From: a virus
Direction: 5' to 3' (one strand)
Length of the DNA stretch: 36,368 nt
Virus record (IMG/VR): IMGVR_UViG_3300025674_000150
Location: 1-36,368 of that record
The translations under genes and the position numbers were made by a program. Positions within the stretch are counted from its first letter, which is position 1. Each line of letters begins with the position of its first letter. The notes beneath the pieces were generated by a model. That model saw nothing but the letters and a program-made list of their open reading frames with translations, had not been told where the DNA came from and did not search any database. Positions 1-36,368 of this stretch are shown here, piece after piece.

Positions 1-547
1 AGTCGCACACACGCTGTTTGTCTACCGTAGTGCAACCCTTCAACCTGCACGTTACATACTCTGGGTCTGCTGCTCTAGCAACTGTACCCTTCATAAATAC
101 TACAAAAGCATACAAGGCTGCTGCACCTGCAACAACTAGCAGTGTCCATGCTACAATCTCTACGAACTTCTGCCTACGTTCACGCTGCTTGTAAAGTGTT
201 TCTTTACGCTGCTTACGTATCTGGCCTTCCATTGCCACCAGTGAATCCCACTTGGACTTACCCATAGTAAGGCTTATCCACTGCTGCAGTTCGTATCGCT
301 GCTGCTTTGCCTTCTCTTTGTTGGCGAAGGCGGCTATGGCTTCCTGCTCTACTGATTGTCCAGCAAACAGCTTCTTAAATATAGGCGGGTTCTTTGCTTC
401 TTTCTCAGCCTGTTCCAAGTCAGACATGGCACCCATCCATCTGGATAAGTCTCCTGCCATCTGTTCTATGTCACGGCCTACTGCAAAACCTTTTTTAATT
501 GCACCAAACGCTGCCGAAGCAGTCGCCATTGCGCTGATGGGGTCCAT
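1..547 (-). CDS. Phage protein with C-terminal membrane segment (3' end cut by window edge)
   Basis: This leftward reading frame starts at ATG 547 and stays open to the window edge, so only the first 182 codons are present. The start begins MDPISAMATASAAFGAIKKG and is preceded by an AAGGA ribosome binding site, one base after the stop of the upstream gene. The first ~120 residues are helical and charged, with a Lys/Arg/Gln-rich stretch (about residues 105-125). A clear membrane segment follows at about residues 127-149 (VEIVAWTLLVVAGAAALYAF), then a short cysteine-bearing tail. Proteins with this kind of MDPI start and late membrane anchor are, as I recall, common in marine phages, but I know of no assigned function. 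The late-gene position would suit a virion or lysis-membrane role; that is inference. Confidence 0.85.
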   Translation of the reverse strand, partial: MDPISAMATASAAFGAIKKGFAVGRDIEQMAGDLSRWMGAMSDLEQAEKEAKNPPIFKKLFAGQSVEQEAIAAFANKEKAKQQRYELQQWISLTMGKSKWDSLVAMEGQIRKQRKETLYKQRERRQKFVEIVAWTLLVVAGAAALYAFVVFMKGTVARAADPEYVTCRLKGCTTVDKQRVCD

Positions 548-548
548 C

Positions 549-776
549 TTAATATATCCTTACGTTGTCGGGGTTAACGTATTTAGGTACACAATAAGCT
601 GTTACTCTGTCTTTTGGGTCTAAGTATGCGCTGTACTGATAATTACCATACCTCTTTGCTGACTTTTCTGCAAAATAATTGCACTCGTTAATACTACGAA
701 AGTACATATCGCCACTGACTAAGTTGCGAAACTCTCCTGTGCCTAGATAGACAAGAAGCAGAAATACGTGTTCCAT
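549..776 (-). CDS. Small hypothetical protein, hydrophobic N-terminus
   Basis: A 75-residue product beginning MEHVFLLLVYLGTGEF. The ATG at 776 is chosen because it lies two bases from the end of the upstream gene; the only in-frame alternative upstream is a TTG at 818 deep inside that gene. The N-terminal hydrophobic stretch is short and could be a weak signal or simply a buried strand. The rest is Tyr/Asn-rich (SAKRYGNYQYSAYLDPKD). It is translationally linked to its neighbours in the late leftward block. I do not recognise the family. Confidence 0.7.
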   Translation of the reverse strand: MEHVFLLLVYLGTGEFRNLVSGDMYFRSINECNYFAEKSAKRYGNYQYSAYLDPKDRVTAYCVPKYVNPDNVRIY

Positions 777-777
777 G

Positions 778-1056
778 TCATTTGTAACCGCCTCCTGCTT
801 TCTTATAGGCTGACGCAAGCATCTGCGCCTTACGTGCTGACCACTGTCCGGGTGCGCCGCCTTTGCCCCCAGCCTTGATGCGGTTAAACTGCTGCTTCCT
901 CATTCCGGGCTTAGTATAGTTGCCAGCTTCATTAACTCTTGATTTGCTCTTAGGCGCACCGCCTTTCGAAAGGCTAACCTTTCCAGTCGGTTTCGCTTTC
1001 GTTCTAGCTTGTGCGGTTTTCTTTTTAGCGGGGGCTTTTTTAGAGACACGGGTCAT
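778..1056 (-). CDS. Small very basic Lys/Gly-rich protein (DUF5872-like C-terminus)
   Basis: A 92-residue, strongly basic product with a strong ribosome binding site (AAGGAGATAGGAG) before ATG 1056. The N-terminal half is low-complexity Lys/Ala (KKAPAKKKTAQARTKAK). The C-terminal half carries GGAPGQWSARKAQMLASAYK and ends KKAGGGYK. That C-terminal pattern resembles the DUF5872-type motif of viral basic proteins; the match is from memory and tentative. Charge suggests nucleic-acid binding or packaging with DNA in the head. It lies in a tightly packed late operon, 11 bases after the neighbouring stop. Confidence 0.8.
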   Translation of the reverse strand: MTRVSKKAPAKKKTAQARTKAKPTGKVSLSKGGAPKSKSRVNEAGNYTKPGMRKQQFNRIKAGGKGGAPGQWSARKAQMLASAYKKAGGGYK

Positions 1057-1067
1057 CTCCTATCTCC

Positions 1068-1427
1068 TTACCTATTTGGGTCGTAAAATTCTTCACACGA
1101 TGTGGTCACGACTAGCTTGCTTGCCGTACCTGCCGTGCATTTGATGATATCACCTGCATGTAGATACAGAGGTCTGTCTACAGTAAAGATAGACTCGTAT
1201 GACCCACCCGCAATATTGTGAGCAGTCAACAAGTCATATTCTGTGTTATCATCTGCATGAAAAAGGTGTAGGCTCAAAGTCACGTTACCTGTGTGGTTAT
1301 TACTTACAAACAAATTCTCCAAGTGCGAAGAAAAGTTTGTAGGCACAGTGTACACATTAGTCTTGTTGGTTGTACCCAACGCCACCACTTCGGTACGGAA
1401 CTTTGAGCCTGTCGCCAGTACGGGCAT
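1068..1427 (-). CDS. Probable small virion protein, beta-rich
   Basis: A 119-residue product starting MPVLATGSKFRTEVVALGTT at ATG 1427. The sequence alternates hydrophobic and polar residues (NVYTVPTNFSSHLENLFVSN; GNVTLSLHLFHADDN), which suggests a beta-sandwich, and it has no signal or membrane segment. The start overlaps the stop of the preceding 44-codon gene (TAATG), so translation is probably coupled. Beta-rich proteins of this size in phage late operons are often head-decoration, stopper or tail-accessory proteins, but nothing here assigns a specific role. Confidence 0.8.
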   Translation of the reverse strand: MPVLATGSKFRTEVVALGTTNKTNVYTVPTNFSSHLENLFVSNNHTGNVTLSLHLFHADDNTEYDLLTAHNIAGGSYESIFTVDRPLYLHAGDIIKCTAGTASKLVVTTSCEEFYDPNR

Positions 1428-1561
1428 TACTTGCCACGCTTCTTAGCAGCCATGCCACCACGCATCATCTTTTTCTTTGCTACGGCACCGCCACGCATCA
1501 TTTTCTTTTTGGCTGCTGTCTTCATCATGCCGCCGCCACGCATTTTCTTTTTAGCTACCAT
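1427..1561 (-). CDS. 44-residue Lys/Met/Gly repeat microprotein
   Basis: A 45-codon frame from ATG 1561 to TAA 1427-1429. The product begins MVAKKKMRGGGMMKTAAKKK and ends GGMAAKKRGK. It carries a threefold repeat of the form A-K-K-K-M-(M)-R-G-G. A GGAG ribosome binding site lies 8 bases before the ATG, the 5' end overlaps the upstream gene by 11 bases, and the stop overlaps the next start (TAATG), so it fits the operon exactly. Charge is extreme, with no acidic residue. It may bind DNA, or act as a packaging or assembly peptide; that is inference. It is below usual gene-calling length limits. Confidence 0.75.
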   Translation of the reverse strand: MVAKKKMRGGGMMKTAAKKKMMRGGAVAKKKMMRGGMAAKKRGK

Positions 1562-2078
1562 TTCTAAGTCTCCGTCTATCAATAACAAGAGAGTGGAATG
1601 TCTCTACAGGGAACTTCAAGTAGTATCCACTCTTTTCTAAACTCAGTGCGGCATCATCCAACACCGATAGTCTCTGCACGAATACCATGCAGTATTCTAA
1701 CTCAGGGTCACTGACCCCATCTTGAAGTAGAAAATCCAGCCCAGCATCTTCCGCACTGTAGTCTGGATGAAATTGCATCAAATGCATATCGGCACCCTGA
1801 ACTGACAGTGCCTCATTCATACCGTCACAGAAACCATCTAGGTATTCCATATCCGGTAATTCTTCACTAGCCCACACAACTATATCATAGTCGTGAGACT
1901 CAAACTGCTTCACTGCGTCTACCAGTCCATCCAGCCCCGTGTTAATGCTGAATGTTACCTTGTCATCTGTCCACGCCTGTTTTGCGTAGGGGCAGGGCGG
2001 TAGTCCGTTTAACTTCTCATTAGGTACTTCAAGAAAGTTATGTGACCAGTTACGTATGTCCTGTTCAACTCTATGCAC
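1551..2078 (-). CDS. Hypothetical protein with N-terminal CPYAK motif
   Basis: A 175-residue acidic protein. No ATG fits; the start is taken as GTG 2078, 8 bases inside the upstream gene. Near the N-terminus it reads NWSHNFLEVPNEKLNGLPPC followed by PYAKQAW, a pattern I associate with marine phage proteins that resemble DUF1415-type CPFA motifs; this link is tentative. The remainder looks like an alpha/beta domain (YDIVVWASEELPDMEYLDGF). No catalytic motif can be named. It sits between a DNA-binding-like gene and the basic microprotein gene. Confidence 0.75.
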   Translation of the reverse strand: MHRVEQDIRNWSHNFLEVPNEKLNGLPPCPYAKQAWTDDKVTFSINTGLDGLVDAVKQFESHDYDIVVWASEELPDMEYLDGFCDGMNEALSVQGADMHLMQFHPDYSAEDAGLDFLLQDGVSDPELEYCMVFVQRLSVLDDAALSLEKSGYYLKFPVETFHSLVIDRRRLRNGS

Positions 2079-2328
2079 GGGGATTACGCTTACCTGCCGT
2101 CCTTGTACGTGCGTATGACCTGTTCTTGGATGCTGGCTTTACTGCAAGATTAGCACGGCGATTATCACGAGGGTTGCCATTACGGTGTGCTACATCTTTA
2201 CCTGCAACCGCCACACCAGACTTCTTTAGCTTGTTACGTGCAGCATTACGACTGGTACGCCGCTTAATCTGTGCTGGGCGTGACTGGTAGTTTGCATACT
2301 CTTTTTTATAATTACGTGGAGCAGCCAT
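2071..2328 (-). CDS. Small basic protein with degenerate HNH-like motif
   Basis: An 85-residue, highly basic protein. Its middle and end (GKDVAHRNGNPRDNRRANLA, then VKPASKNRSYAR) resemble the core of HNH nucleases, in which D-H-x-N-x(5)-D-N-x(3)-N-L is typical. Here the first pair reads V-A-H instead of an acidic D-H, so catalysis is doubtful. The protein may be an HNH-derived DNA-binding protein. It starts at ATG 2328, overlapping the upstream stop (TAATG), and ends within the next gene. Late-operon HNH proteins often assist terminase in DNA packaging; whether this one does is not shown by the sequence. Confidence 0.75.
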   Translation of the reverse strand: MAAPRNYKKEYANYQSRPAQIKRRTSRNAARNKLKKSGVAVAGKDVAHRNGNPRDNRRANLAVKPASKNRSYARTRTAGKRNPRA

Positions 2329-3284
2329 TACTTCCTCTTGGCAACCCCACCCTTGCGCATAAAGCCCATACGATTACGTACAGGGGTAGGCAGCTTCTTC
2401 AGGCCGGAGTTGCCAGCCGGTACAGACTTGAGTGCGGCACCGCCCTTGTTCATGTTTTTCTTGGCAGTCCTAGATACATACTCACGGGTTGCATCAGCCT
2501 TAAATTTAGCACTGTCCTTTTTAAACTTTTTGTACTGATCCTCTTGCTTCAGACGCTGTGCTGCAGTAACTCGTGGTGCATCATAATCTGGCTTGCCTGT
2601 ACGAGTATTGATAGCTGTGTACATTTTCTTTTTAGTTTTACGCCCTGAAGGTGCTGCAGTAGGTCGAGTCGTCGAAGCAGGTTTATCATTCTTCTTAGGG
2701 CGTGGTGGAGGAGGTGTCGGTTTAGCCGGTGTCTTTTTAGGCATACGTTTTGCCGCAGCACCTTCGGCTGTAGGCTTGCTGGTGGTCTTCTTCTTCTTAT
2801 TAGACAGTACAGACCCACCACCCTGTGCTTCCGACTTAGCTGCTAAACGTCGTTGACGTGCAGATACCGGTGCTTCATCACGGGCTTGGTCAGACGTCTT
2901 AGAGGGCTTGCTCTTCTTAGGCTTGTCTGCATCCTTGCCTGTGGCAGTAGAGCCAGCAGCTACACCTGCTCCCGCTGCTGCTGCACCTGCAGCCTTACCA
3001 CCGCCACTGCTCTTAGGTGGCTTTGGCAGTGTACTTGTATTTGGATTACGTGGGCTGACTCTAGGCTGCGTCACAGGCTTAGTCAAATCTTGTACGATGG
3101 ACTTACCCTTAGAAGAACCTGTGGTTGTTACCGTTGCATTTTTAGGCGGGGTACGTGTAGTCACATTACCCGCTTTAGCAAAGCGCTTCTTAAATACTTC
3201 TGCTGCTTTTTTACTAGCAAACTTAAAAAATACTTTACCACCCGCAATAGCTAGGGGTACAAAAAATACTGCTGGGCCAGCCAT
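2328..3284 (-). CDS. Low-complexity Lys/Pro/Ala-rich late protein
   Basis: A 318-residue protein with three zones. The N-terminus is hydrophobic (AVFFVPLAIAGGKVFFKFAS). A long disordered middle follows (about residues 40-230), rich in Lys, Pro, Thr, Ala and Gly, with runs such as AAGAAAAGAGVAAG and KPTPPPPRPKK. The C-terminal ~80 residues are helical and basic, ending NRMGFMRKGGVAKRK. ATG 3284 has an AAAGGAA ribosome binding site and follows the upstream stop by 12 bases. The K-G-G-containing end recalls motifs in other late proteins of this genome (see findings). Possible internal head or DNA-condensing protein; function unknown. Confidence 0.8.
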   Translation of the reverse strand: MAGPAVFFVPLAIAGGKVFFKFASKKAAEVFKKRFAKAGNVTTRTPPKNATVTTTGSSKGKSIVQDLTKPVTQPRVSPRNPNTSTLPKPPKSSGGGKAAGAAAAGAGVAAGSTATGKDADKPKKSKPSKTSDQARDEAPVSARQRRLAAKSEAQGGGSVLSNKKKKTTSKPTAEGAAAKRMPKKTPAKPTPPPPRPKKNDKPASTTRPTAAPSGRKTKKKMYTAINTRTGKPDYDAPRVTAAQRLKQEDQYKKFKKDSAKFKADATREYVSRTAKKNMNKGGAALKSVPAGNSGLKKLPTPVRNRMGFMRKGGVAKRK

Positions 3285-3296
3285 GTGTCTATTCCT

Positions 3297-3590
3297 TTAC
3301 CATTTCACTTTATGAGACCAGTACTTAGCACTCAGCTTGCTGGTCGGTTTACCTTGTGCATTATGTCTGGCATAATACGACTTCTTACGTGCCTTGTCTT
3401 TCTTAGACTGAGGGTTTTTACCGGCACCCCGTACACCCTGTTGTCCAAAGCGTATGAACTTATACTTGCCATCTTCCGATGCCATTACACAGTGTGACTT
3501 CTTAGGATGGTTAGGTGTCCTCTTAGGCTTGTTCACGCCCCTGAGACCCTCTTCCTTCATCTTGTTCTTGACTCTCTCTGGAATACTCAC
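3297..3590 (-). CDS. Conserved phage protein, basic (FGQQGV motif)
   Basis: A 97-residue product. I place the start at GTG 3590 rather than at GTG 3629: it gives a four-base GTGA overlap with the upstream stop and an AAAGG ribosome binding site eight bases before it. Conserved-looking segments are GLRGVNKPKRTPNHPKKSH, YKFIRFGQQGVRGAGKNP and the tail SAKYWSHKVKW. I recall this protein type as widespread in marine podoviruses and myoviruses, but no role is known to me. It is strongly basic and lacks membrane segments. Confidence 0.8.
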   Translation of the reverse strand: MSIPERVKNKMKEEGLRGVNKPKRTPNHPKKSHCVMASEDGKYKFIRFGQQGVRGAGKNPQSKKDKARKKSYYARHNAQGKPTSKLSAKYWSHKVKW

Positions 3591-3799
3591 AGGGAAATAC
3601 CTTTTTGTTTGATAGACTGCTCTACGCACTTGTACTGATACGTATGCGGCACAGGGAATGCCATACGCATCTGTGCTACCATTTCATGTACCCGCATAAC
3701 ACACTGACCTTCCGTCTCATAGGGGCCAAGAGTATCCTCTGCCTCAATGCATCTATCCGGCGCAGACATGACACAAGCCAATACCAATGCTGTAAACAT
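3587..3799 (-). CDS. Small protein with signal-peptide-like N-terminus
   Basis: A 70-residue product starting MFTALVLACVMSAPDRCIEA, which looks like a short signal peptide with a possible cut near ACVMSA. Four cysteines are present (C9, C17, C33, C58), so periplasmic disulfides are plausible. The gene starts one base after the upstream TGA and overlaps the next start. An exported protein in a phage late block could act in lysis (spanin-like or lysis-timing) or in superinfection exclusion. No lipobox or membrane anchor is clear enough to choose between these. Confidence 0.7.
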   Translation of the reverse strand: MFTALVLACVMSAPDRCIEAEDTLGPYETEGQCVMRVHEMVAQMRMAFPVPHTYQYKCVEQSIKQKGISL

Positions 3800-3800
3800 T

Positions 3801-4010
3801 TCATTTGTCCTCTGACCAGCCTTCAGCCTTCATTGCATCTTCTACGTGTTTCAATGTAAATGAACGCCCATAGTGTGCCTCAACTGCTTGCCGCACGTAG
3901 AAGACATCACTGTGGGGAATATGGAGACGGTCTAGTGTATTAGTACGGATAGCATCATAGAATGCTTCCAGTACATTATCTGTGTATAGTTTTACGGATT
4001 TCTTTGCCAT
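3801..4010 (-). CDS. First gene of the left late block, hypothetical
   Basis: A 69-residue product beginning MAKKSVKLYTDNVLEAFYDA from ATG 4010, with a helical, mixed-charge sequence. This is the promoter-proximal gene of the leftward late transcript that begins near 4134. No good Shine-Dalgarno sequence precedes the ATG; an in-frame TTG at 4016 is an alternative start but is no better placed. The ~125-base leader before it holds an array of repeated sites (separate entry). Function unknown. Confidence 0.7.
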   Translation of the reverse strand: MAKKSVKLYTDNVLEAFYDAIRTNTLDRLHIPHSDVFYVRQAVEAHYGRSFTLKHVEDAMKAEGWSEDK

Positions 4011-4054
4011 TGTCAAGAAAAAACTTTCATGTACGGGTTAAATACTAAGTCTAC

Positions 4055-4125
4055 CACTTATAGTGTTCATTGTAAGTGTATTTAACATCTTTATCTAAAG
4101 ACATTTAAGTGTATCACTGTAAGTG
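4055..4125. promoter_or_regulatory. Array of CACT-N3-AGTG-like operator sites in the late leader
   Basis: Four related 11-bp imperfect palindromes lie just downstream of the leftward late promoter: CACTTATAGTG (4055-4065), CATTGTAAGTG (4068-4078), ACATTTAAGTG (4101-4111) and CACTGTAAGTG (4115-4125). The shared core TAAGTGTA occurs at 4073, 4106 and 4120. Centres are about 13, 33 and 14 bp apart, so within each pair they sit a little over one helical turn apart. The position immediately after the transcription start suggests repressor binding or control of late leader transcription. This family differs from the TGTCTGA palindromes of the rightward arm. Confidence 0.6.
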
Positions 4126-4141
4126 TAGTCTAGTTTATATA

Positions 4142-4170
4142 ATTATACCTAAAAACACCCCCCTTGTCAA
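4142..4170 (-). promoter_or_regulatory. Consensus sigma70 promoter, leftward (late)
   Basis: On the minus strand the sequence reads TTGACA (4170-4165), a 17-base spacer, then TATAAT (4147-4142). Both hexamers match the bacterial sigma70 consensus at all twelve positions with ideal spacing. Predicted transcription start is near 4134, about 125 bases before the first late gene at 4010. The spacer holds a G-run. It is the only leftward promoter I could find in this control region, so it probably drives the whole left late block. Confidence 0.85.
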
Positions 4171-4566
4171 TACATAAAATGATTATGCCCCAAAAATACC
4201 TTAATGTTGCACAAAAATTAGGCACATTGCACAGTGCTTGTGCATATATACTCAACAGTTACCCGTGTGGTTAACACTCAATTTTACTGATCTGTGTATT
4301 TGTCCATGAATACGTACGTAGACCCCGGTGGTGGCCCCTGCCTACCGTCGCTTGCCGTGACAGTTGAGGCTGATTTCGCCTGATAAATCAATGCCTTGTG
4401 TCTAGCTGGCAGAAAAACACCATATATAGAAGCGGCCCGGTAACTGTTTGCATATCAGTTAACGCCAGCCCGTGACAGGCAAGGCCAAAGCTGCAGGGAT
4501 TGCGGTTAAATCAGAACGGCGATGCATCTAATCAACACAAGCCCTGCAGCAACCCTACCGTCAGCC

Positions 4567-4583
4567 TGTCTGAACATCAGACA
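4567..4583. promoter_or_regulatory. 17-bp palindrome, copy 1 (centre ACA)
   Basis: TGTCTGAACATCAGACA: seven-base arms TGTCTGA and TCAGACA around a three-base centre. It is the leftmost of ten copies and the only one not near a start codon, lying about 190 bp before the first rightward promoter. Confidence 0.85.
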
Positions 4584-4616
4584 ACCCTCACCGGTCATGC
4601 CTGTTTATATCCTGTA

Positions 4617-4645
4617 ACCGACACCGACACACCTAAAACCGACAC
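4617..4645 (+). repeat. Three ACCGACAC direct repeats (iteron-like)
   Basis: ACCGACAC occurs at 4617-4624, 4623-4630 (sharing two bases with the first) and 4638-4645. Short tandem repeats in the non-coding switch region are typical of replication-initiator or regulator binding sites. No protein can be assigned to them. Confidence 0.5.
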
Positions 4646-4771
4646 GATATTGCCACTATAAATAGGGCAGCAATCCTGTCTTACTATTGAAATATAATTA
4701 CCGACTGGGCAGCCTTTCACGAAAGAATATTGTTATTTTGGCCTTGTCAAATTATTGACGGGCTTGACAGA

Positions 4772-4800
4772 TTGACTGGCTCAAATAGCCCTGATATAAA
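4772..4800 (+). promoter_or_regulatory. Sigma70 promoter for the first rightward gene
   Basis: TTGACT (4772-4777), 17-base spacer, TATAAA (4795-4800); five of six bases match consensus in each hexamer. Predicted start is near 4807, giving a ~78-base leader containing a TGTCTGA palindrome and a CCGGT-GAT-ACCGG hairpin. Two further TTGAC boxes precede it at 4755 and 4764, spaced 8-9 bp, which could be regulator sites or alternative -35 elements. Confidence 0.75.
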
Positions 4801-4835
4801 CCTATTCATTATCTGCAATCCCGTAGATAACAGCT

Positions 4836-4852
4836 TGTCTGATGTTCAGACA
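4836..4852. promoter_or_regulatory. 17-bp palindrome, copy 2 (centre TGT)
   Basis: TGTCTGATGTTCAGACA, which is copy 1 read from the other strand. It lies at about +30 of the 4772 promoter, in the leader of the 206-residue early gene, and so could block elongation or translation of that gene. Confidence 0.85.
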
Positions 4853-4857
4853 GCAAT

Positions 4858-4870
4858 CCGGTGATACCGG
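4858..4870 (+). promoter_or_regulatory. Leader hairpin at the first rightward gene
   Basis: CCGGTGATACCGG forms a five-base-pair perfect stem with a three-base loop. It abuts the GGGGAAAG ribosome binding site of ATG 4885, so folding could affect initiation. It follows copy 2 of the 17-bp palindrome by five bases. Confidence 0.5.
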
Positions 4871-4884
4871 GGAAAGAACAAGTC

Positions 4885-5505
4885 ATGAAAAACGTACGTA
4901 TCAACAAGGCACAAATCGCAACCGCAACCGCTGCAGTCGAAGCTTTCAACAGCGCAGATGCATCAATCTGGATTGCTGTTGAAGCTGGCATCAAGTTGGG
5001 CAAAACGCTGATAACAGTGACAGCCCGCTGCACCGATGCAAACGGCAAGCTTGATGCATCAGCATTCGATGCAGCGCTTGTGGCCCTGAAATTGCGGGAC
5101 CGTGTACGGGGCGATGAAGATAAGCGGACAACGGCGCAACGTGAAAAGAACGGCCTTTCACGTGACAACCGGTCGCTTTGCATTCAGCTTGCTAAGGCCG
5201 GTCTGCCGAAGATTAAGAAAGCCTATGACCGGAAGGTAAAGGCCAACCCGTCATACAAGGCCAACAGCGTCAGCGGCATGATCAAACTGATCAAAGCGAC
5301 TGACCCGAAAGCCAAGGCAGCCGCCAAGAACAGGCCGCCAATGGCACTGGATCAAGCGATTGCAAATTATCTTGCATTCGCCCGTAAGCATCACGGCATG
5401 ACTAGCACCGAAGCGGTTGCCGCTGTTTCCAAGTTTTACGACAATCTGTCTGGCGCAATTGTTGATGCAGACAATGAGTTGGAAAAAGCACGCAAAGCTG
5501 CATAA
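4885..5505 (+). CDS. First early gene; candidate regulator of the TGTCTGA palindromes
   Basis: A 206-residue, Ala/Lys-rich, largely helical protein starting MKNVRINKAQIATATAAVEA. ATG 4885 is chosen over the in-frame GTG 4861 because GGGGAAAG lies just before it. I recognise no domain. The middle is highly charged (LRDRVRGDEDKRTTAQREKN) and is followed by a basic segment (LPKIKKAYDRKVKANPSYKA). The C-terminal part contains TSTEAVAAVSKFYDNLSGA. Copies of the 17-bp palindrome flank the gene at 4836 and 5508, it has its own promoter and a strong terminator, and its GC content seems higher than its neighbours'. That layout fits an autoregulated DNA-binding protein or an immediate-early takeover protein. 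The DNA-binding role is inference only. Confidence 0.85.
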   Translation: MKNVRINKAQIATATAAVEAFNSADASIWIAVEAGIKLGKTLITVTARCTDANGKLDASAFDAALVALKLRDRVRGDEDKRTTAQREKNGLSRDNRSLCIQLAKAGLPKIKKAYDRKVKANPSYKANSVSGMIKLIKATDPKAKAAAKNRPPMALDQAIANYLAFARKHHGMTSTEAVAAVSKFYDNLSGAIVDADNELEKARKAA

Positions 5506-5507
5506 CC

Positions 5508-5524
5508 TGTCTGAACATCAGACA
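5508..5524. promoter_or_regulatory. 17-bp palindrome, copy 3 (centre ACA)
   Basis: TGTCTGAACATCAGACA, two bases after the stop codon of the 206-residue gene and three bases before the stem of the terminator at 5528. The pair could work together as a regulated termination site. Confidence 0.85.
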
Positions 5525-5527
5525 ACC

Positions 5528-5556
5528 GGGTCGCCCTTCGGGGCGGCCCTTTTTTT
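5528..5556 (+). terminator. Rho-independent terminator with UUCG loop
   Basis: GGGTCGCCC, a TTCG loop, then GGGCGGCCC followed by seven T residues. The nine-base stem has one G-T wobble. It isolates the first early gene as its own transcript. Confidence 0.9.
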
Positions 5557-5582
5557 GTGCCTATTTTTTATTGGCATATGTC

Positions 5583-5668
5583 TATGACAGTAGTGGGGTG
5601 GCATGGTGTTGCAGCCTGTCTGAACTTCAGACAAGTAAGAGAGAGGGGGTATGACAGTAGTGGGGTGG
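5583..5668 (+). repeat. 19-bp direct repeat around palindrome copy 4
   Basis: TATGACAGTAGTGGGGTGG occurs identically at 5583-5601 and 5650-5668, 67 bp apart, with the 17-bp palindrome copy 4 between them. Both contain an ATG in the same relative place, but the frames they open are short and unconvincing (the second has only eight codons). The repeat may mark a small duplication or a pair of protein-binding sites. Confidence 0.6.
5617..5633. promoter_or_regulatory. 17-bp palindrome, copy 4 (centre ACT)
   Basis: TGTCTGAACTTCAGACA, inside the non-coding stretch 5557-5833, between two copies of a 19-bp direct repeat and upstream of the promoter at 5714. Confidence 0.85.
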
Positions 5669-5713
5669 TGTTGGTGATGGTGCAGGGGTCTAAAAATAGT
5701 TCCCGACTTCAGG

Positions 5714-5742
5714 TTGCATTTTGTGGTTGTGTTTGCTAATAT
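5714..5742 (+). promoter_or_regulatory. Sigma70 promoter before the 80-residue early gene
   Basis: TTGCAT (5714-5719), 17-base spacer, TAATAT (5737-5742). The surrounding bases are shared with the promoter at 6084: both are preceded by AAAAAT-GTTCC-GAC and have nearly the same spacer (TTGTGG, TTGT, TTTGC). This supports a duplicated early promoter. Predicted start is near 5749. Confidence 0.7.
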
Positions 5743-5760
5743 GAGGAACATTATGGAAGT

Positions 5761-5777
5761 TGCATCACGGTGATGCA
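5761..5777. promoter_or_regulatory. Second type of 7-3-7 palindrome
   Basis: TGCATCACGGTGATGCA has seven-base perfect arms and a three-base centre, the same geometry as the TGTCTGA family but a different sequence. It lies at about +13 to +29 of the 5714 promoter, where a repressor would block transcription. It is 19 bp before palindrome copy 5. Confidence 0.55.
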
Positions 5778-5795
5778 GCAAGGTTAATCACAGGT

Positions 5796-5812
5796 TGTCT
5801 GAAGTTCAGACA
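5796..5812. promoter_or_regulatory. 17-bp palindrome, copy 5 (centre AGT)
   Basis: TGTCTGAAGTTCAGACA in the leader of the 80-residue gene, 21 bases before its ATG and directly upstream of the GGAAGGGG ribosome binding site. Confidence 0.85.
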
Positions 5813-5833
5813 AGCAGATGGAAGGGGATACAC

Positions 5834-6076
5834 ATGAAAGACAAAGGTTTTGAAGGGGGCAACGTAGTGCCTATCACGGTGGGTCGAGTGACCTCATCGT
5901 GGGTGGAGATGCCCAGCGAGGCGAACCAACGCACCAAGCGTGGGTACACATGCATGGACGTGGGGCAAGCTGATGCTTCGTGGTCTACCTACCTGAAGGC
6001 AGCGGATCAGGAAAAGCGACAAGCTGTGTCCGCTAATCTCAAGGCGGTGTTGGAGCGTCACAAAAATCGTTCCTGA
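5834..6076 (+). CDS. Small early hypothetical protein
   Basis: An 80-residue product starting MKDKGFEGGNVVPITVGRVT. ATG 5834 follows GGAAGGGG at good spacing; an in-frame start further upstream would read through the palindrome and is rejected. The C-terminal half is helical (WSTYLKAADQEKRQAVSANL, then KAVLERHKNRS). It has its own promoter and palindrome leader. No family recognised; small early phage proteins of this type often alter host functions. Confidence 0.75.
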   Translation: MKDKGFEGGNVVPITVGRVTSSWVEMPSEANQRTKRGYTCMDVGQADASWSTYLKAADQEKRQAVSANLKAVLERHKNRS

Positions 6077-6083
6077 CATCCGC

Positions 6084-6112
6084 TTTACATTGTGGATTGT
6101 TTGTGCTAAGTC
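6084..6112 (+). promoter_or_regulatory. Sigma70-like promoter before gene 6168
   Basis: TTTACA (6084-6089), 17-base spacer, TAAGTC (6107-6112). The -10 is weak on its own, but the flanks and spacer match the 5714 promoter closely, which suggests a duplicated element. Predicted start is near 6119, with palindrome copy 6 at about +20. Confidence 0.6.
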
Positions 6113-6131
6113 TTATGCACAATTCGATATC

Positions 6132-6166
6132 AACTAGCTGTCTGAAGTTCAGACAAGGAGAACAGA
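6132..6166 (+). repeat. 35-bp stop-palindrome-RBS cassette, copy A (contains palindrome copy 6)
   Basis: Positions 6132-6166 are identical to 6801-6835. The unit contains CTAG, the 17-bp palindrome TGTCTGAAGTTCAGACA (6139-6155), then AGGAGAACAGA, whose AGGAG serves as ribosome binding site for ATG 6168. The last palindrome base touches the ribosome binding site, so an RNA stem or a bound protein could block initiation. Confidence 0.85.
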
Positions 6167-6167
6167 G

Positions 6168-6377
6168 ATGACTGAAGTTTATTTGGTGAACATGAAGCAC
6201 GGCAGTGCGGACTACACATCTGCCCACTACAAGTCCGGTGATTGGATATGCTTCCGCAGTACGCATGACATCAAGGCTGCGACTGAGATGGCAGAGAACC
6301 TGCGTGAAGGTGGGTGGGAAGTGATCGTGCAGTCTGTGCTGCTGGATGCAAATGGGGGAGTTAAGCTTGATGGGTAA
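6168..6377 (+). CDS. Small early hypothetical protein
   Basis: A 69-residue product starting MTEVYLVNMKHGSADYTSAH, with an ideal AAGGAG ribosome binding site supplied by the repeat cassette. It reads like a compact alpha/beta fold (STHDIKAATEMAENLREGGW, then EVIVQSVLL). No family recognised. The next gene starts eight bases before its stop, so translation is coupled. Confidence 0.8.
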   Translation: MTEVYLVNMKHGSADYTSAHYKSGDWICFRSTHDIKAATEMAENLREGGWEVIVQSVLLDANGGVKLDG

Positions 6378-6555
6378 GATTGCAGGATGCATGTTCATGG
6401 TGGTGGTGAGTGCGTTTGTCTCGCCATTCGCCTTTATCAACCTAATGGAAACAGGTGGACCTATCTGGGCTTATGCCTTGGTGGCATGTGGTGTCTGCTT
6501 TGGTGGTGGCTGGGTTGCTGCTGCGTTCTATCTGGAGGAAAGATACGATGATTAA
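6370..6555 (+). CDS. Small membrane protein, two transmembrane segments
   Basis: A 61-residue product from ATG 6370, chosen because GGGGGAG lies nine bases before it. There are two hydrophobic segments, about residues 4-24 (IAGCMFMVVVSAFVSPFAFI) and 33-55 (AYALVACGVCFGGGWVAAAF), joined by a short polar turn and followed by a charged tail (LEERYDD). An early two-helix membrane protein could be a holin-like or superinfection-exclusion protein; the early position argues slightly for exclusion or membrane takeover. Overlaps both neighbours by 8 bases. Confidence 0.75.
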   Translation: MGKIAGCMFMVVVSAFVSPFAFINLMETGGPIWAYALVACGVCFGGGWVAAAFYLEERYDD

Positions 6556-6814
6556 TATTGATCAGCAATGGCGTGAGGGTAAGACATTGATGCGCATGTC
6601 TATGTACAAGGCTCATGTGCATGACTGCGAGAACACCCGACGGCATTTTGATGTGCCGCCACTCGACTGGCACACATTCAAGTTCCGGGTGTGGCCTGAC
6701 TTTGAGAAGTATGTATCAATGGGTGGTGATATGAAACTGCGGCGGCGTATGCAGTGCATAGACCATGCCTTTAATTTAGCTGGGCATATTCAACGTAAAA
6801 AACTAGCTGTCTGA
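6548..6814 (+). CDS. Small early hypothetical protein
   Basis: An 88-residue product starting MINIDQQWREGKTLMRMSMY from ATG 6548, with GGAGGAAAG upstream, overlapping the previous stop by eight bases. Basic and His/Trp-rich (CENTRRHFDVPPLDWHTFKF). Its stop codon TGA (6812-6814) lies inside palindrome copy 7, so the repeat cassette supplies the end of this gene. No family recognised. Confidence 0.75.
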   Translation: MINIDQQWREGKTLMRMSMYKAHVHDCENTRRHFDVPPLDWHTFKFRVWPDFEKYVSMGGDMKLRRRMQCIDHAFNLAGHIQRKKLAV

Positions 6815-6835
6815 AGTTCAGACAAGGAGAACAGA
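6801..6835 (+). repeat. 35-bp stop-palindrome-RBS cassette, copy B (contains palindrome copy 7)
   Basis: Identical over 35 bases to 6132-6166. The palindrome is at 6808-6824 with centre AGT. Here the cassette encodes the last residues LAV and the stop of the upstream gene, and provides the AGGAG for ATG 6837. Confidence 0.9.
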
Positions 6836-6836
6836 A

Positions 6837-7541
6837 ATGACGTATCAACTTATCGGTGTGGGTAACAACGCCAAGACCATCAAGGGTGATGGTTCAGAGT
6901 ATCTGACTGCTATCAAGTACATGCAGCCCTACAAGACTATGTTCAAGGGCAAGGTGCATAACCTGTGCGCTATGGCTGACATGGCTGGGTGTGCAGAGCC
7001 GTGCCTTAGATGGGCTGGCCGTGGTCAAATGTCCAGCGTTCAACGTGGGCGAGAACGCAAGACCATGTGGTATCTGTCTGACCGTGTGGGTTTCATGGAT
7101 GCGCTTGTCAATGACATCACGGTGTTCAGGCGGCGGTGTATCAAGAATGTTGTGCAGCCATGCGTCCGTCCCAATGGCACTAGCGACATCATGTACGAGA
7201 AGTCTGGCATCATGGAGCAGTTTCCCGATGTACAGTTCTATGACTACACGAAGATTGTCAAACGTGCCTACGCTGACCTGCCACCTAACTACCACCTCAC
7301 GCTGTCGTACAGTGAGGCTGACATGGACTATGCAGACAGTGTGCATCAGGCTGTGCTTGACACTGGCGTCAACATGGCTGTAGTATTCCGTCACAGCTTG
7401 CCGGACACCTTCCGTGGGTTGCGTGTCATTGACGGTGACAAGGACGACCTGCGATTCCTTGACCCCAAGGGTGTAGTCGTTGGCCTTGTGGCAAAGGGCA
7501 AGAAGGCCAAGCAGGACACGTCCGGCTTTGTTATCAACTAG
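6837..7541 (+). CDS. GP88-family phage protein
   Basis: A 234-residue protein starting MTYQLIGVGNNAKTIKGDGS. Several segments match my recollection of the phage gene-88 family (GP88): YLTAIKYMQP, a cysteine cluster (C44, C52, C56) in HNLCAMADMAGCAEPCLRWA, VRPNGTSDIMYEKSG, FYDYTK, LPPNYHLTLSYSEADMDYAD and DGDKDDLRFLDPKGVVVGL. Length fits the family. The function is not established to my knowledge; the conserved cysteines and the many conserved polar residues suggest an enzyme or metal site. Ribosome binding site from cassette B; the stop TAG is part of the next cassette. Confidence 0.85.
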   Translation: MTYQLIGVGNNAKTIKGDGSEYLTAIKYMQPYKTMFKGKVHNLCAMADMAGCAEPCLRWAGRGQMSSVQRGRERKTMWYLSDRVGFMDALVNDITVFRRRCIKNVVQPCVRPNGTSDIMYEKSGIMEQFPDVQFYDYTKIVKRAYADLPPNYHLTLSYSEADMDYADSVHQAVLDTGVNMAVVFRHSLPDTFRGLRVIDGDKDDLRFLDPKGVVVGLVAKGKKAKQDTSGFVIN

Positions 7542-7565
7542 CTGTCTGAACATCAGACAAGGAGA
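7536..7565 (+). repeat. Stop-palindrome-RBS cassette, copy C (palindrome copy 8, centre ACA)
   Basis: AACTAGC, palindrome TGTCTGAACATCAGACA (7543-7559), then AGGAGA. It matches cassettes A and B except for the two changes that turn centre AGT into ACA. The CTAG provides the stop codon of the GP88 gene, and AGGAG the ribosome binding site of ATG 7572. Confidence 0.85.
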
Positions 7566-7571
7566 TGTATA

Positions 7572-7952
7572 ATGACATACGCAGTACACATGCAGACTTT
7601 GGAGAACTATGGCGCACATGACAATGACGGTAAGTTTGAGAGTGGTAATGCCTACTGGAAATTCAAGGGTGGTGATACATACCTTGTGTCAGGTGTTGAC
7701 CGACCAGCGGACGCTATGGCATTCGTGATGGCGACCTTCGCTGTCAACAGTATCGGCGTCAAGGAGATACCCACAGACGTGGAGACACAGGCTGAGTGGG
7801 AGGCCAAGCTGGCTGATCTCAGCGAGGATTATCAGGAGTTCCTGTGGGAGACTGTCAATCGCATTGACGTGCCTACATTCTTCGACGGGAAAGAAGCACC
7901 CCGCTATTATCATCAGGCTGCACATGCACAGGGAAAGGAATTAGTACAATGA
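7572..7952 (+). CDS. Early hypothetical protein
   Basis: A 126-residue acidic product starting MTYAVHMQTLENYGAHDNDG. It shares the MTY start with the GP88 gene but no further similarity is visible. Notable segments are YWKFKGGDTYLVSGVDRPAD and WEAKLADLSEDYQEFLWETV. No family recognised. The stop overlaps the next ATG by four bases (ATGA). Confidence 0.8.
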   Translation: MTYAVHMQTLENYGAHDNDGKFESGNAYWKFKGGDTYLVSGVDRPADAMAFVMATFAVNSIGVKEIPTDVETQAEWEAKLADLSEDYQEFLWETVNRIDVPTFFDGKEAPRYYHQAAHAQGKELVQ

Positions 7953-8215
7953 TTTATCACTGCTCACATTGGGAACTTTTGTCAGGCACTAAGAATGTCT
8001 GGAAAGCTATGAACTCAAACAACACCAAGAGTGTCCTTGTCGTGAAGGACATTGGGTGCTGGGTGCTGGACATCACGTATCTCAACGGCAAGGGAGGGCA
8101 TTATTCGGCGCACAACACTCGTGACGAAGCGTTCCGCAAAGCTGAAGAACAGGCGTGTTGGCTGGTAGATGAAAATTTTCATCCGATGGTGGTTGACAAT
8201 GGTCAAACGTCCTGA
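7949..8215 (+). CDS. Early hypothetical protein
   Basis: An 88-residue product starting MIYHCSHWELLSGTKNVWKA, coupled to the upstream gene by ATGA and overlapping the next gene by 17 bases. A compact alpha/beta pattern is visible (KSVLVVKDIGCWVLDITYLN; NTRDEAFRKAEEQACWLVDE). No family recognised. Confidence 0.75.
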   Translation: MIYHCSHWELLSGTKNVWKAMNSNNTKSVLVVKDIGCWVLDITYLNGKGGHYSAHNTRDEAFRKAEEQACWLVDENFHPMVVDNGQTS

Positions 8216-8366
8216 TACTGTAAATCCTATCGCTAAAGCACTGCTTCAAACGCACAGGAGACGGCAGCAAGTAGTGCCAGACAAAACAAAGTACAACAGA
8301 AAGAAGGAGAACAAAGATCATGCAAATCAAAGTAGAAAGCATGAAGCGGGTGACGCCAAAGACTGA
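8199..8366 (+). CDS. Small basic phage protein
   Basis: A 55-residue product starting MVKRPDTVNPIAKALLQTHR with RRRQQVVPDKTKYNRKK in the middle, strongly basic. ATG 8199 lies inside the upstream gene. I recall similar short VKRPD-like, Arg-rich proteins from roseophages, without a known role. The next small gene starts inside its 3' end in another frame. Confidence 0.7.
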   Translation: MVKRPDTVNPIAKALLQTHRRRQQVVPDKTKYNRKKENKDHANQSRKHEAGDAKD

Positions 8367-8463
8367 CAGTCAGCGTGACCACTGGCGTCGTGTGAATAAG
8401 TCTAAGAAGCTTACTCGCAAGGCGCAGCGTCAGGCTAAGTTGTTTCAGCAACGTGCTGCCTGA
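8320..8463 (+). CDS. 47-residue basic protein
   Basis: An open frame of 48 codons from ATG 8320, with an AAGGAG ribosome binding site 9 bases before it. The product begins MQIKVESMKRVTPKTDSQRD and ends AKLFQQRAA; it is Arg/Lys/Gln-rich and helical. It overlaps the upstream gene by 47 bases in another frame. The stop TGA is two bases before palindrome copy 9. Likely real because of the strong ribosome binding site and exact fit; function unknown. Confidence 0.65.
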   Translation: MQIKVESMKRVTPKTDSQRDHWRRVNKSKKLTRKAQRQAKLFQQRAA

Positions 8464-8465
8464 CC

Positions 8466-8482
8466 TGTCTGAACTTCAGACA
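8466..8482. promoter_or_regulatory. 17-bp palindrome, copy 9 (centre ACT)
   Basis: TGTCTGAACTTCAGACA, two bases after the stop at 8463 and 67 bases before ATG 8550. Confidence 0.85.
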
Positions 8483-8491
8483 ACAAACATT

Positions 8492-8519
8492 GAGTTAGCC
8501 GCAATGGTGTGGCTATCTC
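8492..8519 (+). promoter_or_regulatory. Leader stem-loop before gene 8550
   Basis: GAGTTAGCC and GGCTATCTC can pair (eight of nine positions) around a ten-base loop. There is no T-run, so it is not a standard terminator. It sits between palindrome copy 9 and the ribosome binding site and may act with it. Confidence 0.4.
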
Positions 8520-8549
8520 ACCCAAACCAACAGTAAAAGGAGACATATC

Positions 8550-8798
8550 ATGTCATACATCAAAGTCAAAGCTATCAACCTCGTTCACGCACTCTCAGGT
8601 GCCAAGCCTTCGATTGACCGTACCAATGAGCGTGACTTCAATCACATGGGCAAATACTATGCTGGACCATCTGAGAATGGTCAGTTCTTTCAGGTTAATG
8701 ATGGCAAGCACATCCGTTACTACGGCATGCCATTCTACAATCTGTATCGGATTGTGTCCAAGAACGGTAGTGACTTTGTAATCCATGAGGCTAAGTAG
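8550..8798 (+). CDS. Early hypothetical protein
   Basis: An 82-residue product starting MSYIKVKAINLVHALSGAKP with AAAAGGAG upstream. Tyr-rich middle and end (NHMGKYYAGPSENGQFFQVN; RYYGMPFYNLYRIVSK). No family recognised. It is followed by a G/C-rich hairpin and then by the HNH gene. Confidence 0.75.
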   Translation: MSYIKVKAINLVHALSGAKPSIDRTNERDFNHMGKYYAGPSENGQFFQVNDGKHIRYYGMPFYNLYRIVSKNGSDFVIHEAK

Positions 8799-8808
8799 TC
8801 TCGCCAAC

Positions 8809-8830
8809 GGGGTGGCTTTCGGGTCACCCC
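8809..8830 (+). terminator. Possible weak terminator or spacer hairpin
   Basis: GGGGTG pairs with CACCCC around a ten-base loop containing TTTCGGG; only ATTT follows, so it is a poor intrinsic terminator. It could partly end transcripts before the HNH gene or stabilise the 3' end of the upstream message. Confidence 0.4.
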
Positions 8831-8848
8831 ATTTCACAGGAGATTGTA

Positions 8849-9280
8849 ATGATACCAATAACTCAATACACAGTAGACGACTACAACGTGACTGTCTTCC
8901 GGGGGCATGTGCGTGAGGATGGACGTATCCTGCACGGCATCCGATCTGACGGCGTTCTTGAGTGGCGTTTACCTAATGCCTTCAAGAATCACGAGAAGAA
9001 CAGACGCAAGCGTAACTCTGAGCGTCGTGCTAGGCGTAAGCGTTGGCTGGATAAGTATAAGCTGCATAAAGGCTGCAGTGTCTGTGGCAACAAAGATATG
9101 CATCCTTGGCTGCTGCAGATGGATCACATTGACCCATCCACCAAGAAGGCAAACGTCGGTGACCTTGCTACAGGTAGCCTAAAGAAACTCATGGCAGAGG
9201 TACGCAAGTGTCGTATCATTTGTTTCCCTTGCCATGTGAAGCACACAACTGAACAGAACAAGATAGAGGAAGTGACGTGA
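8849..9280 (+). CDS. HNH endonuclease
   Basis: A 143-residue protein. The zinc-ribbon and HNH core is in the C-terminal half: C76-S-V-C79, then LLQMDHIDPSTKKANVGDL with D92-H93, and C125-F-P-C128-H129. The N-terminal half is extremely basic (NRRKRNSERRARRKRWLDKY), suiting DNA binding. Such free-standing HNH genes in phages are either homing endonucleases or nicking enzymes in packaging or host DNA breakdown. A position among small early genes, away from terminase, fits a selfish homing element better; that is inference. Ribosome binding site AGGAG before ATG 8849. Confidence 0.85.
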   Translation: MIPITQYTVDDYNVTVFRGHVREDGRILHGIRSDGVLEWRLPNAFKNHEKNRRKRNSERRARRKRWLDKYKLHKGCSVCGNKDMHPWLLQMDHIDPSTKKANVGDLATGSLKKLMAEVRKCRIICFPCHVKHTTEQNKIEEVT

Positions 9281-9459
9281 AGACGATAACTGTGAACATC
9301 AAACACGAAGACCGCACCATACTTGAACGTAAGGTGGAGGATTACTTTCGTGGCTATCACCCATTCGGGTATGGCACTAGGCTGGAGACACCAGCGTACT
9401 ACGACGAAGACCAGCAATGTTGGGTGGCTGTGATATCCCGACACACCTCTTGTGATTAG
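9277..9459 (+). CDS. Small hypothetical protein, GTG start
   Basis: A 60-residue product from GTG 9277, which overlaps the HNH stop as GTGA. Starts MKTITVNIKHEDRTILERKV and continues GYHPFGYGTRLETPAYYDED. The tight overlap supports the unusual start. No family recognised. Confidence 0.7.
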   Translation: MKTITVNIKHEDRTILERKVEDYFRGYHPFGYGTRLETPAYYDEDQQCWVAVISRHTSCD

Positions 9460-9470
9460 GGAGATTGACA

Positions 9471-9638
9471 ATGGAACTACCGCTTGACCACGAGCCTAGT
9501 CTTAACCACTGGGCGAAGTGTATCGCTGACCATGACCTAGAGACCGGCCTTCACACAAATTGGGATCATGCCTACGAAGAGGCATGGCATGGGCTGGATG
9601 CTGAATTTAACTACACTTATGAATATCAACTTGGATAG
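9471..9638 (+). CDS. 55-residue acidic protein
   Basis: A 56-codon frame from ATG 9471 to TAG 9636-9638, with GGGAG upstream. The product begins MELPLDHEPSLNHWAKCIAD and ends NYTYEYQLG; it is acidic and rich in His, Trp and Tyr. Its stop overlaps the AGGAG ribosome binding site of the next gene. Likely real by spacing; function unknown. Confidence 0.65.
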   Translation: MELPLDHEPSLNHWAKCIADHDLETGLHTNWDHAYEEAWHGLDAEFNYTYEYQLG

Positions 9639-9648
9639 GAGAATGACT

Positions 9649-9894
9649 ATGGCAAAACAAAAGACAGAATGGGAACTACGCCGTGAGGCTGCGACTAAAT
9701 CGTGGAAGTCTATGACTCCACACCAGCAAGAAGCTATGATGACACTGCTCAAGGCATGGGTGCCGATTCGCACACGTGTCAGTGAGATGTGTTCCCTTGA
9801 CTACGATGATCTACGTGCAGTTGACCAAGCATGGTGGAAAGTCAAAATGGCACTTGTTGACAAGGACGTTGAGATTAAAGAGTGGGACTTTTAA
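9649..9894 (+). CDS. Early hypothetical protein
   Basis: An 81-residue product starting MAKQKTEWELRREAATKSWK. ATG 9649 is preferred to ATG 9643 because AGGAG (9637-9641) is seven bases away. It is helical, with Trp-rich stretches (ADQAWWKVKMALVDKDVEIK-like end, reading VDQAWWKVKMALVDKD). The stop overlaps the next start (TAATG). No family recognised. Confidence 0.75.
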   Translation: MAKQKTEWELRREAATKSWKSMTPHQQEAMMTLLKAWVPIRTRVSEMCSLDYDDLRAVDQAWWKVKMALVDKDVEIKEWDF

Positions 9895-10313
9895 TGTTTG
9901 CAGAAGCACTCGTATGCCTTGCACTGAACGTGTATCACGAAGCCCGTGACCAGCCCTTCATTGGGCAGGTTGCGGTAGCCCAAGTGGTAATGAACAGAGT
10001 ATATGACGATAGGTATCCTGACACTGTATGTGATGTGGTCAAGCAAGGTCCAACGTACTCATGGAAGCAGGACTTCCCTGTCCGTCACCGCTGTCAGTTT
10101 AGCTGGTATTGCGACGGTAAGTCAGACAAGACACCTGACCAGACAGCGTGGCAGCAAGCTATGTTGATTGCACAGGGTGTACACACAGGCAACCTTGACG
10201 ACTTCGTTGAGGGTGCGACACACTACCATGCAACCTATGTTCTGCCTGAATGGGCAGAAAGCAAGATTCCTGTCGTACAAATAGGTGACCATATGTTCTA
10301 TAGGTGGGACTAG
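9894..10313 (+). CDS. SleB-type cell wall hydrolase (endolysin candidate)
   Basis: A 139-residue protein matching the Hydrolase_2/SleB family of peptidoglycan-cleaving enzymes: CLALNVYHEARDQPFIGQVA (E16 as the likely catalytic acid), VAQVVMNRVYDDRYPDTVCD, and CQFSWYCDGKSD. The family core is about 120 residues, so this is essentially a lone catalytic domain. The N-terminus MFAEALVCLALNV is mildly hydrophobic but belongs to the domain, so export probably needs a holin. It starts at ATG 9894 overlapping the upstream stop. Its place in the early rightward block rather than in the late block is unusual for a lysis enzyme. Confidence 0.88.
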   Translation: MFAEALVCLALNVYHEARDQPFIGQVAVAQVVMNRVYDDRYPDTVCDVVKQGPTYSWKQDFPVRHRCQFSWYCDGKSDKTPDQTAWQQAMLIAQGVHTGNLDDFVEGATHYHATYVLPEWAESKIPVVQIGDHMFYRWD

Positions 10314-10369
10314 TGGATATTATTATCTCACTACTCATCTTTTTAGTACTAGCAGCGTTGACTTTGTGA
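10313..10369 (+). CDS. Possible 18-residue membrane peptide
   Basis: A 19-codon frame beginning at GTG 10313, which overlaps the stop of the wall-hydrolase gene. The product is MDIIISLLIFLVLAALTL, a single hydrophobic span with one acidic residue. AGGTGG lies six bases upstream. A mini-holin or lysis-control peptide would fit next to a wall hydrolase, but such a short frame may be chance. Confidence 0.35.
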   Translation: MDIIISLLIFLVLAALTL

Positions 10370-10386
10370 TATCTTAGTGATATAAC
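10358..10386 (+). promoter_or_regulatory. Sigma70 promoter before the DUF932-like gene
   Basis: TTGACT (10358-10363), 17-base spacer, TATAAC (10381-10386). Predicted start is near 10393, about 30 bases before ATG 10423. It would drive the DUF932-like gene, the integrase and the replication genes. Confidence 0.8.
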
Positions 10387-10422
10387 AGAGTAACAGTTAA
10401 CAATCACGAAAGGAGAACTACC

Positions 10423-11283
10423 ATGCCCTTAGACTTTACCTCAAATGATATCGTACCTGATCACATCAACTTCCCTGTGGAGTTTGAGCCAACCAAGTAT
10501 GACAAGTCCAAGTATGTCATTAATGGCGATACAGGCGAATACCTTGGCATCGTCGGCAGCACCTTCAAATGTGCCAGCCACGGTGACTTCTTCACCCGTG
10601 CGCACAACGCTATCTCTGAGCATCTTGGAGAAAGCTTCTGTGAAAGCATGAACATCAGCTTCGATGCGGCACGTAACAATGCATGGGTCAAGATGGACAT
10701 GCGTATGCCTAATGTCCTTCGCAAGATTGAGACAGACAAGCATACCACTACCATTGCACCACGCCTTATTGCTCTACACGGTATTGATGGTAGCTGCTCC
10801 AATCAGGTGTACTACGGTGCTATTGACTTCTTCTGCACCAATGGAATGGTCACAGGTGACTATGACAAGATCAAACGTAAGAATACCAGTCGTTTCGATC
10901 TAGAGACGTTCATTGATGAACTTCAGCACACTGTGTCTGATTTTCACAACACGGCTGATGTGTATCAGAAATGGGCTGAGACAAAACTGCACACTGTTGA
11001 TGTCAAGGCTCTGCTTGATACCATCATCACGGATTCAGATCGTAAGGCACAAAAGATGTTCAGCTTATGGTGTCAAGAAGTCAGTACACGTGGCTGCAAT
11101 ATGTGGTCTCTGTACTCTGCCTTTACGAACTATGCTAGTTACGCTGACGAGAAGAATGGGTTCACACTGAAGAACACTAACAACGATACCGCCGCTACAT
11201 CTATGTGGTCACGTGAACAAGAGGTAGCTAAGTGGATTGCTAGCCCTCAGTTCCGTCGGTTGTCTGAACTTCAGACAGCGTGA
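10423..11283 (+). CDS. DUF932-family protein
   Basis: A 286-residue protein with AAAGGAG upstream. It resembles the DUF932 (phage/plasmid-related) family: an N-terminal YVINGDTGEYLGIVGSTFK segment, then the central IAPRLIALHGIDGSCSNQVY and GAIDFFCTNGMV segments, followed by a helical C-terminal half. The family is common in phages and plasmids near replication genes; its biochemical role is not established. The last codons (encoding LSELQTA) are formed by palindrome copy 10, so a regulatory site is embedded in the coding sequence. The integrase ATG follows the stop by one base. Confidence 0.8.
   Translation: MPLDFTSNDIVPDHINFPVEFEPTKYDKSKYVINGDTGEYLGIVGSTFKCASHGDFFTRAHNAISEHLGESFCESMNISFDAARNNAWVKMDMRMPNVLRKIETDKHTTTIAPRLIALHGIDGSCSNQVYYGAIDFFCTNGMVTGDYDKIKRKNTSRFDLETFIDELQHTVSDFHNTADVYQKWAETKLHTVDVKALLDTIITDSDRKAQKMFSLWCQEVSTRGCNMWSLYSAFTNYASYADEKNGFTLKNTNNDTAATSMWSREQEVAKWIASPQFRRLSELQTA
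11261..11277. promoter_or_regulatory. 17-bp palindrome, copy 10 (centre ACT), inside a coding end
   Basis: TGTCTGAACTTCAGACA within the 3' end of the DUF932-like gene, seven bases before the integrase ATG at 11285. It occupies the place where the integrase ribosome binding site would be expected. Confidence 0.85.
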
Positions 11284-11284
11284 C

Positions 11285-12208
11285 ATGATGTCGCAGCTTA
11301 CTGAACTCGTACAGGACTACTACAAGTCCTATGATTACAGGAACTTACGTGATGAAACTAAGAAACAATATGAATACTTCATCAACGTAATGCTCAACAC
11401 TGAGGTGGACGGACAGGCTCTGTCCACCTTCGACTACACATCTTTGCCAACACGTGCGGCGAAGGTTGCGTACAACCAATGGTGCGAGAAAGGTATTCAT
11501 ATGGCTAATCATATCATGTCAGCAACGTGTATTGTTTTTAATCACGGTCTGCGCATGGAGATGTGCGTTATAAATCCTTTCGCTAACGTGCGTAGGAGAA
11601 CGCCTGAGAGGCGTAAGACTGTCTGGACTAGGGATGATATCCAAAAGTTCCTAGACGCAGCGTACAGTGATTTTAATACTCGTAACATAGGTTTGATTGC
11701 GCACATGGCATATGCTTGGTGCCAACGTCTAGGAGATATGAGACTACTAAAGTGGGAAAGTATACATTTTGATAGTCAGACTATACAAATTGAACAGTCC
11801 AAGCGTAAAGCAGACGTGCATCTACCCATTGACGACGACTTATGCGACATGTTGAAGCAGCAAGAAGAAGACTTCGGCTTTCAGAAGTATGTTGCCCCAC
11901 GCCCATATGCAATTCAGGGTGAGTTTAGACCATACAGCTTGCAAAAACTGCCTACATATGCACGTAGGGTAATGGATGACGCTGGCTTGCCGCAGGAACT
12001 GCGACTATCTGACCTGCGACGTACTGGTACAACGGAAATGGTGGAAGCTGGTGTAGGTATGGCACAAATTATGTCGGTTACAGGACATGCAAATCCTAGT
12101 TCAGTAAAACCGTATATGAAAAATACGTTGAAGAGTGCAAATTTAGCTTTGACAGAACGTAGAATGCATGCTACAAGCATACCAACTGCCGCAAAGGAGA
12201 GTGAATAA
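11285..12208 (+). CDS. int: Tyrosine-type integrase
   Basis: A 307-residue tyrosine recombinase. An N-terminal core-binding (SAM-like) domain covers about residues 1-105. The catalytic domain shows R148 (CQRLGDMRLL), a lysine at 173-175 (SKRKADVHL), R245 in LSDLRRTGTT, H268 (VTGHANPSS) and the nucleophile Y277 (VKPYMKN). The usual His of the H-x-x-R box is Ser (S242). ATG 11285 is chosen as the first in-frame ATG after the upstream stop; an adjacent ATG at 11288 is equally possible. No Shine-Dalgarno sequence is visible, but palindrome copy 10 is directly upstream. It implies a temperate or once-temperate phage. No attachment site was found. Confidence 0.92.
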   Translation: MMSQLTELVQDYYKSYDYRNLRDETKKQYEYFINVMLNTEVDGQALSTFDYTSLPTRAAKVAYNQWCEKGIHMANHIMSATCIVFNHGLRMEMCVINPFANVRRRTPERRKTVWTRDDIQKFLDAAYSDFNTRNIGLIAHMAYAWCQRLGDMRLLKWESIHFDSQTIQIEQSKRKADVHLPIDDDLCDMLKQQEEDFGFQKYVAPRPYAIQGEFRPYSLQKLPTYARRVMDDAGLPQELRLSDLRRTGTTEMVEAGVGMAQIMSVTGHANPSSVKPYMKNTLKSANLALTERRMHATSIPTAAKESE

Positions 12209-12209
12209 C

Positions 12210-12995
12210 ATGTATAGTATATATAACACTGTAAGTGATATCATACTTGATATAGACTTACCTGTAGGTGATTCCAAAAGAGTGAATTGCCCTAACTGTG
12301 GTGGAATTAAAACATTCACCATTACCAACAGTGAGGGTAAGCTTTTATGGAATTGCTACAAAGCTTCGTGTAATGTTAAGGGTGCCACACGAGTGCCTAT
12401 GTCCGTAGACGACATCAGTTCGATACTGGATGGCCGTAGTACAAAGCAGGATGAGACATTCTCATTGCCTGAGTATGTAGTTCCTCGTACATACGACATA
12501 GCTGAGTGGGCATGGGAGTTGTACAAGATTGACGCAGAAGAACTTGGGCTAATGTACGATGTCAAAGAAGATCGTGTAGTCTTTCCCATCAAGCACGACG
12601 GTAAGATCATAGATGCTACGGGACGTGCTATGAAAAATATTCAGCCTAAATGGAAAAGATATGGAAATAGTGGCTTGCCATATGTGTGTGGACATGGTAA
12701 AGTCGCCGTAGTTGTTGAGGACTGCGTGAGTGCAGCCGTTGTTGGTTTCGGTTCTCCATCCTTTGTCGGGGTTGCGCTTCTAGGCACGTCATTGCAAGAG
12801 ACGCATAAAGGGTATCTCTCGCAGTTCTCAACAGCAATTATTGCACTAGACCCCGACGCACTAACTAAATCAATTGAGTTCAGTAAGGAACTTAGAGGGC
12901 ATGTAAACGATGTTCGTGTCCTACGTCTTGAAGACGACCTCAAATATCGTAACCCGACAGATATGGAGAATTTACATGGAATTATCACTGATTAG
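12210..12995 (+). CDS. T7-type DNA primase (zinc-binding plus TOPRIM)
   Basis: A 261-residue protein corresponding to the primase half of T7 gp4. A zinc ribbon is near the N-terminus: C27-P-N-C30 and C49-x4-C54. The TOPRIM motifs are VAVVVEDCVSAAVV (E170) and IIALDPDALTK (D214, D216). It makes RNA primers at the fork for the polymerase encoded downstream. Its 3' end overlaps the helicase gene by 20 bases, so the two act as separate, probably interacting chains rather than one fused polypeptide. ATG 12210 follows AAAGGAG after a rather long spacer of ten bases. Confidence 0.88.
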   Translation: MYSIYNTVSDIILDIDLPVGDSKRVNCPNCGGIKTFTITNSEGKLLWNCYKASCNVKGATRVPMSVDDISSILDGRSTKQDETFSLPEYVVPRTYDIAEWAWELYKIDAEELGLMYDVKEDRVVFPIKHDGKIIDATGRAMKNIQPKWKRYGNSGLPYVCGHGKVAVVVEDCVSAAVVGFGSPSFVGVALLGTSLQETHKGYLSQFSTAIIALDPDALTKSIEFSKELRGHVNDVRVLRLEDDLKYRNPTDMENLHGIITD

Positions 12996-14199
12996 AAGTA
13001 TGATGGACAAAGAGTTCTACGACGACCATCGTGGAGCAAGATGCCCTGATCGCTTATTCAGCAAAGATGTGCAGAAGATCAAGAAGACCATTGATGCTGC
13101 AATGGACAGGTATGCACGTACTGTAACACCAGATGAAGTTGAGGCGTTGCTACTTTCTAACAACCCTGCAATGACTACATCAGAGAAACAAATCTTTACT
13201 GGTCTGTTTCAGAAGATCAAACGTGAAGCCCCTATGGGCGGTGATGTGGCACAAGAGGTTCTGTCTAAGTTGTTTCAGAAGGTTGTGGGCGAGGATATTG
13301 CACGGCTTGGTGTAGATTACGTCAACGGTGATCGCTCTACTTTAGAGCCGTTGAGACATATGTTGGAGCAGTACGGCGAAGACTTCACTCCTAATCTCAA
13401 CGTAGAGTGGGAGGACATTGACATTGAAACATTGCTTGCACGTAATGACCTTGAGGCACGATGGACATTCAACATCCCTACGCTTGCACGTAAAGTGGAG
13501 GGTGTTAATGATGGGCATCTGATTGAGATTGGCGCACGGCCTAACACTGGCAAGACATCATTTCATGCCAGCTTAATTGCTAGCCCCGGCGGCTTTGCCC
13601 ATCAGGGTGCCAACTGTATCATCCTCTGTAATGAGGAGGGGTATCACCGTGTAGGCGCACGTTATCTGACAGCAGCTACCGGTATGACCATGCAGGAGAT
13701 CAAGAAGAATCCTAGCAAGGCCCGTGATCTATACGCACCTGTCAAGGAACGTATCAAGATCAAGGACGCCACTGGACGTGACATGGCATGGGTTGAGAGT
13801 ATATGTAAGTCCTACAAGCCTGACATCGTCTTGCTTGATATGGGTGACAAGTTTGCTAGAACAGGCGGGTTCTCTCGTACTGACGAAGCACTCAAGGCCA
13901 ACGCTATCCATGCTCGTATGATTGCCAAGCAGTACAACTGTGCAATGTTTTATATGTCACAGCTATCTGCTGAAGCAGAGGGTAAGGTTCTTCTTAATCA
14001 GAGTATGATGGAAGGATCACGTACAGGTAAGGCAGCAGAGGCTGACCTTATGGTTTTGATTGCCAAGAATCCCATTGTAGAGGGTGCGGACGAAGAGGAT
14101 AATCAACGCCATCTTAACATTGTTAAAAACAAGTTGACCGGGGTGCATTGTGTGGTACACTGCGAACTGGAAAACCAAACAGCGAGGTATACAGTATGA
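12976..14199 (+). CDS. DnaB-like replicative helicase
   Basis: A 407-residue RecA-fold helicase. Walker A is GARPNTGKTSF at residues 186-196 and Walker B is DIVLLDMGDKF near 283-293; a later MSQLSAEAEG segment resembles the DnaB/T7 gp4 motif 3 region. The N-terminal ~150 residues are helical and probably contact primase. ATG 12976 is chosen because GGAG lies seven bases before it and it sits in the tail of the primase gene. Its TGA overlaps the next ATG (ATGA). It unwinds DNA ahead of the family-A polymerase. Confidence 0.88.
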   Translation: MELSLIRSMMDKEFYDDHRGARCPDRLFSKDVQKIKKTIDAAMDRYARTVTPDEVEALLLSNNPAMTTSEKQIFTGLFQKIKREAPMGGDVAQEVLSKLFQKVVGEDIARLGVDYVNGDRSTLEPLRHMLEQYGEDFTPNLNVEWEDIDIETLLARNDLEARWTFNIPTLARKVEGVNDGHLIEIGARPNTGKTSFHASLIASPGGFAHQGANCIILCNEEGYHRVGARYLTAATGMTMQEIKKNPSKARDLYAPVKERIKIKDATGRDMAWVESICKSYKPDIVLLDMGDKFARTGGFSRTDEALKANAIHARMIAKQYNCAMFYMSQLSAEAEGKVLLNQSMMEGSRTGKAAEADLMVLIAKNPIVEGADEEDNQRHLNIVKNKLTGVHCVVHCELENQTARYTV

Positions 14200-14615
14200 T
14201 ACATAAAAAATTCAATCCCGTTGATTACGCTTTGTACGATCAAAAGGCAAAGGACAAGACTACGGAATATTTGCAAGGCTTGGGTTACCAAGTTGTCGAT
14301 CATCCTAATCGTTATGCACAAGACCTGATTGCAAAGTCAGAGATGAATGAGTTTATGGTCGAGTGTGAAGTCAAAGTTTTATGGAAGACAGACAGCTTTC
14401 CCTTCCCAAATGTGCAGTTACCAGAACGCAAAAGTAAGTTCTTGAAAGAGCGTACTCTTTTCTTTATATGGAACGAGCAGCTTACTCGTGCTTTTACGTT
14501 CTGGTCAGATGATGTCAAAAAACTGACACCTGTGGAAGTTCCCAACAAGCGTGTACGTAGGGGTGAGTACTTCTATCAAGTGCCGCTTGATATGACACAG
14601 ATGGTAGAGGGGTGA
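14196..14615 (+). CDS. Possible PD-(D/E)XK-type nuclease
   Basis: A 139-residue product starting MIHKKFNPVDYALYDQKAKD, coupled to the helicase gene by ATGA. The segment YAQDLIAKSEMNEFMVECEV followed by KVLWKTD has the spacing of a nuclease core (D, then E-x-E-V-K), and the end GEYFYQVPLDMTQMVEG is strand-rich. This suggests a small restriction-endonuclease-fold protein in the replication module, but the motif is short and the assignment is weak. One base separates it from the polymerase gene. Confidence 0.75.
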   Translation: MIHKKFNPVDYALYDQKAKDKTTEYLQGLGYQVVDHPNRYAQDLIAKSEMNEFMVECEVKVLWKTDSFPFPNVQLPERKSKFLKERTLFFIWNEQLTRAFTFWSDDVKKLTPVEVPNKRVRRGEYFYQVPLDMTQMVEG

Positions 14616-14616
14616 C

Positions 14617-16659
14617 ATGAAACTAACTCTTGACGTAGAGAACACGGTCACACACCGTGACGGCAAGCTGCATCTTGACCCATTTGAGCCAGAGAACTCA
14701 CTGACTATGGTAGGGATGCTGACTGACCAAGGTGTTGAGCATACGGTTACCTTTGACCATAGTAAGGTAGATGCTGATGAGAATGGACATGTATTGGTTC
14801 AGGAGTTTCTAGATGCCACTACTATCTTAATCATGCACAATGCAGCACACGACTTGCTCTGGCTCTGGGAATCAGGCTTTAAGTATGATGGGCCTGTGTT
14901 CGACACGATGCTTGCTGAGTATGTACTGCAACGTGGTATCAAGGAGCCGCTGTCTCTAGAGGCTTGCGCTGAACGATACGAGTTAGATACTAAGAAGCAA
15001 GACACACTGAAGGAGTATTTCAAGAAGGGCTACACTACTCGTGATATTCCGCATGATGAGTTGTTGGAGTATTGCTCTGCTGACGTACATGCTACGCAGC
15101 AGTTGTGCGATAAACTTATGCTAAGGCTAAACAGCAATGAAGACAGCAGCTTACGTGGTACAGTTGACCTTACTAATCAGGTAGCTGTCTGTCTGTCACG
15201 CATATATCAGCGTGGTTTTGCAGTTGACACAGGCTCTCTAGACACTGTGCGGCAGGAGTTTGAGCAGGAGCGAGATGATCTTCAGCGTGATCTTCAGTCA
15301 CACGTGCGTAAACTTATGGGTGACACTCCTATTAATCTAAACAGCCCGGAGCAATTGTCTTGGGTTGTGTATGGACGTAAAGTATTGGACAAGCAGTATT
15401 GGGGCAGTGTCATTGACCCATATATGGATACTGCAGATTTCCGCAGTCTTGTTTCCAGTGGTACAGAACGACTTTACAAGACAAAAGCTACGCAGTGCAG
15501 TGAATGTAACGGAAGAGGCAAAGTGCGTAAGACTAAGAAAGACGGCTCACCTTTTGCTAACGCCACTAAGTGCAATTCTTGTGGTGGTTCTGGCTATCAC
15601 TTTATATCGACCAAAGAATATGCGGGACTAAAGTTTAAACCGCCATCTGCCAAGTGGGCTAGTGCGAATGGTTTTAGTACAGGTAAGCAAAAGCTAGAAG
15701 TTCTTGAGGGTACAGCACGTGCCAAAGAAATGACAGATGCCGTAGACTTCCTGTCAAAAGTTCGACGCTTGTCTGCTGTGGATACGTACCTATCGTCTTT
15801 TGTAGAAGGTATTCGTATGTACACTAAACAAGATGGAAAGCTTCATGTCCGGCTGCTGCAGCATAGGGCATCTACAGGACGACTATCTAGCGTTGATCCT
15901 AATATGCAGAACATGCCCCGTGGCGGTACATTCCCTGTCAAGAAGGTGTTTGTATCACGTTGGGAAGGTGGCAAGATTATGGAAGCCGACTTTGCGCAGC
16001 TAGAGTTTCGCACTGCCGCATATTTATCACAGGATGGAGTTGCAATTGAAGAAGTATCTACTGGGTTTGATGTACACAGTTACACCGCTAAAGTTATTAC
16101 CGATGCTGGTCAGCCTACGGATAGGCAGACTGCAAAGGCTCACACGTTTGCACCGCTTTATGGCGCAACAGGCTTTGGGAGAACGCCAGCGGAGGCAGCA
16201 TACTACGAACACTTTACGAAAAAGTACGAAGGAATCGGGTTATGGCACTCCAAATTGGCTAAAGAGGCTATAAGCACACAGAGAATTACCACTCCATCTG
16301 GTAGGCAGTTTGATTTCCCTGATGTGAAACGCACTGCAAATGGCAGGGTTAGTAACTTTACTCAGATAAAGAACTACCCAGTGCAATCATTTGCTACTGC
16401 AGACATTGTGCCTATAGCCTTATTGCATATTGATAAACTTCTGGAGAATATGCAGTCATGCGTGGTAAATACTGTACACGATTCTATCGTTATTGATGTT
16501 CATCCAGATGAAGAAAGAAGTGTAATAGATGTTATTACACAGACAAACAAAGAACTACCGGGCTTGATTACCATGCGTTGGGGTATGGTGTTCAATGTAC
16601 CTCTGCTATTAGAGGCTAAAATCGGGCCAAATTGGCTTGACACTAAAGACGTAACATGA
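14617..16659 (+). CDS. Family-A DNA polymerase with DnaJ-type zinc finger
   Basis: A 680-residue polymerase. The N-terminal 3'-5' exonuclease has D6/E8 (LDVEN), D79 (HNAAHDLLWL) and Y152-x3-D156 (YCSADVHA). The palm has motif A around D458 (EADFAQLEFR, E463), motif B with K507 and Y515 (AKAHTFAPLYGATGFG), and motif C H621-D622-S623 (VNTVHDSIVIDV). Between exonuclease and palm, residues 294-326 contain two C-x-x-C-x-G-x-G units (C294/C297 and C319/C322) exactly like the DnaJ zinc finger. This insertion is the hallmark I recall for HMO-2011-type phages. It replicates the phage genome with the primase and helicase just upstream. Confidence 0.95.
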   Translation: MKLTLDVENTVTHRDGKLHLDPFEPENSLTMVGMLTDQGVEHTVTFDHSKVDADENGHVLVQEFLDATTILIMHNAAHDLLWLWESGFKYDGPVFDTMLAEYVLQRGIKEPLSLEACAERYELDTKKQDTLKEYFKKGYTTRDIPHDELLEYCSADVHATQQLCDKLMLRLNSNEDSSLRGTVDLTNQVAVCLSRIYQRGFAVDTGSLDTVRQEFEQERDDLQRDLQSHVRKLMGDTPINLNSPEQLSWVVYGRKVLDKQYWGSVIDPYMDTADFRSLVSSGTERLYKTKATQCSECNGRGKVRKTKKDGSPFANATKCNSCGGSGYHFISTKEYAGLKFKPPSAKWASANGFSTGKQKLEVLEGTARAKEMTDAVDFLSKVRRLSAVDTYLSSFVEGIRMYTKQDGKLHVRLLQHRASTGRLSSVDPNMQNMPRGGTFPVKKVFVSRWEGGKIMEADFAQLEFRTAAYLSQDGVAIEEVSTGFDVHSYTAKVITDAGQPTDRQTAKAHTFAPLYGATGFGRTPAEAAYYEHFTKKYEGIGLWHSKLAKEAISTQRITTPSGRQFDFPDVKRTANGRVSNFTQIKNYPVQSFATADIVPIALLHIDKLLENMQSCVVNTVHDSIVIDVHPDEERSVIDVITQTNKELPGLITMRWGMVFNVPLLLEAKIGPNWLDTKDVT

Positions 16660-16665
16660 TATAAC
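16637..16665 (+). promoter_or_regulatory. Strong sigma70 promoter before the SSB-like gene
   Basis: TTGACA (16637-16642), 17-base spacer, TATAAC (16660-16665). The -35 is perfect and lies inside the end of the polymerase gene. Start near 16672 gives a short leader with AAAAGGAG. It would boost expression of the SSB-like protein and downstream genes over the polymerase. Confidence 0.8.
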
Positions 16666-16698
16666 TACGACTCTTAAACTGAAGAAAAGGAGAAATAA

Positions 16699-17550
16699 AT
16701 GACACAGGTTACTACAATCGACACTAACAACTATGCGGCAATGGCTAAGTTAACAGGCATTGCTAGTGAGGGTACGGGTAGCAAGGGAAGCACCCTAGCC
16801 CGTATGCGCATCAATCATTCACCTATTCTGGGTGATGAGTCTATCCTTGTAAAAGGCGGCACCTACAAGCTAGACATTCCAGATGGCCCCACTTACTACG
16901 CACCGTCAATTAAAATTCGTGCATTCTTGCAGCGTTTTATGTATAAGCGGTGGACTTCTGACGGCTTTGTCAAAACACTCATGGCTGATAATCTTGAACT
17001 TGATCTGAAAGATAATTTCGGTGGTTTTAACTGCGGTAAACCTGCCGGATACGTCAAGGACTTCAAGGCACTAAAACCTGAACTGCAAGAACTTATCAAG
17101 CAAACTAAGCGTGTAAGAGCAGTGTTTGGTACAGTGGAGATGTCTAGCCCAGTAGATGAGAAGGGTAAAAAGGTATCCCTAGAACCTACCCCATTCATAT
17201 GGGAGATAGATAACCGGGAGGCTTTTGACGAGTTGGGGAACACCTTTAAGCAGCTTGCCAAGATGCAGCGTCTTCCAGTGCAGCATCCCATCACACTAAA
17301 TACTGATGAGCGTAAGCTACAGACAGGTGGAAAATACTATGTTCCTGTCTCTTCACTTGATCTGACGACTACTTTGGAGATGGACAATGCAGATCAAAAA
17401 CTTGCAGGAGACTTCTTATCGTGGATTGAAAACTACAATGTCTACATTGCCAATGCTTGGGACGAAAAGAAGCAAGCCCAGATGATGGATGAAGAAGACA
17501 GTGACATTGTAGATGATCTTGTCGATATAGAAGTTGAAGAGGTAGCATAA
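16699..17550 (+). CDS. Putative single-stranded DNA-binding protein (T7 gp2.5-like role)
   Basis: A 283-residue protein with a mixed alpha/beta body and a strongly acidic C-terminal tail (MDEEDSDIVDDLVDIEVEEV), the hallmark of phage SSB proteins that contact polymerase and helicase through an acidic tail. The body includes IKIRAFLQRFMYKRW and GGFNCGKPAGYVKD. The overall length is close to T7 gp2.5/DUF2815 proteins (about 230-280). Its own strong promoter and position between polymerase and exonuclease genes agree with a protein needed in large amounts. I infer the role from tail and context rather than from a firm fold match. Confidence 0.75.
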   Translation: MTQVTTIDTNNYAAMAKLTGIASEGTGSKGSTLARMRINHSPILGDESILVKGGTYKLDIPDGPTYYAPSIKIRAFLQRFMYKRWTSDGFVKTLMADNLELDLKDNFGGFNCGKPAGYVKDFKALKPELQELIKQTKRVRAVFGTVEMSSPVDEKGKKVSLEPTPFIWEIDNREAFDELGNTFKQLAKMQRLPVQHPITLNTDERKLQTGGKYYVPVSSLDLTTTLEMDNADQKLAGDFLSWIENYNVYIANAWDEKKQAQMMDEEDSDIVDDLVDIEVEEVA

Positions 17551-18410
17551 TGAATCACCCTGCTGAACTGGCTGTGCATCAGTACATGGAGAACGCTGTT
17601 AAGGGTAAGTCCTCAATGTCAGAGGATACTATTAAACAGGTAGGTCAAGATGTAATGAACGCACTTCAACGCCAGTTTGGTGGGGGTAACAAGCGTGACA
17701 AGTTTGGTCTGCGTATGTCAAACGTAGGTAGGCCAACTTGCCAGCTTTGGTTTGAGAAGAATGAACCAGAGAAAGCGTTACCCTTTCCAACAACATTTGT
17801 AATGAACATGATGCTTGGAGACATCGTAGAGGCGGTCTTCAAGGGTCTTCTGAAAGAAGCAGGAGTGCAGTATGAAGATGATGAAAAGGTTACTCTACAG
17901 CTTGACGACGATACATCCATCACTGGCACCTATGATATTGTTATTGACGGTGCTGTTGATGATATTAAGTCAGCATCTAATTGGTCGTATACTAACAAGT
18001 TTGAATCTTTCGACACACTAAAGAAAGGAGATGCTTTCGGTTATGTAGGACAGCTTGCTGGCTATGCAAAAGCGTCAGGAAAACGTGCAGGTGGATGGTG
18101 GGTAGTGAACAAAGCTAACGGCCAGTTTAAGTACGTACCAGCTACAGGCATGGATGTTGAGGAAGAAGTAGGTAAGATCAAAGAGACATCAGATGCGGTT
18201 GAAGCTAACAAGTTTGAACGCTGCTTTGAGGCCGTGCCTGAAACATTTCGTGGTAAGCCTACAGGTAATACTATGCTTGGTACAGAGTGTGGTTTCTGTC
18301 GCTATCGTTTCTCGTGCTGGCCGGAAATACAGGAACTACCTGCAGTAGCATCACAGGCTAAGAACCCTAAAACAGTTGCGTATGTAAGTCTGGCTGAAGA
18401 GTATGCCTAA
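17550..18410 (+). CDS. RecB/Cas4-like exonuclease with iron-sulfur cysteines
   Basis: A 286-residue PD-(D/E)XK nuclease. Motifs are D129 in SITGTYDIVIDG, D138-I-K140 (VDDIKS) and the Q168-x-x-G-Y motif (YVGQLAGYAKA). Four cysteines have the AddB/Cas4 iron-sulfur arrangement: one at the N-terminal side (C64 in RPTCQLWFEKN) and three near the C-terminus (C247, C250, C256 in GTECGFCRYRFSCW). It probably degrades host DNA or processes ends for recombination, the role of T7 gp6. The start overlaps the SSB stop (TAATG) and the end overlaps the endonuclease I gene by 8 bases. Confidence 0.85.
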   Translation: MNHPAELAVHQYMENAVKGKSSMSEDTIKQVGQDVMNALQRQFGGGNKRDKFGLRMSNVGRPTCQLWFEKNEPEKALPFPTTFVMNMMLGDIVEAVFKGLLKEAGVQYEDDEKVTLQLDDDTSITGTYDIVIDGAVDDIKSASNWSYTNKFESFDTLKKGDAFGYVGQLAGYAKASGKRAGGWWVVNKANGQFKYVPATGMDVEEEVGKIKETSDAVEANKFERCFEAVPETFRGKPTGNTMLGTECGFCRYRFSCWPEIQELPAVASQAKNPKTVAYVSLAEEYA

Positions 18411-18858
18411 CTACAAAGCATTTCGTGCGGCACGAAAATATGGGTATAGGAGTGGATTAGAGCATAAGCTTTCCGTTTATCTAGATGAACTCAAAGTCAA
18501 GTACGACTACGAGAACATAAAAATTGAGTGGGAAGACTTGGCCTACCGCACCTATACTCCTGACTTCATACTGGACAACGGTATCATCATTGAGACGAAG
18601 GGCATGTTTACGGCGGCTGATAGACGCAAGCATCTTGCAATCAAGAAGCAGCATCCTAAGTTAGACCTTCGTTTTGTATTTGAAAACAGTAGACGTAAGC
18701 TGCGTAAAGGTGCTAAGTCTACATATGCAGAGTGGTGTATTAAATACGGGTTTAGATACTATGACCGCATCATTCCCGAAGATTGGCTAAAGGAGAAGGG
18801 TAAAAACAATCACCCTAAGTTTATTAAGTTTAGTGGAACCAAAGTGAAGAGGAGATGA
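18403..18858 (+). CDS. T7-type endonuclease I (Holliday junction resolvase)
   Basis: A 151-residue protein. The catalytic residues of T7 gp3 align by spacing: E20 (YRSGLEHKL), D54 (YTPDFILD), E64 and K66 (IIIETKG). T7 gp3 has E20, D55, E65, K67 and 149 residues, so length and spacing agree almost exactly. It cuts branched DNA made during replication and recombination before packaging, and helps destroy host DNA. It directly follows the exonuclease gene, the same functional pair as in T7. Confidence 0.92.
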   Translation: MPNYKAFRAARKYGYRSGLEHKLSVYLDELKVKYDYENIKIEWEDLAYRTYTPDFILDNGIIIETKGMFTAADRRKHLAIKKQHPKLDLRFVFENSRRKLRKGAKSTYAEWCIKYGFRYYDRIIPEDWLKEKGKNNHPKFIKFSGTKVKRR

Positions 18859-18860
18859 GC

Positions 18861-19217
18861 ATGACAGATCATATGACATTTGAAGATGAGGACTTTGTAA
18901 TTCGTGTAAGACCTACCGTATCGGACGAAGACTGGACAGGTGAGATAGACATCTCTATTATTTCTGGTCCAGATAATCCTATGGATGATGAAAGCTACTC
19001 ACAGCTAATGCACTTTTGTAAAATGATGTGTGCTACAGTACCTATCATGGAACAGGACGAAACAATCCGTAATCTTGTTCACACATATGTCATGGAAGTT
19101 GTTGACAACGAGATGGGTATTGATGTAGAACTTGAGGAAGAGTTGGGTGTAGAGAAAACGTACGATGGTAATGTTGTACATCTCAACTTCAACAGTAAGA
19201 CCGGGGGCAATGCCTGA
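18861..19217 (+). CDS. Acidic hypothetical protein
   Basis: A 118-residue, strongly acidic product starting MTDHMTFEDEDFVIRVRPTV. ATG 18861 is chosen because GAGGAG lies six bases before it; ATG 18855 would leave almost no spacer. It is rich in Asp/Glu throughout (SDEDWTGEIDISIISGPDNP; VELEEELGVEKTYDG). Small acidic phage proteins can be DNA mimics or inhibitors, but nothing specific supports that here. The stop overlaps the next start (TGATG). Confidence 0.75.
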   Translation: MTDHMTFEDEDFVIRVRPTVSDEDWTGEIDISIISGPDNPMDDESYSQLMHFCKMMCATVPIMEQDETIRNLVHTYVMEVVDNEMGIDVELEEELGVEKTYDGNVVHLNFNSKTGGNA

Positions 19218-19534
19218 TGAGGCATGAGCAGTACATGAAAAACAAACTAGCTGAAGATGAGGAGAAATTGATGGATGAGTATTACACAAAGCAAATGAAA
19301 GATACAAAGACAGATATGGTCAACAGTCCTTCGCATTACAATCAATCAGGTATTGAGTGCATTGCTGCTATTCAGGCTGCGCTAGGACCGAACTTCAAGT
19401 ATTACCTACAGGGTAATATTATGAAGTACATGTGGCGTTTTGACTACAAGGGTAAGCCGCTTGAGGATTTGCAGAAAGCACAGTGGTATCTTAACACACT
19501 TGTAGAAGATGTGATGGCGAGTGATGAGAGTTAA
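19217..19534 (+). CDS. DUF3310 protein
   Basis: A 105-residue protein whose C-terminal two thirds match DUF3310 (sometimes annotated as phage nucleotide-kinase-like): VNSPSHYNQSGIECIAAIQA, then YYLQGNIMKYMWRFDYKGKP and LEDLQKAQWYLNTLV. The N-terminal ~35 residues are a charged helix. DUF3310 proteins are frequent in T7-like and other marine phages beside nucleotide-metabolism genes, as here; activity is not proven. The ATG at 19217 is coupled to the upstream stop; ATG 19235 is an alternative start. Confidence 0.85.
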   Translation: MRHEQYMKNKLAEDEEKLMDEYYTKQMKDTKTDMVNSPSHYNQSGIECIAAIQAALGPNFKYYLQGNIMKYMWRFDYKGKPLEDLQKAQWYLNTLVEDVMASDES

Positions 19535-19682
19535 GGTATACATCAACATTGACATTGACCCTGAAGAATATCCTATACCTGCCGATGAGGACGTAGGCAC
19601 GGAGATCGAAGACGGCATAAAAGAATACTTCTATGATGTAGAAGGTGCCGAAATACGCAACATAAAAACATTAACGGAGTGA
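19524..19682 (+). CDS. 52-residue phage protein
   Basis: A 53-codon frame from ATG 19524 to TGA 19680-19682. The product starts MRVKVYINIDIDPEEYPIPA and ends VEGAEIRNIKTLTE. It is a compact acidic strand-strand-helix-strand pattern that I recall in many marine phages. It overlaps the DUF3310 stop by 11 bases, and its 3' end carries the GGAG ribosome binding site of the reductase gene. Function unknown. Confidence 0.75.
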   Translation: MRVKVYINIDIDPEEYPIPADEDVGTEIEDGIKEYFYDVEGAEIRNIKTLTE

Positions 19683-19687
19683 GAAAC

Positions 19688-21628
19688 ATGAACAACTATT
19701 TACCAACAGACTACCAAAACTTCATTGCTCTTTCACGGTATGCCCGATGGAAAGAGGATGAGCAGCGTCGTGAGACATGGGGTGAGACAGTCGCACGATA
19801 CTTTGATTATATGACACAGCATCTCAAGAGTAAGCACAAGTATGTCCTGTCGGATGAACTGCGTGGTGAACTTGAGCAAGCTGTGTTAAACCAAGACATC
19901 ATGCCAAGCATGAGAGCATTGATGACCGCTGGACCTGCGCTTGACCGTTGTCATGTGGGCGGTTACAACTGCTCTTACGTACCTGTAGATAACCCTCGTG
20001 CCTTTGACGAGACTATGTACATACTCATGTGCGGCACTGGTGTAGGCTTCTCAGTAGAACGTCACAACATTGAGAAGCTACCTGTCGTCAACGAAGACAT
20101 GCATCTTAGTGATACAGTCATCAAGGTTGGCGACTCTCGTCCGGGCTGGGCCAAGTCACTGCGTGAACTAATCTCTCTCCTCTACGCAGGACAGATACCC
20201 CAATGGGATACGTCAGAGGTTCGTCCTGCTGGCGCACGTCTCAAGACCTTTGGTGGTAGAGCAAGTGGCCCAGCCCCACTTGAGGAACTGTTTGAGTTCC
20301 TTGTAGAGAAGTTCAAGGGTGCAGCAGGTCGTCGCCTGTTCCCCATTGAATGTCACGACATCATGTGTAAGATTGGTGAGGTTGTAGTCGTAGGCGGTGT
20401 ACGTCGTAGCGCACTCATCAGCCTGTCCAACTTGAATGATGACCAGATGGCACATGCCAAGTCAGGTATGTGGTGGGAGAATGAAGGACAACGTGCGCTG
20501 GCTAACAACAGCGTAGCCTACAAGGGCAAGCCAGAGATGGGTACATTCATGCGTGAGTGGGTATCCCTGTACGAAAGCAAGTCCGGTGAACGTGGTATCT
20601 TCAATCGTAAGTCAGCACAGGTACAGGCAGCTAAGAATGGTCGCCGTGAGGTAGAGCATGATTTCGGATGCAACCCTTGCAGTGAAATTATCTTGCGTCC
20701 ATACCAGTTCTGTAATCTGTCTGAGGTTGTTGTGCGGTCATCAGACACGCAGCAGACGCTTACCGACAAGGTTCGTCTTGCCACTATCTTGGGTACGTTC
20801 CAGTCTACACTGACTGACTTCAAGTACCTGCGTAATATATGGAAGAAGAACACAGAAGAGGAACGCTTGCTTGGTGTATCACTGACAGGTATCATGGACA
20901 ATGACATGATGGCTGGTAAGTCAGCGCATCTGGGCAAGAACATTGGTTCCACCCTCAATGCACTCAAGGAACAGGCAATTGAAACTAACGCAGCTATGGC
21001 ACAGCAGCTTGACATTCCACAGTCAACAGCTATTACCTGTGTCAAGCCTAGTGGTACAGTCTCGCAGCTTGTTGACAGTGCCAGTGGCATTCATGCCCGT
21101 CACAACCCATACTACATTCGCACGGTACGGGGTGATAACAAAGACCCAATCACACAGTTCCTTGTGTCAGAGGGTATACCGGCAGAGCCTGATGTGATGA
21201 AGCCTGATAGCACGACAGTGTTCAGCTTCCCAATGAAGTCACCCAACAGTGCAGTATGTCGCACAGAGATGGATGCCATTGAGCAGCTTGAGTTGTGGTT
21301 GCAGTATCAGCGTCACTGGTGTGAGCATAAACCATCTGTCACTATCTCTGTTAAAGAGAATGAGTGGATGGCTGTAGGCTCATGGGTGTACGAACATTTC
21401 GATGAAGTGTCAGGCATTAGCTTCCTGCCATTCAGTGAGCATACGTATAAGCAAGCACCTTATCAGGACATTGATGAGGATACGTACAGAGAACTCTTGA
21501 CACAGATGCCTAAGAGTGTTAATTGGAATATGCTACAAGAGTTTGAGAAGGAAGACACTACATCCGGTGGACGTGAGTTGGCTTGTACTGCTGGTGTATG
21601 TGAGGTAGTGGACTTGAACGCAGCGTGA
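19688..21628 (+). CDS. nrdJ: Class II (B12-dependent) ribonucleotide reductase, monomeric type
   Basis: A 646-residue reductase that makes deoxyribonucleotides for phage replication. The active-site loop is C328-N-P-C331-S-E333, with C331 as the expected thiyl-radical cysteine. The reducing pair is likely C95 (GGYNCSYVPVD) and C342 (PYQFCNLSEVV). A C-terminal redox pair is visible in ELACTAGVCEVV. Further family segments are PSMRALMTAGPALDRCHVGG and LMCGTGVGFSVER, and CVKPSGTVSQLVDSASGIH. No small subunit or activase is nearby, which fits the cobalamin-dependent class. ATG 19688 is preferred over GTG 19679 because GGAG lies eight bases before it. Confidence 0.93.
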   Translation: MNNYLPTDYQNFIALSRYARWKEDEQRRETWGETVARYFDYMTQHLKSKHKYVLSDELRGELEQAVLNQDIMPSMRALMTAGPALDRCHVGGYNCSYVPVDNPRAFDETMYILMCGTGVGFSVERHNIEKLPVVNEDMHLSDTVIKVGDSRPGWAKSLRELISLLYAGQIPQWDTSEVRPAGARLKTFGGRASGPAPLEELFEFLVEKFKGAAGRRLFPIECHDIMCKIGEVVVVGGVRRSALISLSNLNDDQMAHAKSGMWWENEGQRALANNSVAYKGKPEMGTFMREWVSLYESKSGERGIFNRKSAQVQAAKNGRREVEHDFGCNPCSEIILRPYQFCNLSEVVVRSSDTQQTLTDKVRLATILGTFQSTLTDFKYLRNIWKKNTEEERLLGVSLTGIMDNDMMAGKSAHLGKNIGSTLNALKEQAIETNAAMAQQLDIPQSTAITCVKPSGTVSQLVDSASGIHARHNPYYIRTVRGDNKDPITQFLVSEGIPAEPDVMKPDSTTVFSFPMKSPNSAVCRTEMDAIEQLELWLQYQRHWCEHKPSVTISVKENEWMAVGSWVYEHFDEVSGISFLPFSEHTYKQAPYQDIDEDTYRELLTQMPKSVNWNMLQEFEKEDTTSGGRELACTAGVCEVVDLNAA

Positions 21629-21642
21629 TTGAGGGAGCAGAC

Positions 21643-21741
21643 ATGCCTAACTGGTGGCAGTGGTGGTTGTTACTAGCCATCACTGTCAACACCACAATCA
21701 ATATTGTTGTATTCTTCAAGCACAGGTTTAAGAAGAGGTAG
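21643..21741 (+). CDS. 32-residue membrane protein
   Basis: A 33-codon frame from ATG 21643 with GAGGGAG upstream. The product begins MPNWWQWWLLLAITVNTTIN and ends IVVFFKHRFKKR: aromatic N-terminus, one membrane span, basic C-terminus facing the cytosol. It exactly fills the gap between the reductase and endonuclease VII genes. It is likely real, function unknown. Confidence 0.6.
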   Translation: MPNWWQWWLLLAITVNTTINIVVFFKHRFKKR

Positions 21742-21745
21742 TGTT

Positions 21746-22150
21746 ATGCAATTTGAATTGTTCTCAATAGAGTATGAAGAAGATGAAAATGGTATTTTAT
21801 GTAGAGACTGTAACATAAGAAAACCAAGAGAGTCGTTTAGATTATACAGAAGAGCAACGGGAGATAGAGAATGTAGAAGCACATCCTGTAAAGACTGCCA
21901 GAAAAAACACAATCAGGTTGTTAATAGGATACGAAAGACAGCACCGCCTATGACAAAGACCTGTCAAGCCTGTGGAAAAGAACACGACAAACTTGTTCTT
22001 GACCATTGCCATGAAACTGAGACATTTAGAGGATGGCTATGCTCTCCCTGTAATCTTGCTTTAGGAACACTGGGAGACAGCATTGAAAGGGTTGAAAAGG
22101 CGTTGAGTTATCTAAAGAAAAGTAAAACAAAGAAAGGAGTTGACAGATGA
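21746..22150 (+). CDS. Recombination endonuclease VII family protein
   Basis: A 134-residue protein of the T4 gp49 type (a His-Me finger nuclease). The core is TCQACGKEHDKLVLDHCHET (C73, C76, D86-H87-C88-H89), FRGWLCSPCNLALG (C99, C102, N103). An extra N-terminal cysteine set (C19, C22, C48, C51) suggests an added zinc knuckle. T4 gp49 resolves branched DNA; with the T7-type resolvase at 18403 this phage carries two junction-cutting enzyme types, unless this copy is a free-standing homing nuclease. ATG 21746 has AGAGG upstream. Confidence 0.88.
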   Translation: MQFELFSIEYEEDENGILCRDCNIRKPRESFRLYRRATGDRECRSTSCKDCQKKHNQVVNRIRKTAPPMTKTCQACGKEHDKLVLDHCHETETFRGWLCSPCNLALGTLGDSIERVEKALSYLKKSKTKKGVDR

Positions 22151-22350
22151 GAGATGCAATGATACAAGCACTCAAGCAACATGCAAAAGCAAGTAGCCAG
22201 TTGCATATGATGAACATTGAAGTGTATCTTAAAAACCCAGCAGGTATAGGTGAGCATTCAGATATAATGGAAGCTATACAGGCTGAGTTAGATAAGATGG
22301 CTATGCATGAAGATAGGCTTGACATCTTGGACAATTACTTCAATGAGTAA
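22147..22350 (+). CDS. Small helical hypothetical protein
   Basis: A 67-residue product starting MRDAMIQALKQHAKASSQLH, with DIMEAIQAELDKMAMHEDRL toward the C-terminus. It is fully helical and Met-rich, and may form a coiled coil. Coupled to endonuclease VII by ATGA and to the next gene by an 8-base overlap. I recall similar short proteins in marine phages, without function. Confidence 0.75.
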   Translation: MRDAMIQALKQHAKASSQLHMMNIEVYLKNPAGIGEHSDIMEAIQAELDKMAMHEDRLDILDNYFNE

Positions 22351-22486
22351 GAAGGAAGAGAAGCTGGCATGGAAAAGAGAAGAGGGGTGGGTGCAGTTTA
22401 ATCCACCCCCTAAACACCCGCAGTACGAAGAGTGGATGAAAAAGAGGAAGGAGAAAGAGGATGAAGAAGCAACCAGAAAAAGATAA
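22343..22486 (+). CDS. 47-residue highly charged protein
   Basis: A 48-codon frame from ATG 22343 to TAA 22484-22486, overlapping the previous stop by 8 bases. It begins MSKKEEKLAWKREEGWVQFN and then reads PPPKHPQYEEWMKKRKEKED. It is likely real because it fills the gap with tight overlaps; function unknown. Its 3' end overlaps the next gene by 26 bases in another frame. Confidence 0.6.
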   Translation: MSKKEEKLAWKREEGWVQFNPPPKHPQYEEWMKKRKEKEDEEATRKR

Positions 22487-22676
22487 CCCAACACAAAGAT
22501 TTGTTGATGAGGGATATGAAGCGTTCAGCAAAGTAGAACAAAGAAAAGGCAAGTATCATCAGGTTGCCAACAGACTTAAAGAGAACACAACCCCGCACCG
22601 GGAGTGGCAACGAGGCTGGAATACTGCTTATTTTGATAACTTGGAGAAACTAAATGGACATAGAACTAGAAGCTAA
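22461..22676 (+). CDS. Small hypothetical protein
   Basis: A 71-residue charged product starting MKKQPEKDNPTQRFVDEGYE and containing TTPHREWQRGWNTAYFDNLE. GGAGAAAGAGG precedes ATG 22461. It overlaps the MazG-like gene by 23 bases. No family recognised. Confidence 0.7.
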   Translation: MKKQPEKDNPTQRFVDEGYEAFSKVEQRKGKYHQVANRLKENTTPHREWQRGWNTAYFDNLEKLNGHRTRS

Positions 22677-23037
22677 ACAGTGGATAAAGGAGAAGCGTGT
22701 GAGTGATATTTCAGCAACATTGTATCAAGAGAAGGCATGTGAGACTGCTATCTTCCCCAAGAACAAGGCTATGGAGTATCTTACTCTTGGCCTTACGGGT
22801 GAGGCTGGTGAGATTGCTAACAAGGTAAAGAAGTTTATTCGTGATGGCGCAGCACAGGATGAATACCTTGCCAAGCGTATTGAGATAGGATACGAGATTG
22901 GGGATGTGCTATGGTACTGTGCTGTACTAGCTAAAGAAATGGAGATGGACCTTGGTCATATCATGGAGAACAACTTACAGAAACTGGCTGACCGCAAGAA
23001 GCGTGGTACGCTATCTGGCAGCGGGGATAACCGCTAA
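22654..23037 (+). CDS. MazG-like nucleotide pyrophosphohydrolase
   Basis: A 127-residue all-alpha NTP pyrophosphohydrolase. The metal-binding motifs are L-G-L-T-G-E50-A-G-E53-I-A-N-K (LGLTGEAGEIANKVKKF) and E81-I-G-D84 (YEIGDVLWYCAVLAKEM). Phage MazG-like enzymes hydrolyse nucleotides or alarmones and are common in marine phages; the exact substrate is unknown here. It is the last rightward gene: its TAA at 23035-23037 overlaps the stop of the opposing virion gene, with no terminator between. Confidence 0.88.
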   Translation: MDIELEAKQWIKEKRVSDISATLYQEKACETAIFPKNKAMEYLTLGLTGEAGEIANKVKKFIRDGAAQDEYLAKRIEIGYEIGDVLWYCAVLAKEMEMDLGHIMENNLQKLADRKKRGTLSGSGDNR

Positions 23038-26000
23038 CGCATAGAACTTGCGGCTATCTTGCCGTACTCAAGAAGTTCACTGTAGTCATACTTACCATCT
23101 TCTGGTGGGCCGTTGTGAATTTCGTGATACCTTTCGATTGCCTTGCGTGTGGCTTCTGGCCCAAGTCCCAAGAAGTCCCGCTTGGCAACAAAGTCCTGCT
23201 TTCCGCTTATTAATTTACCAGCTTTTGATTCAATTCTAGCAAGCTTCATTACCTGTTGTTTGTAATCATTTATCAGCTTCAATAAATACGCCTTCTGCTC
23301 TCCACGACTTGCATTCTCATAGTATTCGTTGTCCTGTAAAACAGGCACAATATAATCCGTGGCGTATTCACCAAACAGTTTATTTATGAGGGCATCAGCA
23401 GCTACAACACCAGTCTTTTTTGTGATACGTGATCTTGGTATACTAAGCCTGTCAATTTCTTTTTCAAAAAAACTTTTACGTTCCTGACGTAGAATACCAG
23501 CAGCCTGACGTGTAATAGGCGCAGCACGACGTAGAGGCTCGGCCTTTGTAGGAACCTCATACAATTCACGTGGTTTTACACCCATCCGTTCAGCTATCTG
23601 TCGCTCTAGAAAATAATTACCCGGAATACGAGCCAAGCTTTTAGTTATTACTAAACTAGCTACATCATCTGTACGTGTCTGTCTGACAAGACGCTCATCA
23701 TCAGGTGCTAAAAATGTATTGTACATATCTTGTGCTGCAGTAAGGGGAATAGTGTATGTGCTGAAAATGTTCGTACCAAGATTAGTTAAGGCTAAATCTG
23801 CTCTCTTACCAAACAAACCTTTGTATGTAGGATCATTGGGGGATGTTATATCTTTAAATAACTGATCTAGTGCGTATATACCGAAGCCAGCACGAAACTG
23901 TGTTCCAGTCAGTGCTTGAAGAGCAGCCATTGCGGGATTAGCACCGCCAAACAGAGGTTTCTTTTGACTATCTGGCAGCTTTTTATTTTCTAAATGATTG
24001 CTCAGCATCTCTCCAAAAAACAGGAATGGTGCTGCAGGAAAGAACGGACGTAGGTCAAATGTTTCGCCATTGGGTAGCCTACCTTCGTACCACTTTTCGC
24101 CAGCATATTCACTACCACGAAATGCAGCAGCACCAAACAGCATACCTGTTCCTACCATAGCTTTTGAGATAGCCTCATAATCGCCATCACTTTTACCTAC
24201 TAATGTTTTAAGAACTTTAGGACTCAAGAAGTATACAGGAGAGTACTCCATCGTAAACCGCATAGCATTAGCTATAAATCGAGGGAATGGAATTAAAGAT
24301 GTGGTTAGAAACGGGGCTTTGTGGATAGCGTTTATTATACCACGTGCTGTAGGATTGTCTGGTGTTCGCTGATAAGTAAAATACAGAGCATCATCAATTG
24401 CCTTATCTAGTATTTTTTTACCAAAATCATTGCCAAATGTTTGATTAAAGTTGCCTTCACGCATGATGTTTTTCAAATCAAAATCACGAACATCTACACC
24501 CTTTTTGCCTGTCTCCTCAAGGTACAGCTTGCGTAAGCCAGAGTCATTTAGTACCTTATCATACATATCATTTAGCTGGCGTTTTAATGAGCCTGTAAAG
24601 GCCACTCGTTTAAACATATTATCCGATAGCGTATTGATAGCGTTTAGTTCACGACCAACTTGCTCAAGTGTGCCTATTTTACCTAACTCACCCTTTGCAG
24701 TACCGGCAACGTCCCGCAGTTCCCTAAACAGTTCAGTGGACCGTTTAGCAAAACCCATTTCAAAAATTGTCGTGATAGCGGTAGTTTCTTCAGGGCGTAG
24801 TATACCAAACGCTACAGCAAACAGGTCTTCGTTAGGTGCTTCCTTAATCGTTCTGCCAGTTACAGCACCAACACCTGTACGAATACTATTTTCCATAGCA
24901 CGTGTCAGTACATCGAATCCAACTCTACCAAAACCTGATATAGTATTACGTAAAGCGGTAGCACTTTGTGAAGTCATAGCAGCAAGACGCAACGTATCAA
25001 GACGTTGAACTATATTACGTTGAACTTCGCCCTTTGCTTTTGAGATAGTGTCTACTGCAGCCCTTTCATCGCCAGCTACCTCTTTAGCTGCCGCTTTACG
25101 TGCAGCTTCTTGCGCAGCCTCATCAAGACCAAAGATACGAGTCGCACTTACATCAGAAATACCTTTTAGTATTTGCTTTGCAGCACCTGCAGCCTGTAAT
25201 TTTTTGGCTGCTGCAGAAAGGTCTGCCATGAAAACATCTGCAAAATCGTCGCTTGTTAGATTATATTTGTCCATAATCTTACGGCCAAAGATATCACCAG
25301 CTTTACCTGAATCGGATGCAAGGTTCTTTTCCCTAATGATACGTGCAACACCTTCAGTTACACGTTCATTTTTCTGAAGACCCCGTTTACCAGAAGACAT
25401 GATATCAACAGTAGCTGCGAAAACACGCTTTACTTTATCTGTGTCTAAACGAACAGTCATGTCTGGCTGTAGATCAAGAGCAAATGAAACTTCTTCCATT
25501 ATAGTATCACCACTTGCTACCCTCTCTGGATCAAGTGGGTCAAGCTTGTCTTTTACCTTTTTTGCTTCTGCTTTATTAGCTTTGAGAGTTTTATCTGCAG
25601 CTTCTACAGCCTTTACATTCTTTTCTTTAGTCTTCTTAATTGAATCCTCAAGTAAGTCACCCGTATTACGATCCATAAATCTTTGGGTCTGACCCTTTGC
25701 CAAACCCACACCCAATGCAGCAGGTGCGGCACCACTTAAACCGAAAGCAAGCGCAGTCTCAGCAGGATTGTAATCATCCCGCAAGTCAATTTCCATTTCT
25801 GTATTTTGTTGAGCAATGTTTTGCAAAGAACCTGCAGCACCTTCCACAAGAACAGTGGACGTTACAGGATTAGCAGCAGCTAGACGTGCAATCTGCGTCG
25901 TATATGGCACTTTTAGTGCTTGACGAAGTGTACCTTGTACTGCTGCTTTAGCCGCATTTGTCGCAGCAATCCCTCCAGCTTTACCTAGACCGGGAAGTAA

Positions 26001-26582
26001 CAAGCCAGCGTATGTTGACGGTGCTGTAGCGAGTCCACCTAAGTAATCCCCTAGCGCACCGGGGGCGTCGAAGGATGGCAACTCAGTAAATGTACTGTAC
26101 AACAAACGGTAGTCATGCAATCGTTGCCTAGCCCGTTGACGTTCCTTATCACGGAGTTCAGTTTTGCCGGTGGCGTCAGCGGCTGCCCCAGAAACATAGT
26201 TGTAGTCATACCCTGCTGTTACTTCGTTTACATTGAATGACCTAAAATGTTCTATAAACTCCTCAATAGCAGTGTCTTGTGTTATGTCTTCAAAGCCAAG
26301 TCTATCTTTAGCGAACCGTACAGCAGCCTCACGAATAGCTGAATTATTGCGAATATTATTATACGTTATTTCAGAAGATGCGGCATCTGTTTCTTCTTCT
26401 ATAGCATCTTCAGACACAGACACAGGCTGCGTAGGCTCTACTTGTAAATCTCTGTTGTTGAATTTATCTAGTAGGCTGCTTCCAGTTGGTACTCGTGCAG
26501 GTGCTACAGGAGAAGCGGGTTGAACAGTTACTGTACTCCCGCCTTCTTGCTGTGTCTTAAACTTATTTAGTAGATCACTCAT
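23034..26582 (-). CDS. Large internal virion protein (ejection-type)
   Basis: An 1182-residue protein, the largest in the window and last gene of the late leftward block. The N-terminus has two similar short motifs, LLNKFKTQ (residues 4-11) and LLDKFNNRD (37-45), separated by a Pro/Val linker. Two Gly/Ala-rich hydrophobic regions at about residues 177-215 (LGGLATAPSTYAGLLLPGLG) and 276-296 could insert in membrane. The rest is largely helical. Size, position and amphipathic pattern resemble internal core proteins of podoviruses (T7 gp16 position) that are ejected into the cell to extend the tail. No lytic transglycosylase motif was found. The start follows the upstream stop by one base. Confidence 0.85.
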   Translation of the reverse strand: MSDLLNKFKTQQEGGSTVTVQPASPVAPARVPTGSSLLDKFNNRDLQVEPTQPVSVSEDAIEEETDAASSEITYNNIRNNSAIREAAVRFAKDRLGFEDITQDTAIEEFIEHFRSFNVNEVTAGYDYNYVSGAAADATGKTELRDKERQRARQRLHDYRLLYSTFTELPSFDAPGALGDYLGGLATAPSTYAGLLLPGLGKAGGIAATNAAKAAVQGTLRQALKVPYTTQIARLAAANPVTSTVLVEGAAGSLQNIAQQNTEMEIDLRDDYNPAETALAFGLSGAAPAALGVGLAKGQTQRFMDRNTGDLLEDSIKKTKEKNVKAVEAADKTLKANKAEAKKVKDKLDPLDPERVASGDTIMEEVSFALDLQPDMTVRLDTDKVKRVFAATVDIMSSGKRGLQKNERVTEGVARIIREKNLASDSGKAGDIFGRKIMDKYNLTSDDFADVFMADLSAAAKKLQAAGAAKQILKGISDVSATRIFGLDEAAQEAARKAAAKEVAGDERAAVDTISKAKGEVQRNIVQRLDTLRLAAMTSQSATALRNTISGFGRVGFDVLTRAMENSIRTGVGAVTGRTIKEAPNEDLFAVAFGILRPEETTAITTIFEMGFAKRSTELFRELRDVAGTAKGELGKIGTLEQVGRELNAINTLSDNMFKRVAFTGSLKRQLNDMYDKVLNDSGLRKLYLEETGKKGVDVRDFDLKNIMREGNFNQTFGNDFGKKILDKAIDDALYFTYQRTPDNPTARGIINAIHKAPFLTTSLIPFPRFIANAMRFTMEYSPVYFLSPKVLKTLVGKSDGDYEAISKAMVGTGMLFGAAAFRGSEYAGEKWYEGRLPNGETFDLRPFFPAAPFLFFGEMLSNHLENKKLPDSQKKPLFGGANPAMAALQALTGTQFRAGFGIYALDQLFKDITSPNDPTYKGLFGKRADLALTNLGTNIFSTYTIPLTAAQDMYNTFLAPDDERLVRQTRTDDVASLVITKSLARIPGNYFLERQIAERMGVKPRELYEVPTKAEPLRRAAPITRQAAGILRQERKSFFEKEIDRLSIPRSRITKKTGVVAADALINKLFGEYATDYIVPVLQDNEYYENASRGEQKAYLLKLINDYKQQVMKLARIESKAGKLISGKQDFVAKRDFLGLGPEATRKAIERYHEIHNGPPEDGKYDYSELLEYGKIAASSMR

Positions 26583-26583
26583 A

Positions 26584-28860
26584 CTAAGACCTTGACATCA
26601 ATCCACCGGATGCACGGTTATTCTTTGTGGCCTCTCTGTATAGCATCTCAGCTACATCTTTTGACACATTTAATGCGGAAGAGATCGCTCTTGTTTTTGC
26701 TGTTTTAGTACCTATAGTTTTTGCTAGAATGTCAGTGGCTTGATCAATTTGTTGTGTAGTTGTCATTTCAACATTAGGCAAACTATCTACCAGTTCTTTT
26801 GCAGCAGATTCAGTAATATTTAATTTTTTAGACAATTCTTCTACTTTTAAAATAGGACTTAGCTGCTGAAGTTTAGGCATATTTCTAATTACCTTGAGTG
26901 CCTCTAGCTGTTGAGGGTTGGCGTATTTAGCAGCCTCTTCTTCGGCGTCCACAAAAGATTGGTATTCCCCTGATCCTTCTGTTTCAGCTATCTCTACACG
27001 ACGCTCCAGTTCATCACGAAACTCTTGACCATAAGCTTGTTGAATAAGTCGATCATTAAGAGCATCCTGCGCTGTAGTCTGCAAACCCGAAAGCAAGGCA
27101 TCTACACCTGATGCACCGGTATCTGGGTATGCACTAAGAAAGCTATCAATATCCGCTTGAGGTAGGGGACTTTCGCTAAGTGCTGCGGCAGTCTGAGAGG
27201 TAGCATCCGACGTTGTAGTGTCACCTGTTGTTTGATTTGTCTGTGCAGGATTGGTAATGTAGCCACGATATATTCCAACAGCTACCATGCCCGGATTTTC
27301 TTCGGGGTCTAGAACCCCCATGAGGCGGTTGAATACATCATTCTCAAGGTTATTACGCATGGCCTTACCCTGATCGTATGCATTACGTAAATCAACAGAA
27401 AGTTCTTCGTATGATTTAGTACCAGTAGCAATAATCCTAGATGCATTTAAGTACAACTCACCAATAGCACCAAGCTTTAGTGCAACCTCACGATCAATAG
27501 CATCGTCAACCATAGCTGATGCAGTCGTAAAATTACTTTCTGTCAACTCTTCAGTCAGACGTTGAGCCGTTTGAACTTCTGCCATTCGTTTTACAATACT
27601 CTTGTATCTATCAGAACTCCTGTCCATACCAGCAACTTCTTGAGTAAGTCTAGCAAGTTCTGCTGTAGAACCTTCAAATATAAGAGTAAGACTGTGCTTT
27701 TTAAGTCTATCAATCTCTGCCATCACCTCGTTATACGGTCTAGTTCCTTCCGTCAAAGTATTTAGTTTAGAACCAAGACGACTTAGTTGCTCTGGTATAG
27801 TTTCTTCTTTTCCTGTAGTACGCCGATTAATTAGCAACATTTGCTCTTCAAATTCAGTATAGTCACCTGTTTTTTGACCAGCCGCCCAAGCATCTGATGC
27901 ATCCATTTTCATTATAGCAAGGTCGTCGCCTCTTTTTACGGCATCACGGCGACGAAGCACATCAGAAAGTTCGTTTATCTGTTTTGTTATGTCTGATTTT
28001 AGACTGGCGTCAGTAGTGGAGTCACGACGTGCTTGCAGCAGTTCCAGTTTTTTTAGGTCTGGAGCATTTTCAATGTACGAGGTATACGTTGAGTCACGCA
28101 ACGAGCGAAGATAATCTTGCCTATTGTTAAAACCATCTACCGGTGACTCTTCATCTGCACTAGCTGTAGTAAGTTCTTCTTCGATACGTGCTAGTCGCTG
28201 CTCAAATGGCAGAATCTCCATATCAAATTCAAACTTATTAAACTTAATACGAGGTATTACAATAGATGCATCGTACTTATCACTGATGCCCATAGCGGCA
28301 ATCTCTGAAGCAGAACGATCTTGCGCACGACCCATGATATCCACATCTACGCCCAGAACTTTGGACACCAATCCCCCGACACGACTGTCGTCAGAGGGCA
28401 TTTTAATAGATGTAGGGAGAGTTTTAGGTGCGCCAAGATAGGCTTCTGCGTAGTCACGAAGTGTGTACGTCTGACCACCAGCTTGTCCGGGGGCATCTAC
28501 ACCAGCACGTTCAAAGAATGAACCAATGTCAATACCTTCGTTATCAAGTTTAGCTTGCTGCAGACTGGTGAGCAAAGCATCGTATCCAGCGGAACCATAC
28601 TCCTCAAGAAGACCGGCGGCGTATGCCTCACCATTTGGTCCACCGATAACTTTTGCACCCTGTTTGAGACGATCAACGGTGGAGTCAACTTTATCTCGCC
28701 GTTTTGCCTGATCATCTAAGGCACGTCTTGTGCGTATCTCCGCAACTTTATCAATGCGACCATTGATCCGTTCAATGTCACGTTTTAGTGCATCATTTGC
28801 AGATTCGGCAAAACCTTTAACAAAACCCTCACCAAATGAGCCTAGTCCAAGAAATGACAT
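26584..28860 (-). CDS. Internal virion protein, coiled-coil rich
   Basis: A 758-residue protein starting MSFLGLGSFGEGFVKGFAES. Apart from the Gly/Phe N-terminus it is almost wholly helical and charged, with long coiled-coil-like stretches (ALKRDIERINGRIDKVAEIR), and a low-complexity Thr/Gln linker near residues 540-560 (TNQTTGDTTTSDATSQTAAA). The C-terminus is GGLMSRS, shared with the 168-residue neighbour. Position next to the 1182-residue protein suggests the T7 gp15-like slot of the internal core or ejection complex. That assignment is by context. Confidence 0.85.
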   Translation of the reverse strand: MSFLGLGSFGEGFVKGFAESANDALKRDIERINGRIDKVAEIRTRRALDDQAKRRDKVDSTVDRLKQGAKVIGGPNGEAYAAGLLEEYGSAGYDALLTSLQQAKLDNEGIDIGSFFERAGVDAPGQAGGQTYTLRDYAEAYLGAPKTLPTSIKMPSDDSRVGGLVSKVLGVDVDIMGRAQDRSASEIAAMGISDKYDASIVIPRIKFNKFEFDMEILPFEQRLARIEEELTTASADEESPVDGFNNRQDYLRSLRDSTYTSYIENAPDLKKLELLQARRDSTTDASLKSDITKQINELSDVLRRRDAVKRGDDLAIMKMDASDAWAAGQKTGDYTEFEEQMLLINRRTTGKEETIPEQLSRLGSKLNTLTEGTRPYNEVMAEIDRLKKHSLTLIFEGSTAELARLTQEVAGMDRSSDRYKSIVKRMAEVQTAQRLTEELTESNFTTASAMVDDAIDREVALKLGAIGELYLNASRIIATGTKSYEELSVDLRNAYDQGKAMRNNLENDVFNRLMGVLDPEENPGMVAVGIYRGYITNPAQTNQTTGDTTTSDATSQTAAALSESPLPQADIDSFLSAYPDTGASGVDALLSGLQTTAQDALNDRLIQQAYGQEFRDELERRVEIAETEGSGEYQSFVDAEEEAAKYANPQQLEALKVIRNMPKLQQLSPILKVEELSKKLNITESAAKELVDSLPNVEMTTTQQIDQATDILAKTIGTKTAKTRAISSALNVSKDVAEMLYREATKNNRASGGLMSRS

Positions 28861-28861
28861 A

Positions 28862-29368
28862 TTACGACCTCGACATCAGACCTGTACGCTTGTCGGCTGC
28901 TTCACGCATTTCGGCAATAACAGGTGTATCAGCAATTTCTTCCGGCATATCGTCATCTTTCTGCTCCTGCTTAAAACGCTCAAGAGCAAGTTTGACAGTG
29001 GTGCCTGACATCTCTTTGTCTTTCTCAAGACCAGAGGTGTATTTCACATTAGCAGTATCTCCAATTAACATTATTAATTCTATAAGAACAGGAAGGACAA
29101 GCATACCCACATCAACAGTGTGCTTACCTTCCATAACAGCACCAAGTTGCATGGTGTTTGCTACAGTTGTAATAGGTATACCCATCTCTAGAACATCTAG
29201 AAGCTGCTCCGTAACCTCATCTGATTGAAGTCGGGGGATGTAGTAATCAAGTGCCTCTTCTACAGTATTGTACTGTGGTGGATTTGTCCAAGGACGACTG
29301 CCTAACTCAGCAGTCAGAGATTGACCGGGAATGGCTGTGTCAAGCATGGGCTGCATATCGTTAAGCAT
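28862..29368 (-). CDS. Virion-associated protein with shared C-terminal tag
   Basis: A 168-residue protein starting MLNDMQPMLDTAIPGQSLTA, with AGGAAT upstream of ATG 29368. Middle region is hydrophobic (VDVGMLVLPVLIELIMLIGD), possibly membrane-interacting. It ends TGLMSRS, the same tag as the downstream 758-residue protein. By size and position it could be the T7 gp14-like small ejection protein. The inference rests on gene order and the hydrophobic segment. Confidence 0.8.
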   Translation of the reverse strand: MLNDMQPMLDTAIPGQSLTAELGSRPWTNPPQYNTVEEALDYYIPRLQSDEVTEQLLDVLEMGIPITTVANTMQLGAVMEGKHTVDVGMLVLPVLIELIMLIGDTANVKYTSGLEKDKEMSGTTVKLALERFKQEQKDDDMPEEIADTPVIAEMREAADKRTGLMSRS

Positions 29369-29582
29369 CAGCTAATTCCTCACGTTTCCTGCGAATTGCC
29401 TCAATGTAAGATGCAATACGACGTGACGGCTGCATCGGATCACCCATTTTATCGTCTTTCATTTGACGACTTTTAGGTGGTCCCATAAGCGTATTCGCAT
29501 TTACTTCTTTTTCTTCCGGCTTCATGTTCATAACAGTGTTGATATTCTGATGAAGGATCGGTGATGGGTTAGTAAGAGGCAT
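29361..29582 (-). CDS. Small late hypothetical protein
   Basis: A 73-residue, Pro/Lys-rich product starting MPLTNPSPILHQNINTVMNM, with KEVNANTLMGPPKSRQMKDD in the middle. AGGAT lies before ATG 29582, and the stop overlaps the next gene by 8 bases. Probably disordered at the N-terminus with a C-terminal helix (IASYIEAIRRKREELADA). Function unknown; perhaps a minor virion or assembly protein. Confidence 0.75.
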   Translation of the reverse strand: MPLTNPSPILHQNINTVMNMKPEEKEVNANTLMGPPKSRQMKDDKMGDPMQPSRRIASYIEAIRRKREELADA

Positions 29583-29590
29583 TTTTTATC

Positions 29591-31825
29591 CTATCCAAAC
29601 TGAATCCATGCACTACCAAGGGTGCCAAGTAGACCGCCAAGAGCAGAGCCAGCAGCCGAACTACTTGCTGCCCTTGCTGCTGCTGCTTGTGCATCTGCAC
29701 TAAGCTGTGTCGTAGCTAAAAGATTTAAGCGATCAAGTTCACTGTCTGCAGCTTCCCAAGCGTGTTCCATGCTATCTGCATAATATTGCCACAAATTGTT
29801 GTATGCAGTATTACTAATATCTAGTATTGCATTTGCATTAAGTTCGTTAGCACGATTGACTGCAGCAGTATCTGCTGTAGCAATTTGTCTGCGCCATTGC
29901 GCATTCGATTGTGCAATAACAGTTTGGTTTTGTGCATTAAACTGATCACGCTGATTGTTCATTTCAGCATTAAAGCGTTCAATTGTATTGGCCTGACCTG
30001 CGTTAAACTGTGCTTGCGCATTCTGTTGTGCCGAATTAAACTGAGACGTTTGAGAGGCGAGATTAGCAAAAAACTGATCTACTTGATTTTGACTTGTAGC
30101 ATTAAACTGACGTGATGCATTTGTAGCAGCTTGATCTGTAAACATAGACTGTGTGCGCTGTTGTGCTTTAAACAATTCTGTCTGTTGTTGATTAGACAGA
30201 TTTGCCATATCTACCTGCAAGAATGACTGCGCATTTTGTACAGCAGCTTGCTGGCGATTGTTTAAGTTCTGCGTGTCCATCTGCGCAAGTGCGGCAGACT
30301 CAGACATCACAAGTGCCTGTTTGTTAGACAGGTTGTTTAGGTTCATTGTATTAGCAGCACGGCTATTTTCTAGCTGTACCTGCTGCTCTGCTGTAAAGTT
30401 CTGATTGGCAATATCACCAATACGAGCAGAGTTTTGTACACGTGCTTGGAATGACTGGTCAAATTCCTGACCAATAAACTGCGCACGTTGTTGTGCAGCA
30501 AGCATAGCACGTTGCTGGCGGTTAGATAGGTTCTGCGCCTCAAACTGTGCCGTTGTAGCAGCATCTGCCTGTGCAATAGGAAGGGCAGCTTCAATTGTAG
30601 CCTGTACAATTGCCTGACCCGCAATGCTACTAGCACCAAGACCCCGTGCTGCCATTTGCTGTGTCGCATTACGAAGTGCGCCAGCAGCCCATGCAGGTGG
30701 GTTTGTAGCATCAAAGTTAGCAGTAAGCTGTGCAAGCTGTCCTTGTACCGTAGCCTGTGCGGATGGTGTAGCTTCTGCAGCCTGTACCTGCTCTGTAAAA
30801 GTAGCAGCAGTCTGCGCATCAGCAGAACCAGTGATAAGTTCACCATCTTGGATGTTTCGCTGTACTGGATTATCTATTAGTGTAGCATTTCCTTGCGCTG
30901 CTGTCAAGTTCCCTACACTGGATGCTGTTTGCTGGGCCGCTGTGACCTCTGCACGTGGGTCTACAGTGCCTTGTGCTGCTTGGGTAGCTGCAAGCGCAGC
31001 ATCAACTGCTGGTGCAGCTTGTGCAGCCTCCATCTGAGCAGCGGCACTTTCCTGTGCAGGTGCTGCTGTAGCTGTTGTAGCCATAGCTGTAGGCACAGAA
31101 ACTGCACCTGTAACTACACCAGCACGAGGATCAACATACTGACCCATATCAAACGGCGTTGCTGCAGCCTGTGTTACACCACCTGTAGGTACACCCGGCT
31201 GAAACATACGCTGTACCGCAGCTTCCTGTACATTTTTAGTTGTGCCTTGTGTCTGTGCAGCAGGTGGTGTGGTTGTAGCAGGTGGTGTTGTTTGTGGTGT
31301 TTGTGATGTTGCACCAACCCCTCTATATACAGGATTTTGATTGCCTAGTACGCCTTGCACCGGCCCAAGTGGTGAGCCGGTTTGTTGAAACGGAACAGCC
31401 CTGCCATCGTTTTGCATCATAGCATCTTCTGCAAACTTACCTTTTGTTCTATCTACCTGCATAGGTATAGGCGTAACACCCGGAGGCAATGACATCACAG
31501 GATTTGATACACCTGCTTGATTTGCTTGTTGAGGACTACCATATTGTTGTCCGGTGTTGGGGTCATACACTACAACTGCAGGTGAAGCATTGAAAAAACT
31601 AGCACCGCCTGTAGCTGGACTACTCTTTACAGCACCACCCGTTTGCATCTTCACCACACCACCCTTTGCCATCTGCACAGCAGCATTCTTAAACTGCTCC
31701 ATACGTGCTTGACGTGCAGGGTCTTGCTCAATGTAGTTCTGGAACTCGCCCATGTTGCCTGTATAGCCCATGCTCTTGGCGATTTTGTTCATCGCTTCTG
31801 GTTTGAATGCCTTGAATACAGCCAT
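29591..31825 (-). CDS. Large Gln/Ala/Asn-rich repetitive virion protein
   Basis: A 744-residue protein. Residues 1-75 are a folded N-terminus (MAVFKAFKPEAMNKIAKSMG) ending in a KGGVVKMQTGGAV element. Residues ~75-430 are Ala/Thr/Pro/Gln-rich and probably disordered. Residues ~430-660 carry repeated units around N-L-(N/S)-N-(R/K/Q)-Q-Q and F-N-A-(Q/E), compatible with a long helical rod. The C-terminus is helical and ends in a Gly/Ala-rich hydrophobic tail (GSALGGLLGTLGSAWIQFG). Repetitive rods of this kind are tail or internal core structural proteins; I recall homologues in marine podoviruses without assigned role. Confidence 0.85.
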   Translation of the reverse strand: MAVFKAFKPEAMNKIAKSMGYTGNMGEFQNYIEQDPARQARMEQFKNAAVQMAKGGVVKMQTGGAVKSSPATGGASFFNASPAVVVYDPNTGQQYGSPQQANQAGVSNPVMSLPPGVTPIPMQVDRTKGKFAEDAMMQNDGRAVPFQQTGSPLGPVQGVLGNQNPVYRGVGATSQTPQTTPPATTTPPAAQTQGTTKNVQEAAVQRMFQPGVPTGGVTQAAATPFDMGQYVDPRAGVVTGAVSVPTAMATTATAAPAQESAAAQMEAAQAAPAVDAALAATQAAQGTVDPRAEVTAAQQTASSVGNLTAAQGNATLIDNPVQRNIQDGELITGSADAQTAATFTEQVQAAEATPSAQATVQGQLAQLTANFDATNPPAWAAGALRNATQQMAARGLGASSIAGQAIVQATIEAALPIAQADAATTAQFEAQNLSNRQQRAMLAAQQRAQFIGQEFDQSFQARVQNSARIGDIANQNFTAEQQVQLENSRAANTMNLNNLSNKQALVMSESAALAQMDTQNLNNRQQAAVQNAQSFLQVDMANLSNQQQTELFKAQQRTQSMFTDQAATNASRQFNATSQNQVDQFFANLASQTSQFNSAQQNAQAQFNAGQANTIERFNAEMNNQRDQFNAQNQTVIAQSNAQWRRQIATADTAAVNRANELNANAILDISNTAYNNLWQYYADSMEHAWEAADSELDRLNLLATTQLSADAQAAAARAASSSAAGSALGGLLGTLGSAWIQFG

Positions 31826-31826
31826 A

Positions 31827-32027
31827 CTAATTCATTCCCATAAATACTGTAACTACCATAGCAACCACCATCACCGTGCTACCCATTATCATTGCTTCCA
31901 GCCGCCACATGCGCTTGTCTAGTGCTTCCAGTTTTTCTTGCACAGAAGCGTACCGAATGGCGCACTCCTTCTCGTGTGCCTCAAGTTCCATCTGGGTTTT
32001 GAGTACGGGTTCCATCGCCAGTTTCAT
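31827..32027 (-). CDS. XhlA-like holin candidate
   Basis: A 66-residue protein: an N-terminal coiled-coil helix (HEKECAIRYASVQEKLEALD) followed by KRMWRLEAMIMG and a C-terminal membrane span at about residues 48-64 (STVMVVAMVVTVFMGMN). This is the layout of XhlA-type phage holin or haemolysin proteins, and I recall similar sequences in marine phages. It would permeabilise or anchor at the inner membrane and let the wall hydrolase act. The hydrolase gene itself is far away at 9894. ATG 32027 overlaps the upstream stop (TGATG). Confidence 0.7.
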   Translation of the reverse strand: MKLAMEPVLKTQMELEAHEKECAIRYASVQEKLEALDKRMWRLEAMIMGSTVMVVAMVVTVFMGMN

Positions 32028-32227
32028 CAGTCGGCGTCAGCTATGGTCAATATGCCGTCATCTACTTTAGCCTGAATGTCATCAGGCAAACTAGATTGAT
32101 TAGCTGACAACCAAGACTGAAACTCTGGGTCGTGTGCAAGACAGGTCCGACGCACCAAACCATCAGCATCTGTGCGTTGGTAGATTACCTCGTTATCTTC
32201 GTTTGTTTTCATAACAGAATAAGACAT
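32027..32227 (-). CDS. Small late hypothetical protein
   Basis: A 66-residue acidic product starting MSYSVMKTNEDNEVIYQRTD, with DPEFQSWLSANQSSLPDDIQ later. It sits between the receptor-binding-type gene and the holin candidate, one base from the former. The fold looks like strand-strand-helix. Function unknown; possibly a tail-fibre chaperone given its place directly after fibre genes. Confidence 0.75.
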   Translation of the reverse strand: MSYSVMKTNEDNEVIYQRTDADGLVRRTCLAHDPEFQSWLSANQSSLPDDIQAKVDDGILTIADAD

Positions 32228-33340
32228 TTACAACTCCGCACTTACGCCAATATACCCTGACGCATTTACTATTCTATAGTTATATGTTCCAGTAGCACTA
32301 TTCAGTGAACTAAATGTTAAATCAATTGCACAGGTAGTTTTACTTGAACTACCTCTGATAGCGGGAACAGCACTACAAACTTGTGTAGCTCCATTACCCC
32401 ATGACCCGTAATGTGCGGCTGTGCCACTTTGGTCAATGGCGGTTGGAGCAGCCCTCATTTCAACGGGCAATGGTAACATTGCCATAGCTGCTGTAGTAGT
32501 ATATACACCGCCAGCAGCAAAGTAATTATTGTCTCCGTTATAATTTATTCTGAAATAATACCTCTGACACTTAGCCAACTCATCGCCAAACGACCGATGC
32601 TCAAACGGCGTGGCCTGTTCGCCAACTTCCATCTGCACTCCGGTGATGTACCATTCGTTACCAACCGTGTCGGCAAGATTTACCTGACTGGGGTGTACGG
32701 CATTAGCATCAACATCGCCACCCCAAGTTCCATTAAAAAACGTACCGCTTTTAAGGTCTGCACCCCCAAGAAGGGCAAAGTTTAAACGCAGAGACATATT
32801 ATTATCGTTATCGAATGCCCCAGTGGTATCTGGATTGAAAGTAAGCGATTTACGTTCCCAAGTATTTGAACTGTTGATGGTGTATGACAAAGCGTTTTGC
32901 CTATCATTATCTGTGTCACCAAGTCCTACTGTGTATACGCCTGTCTTGTTGGACTTTACATAAAAAGAAACAGTAAATGGTTTGGCATCCGATGTGCCTT
33001 TAGCAAGAGACTGTAAATCTCGCCCTTCAAATGCGTATCTGAGATGCCAGAACTGTGTAGAGGCCAGAGAGGTGTCGGCAGTTGTTACTTCAATCTTTGC
33101 GCTATTAGAAAATCCAGATGGGGCATCTGTACTTTGTGAAAATGTAGACACTTGGTCACCACTAAGAGAAATCTGAAATCTATCCAATACAGTGTAACCT
33201 TCACCAGTTCCGTTTGGCCCTACGTTAGTTTTACTCGTAGCCCTCTGCGCCACCTGCATCGCACCGTTGATAATCAGGTTCCTGTTCGACAACGCCGTCT
33301 GCGAACCAATCAGTGCGGCGAGTTCTGCTGCCTTACTCAT
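32228..33340 (-). CDS. Tail fibre / receptor-binding protein, lectin-like
   Basis: A 370-residue protein. The start of the globular part is typical of marine phage fibres: SNRNLIINGAMQVAQRATSK, YTVLDRFQISLSGD. The middle is a jelly-roll-like region (KPFTVSFYVKSNKTGVYTVG; NSSNTWERKSLTFNPDT), then YITGVQMEVGEQATPFEHRS and FGDELAKCQRYYF. Such domains bind surface sugars. The C-terminal ~100 residues (Gly/Ala/Ser-rich) are probably the variable host-binding tip. The start overlaps the upstream stop by four bases (ATGA). Confidence 0.88.
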   Translation of the reverse strand: MSKAAELAALIGSQTALSNRNLIINGAMQVAQRATSKTNVGPNGTGEGYTVLDRFQISLSGDQVSTFSQSTDAPSGFSNSAKIEVTTADTSLASTQFWHLRYAFEGRDLQSLAKGTSDAKPFTVSFYVKSNKTGVYTVGLGDTDNDRQNALSYTINSSNTWERKSLTFNPDTTGAFDNDNNMSLRLNFALLGGADLKSGTFFNGTWGGDVDANAVHPSQVNLADTVGNEWYITGVQMEVGEQATPFEHRSFGDELAKCQRYYFRINYNGDNNYFAAGGVYTTTAAMAMLPLPVEMRAAPTAIDQSGTAAHYGSWGNGATQVCSAVPAIRGSSSKTTCAIDLTFSSLNSATGTYNYRIVNASGYIGVSAEL

Positions 33341-33720
33341 GCGAGGTCTCCATTAACCGTATAACTTCTGCTGTTACTGTCCCGTGAGCCGCTAAGATTG
33401 TGGGTTTTCAAAGCGACTGCTGATGTTGAACGAGGCGCACTTGAAACCAATTCTTGGATAACCATAATCTCATCATTATCTCTAGGTGTGCCATTAGCAG
33501 AATAATCTGCGTTGGTCATGTTGCTGGTAAAGTTTGTTGTTGTCACCCCTGTTTCTTGGTCATTTATACTAGACACGTTCAACGAATCTGAAAGAGTGGG
33601 AGTACCATCACCCTCTATAAAAGCCCACATTTTTGCACTTCCCCCTGCAACAAAGCTGGTGGCAATGCTGTTGTTCCCGCTGGCATCCTTTAGGGTGTTT
33701 ACTCTCAGTTCACTAGCCAT
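33337..33720 (-). CDS. Tail-fibre-like paralogue 3 of tandem array
   Basis: A 127-residue protein starting MASELRVNTLKDASGNNSIA and ending NGDLA. It shares its plan with the two genes upstream: a short MAS-x-L-x-V-(D/N)-T start, a W/F-A-(F/Y) strand, a (S/N)-x-S-(I/V)-x-D-x-x-T-G-(V/S) strand (LNVSSINDQETGVTTTNFTS), and the GDLA end. Probably a beta-rich fibre module or adaptor carried on the tail. It is the most leftward of three copies. Confidence 0.8.
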   Translation of the reverse strand: MASELRVNTLKDASGNNSIATSFVAGGSAKMWAFIEGDGTPTLSDSLNVSSINDQETGVTTTNFTSNMTNADYSANGTPRDNDEIMVIQELVSSAPRSTSAVALKTHNLSGSRDSNSRSYTVNGDLA

Positions 33721-34138
33721 TATGCGAGGTCTCCATGTATCAATCCGTACACATTAGGAATGTCCACAGCGGCTGTTTCATTGCCGTTTGCCCCACGAAT
33801 GCGAAACTGAGAAGTCGCACAGTCGCTTGTTGAACCTTCGCAGTTCATGCTGTTGGCATAAGAACCTGACGTTATAGCCTGACTAAATAATACATTGTTC
33901 ATATTATTGGTGAAATTGGCTTGATAGCTGCCGGTTCCGTTATCAGCAACCGAAGCTGTGTTTAAAGAATCAGACAAAGTGTTGCCGCTTGCGGAAATGT
34001 AACACCAAGACTTAGCCAGACCCTGCTGCAAATTCGTTGTGGTCGAGTTGCCCTCGCCTGTCACCGCAATAGAGCCAGCCGTGGTTACTCCTGTGATGGT
34101 ATCGACTTTGAGTATGCTTGCCATTATGCGAGGTCTCC
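33716..34138 (-). repeat. Identical gene-junction repeats of the fibre array
   Basis: On the minus strand GGAGACCTCGCAT occurs at 34138-34126, 33734-33722 and 33351-33339, each at the 3' end of one fibre-like paralogue. In the first two the identity is 19 bases (34138-34120 and 33734-33716), extending through TAATGGC. Each copy encodes G-D-L-A and the stop, provides GGAG as ribosome binding site, and overlaps the next start. Span given covers the two longest copies. Confidence 0.85.
33720..34124 (-). CDS. Tail-fibre-like paralogue 2 of tandem array
   Basis: A 134-residue protein starting MASILKVDTITGVTTAGSIA and ending IHGDLA. I place the start at ATG 34124, not at the in-frame upstream start at 34157, because the conserved junction (GGAG, then TAATGGC) lies exactly here, as at the neighbouring gene. 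Shared segments with the other copies are SDSLNTASVADNGTGSYQAN and FTNNMNNVLF. Two cysteines appear in the variable third quarter (NCEGSTSDCATSQ). Confidence 0.8.
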   Translation of the reverse strand: MASILKVDTITGVTTAGSIAVTGEGNSTTTNLQQGLAKSWCYISASGNTLSDSLNTASVADNGTGSYQANFTNNMNNVLFSQAITSGSYANSMNCEGSTSDCATSQFRIRGANGNETAAVDIPNVYGLIHGDLA

Positions 34139-34507
34139 GTGTGCTGTAGCCATACACAATTCTGCGTCAGCTAACGCTTCAGAAAATTTCAAGAAATCTA
34201 ACTGAACTTGTGACGCTGTTGGCGGTACGTCATGGGAAACGCATGTAGAGCCAACATAACTACCACTGTCGTGAGTAGAGTTTGCTGTAATTATATATGA
34301 CGCATCTCCCATAGAAGAGACAAAGGCTATCGTTGTCAGCCCTGTACCACCGTCTGCAATACTAGATGCGTTGAATGACTTAGTTATGGCTTGCGTACTG
34401 TCTTGTTCAAAGTTAGCAAAGAATTTTGCCGCAGTCTGCTTCGTCAGCGCAACAGGACCACTTCCCGCCTTATCCGCAATCGTGTCTACATTCAATACGC
34501 TGGTCAT
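34124..34507 (-). CDS. Tail-fibre-like paralogue 1 of tandem array
   Basis: A 127-residue protein starting MTSVLNVDTIADKAGSGPVA and ending AHGDLA. ATG 34507 is chosen over an upstream TTG at 34519 because TTGGAG precedes it with a good spacer, it overlaps the upstream stop (ATGA), and the N-terminus then matches the other copies. Shared segments are KSFNASSIADGGTGLTTIAF and VSSMGDASYIITA. Likely a tail-fibre module. Confidence 0.8.
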   Translation of the reverse strand: MTSVLNVDTIADKAGSGPVALTKQTAAKFFANFEQDSTQAITKSFNASSIADGGTGLTTIAFVSSMGDASYIITANSTHDSGSYVGSTCVSHDVPPTASQVQLDFLKFSEALADAELCMATAHGDLA

Positions 34508-34962
34508 ACGATGCTCCAATATCCGTTAACAGTGACGGTGGCACTCTGTGTAATCGGTCCTGCCGACACACCGTTCTCATCGCTGTCAATCGTGATGTCT
34601 GCGCTGATGGTCTGACCGTTCAAGCGGATGATGCTGTTGTTGCCCTTGAATGGGTAGCGTGTGTCAGCCTCAGTCTTTGTGTAGGCATTGTTCACAGAGA
34701 ACACATCGTACACAACCATCTCAACTGTATCATTCAGGCTGGCCCCAGTTACCAACACAACCGTCGTGCCTGTCGTAGCGGTGTAGTCAGTGCCGGGTAC
34801 AAGAAGCACACCGTTCTGATATACGTCCATGTACAGGCTGTCTGAGTAGTTCAGGACACCACTGCTGGCATCACTGCCACTGAATGATGTCTGACCGGCA
34901 GTGGCCTGATACTGGTAGCGGTTACGAACACCGGCTGATGGGGATTTACCTATGTATGGCAT
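34504..34962 (-). CDS. Tail-fibre-associated protein
   Basis: A 152-residue protein starting MPYIGKSPSAGVRNRYQYQA, followed by TAGQTSFSGSDASSGVLNYS, DVYQNGVLLVPGTDYT and VVYDVFSVNNAYTKTEADTR. This is a well-known pattern in marine phages for an N-terminal tail-attachment or fibre domain (PYIGKxP start, Q-x-x-F-x-G). It is beta-rich and usually forms part of a trimeric fibre. AAGGAA lies before ATG 34962. Confidence 0.85.
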   Translation of the reverse strand: MPYIGKSPSAGVRNRYQYQATAGQTSFSGSDASSGVLNYSDSLYMDVYQNGVLLVPGTDYTATTGTTVVLVTGASLNDTVEMVVYDVFSVNNAYTKTEADTRYPFKGNNSIIRLNGQTISADITIDSDENGVSAGPITQSATVTVNGYWSIV

Positions 34963-34971
34963 GGTTGTTCC

Positions 34972-35250
34972 TTATGGTGTCTCTTGTGCATCCATCGCAG
35001 TCTGGTATGCAGTCTTTACAGCATCTGACCACACGGCGTTGCAGATAGCTTGCACCTCTGTGCTTTCGCCAGAGATGTCTGTGTCGGCCCAAGTGTCGCC
35101 TGTCTTGGTGCTGCATTGCAGGACATGCCGATGGAAGCTGCGGCTAATCTCTGTGCCGTCACGTTTAATGACAGTGGCGGTGCGTACCTGTACGGCTTTG
35201 TAGTCACCGACTACTTCAATTTTGTCTTGCAGTGTTTCTTCTGTAAGCAC
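34972..35250 (-). CDS. Small late hypothetical protein, GTG start
   Basis: A 92-residue product from GTG 35250 with AGGAG eight bases upstream. Starts MLTEETLQDKIEVVGDYKAV; contains TVIKRDGTEISRSFHRHVLQ and AICNAVWSDAVKTAYQTAMD. I recall similar proteins beside tail-fibre genes in marine phages; role unknown, possibly fibre assembly. Confidence 0.8.
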   Translation of the reverse strand: MLTEETLQDKIEVVGDYKAVQVRTATVIKRDGTEISRSFHRHVLQCSTKTGDTWADTDISGESTEVQAICNAVWSDAVKTAYQTAMDAQETP

Positions 35251-35296
35251 TTTTATCTCCTATGCTTGGACTGTCCGACCCGCACCTCTGGTGGGG

Positions 35297-35983
35297 TTAT
35301 GCTGTCTTGTAAGTGATAGTGAAAATAATGTCATTGCCAGCATCAGTTCTAAGAGAGCCAGCAGATACAGAAGTGTCTAAACCATTTCTTGCGTCACTGT
35401 CTGCTTTTATTAGGTCACATCTTGTTGTACCCGGCTCTGCATAGCCTGTAGCTGGCGTGTTGCCAGTGGGCCAACCGGTTCCGTAGCCAATATTAACGCT
35501 GCCCCAAATTTGTCCTGTATCTACAGTGAACGGCAATCCGCTAAGTCGCAGGCCACCAGAGCCTTGTGAACTCACCGAACTTGTTCTCAATCTTCCACAA
35601 ACGATAACAAAATCTCCGACTTTGACATATTCTGCCGCTTGCTGTTCGTAAACAACAGTAGGATTGCTATCGCCTGTGTAAGTTAAGGTCGCACTTCCGG
35701 TTTCATAATCATCCAGCGCATTGGCACTGCCGGTGCCGCCAAGATACAGGTTGCCGCCAAGATACAGGTCTTGCCAACGAACATCGTGATGGCCCAAGTC
35801 AACGGAATTATCTGCCTGTGCGCCACTGCTGTCCAGCGGCCTAACATCATCACCAGAAAACCTGATGCCCACATCACCGTGAATTGTTAAGTCATTACTT
35901 GCCGTTCCGATACTTCCACCATTAGTGACAGTGATACTGTCAACGGAACCAACGCCTTCACCAGTGATTTTTGTCAGTGCCAT
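35297..35983 (-). CDS. Tail fibre protein
   Basis: A 228-residue protein. Residues 1-90 form a repetitive fibre shaft: MALTKITGEGVGSVDSITVT, NDLTIHGDVGIRFSGDDVRP, HHDVRWQDLYLGGNLYLGGT. The pattern W-(x)2-(L/I)-Y-L-G-G-N-(L/I)-Y-L is typical of trimeric fibre or intramolecular-repeat shafts in marine phages. The C-terminal ~130 residues form a globular beta domain (DFVIVCGRLRTSSVSSQGSG) likely to bind the host surface. It starts 12 bases after the upstream stop. Confidence 0.88.
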   Translation of the reverse strand: MALTKITGEGVGSVDSITVTNGGSIGTASNDLTIHGDVGIRFSGDDVRPLDSSGAQADNSVDLGHHDVRWQDLYLGGNLYLGGTGSANALDDYETGSATLTYTGDSNPTVVYEQQAAEYVKVGDFVIVCGRLRTSSVSSQGSGGLRLSGLPFTVDTGQIWGSVNIGYGTGWPTGNTPATGYAEPGTTRCDLIKADSDARNGLDTSVSAGSLRTDAGNDIIFTITYKTA

Positions 35984-35995
35984 TGCCTATGTTCC

Positions 35996-36367
35996 TTATG
36001 CGTAGGGGCTGTCGCCAAGTACGCTTGTATCCCAAGCTGCCTTGAGTGCTGCAATGTCGGCAGCGTTAGTGATTGCAGATGCCGCTGGTGCATTACGCAG
36101 GGCATTCTTAGCTGTTACAGATGCAGCCTGTGCATCACTGTCGCCAGCCTCAAGTGCCTTCATGTAGGTTACGTCCTCTGCATCAAGCAGTGGCGCACGT
36201 ACCTCACGGATTTTGTCCTTGAAGATTTCTTTGGCCTTTGTCATGTCCTCAGAGATGACGCTGCCACTCAATGACCATGCACCACGAAAGTGACGGTCAG
36301 AAGGAACGGTAGCCGATGAGGCATCAATCTGATTCCCGTCCTTGTCTACGATGTATGTTGTTGCCAT
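35996..36367 (-). CDS. Small late protein, possible tail-assembly or fibre accessory protein
   Basis: A 123-residue product whose ATG (36367) is one base from the window edge. Starts MATTYIVDKDGNQIDASSAT, then the RGAWSLSGSVISEDMTKAKE segment and a helical Ala-rich C-terminus (ITNAADIAALKAAWDTSVLG). The middle (REVRAPLLDAEDVTYMKALE) looks like the tail-assembly-chaperone-type proteins found before fibre genes in many phages. Any ribosome binding site is outside the window. Confidence 0.8.
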   Translation of the reverse strand: MATTYIVDKDGNQIDASSATVPSDRHFRGAWSLSGSVISEDMTKAKEIFKDKIREVRAPLLDAEDVTYMKALEAGDSDAQAASVTAKNALRNAPAASAITNAADIAALKAAWDTSVLGDSPYA

Positions 36368-36368
36368 T

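Follow-up and report, generated by a model that had tools for sequence, protein, structure and literature searches.

We found that the early region of an HMO-2011-like phage contig, a virus record of 36,368 bases referred to here as the window, contains ten copies of the 17-bp palindrome TGTCTGAnnnTCAGACA, all of them within positions 4567-11277 and none elsewhere in the contig. Judging from the sequence comparisons presented below, these palindromes are likely to constitute the dispersed operator array of a phage-encoded, autoregulated DNA-binding regulator, most likely the protein encoded at 4885-5505. The replication genes of the window matched Puniceispirillum phage HMO-2011 (76.5% identity, covering 22% of the first 24 kb); their match to Roseobacter phage CRP-345 was weaker. 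Past approximately 4.9 kb the genes are transcribed rightward. Close relatives with the same palindromes included L016, L137 (the contig of L076), L134 and L135, among others.

The array spans 6.7 kb of the early region (Table 1). Allowing up to three mismatches on both strands, the pattern gave 22 matches, whereas 100 shuffled sequences averaged 1.75 and reached at most 6; the reversed-pattern control gave 0 matches. The initial annotation had described a 35-bp repeat, present in three units (A, B and C) that would supply stop codons, the palindrome and a ribosome-binding site for the next gene. The three units are real, but they contain only three of the ten palindromes. As had been proposed, the cores at 6132-6166 and 6801-6835 were identical (40 of 41 bases were equal between units A and B over 6132-6172 and 6801-6841), and the near-copy at 7536 presented 80% identity over 41 nt, its first 30 bases being common to the others except at the palindrome centre. 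The AGGAG element was found behind the palindrome in all three copies, and the described stops of the upstream genes, on TGA in copy B and on TAG in copy C, were both confirmed. The supply of a stop codon did not extend to copy A, where no gene ends and where the CTAG is unused as a stop since the preceding gene already terminates at 6076. The extended flanks AACTAGC and AGGAGAACAGARATGAC were common to A, B and partly C only, and were absent from all but the nearest relatives; in the remaining seven copies the common part consisted of the palindrome plus one or two bases. Near the palindromes, a terminator-like call on the + strand was obtained at 5528 only, with none at units A-C.

Table 1. 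Palindromes and associated features of the early region of the window
Feature	Position	Strand	Context
Palindrome 1, TGTCTGAACATCAGACA	4567..4583		Non-coding, upstream of the candidate regulator gene
Palindrome 2, TGTCTGATGTTCAGACA	4836..4852		33 nt before the start of the candidate regulator; 36 nt past an extended -10-like element
Candidate regulator gene P0001	4885..5505	+	206 aa, pI 9.9; between palindromes 4836 and 5508
Palindrome 3	5508..5524		Adjoins the stop codon of the candidate regulator, 3' side
Intrinsic-terminator-like hairpin	5528..5549	+	Closes the candidate regulator unit
Palindrome 4	5617..5633		
Palindrome 5	5796..5812		21 nt ahead of gene 5834-6076
Unit A	6132..6172	+	AACTAG; palindrome 6139-6155; AGGAG; start of gene 6168
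Unit B	6801..6841	+	Palindrome 6808-6824 holding the TGA stop of gene 6548-6814; AGGAG; start of gene 6837
Unit C	7536..7576	+	TAG stop of gene 6837-7541; palindrome 7543-7559; AGGAG; start of gene 7572
Palindrome 9	8466..8482		Adjoins the stop of gene 8320-8463, 3' side
Palindrome 10	11261..11277		In the final codons of gene 10423-11283, just ahead of the integrase gene
Integrase-like gene	11285-12208		

Other repeated or conserved elements were observed in the same region. Upstream of the array, a non-coding block at 4256-4342 was 83% conserved in the distant relative L094 and partly conserved in L156. A 19-bp repeat, TATGACAGTAGTGGGGTGG, flanks the palindrome at 5617 on either side (5583-5601 and 5650-5668), and G-rich GTGGTGG tracts similar to it lie behind the regulator terminator in L094, L213 and L166.

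Relatives of the window also had palindromes scattered over this early region, at the same gene junctions; each genome had a uniform type, and the types differed between lineages. A de novo palindrome scan detected at least five copies of one palindrome in 25 of 124 records (several of the 25 are duplicate records of the same contig), as compared with 0 of 496 shuffles, three of which reached four copies. In HMO-2011, AGTCCGACAGCGGACT occurred five times, near record positions 53878, 54808, 61, 1261 and 1926, in places like those of the window: on both sides of gp74 and between a stop codon and an SD sequence. Further types were TGTAACGnCGTTACA in L156, TGTAGCAnnTGCTACA in L162, GTGrTAAwTAyCAC in L160 and L213, TCGGATATCTGA in L170, TATGCGTnrCGCATA in L171, TTTTCAysrTGAAAA in L177, GTTCGAnnnTCGAAC in L183, ATCCCAAsTTGGGAT in L184, TCCCAAGTTGGGA in L193 and TTACCAAGTTGGTAA in L191. 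When 12 motifs were tabulated against 29 records the result was essentially diagonal, with three mixed cases (L166, L213 and L171); the motifs entered for L178 and L193 miss their own sites, the flanks having been written too strictly, and both arrays were found by the scan. L229 showed no such array in the de novo scan, yet a motif search located three GTCCRA sites in it. No array (fewer than three copies) was found in the scanned parts of CRP-2 (16 kb), CRP-3 (20 kb), CRP-207, CRP-603 and CRP-212 (one end only for the last two). Some three-copy loci (e.g. L139, L141 and L180-L182) were dropped as they fell within the shuffle range, and the AT-rich array of L232 (four copies) is doubtful.

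Twenty-three records with an array extend to the beginning of the early region, and each contains, among its first rightward genes, one for a protein of 178-321 aa with palindromes around or within it; for L129, L130 and L204 the stretch analysed has no upstream site. Two regulator families were defined by iterated HMM searches, family A in the window, its near relatives and L094, and family B comprising HMO-2011 gp74, L221, L223, L224, L226, L204, L229, CRP-345 gp01 and CRP-1 gp01. Family A was accompanied by TGTCTGA sites in three of three records (near-identical copies left out) and family B by GTCCRA sites in nine of nine, a correlation part of which linkage alone could produce, the sites being near neighbours of the regulator gene. 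For 11 of these 23 records (L156, L162, L170, L171, L177, L183, L184, L187, L191, L193 and L213) the gene was chosen by position and not by homology, and for these we infer its identity as the regulator. Comparison of the two family profiles with hhalign revealed no detectable relation (probability 0.1). No credible family assignment from Pfam, PHROG or NCBIfam and no recognizable DNA-binding domain was obtained for any regulator scanned, and a tblastn search of P0001 against the phage collection gave no match. Structural models were weak, with a mean pLDDT of 55 for P0001 (poor) and 68 for L204; a PDB fold search with the L204 model retrieved nothing with an E value below 0.9, and a BFVD fold search with the same model gave one match, S4S2E1, whose 205 aa equal the length of HMO-2011 gp74. 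The first 120 residues presented a net charge of at least +5 in 21 of 23 proteins, a set that includes two of the freshwater group described below.

The position of the sites relative to the candidate regulator gene followed a limited number of arrangements. In 10 of the 23 records a site was located inside the regulator ORF, at codons 117-148 in eight of these, which span four regulator groups (family B, L162, L183 and L193); the L183 and L193 proteins present at most weak similarity to family B. In the near-identical L187 and L191 the internal site was at codons 71-76, with one mismatch. The linker residues read SDVG where the family B operator is GTCCGA (L229) and SNVG where it is GTCCAA (L129, L130, L204 and L226). 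Residues 114-145 of the L204 model had a pLDDT below 50, as expected of a flexible linker that connects the helical N-terminal part of the predicted structure to its two C-terminal helices. In eight other records a site starts 3-24 nt past the regulator stop codon, and in the remaining five (L156, L170, L171, L177 and L184) the next site lies 128-205 nt past it.

Across lineages, an SD-like sequence with a start codon was present within 60 nt downstream of 83 of 147 sites (24 records); positions drawn at random from these spans gave 1323 of 4800. The sequence TTGACn-N16-18-TAnnnT preceded 15 of 150 sites at a distance of up to 90 nt, as compared with 171 of 7200 random positions. Many sites are related by descent, so these counts, and those of symmetry given below, are not independent. 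Eleven of the 15 promoter-like sequences end 36-44 nt before the palindrome, and a protein bound at those sites would, to judge by this spacing, sit downstream of the transcription start. We relied on the multi-lineage count because the promoter scan of the window was unconvincing, with 15 promoter-like sites against 12.5 expected and none convincing at the palindromes.

Since most sites lie in leaders or between a stop codon and an SD sequence, they could instead function in the transcript, as an RNA hairpin that is bound by a protein or processed and so controls translation of the next gene or mRNA stability. Six examples were predicted to fold with MFE values of -6.6 to -12.3 kcal/mol (z -0.3 to -2.9), which is compatible with such a role. 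The symmetry of the sites, however, argues for a DNA target: the arms were perfect at 121 of 152 sites, and among the 39 mismatched arm pairs only 8 were G-T, the other 31 breaking an RNA stem. Moreover, the would-be loops vary and their centres occur in both orientations (ACA/TGT and ACT/AGT), and the complementarity runs into the loop itself, the innermost pair being symmetric at 80 of 150 sites. We therefore regard an RNA hairpin as improbable. Still harder to sustain is binding by a host transcription factor, to which the sigma-70-like sequences upstream of some sites might point, given that the palindrome follows the phage regulator family across hosts, GTCCRA being found in HMO-2011 (SAR116) as well as in CRP-1 and CRP-345 (Rhodobacteraceae). 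Partition systems likewise combine dispersed symmetric sites with a small basic helical protein, and the array could in outline resemble one, with a ParB-like factor packaging or segregating the phage genome without specific regulation. Nevertheless, no ParA or ParB family match was obtained among the ten early proteins scanned, and the sites are linked to gene starts, stops and promoter-like sequences, making this a very remote prospect too.

The initial annotation had interpreted the units chiefly as module linkers, that is, recombination joints for the swapping of accessory early genes, and had suggested that related phages be compared for gene gain or loss at these positions. Such exchanges do occur. 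In close relatives we identified four events of gain, loss or replacement in which an end coincides exactly with a palindrome. In L016, the approximately 250 bp that separate palindromes 4567 and 4836 are missing; the junction falls within a palindrome, and this single copy combines the left flank of one window copy with the right flank of the other. Gene 6548-6814 is replaced by a different small gene in L016 and L137, homology restarting at unit B, its right boundary, and L137 carries two extra genes, a small one directly behind the AGGAG of unit C and one of approximately 130 codons directly behind palindrome 11261. Single palindromes of foreign type were also found at gene junctions of distant relatives. 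The members of the gene pair at 8320-8798 are separated by TGTCTGAACTTCAGACA in the window, as in L137, and by TGTAACGCCGTTACA in L213 and L166; L094 has GTAATCAGTGATTAC at the matching place, behind its 8320-type gene. L213 is otherwise of the GTGrTAA type and L094 of the TGTCTGA type, so these junction palindromes are orphans; those of L213 (9700) and L166 (near 1709) match the array of another lineage. Across the orphan site, L213 and L166 share 95% identity over 1743 bp. The palindromes of L166 are mixed, two belonging to one type and one to a different type. In addition, one gene that is 88% identical in L156 and L177 is preceded by different palindromes in the two. Differences away from palindromes were observed as well, at 9464-9891 in several relatives and at 9280-10306 in L101. 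Palindromes coincided with 5 of 10 breakpoint ends and with 7 of approximately 18 gene junctions (tallied by eye from BLAST pieces and not exhaustive), which indicates no clear preference beyond ordinary gene-boundary mosaicism. A role chiefly in recombination would leave unexplained the match with regulator families, the sites inside the regulator ORF and those past promoter-like sequences, and the extended flanks on which it was founded are not conserved; we consider it unlikely as the primary function. The capacity of the sites to serve as joints follows from one sequence being repeated at many gene junctions.

Two side observations concern L166 and L094. In L166, an unrelated 242-aa gene (498-1226) occupies the place of the regulator and ends right at a palindrome. 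L094 contains, near 11272 and 10289 on the minus strand, the perfect palindromes TGTCACTCAGTGACA and GTAATCAGTGATTAC, once each, in stop-palindrome-SD-start junctions, and these are possibly orphan sites of lineages outside the records examined.

The operator reading, in which regulation comes first, is favoured by the match with lineage-specific regulators, by the sites inside ORFs and by those approximately 36-44 nt past promoter-like sequences. According to this model, P0001 would bind the dyad as a dimer and limit its own synthesis through the sites before its start and just past its stop codon (inside the ORF in other lineages), and it would control the rightward early operon through intergenic sites and sites in 5' leaders. 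The protein is probably a repressor acting as a roadblock, the simplest mode being obstruction of RNA polymerase, which would silence the early genes or dampen their expression. The regulator would have diverged jointly with its sites, giving each lineage its own specificity, and the presence of the same sequence at many junctions would allow the sites to double as joints for the gain, loss and swap of small early genes. More tentatively, and with somewhat less than even confidence, we propose that regulator and operators form a system that diversifies rapidly and has no relation to known repressors, in which each regulator gene carries its own operator, in several lineages in the codons of a flexible interdomain linker; early genes would travel with their operator linkers, so that regulon capture and exchange would be one process, and foreign sites would persist as orphans.

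A role in lysogeny or immunity may be considered, since integrases occur in HMO-2011-type phages, as noted in the genomic survey PMC9038755, and integration of CRP-3 has been demonstrated according to PMC6918029. Such a role is doubtful, as CRP-3 had no array in the 20 kb scanned. A scan of genome contigs gave five matches, all to MAG contigs of 29-63 kb, none of which was recognized as an integrated prophage. These five (L249-L253) carry an HMO-2011-like gene on contigs labelled Flavobacteriales, Neomarinimicrobiota and Euryarchaeota and are probably misbinned phage contigs, given that contigs of equal length occur in two MAGs of different phyla.

The nearest functional parallel appears to be the stoperators of Cluster A (L5-like) mycobacteriophages. 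In PMC6550527 and PMC9283540, these are described as many dispersed sites for the immunity repressor Rep, with motif and regulator co-diverging, and as asymmetric sites, mostly in one orientation, recognized by a monomeric protein that carries two DNA-binding domains. The palindromes resemble them in being many, near-identical, dispersed and located in short intergenic regions near starts and stops, with a phage-encoded protein that has sites around its own gene and with joint divergence of motif and regulator. Unlike stoperators, they are symmetric, occur in both orientations and are restricted to the early region, and the candidate regulators match no known repressor family, being set apart from Rep by the family scans. 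For the module-linker idea, the closest analogue would be the PeSL (promoter-early stem-loop) cassettes of T4-like phages (Arbiol 2010 and Comeau 2014, as cited in PMC4503421), which are likewise short repeated regulatory cassettes in early intergenic regions and are tied there to gene shuffling. The units described here differ from PeSL in having neither an internal promoter nor a stem-loop terminator (promoter-like sequences precede only the 15 sites mentioned above) and in having a lineage-specific sequence coupled to a phage protein. The SAS of Cluster K mycobacteriophages (13 bp, SD-containing) and the ESAS (an imperfect 17-bp repeat pair with a variable spacer), as presented in PMC3203893, share with the palindromes a location just upstream of start codons, an AGGAG contained in or adjoining the repeat and, at times, inverted repeats; here, by contrast, the dyad itself is conserved and the SD sequence varies.

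The array extends over 6.7 kb with ten sites, many of them past promoter-like sequences or between genes and not overlapping promoters, and no HTH was found in the candidate regulators scanned; in these respects it differs from lambda-type immunity operators, dyad sites for a small phage repressor that also differ between immunity groups. PMC9038755 describes HMO-2011-type phages as dominant in the ocean and as broadly distributed there, and the word 'repressor' is absent from the main text of that survey and of PMC6918029. Palindromic operators of SAR116 phages, or dispersed palindromic intergenic operators of phages, were not found in the open-licence full-text literature searched. If correct, the operator reading would name the missing regulator of HMO-2011-type phages and give its binding sites in more than ten lineages, with specificity classes readable from sequence, and the data allow testing of how a regulator and ten scattered sites shift specificity together.

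The palindrome TGTCTGAnnnTCAGACA was also observed at gene junctions of three freshwater phages, with five to eight copies each in L043 (4020-8010), L061 (5814-9486) and L087 (2402-7187). The possibility that these encode a relative of P0001 was rejected, the best hmmsearch E values being 0.42 for family A and 0.06 for family B, and the freshwater protein located between palindromes is unrelated to P0001. A TGTCTGA palindrome beside an unrelated protein in these relatives of Cluster A actinophages would make the strategy convergent. The metallophosphoesterase of L061 was nearest to those of Cluster A mycobacteriophages, and L087 encodes, between two palindromes, a 214-aa protein without known function that has a relative in L043.

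Follow-up and report, generated by a model that had tools for sequence, protein, structure and literature searches.

Fixed slots and exchangeable bodies in an array of tail-fibre-like genes of a probable HMO-2011-like marine phage

A tandem array of three small tail-fibre-like genes

The window, i.e. the whole stretch of DNA analysed here (36,368 nt), matches Puniceispirillum phage HMO-2011 (GU557055) in its tail region. Genes for a tyrosine integrase, a DnaB-like helicase, a DNA polymerase, a ribonucleotide reductase and a T7-type endonuclease I were found as well. Based on the tail-region match and this gene content, we tentatively assign the window to an HMO-2011-like marine phage. At 16699-18858 a 283-aa gene precedes a Cas4-like exonuclease and the T7-type endonuclease I; this region is a candidate recombination module.

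The array and its neighbours are arranged as follows.

34504..34962, minus strand: upstream neighbour, 152 aa (MPYIGKSP...), conserved in HMO-2011
34124..34507, minus strand: slot-1 gene, 127 aa (MTSVLNVDTI...GDLA), phrog_11355 tail fibre family
34424..34507, minus strand: slot-1 N-terminal segment, residues 1-28, the last being the invariant Lys (family alignment)
34139..34423, minus strand: slot-1 body, residues 29-123, exchangeable (alignment and body comparisons)
34126..34138, minus strand: joint GGAGACCTCGCAT after slot 1, 1-nt overlap with the next start
33720..34124, minus strand: slot-2 gene, 134 aa (MASILKVDTITG...GDLA), body replaced in the relative L085
34011..34124, minus strand: slot-2 N-terminal segment, residues 1-38, the last being the invariant Lys (low model confidence)
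33735..34010, minus strand: slot-2 body, residues 39-130, predicted eight-stranded beta domain (AlphaFold model)
33722..33734, minus strand: joint GGAGACCTCGCAT after slot 2, 1-nt overlap with the next start
33337..33720, minus strand: slot-3 gene, 127 aa (MASELRVNTLKD...GDLA), from the translation
33631..33720, minus strand: slot-3 N-terminal segment, residues 1-30, the last being the invariant Lys (alignment and model)
33352..33630, minus strand: slot-3 body, residues 31-123, predicted eight-stranded beta domain (AlphaFold model)
33339..33351, minus strand: joint GGAGACCTCGCAT after slot 3, 4-nt overlap (ATGA) with the next start
32228..33340, minus strand: downstream larger tail-fibre gene, 370 aa (MSKAAELAALIGSQ...), N-terminus constant and body replaced in L085

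The three small genes share the start pattern M[TA]SxLxVxTh and the end GDLA, with full-alignment identities to the first gene of 27-35%. Paralogy of their products is significant (BLASTP between pairs, E 2e-8 to 5e-13), and all three match the phage tail fibre profile phrog_11355 over most of each protein (E 7.7e-14, 3e-12 and 4.8e-13). This bears out the initial annotation, which had described three tandem fibre-like paralogues of 127, 134 and 127 residues that are alike at start and end. Designed Pizza proteins were discarded as sequence homologues, the match comprising 23 low-information residues.

The upstream neighbour ends in TTGGAGCATCGTATG, which contains an SD-like GGAG and overlaps the slot-1 start. 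At the other side the third joint runs into the larger tail-fibre gene, which is part of the same arrangement. This 370-aa fibre repeats the array design, as about the first 34 residues are common to L085 and are followed by a replaced body. In two further relatives (L005 and L024) the C-terminal half of the fibre is 98.8% identical to the window and the upstream bodies differ.

Relatives and slot order

Four scans of IMG/VR together with the window and HMO-2011 yielded 302 loci in 230 groups, whereby loci with a shared exact 1,000-mer were merged. The relatives are mostly metagenome contigs; bacterial genomes contributed one MAG locus only. The family set derived from these loci comprises 846 non-redundant genes with a stop codon, and 803 of them end exactly in GDLA. 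No GDLA joint or domain was found in the 17 kb tail stretches of the roseophages CRP-1, CRP-2, CRP-13 and CRP-345 (L310-L313). These Roseobacter phages belong to the same broad group and show a few long tail fibres in these stretches.

The N-termini of the family sort into slot classes. The order 1<2<3 is kept with zero violations in the 195 contig groups with hits, and the longest contiguous run is three in 136 of these. Whole genes had been thought to shuffle as cassettes, which is contradicted by the fixed N-terminal slot order in all 195 groups. The related idea that the array grows and shrinks finds weak support: extra or substituted slots and one to eight copies per locus hint at such changes, whereas the three-slot core is stable.

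Some genes combine the family with other proteins. Slot-2 N-termini are joined to non-GDLA bodies in six proteins (L004:4590-5114, L014:5058-5606, L033:1506-2051, L253, L263 and L267), and the corresponding body of HMO-2011 is annotated as C1q. Slot 2 therefore accepts other folds. Conversely, N-termini of the MSKAAEL/MSRASDL type, i.e. the start of the large fibre, precede a GDLA-type body in L142, L153, L156, L144, L148 and L250; some of these genes constitute an additional slot, situated after slot 2 and before slot 3.

Exchange of bodies between slots

The body was defined as all residues after the invariant Lys up to GDLA, resulting in 805 bodies. Body pairs were counted at an identity of at least 80% if they stemmed from different contig groups and both genes were assigned to a slot. 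The 133 pairs obtained split into 82 cross-slot and 51 same-slot pairs. Under random labels 22.8 same-slot pairs are expected (maximum 38 in 2,000 shuffles), and this excess suggests that part of the body sharing reflects ancestry or same-slot exchange. Among 140 pairs of contig groups sharing a body, exactly one body is common in 121 despite a mean of 4.17 bodies per group; therefore bodies move largely independently. The body pool is large, with 678 clusters at 80% identity among the 805 bodies, most of them seen once, and a Chao1 estimate of about 3,000 clusters. The isolate HMO-2011 takes part in this sharing: between its slot-1 body and a slot-U2 body of L067 the identity is 83%. Duplication within a genome was rejected as a source of the variety: no cross-slot pair within a locus reaches a body identity of at least 50%, although few would be expected by chance anyway.

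Replacement is also seen between near-identical genomes. L085 and the window share 95-99% identity on both flanks of slot 2, and 98-99% in the slot-1 and slot-3 proteins. Between the Lys region and the GDLA joint of slot 2, however, the body in L085 shows no relationship to that of the window, and the downstream 370-aa fibre has a replaced body as well. A second case is given by the isolate records of two freshwater cyanophages, Mel-JY33 and Nsp-JY18, with 97% identity before the first body and 96% beyond the third gene; in between the N-termini match and all three bodies differ. In Mel-JY33 two of the three genes end in an exact GDLA joint, and one gene end of Nsp-JY18 has a GSLA variant.

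Borders of the exchanged unit

A border profile was calculated from 58 cross-slot pairs with a body identity of at least 85%, no body being used twice. Nucleotide identity is mostly 0.25-0.5 in the N-terminus (0.61 at one codon), rises to 0.72 at the residue before Lys and to 0.89 at the Lys codon, and stays at about 0.9 along the body and 0.83-0.99 over GDLA. It falls to 0.78 at the stop and to 0.35 just beyond. Explicit cross-slot alignments show cassettes of 93-99% nucleotide identity between unrelated flanks. One body is carried by both L287 in slot 1 and L300 in slot 3, the two contigs coming from the same metagenome (3300044226).

Because the Lys column had defined the body, the left border was also measured by leftward extension from just after Lys in 12-nt windows. 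No extension was observed in 72 of 111 pairs; with a single exception, the other pairs extended by no more than 42 nt. The border of cross-slot homology is sharp on the left too, at the invariant Lys codon. On the right, many pairs have a border that is sharp at 13 nt; the left border differs from it in sequence, with AA[AG] at the Lys codon.

The proposal that shuffling is bounded by the joints is supported by near-identical bodies at different positions and by homology that stops at the joint, but it needs correction as to the unit. According to these alignments, the moving unit is the body plus GDLA, from the Lys codon to GDLA/stop, and not the whole gene.

The joint and its codons

The 36 kb window contains exactly three copies of the joint GGAGACCTCGCAT, all on the minus strand and one per gene 3’ end; 0.49 matches would be expected by chance with up to two mismatches. 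It consists of the GDLA codons and the first base of the stop codon, with GGAG inside. The next start overlaps the gene end as ..GCATAATG (1 nt, twice) or as ..GCATGA (4 nt, once). The three exact copies confirm that the identical 3’ joints unite GDLA, an RBS-like GGAG and the next start, as had been suspected. Across the family, 822 of the 846 genes are followed by an ATG that overlaps their end by 1 or 4 nt.

Codon usage in GDLA is strongly skewed. Gly is encoded by GGA in 98.8% vs 24% elsewhere in the same genes and 10% in the N-termini, Asp by GAC in 85% vs 33% and Ala by GCA in 92% vs 41% elsewhere in the same genes. For Leu, CTC is used in 42% vs 5-8% elsewhere. The GGAG of the joint is predicted to be the ribosome-binding site of the next gene. 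Single loci separate the two duties. GDLA is kept in some loci where the next gene owns an SD (L097, L142, L152, L153 and L156). In L076, L205 and L249 the SD is shifted downstream and the peptide now reads SDLA, while L073 has lost GDLA (GGLS) and retained GGAGG.

The view that joint conservation suffices to prove recombination was rejected. The needs of coding, SD and start already predict conservation, and the codon skew indicates that these constraints explain much of it; joint identity alone therefore proves no recombination. The three joints (33339-33351, 33722-33734 and 34126-34138) also contain GAGACC, the recognition sequence of BsaI/Eco31I. This is probably coincidental, since relatives with a TTA variant of the joint are devoid of GAGACC.

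Predicted structure of the bodies

AlphaFold models of the slot-2 and slot-3 proteins show an N-terminus of low confidence and eight strands within residues 39-130 and 31-123, respectively. In both models the strands begin just after Lys and stop just before GDLA. The model borders coincide with the exchange borders, and the exchanged unit therefore corresponds to the predicted domain. A fold comparison of the models with solved structures, receptor-binding structures included, gave no significant match. Among predicted viral proteins 59 matches were obtained at E<=0.001, several of which are annotated as tail fibres.

Alternative explanations

A dedicated site-specific recombinase could cut at GGAGACCTCGCAT in a shufflon-like manner, in place of selection acting on random or short-homology crossovers. 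The right border, sharp at 13 nt in many pairs, and the over-use of CTC, for which the SD gives no reason, would fit such an enzyme. We nevertheless regard it as unlikely. The region 33200-34600 is free of inverted repeats, and the sole candidate enzyme is a phage-type tyrosine integrase encoded far away. Moreover the joint varies synonymously among relatives (CTC, CTA, TTA, CTT), the left border has another sequence, and the constant slot order in the 195 groups speaks against rearrangement of cassettes. A shufflon was rejected for want of inverted repeats.

Alternatively, the genes might simply be old paralogues that have diverged without changing position, with a joint kept identical by the need for GDLA, SD and start and no recombination involved. 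The fixed slot order, the functional constraint on the joint codons and an N-terminal synonymous identity resembling that of neighbouring genes are in line with this. It is contradicted by bodies that are 90-100% identical across slots next to unrelated N-termini and downstream genes; whole-body replacement between near-identical genomes speaks against it as well, and we give it very little weight.

Hardly more or less probable is that cross-slot bodies result from chimaeric contigs in metagenome assembly. Most relatives are indeed metagenome contigs, and the conserved N-terminal islands invite mis-joins within the same slot. Cross-slot pairs, however, share only ~13 nt on the right and a few nt on the left between unrelated flanks, and usual assembly word lengths exceed these ~13 nt. 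The same patterns are found in the isolate records HMO-2011, Mel-JY33 and Nsp-JY18.

A diversity-generating retroelement that mutates the bodies can practically be dismissed: variable tail-fibre bodies are typical targets of such elements, but the variation consists of whole-domain replacement, the direct repeats of the region include no template-repeat-like copy of a body, and no reverse transcriptase (PF00078, with positive controls) was found in the 36 kb record, which is possibly a fragment.

Proposed mechanism of exchange

We consider it likely that the locus is an array of tail proteins with fixed slots and exchangeable tips in an HMO-2011-like marine phage. Each small gene consists of a slot-specific N-terminal segment of 28-38 residues ending in Lys, one small predicted beta-rich domain and GDLA. 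The slots keep their order, and the body cassette (about 250-315 nt, from the Lys codon to GDLA/stop) is swapped between phages and slots. An incoming body would preserve both the frame and downstream translation: a donor body keeps the next gene translated because all bodies end in GDLA codons with GGAG, abutting or overlapping the next start. The N-termini may serve as docking segments in the virion. The bodies are probably the host-binding parts, acting as receptor-binding tips whose reassortment would alter the host range, and the array may thus be a way to vary host recognition.

As to the route, exchange might occur during mixed infections by rare recombination events that use short homology or strand annealing, with subsequent selection of the chimaeras that work. 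Cross-slot pairs have less sequence in common at their borders than the minimal pairing segments quoted for RecA (31-34 bp) and Red beta (23-27 bp; PMC3945230). No annealing recombinase was recognised in the window. Fourfold-site identity of the N-terminal islands is 0.49-0.51 in the three slots vs 0.45 and 0.53 in neighbouring conserved genes; owing to this likeness, the idea that the islands are homology arms kept uniform by special homogenisation was rejected.

If the bodies are receptor-binding tips, a few slots, a large shared pool and defined swap borders would provide a combinatorial host-recognition repertoire. The translational signal inside a peptide motif would act as a compatibility standard for domain exchange. 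Reassortment of host recognition without a dedicated diversity-generating enzyme would become testable.

Comparison with known systems

HMO-2011-type phages are described as one of the most abundant marine viral groups; the comparison reporting this leaves their fibres unmentioned (PMC9038755). The array of HMO-2011 resembles that of the window in slots, N-termini, GDLA ends and the downstream fibre gene. Of its five GDLA genes, two occupy slots 1 and 3 just as in the window. It differs in slot 2, which holds a C1q-domain protein plus an extra gene, and its joints differ synonymously. In the HMO-2011 record the genes are annotated only as putative tail fibres and exchange is not mentioned.

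Shufflons and invertible tail-fibre cassettes combine a constant N-terminus with alternative C-terminal parts. The array of the window is alike in this respect, but inverted repeats were not found and silent partial cassettes were not noticed; it consists of complete genes in fixed order. We slightly favour the view that marine phages draw on a common circulating pool of beta-domain cassettes, each of which fits any of several tail slots, the triple-use joint making swaps translationally neutral. The array would then be an enzyme-free counterpart of a shufflon at the level of the population.

In gp38 of T-even phages, glycine-rich motifs flank hypervariable segments. Unlike in gp38, polyglycine motifs are found neither in the three translations nor in the family consensus. 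Tail-fibre specificity in T-even phages is exchanged by recombination at conserved motifs (1998 work, as summarised in PMC7468147). The array works like this adhesin exchange, as variable segments are swapped at short conserved motifs, with no homology claimed. As far as that summary goes, T-even exchange concerns one adhesin locus, whereas several paralogous slots are fed from a common pool here. To our knowledge, the conserved T-even motif has not been described as ribosome-binding site and start of the next gene.

Host-recognition genes of aquatic phages lie in metaviromic islands or flexible modules, according to the relevant parts of PMC3909814 and PMC7468147. There as here, near-identical phages differ in highly variable host-recognition genes, with variants drawn from a co-existing pool. 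In those parts of both papers whole genes or regions vary, and cross-slot domain exchange and the joint are not described. The exchange proposed here would offer a sequence-level reason for the presence of tail-fibre and C1q genes in metaviromic islands.

The open-licence articles searched included no relevant paper on GDLA in connection with phages, none on Mel-JY33 and no account of fixed paralogous slots that share a body pool at a joint doubling as RBS. Modular exchange of tail fibres is known, whereas cross-slot exchange at a triple-use joint looks new.
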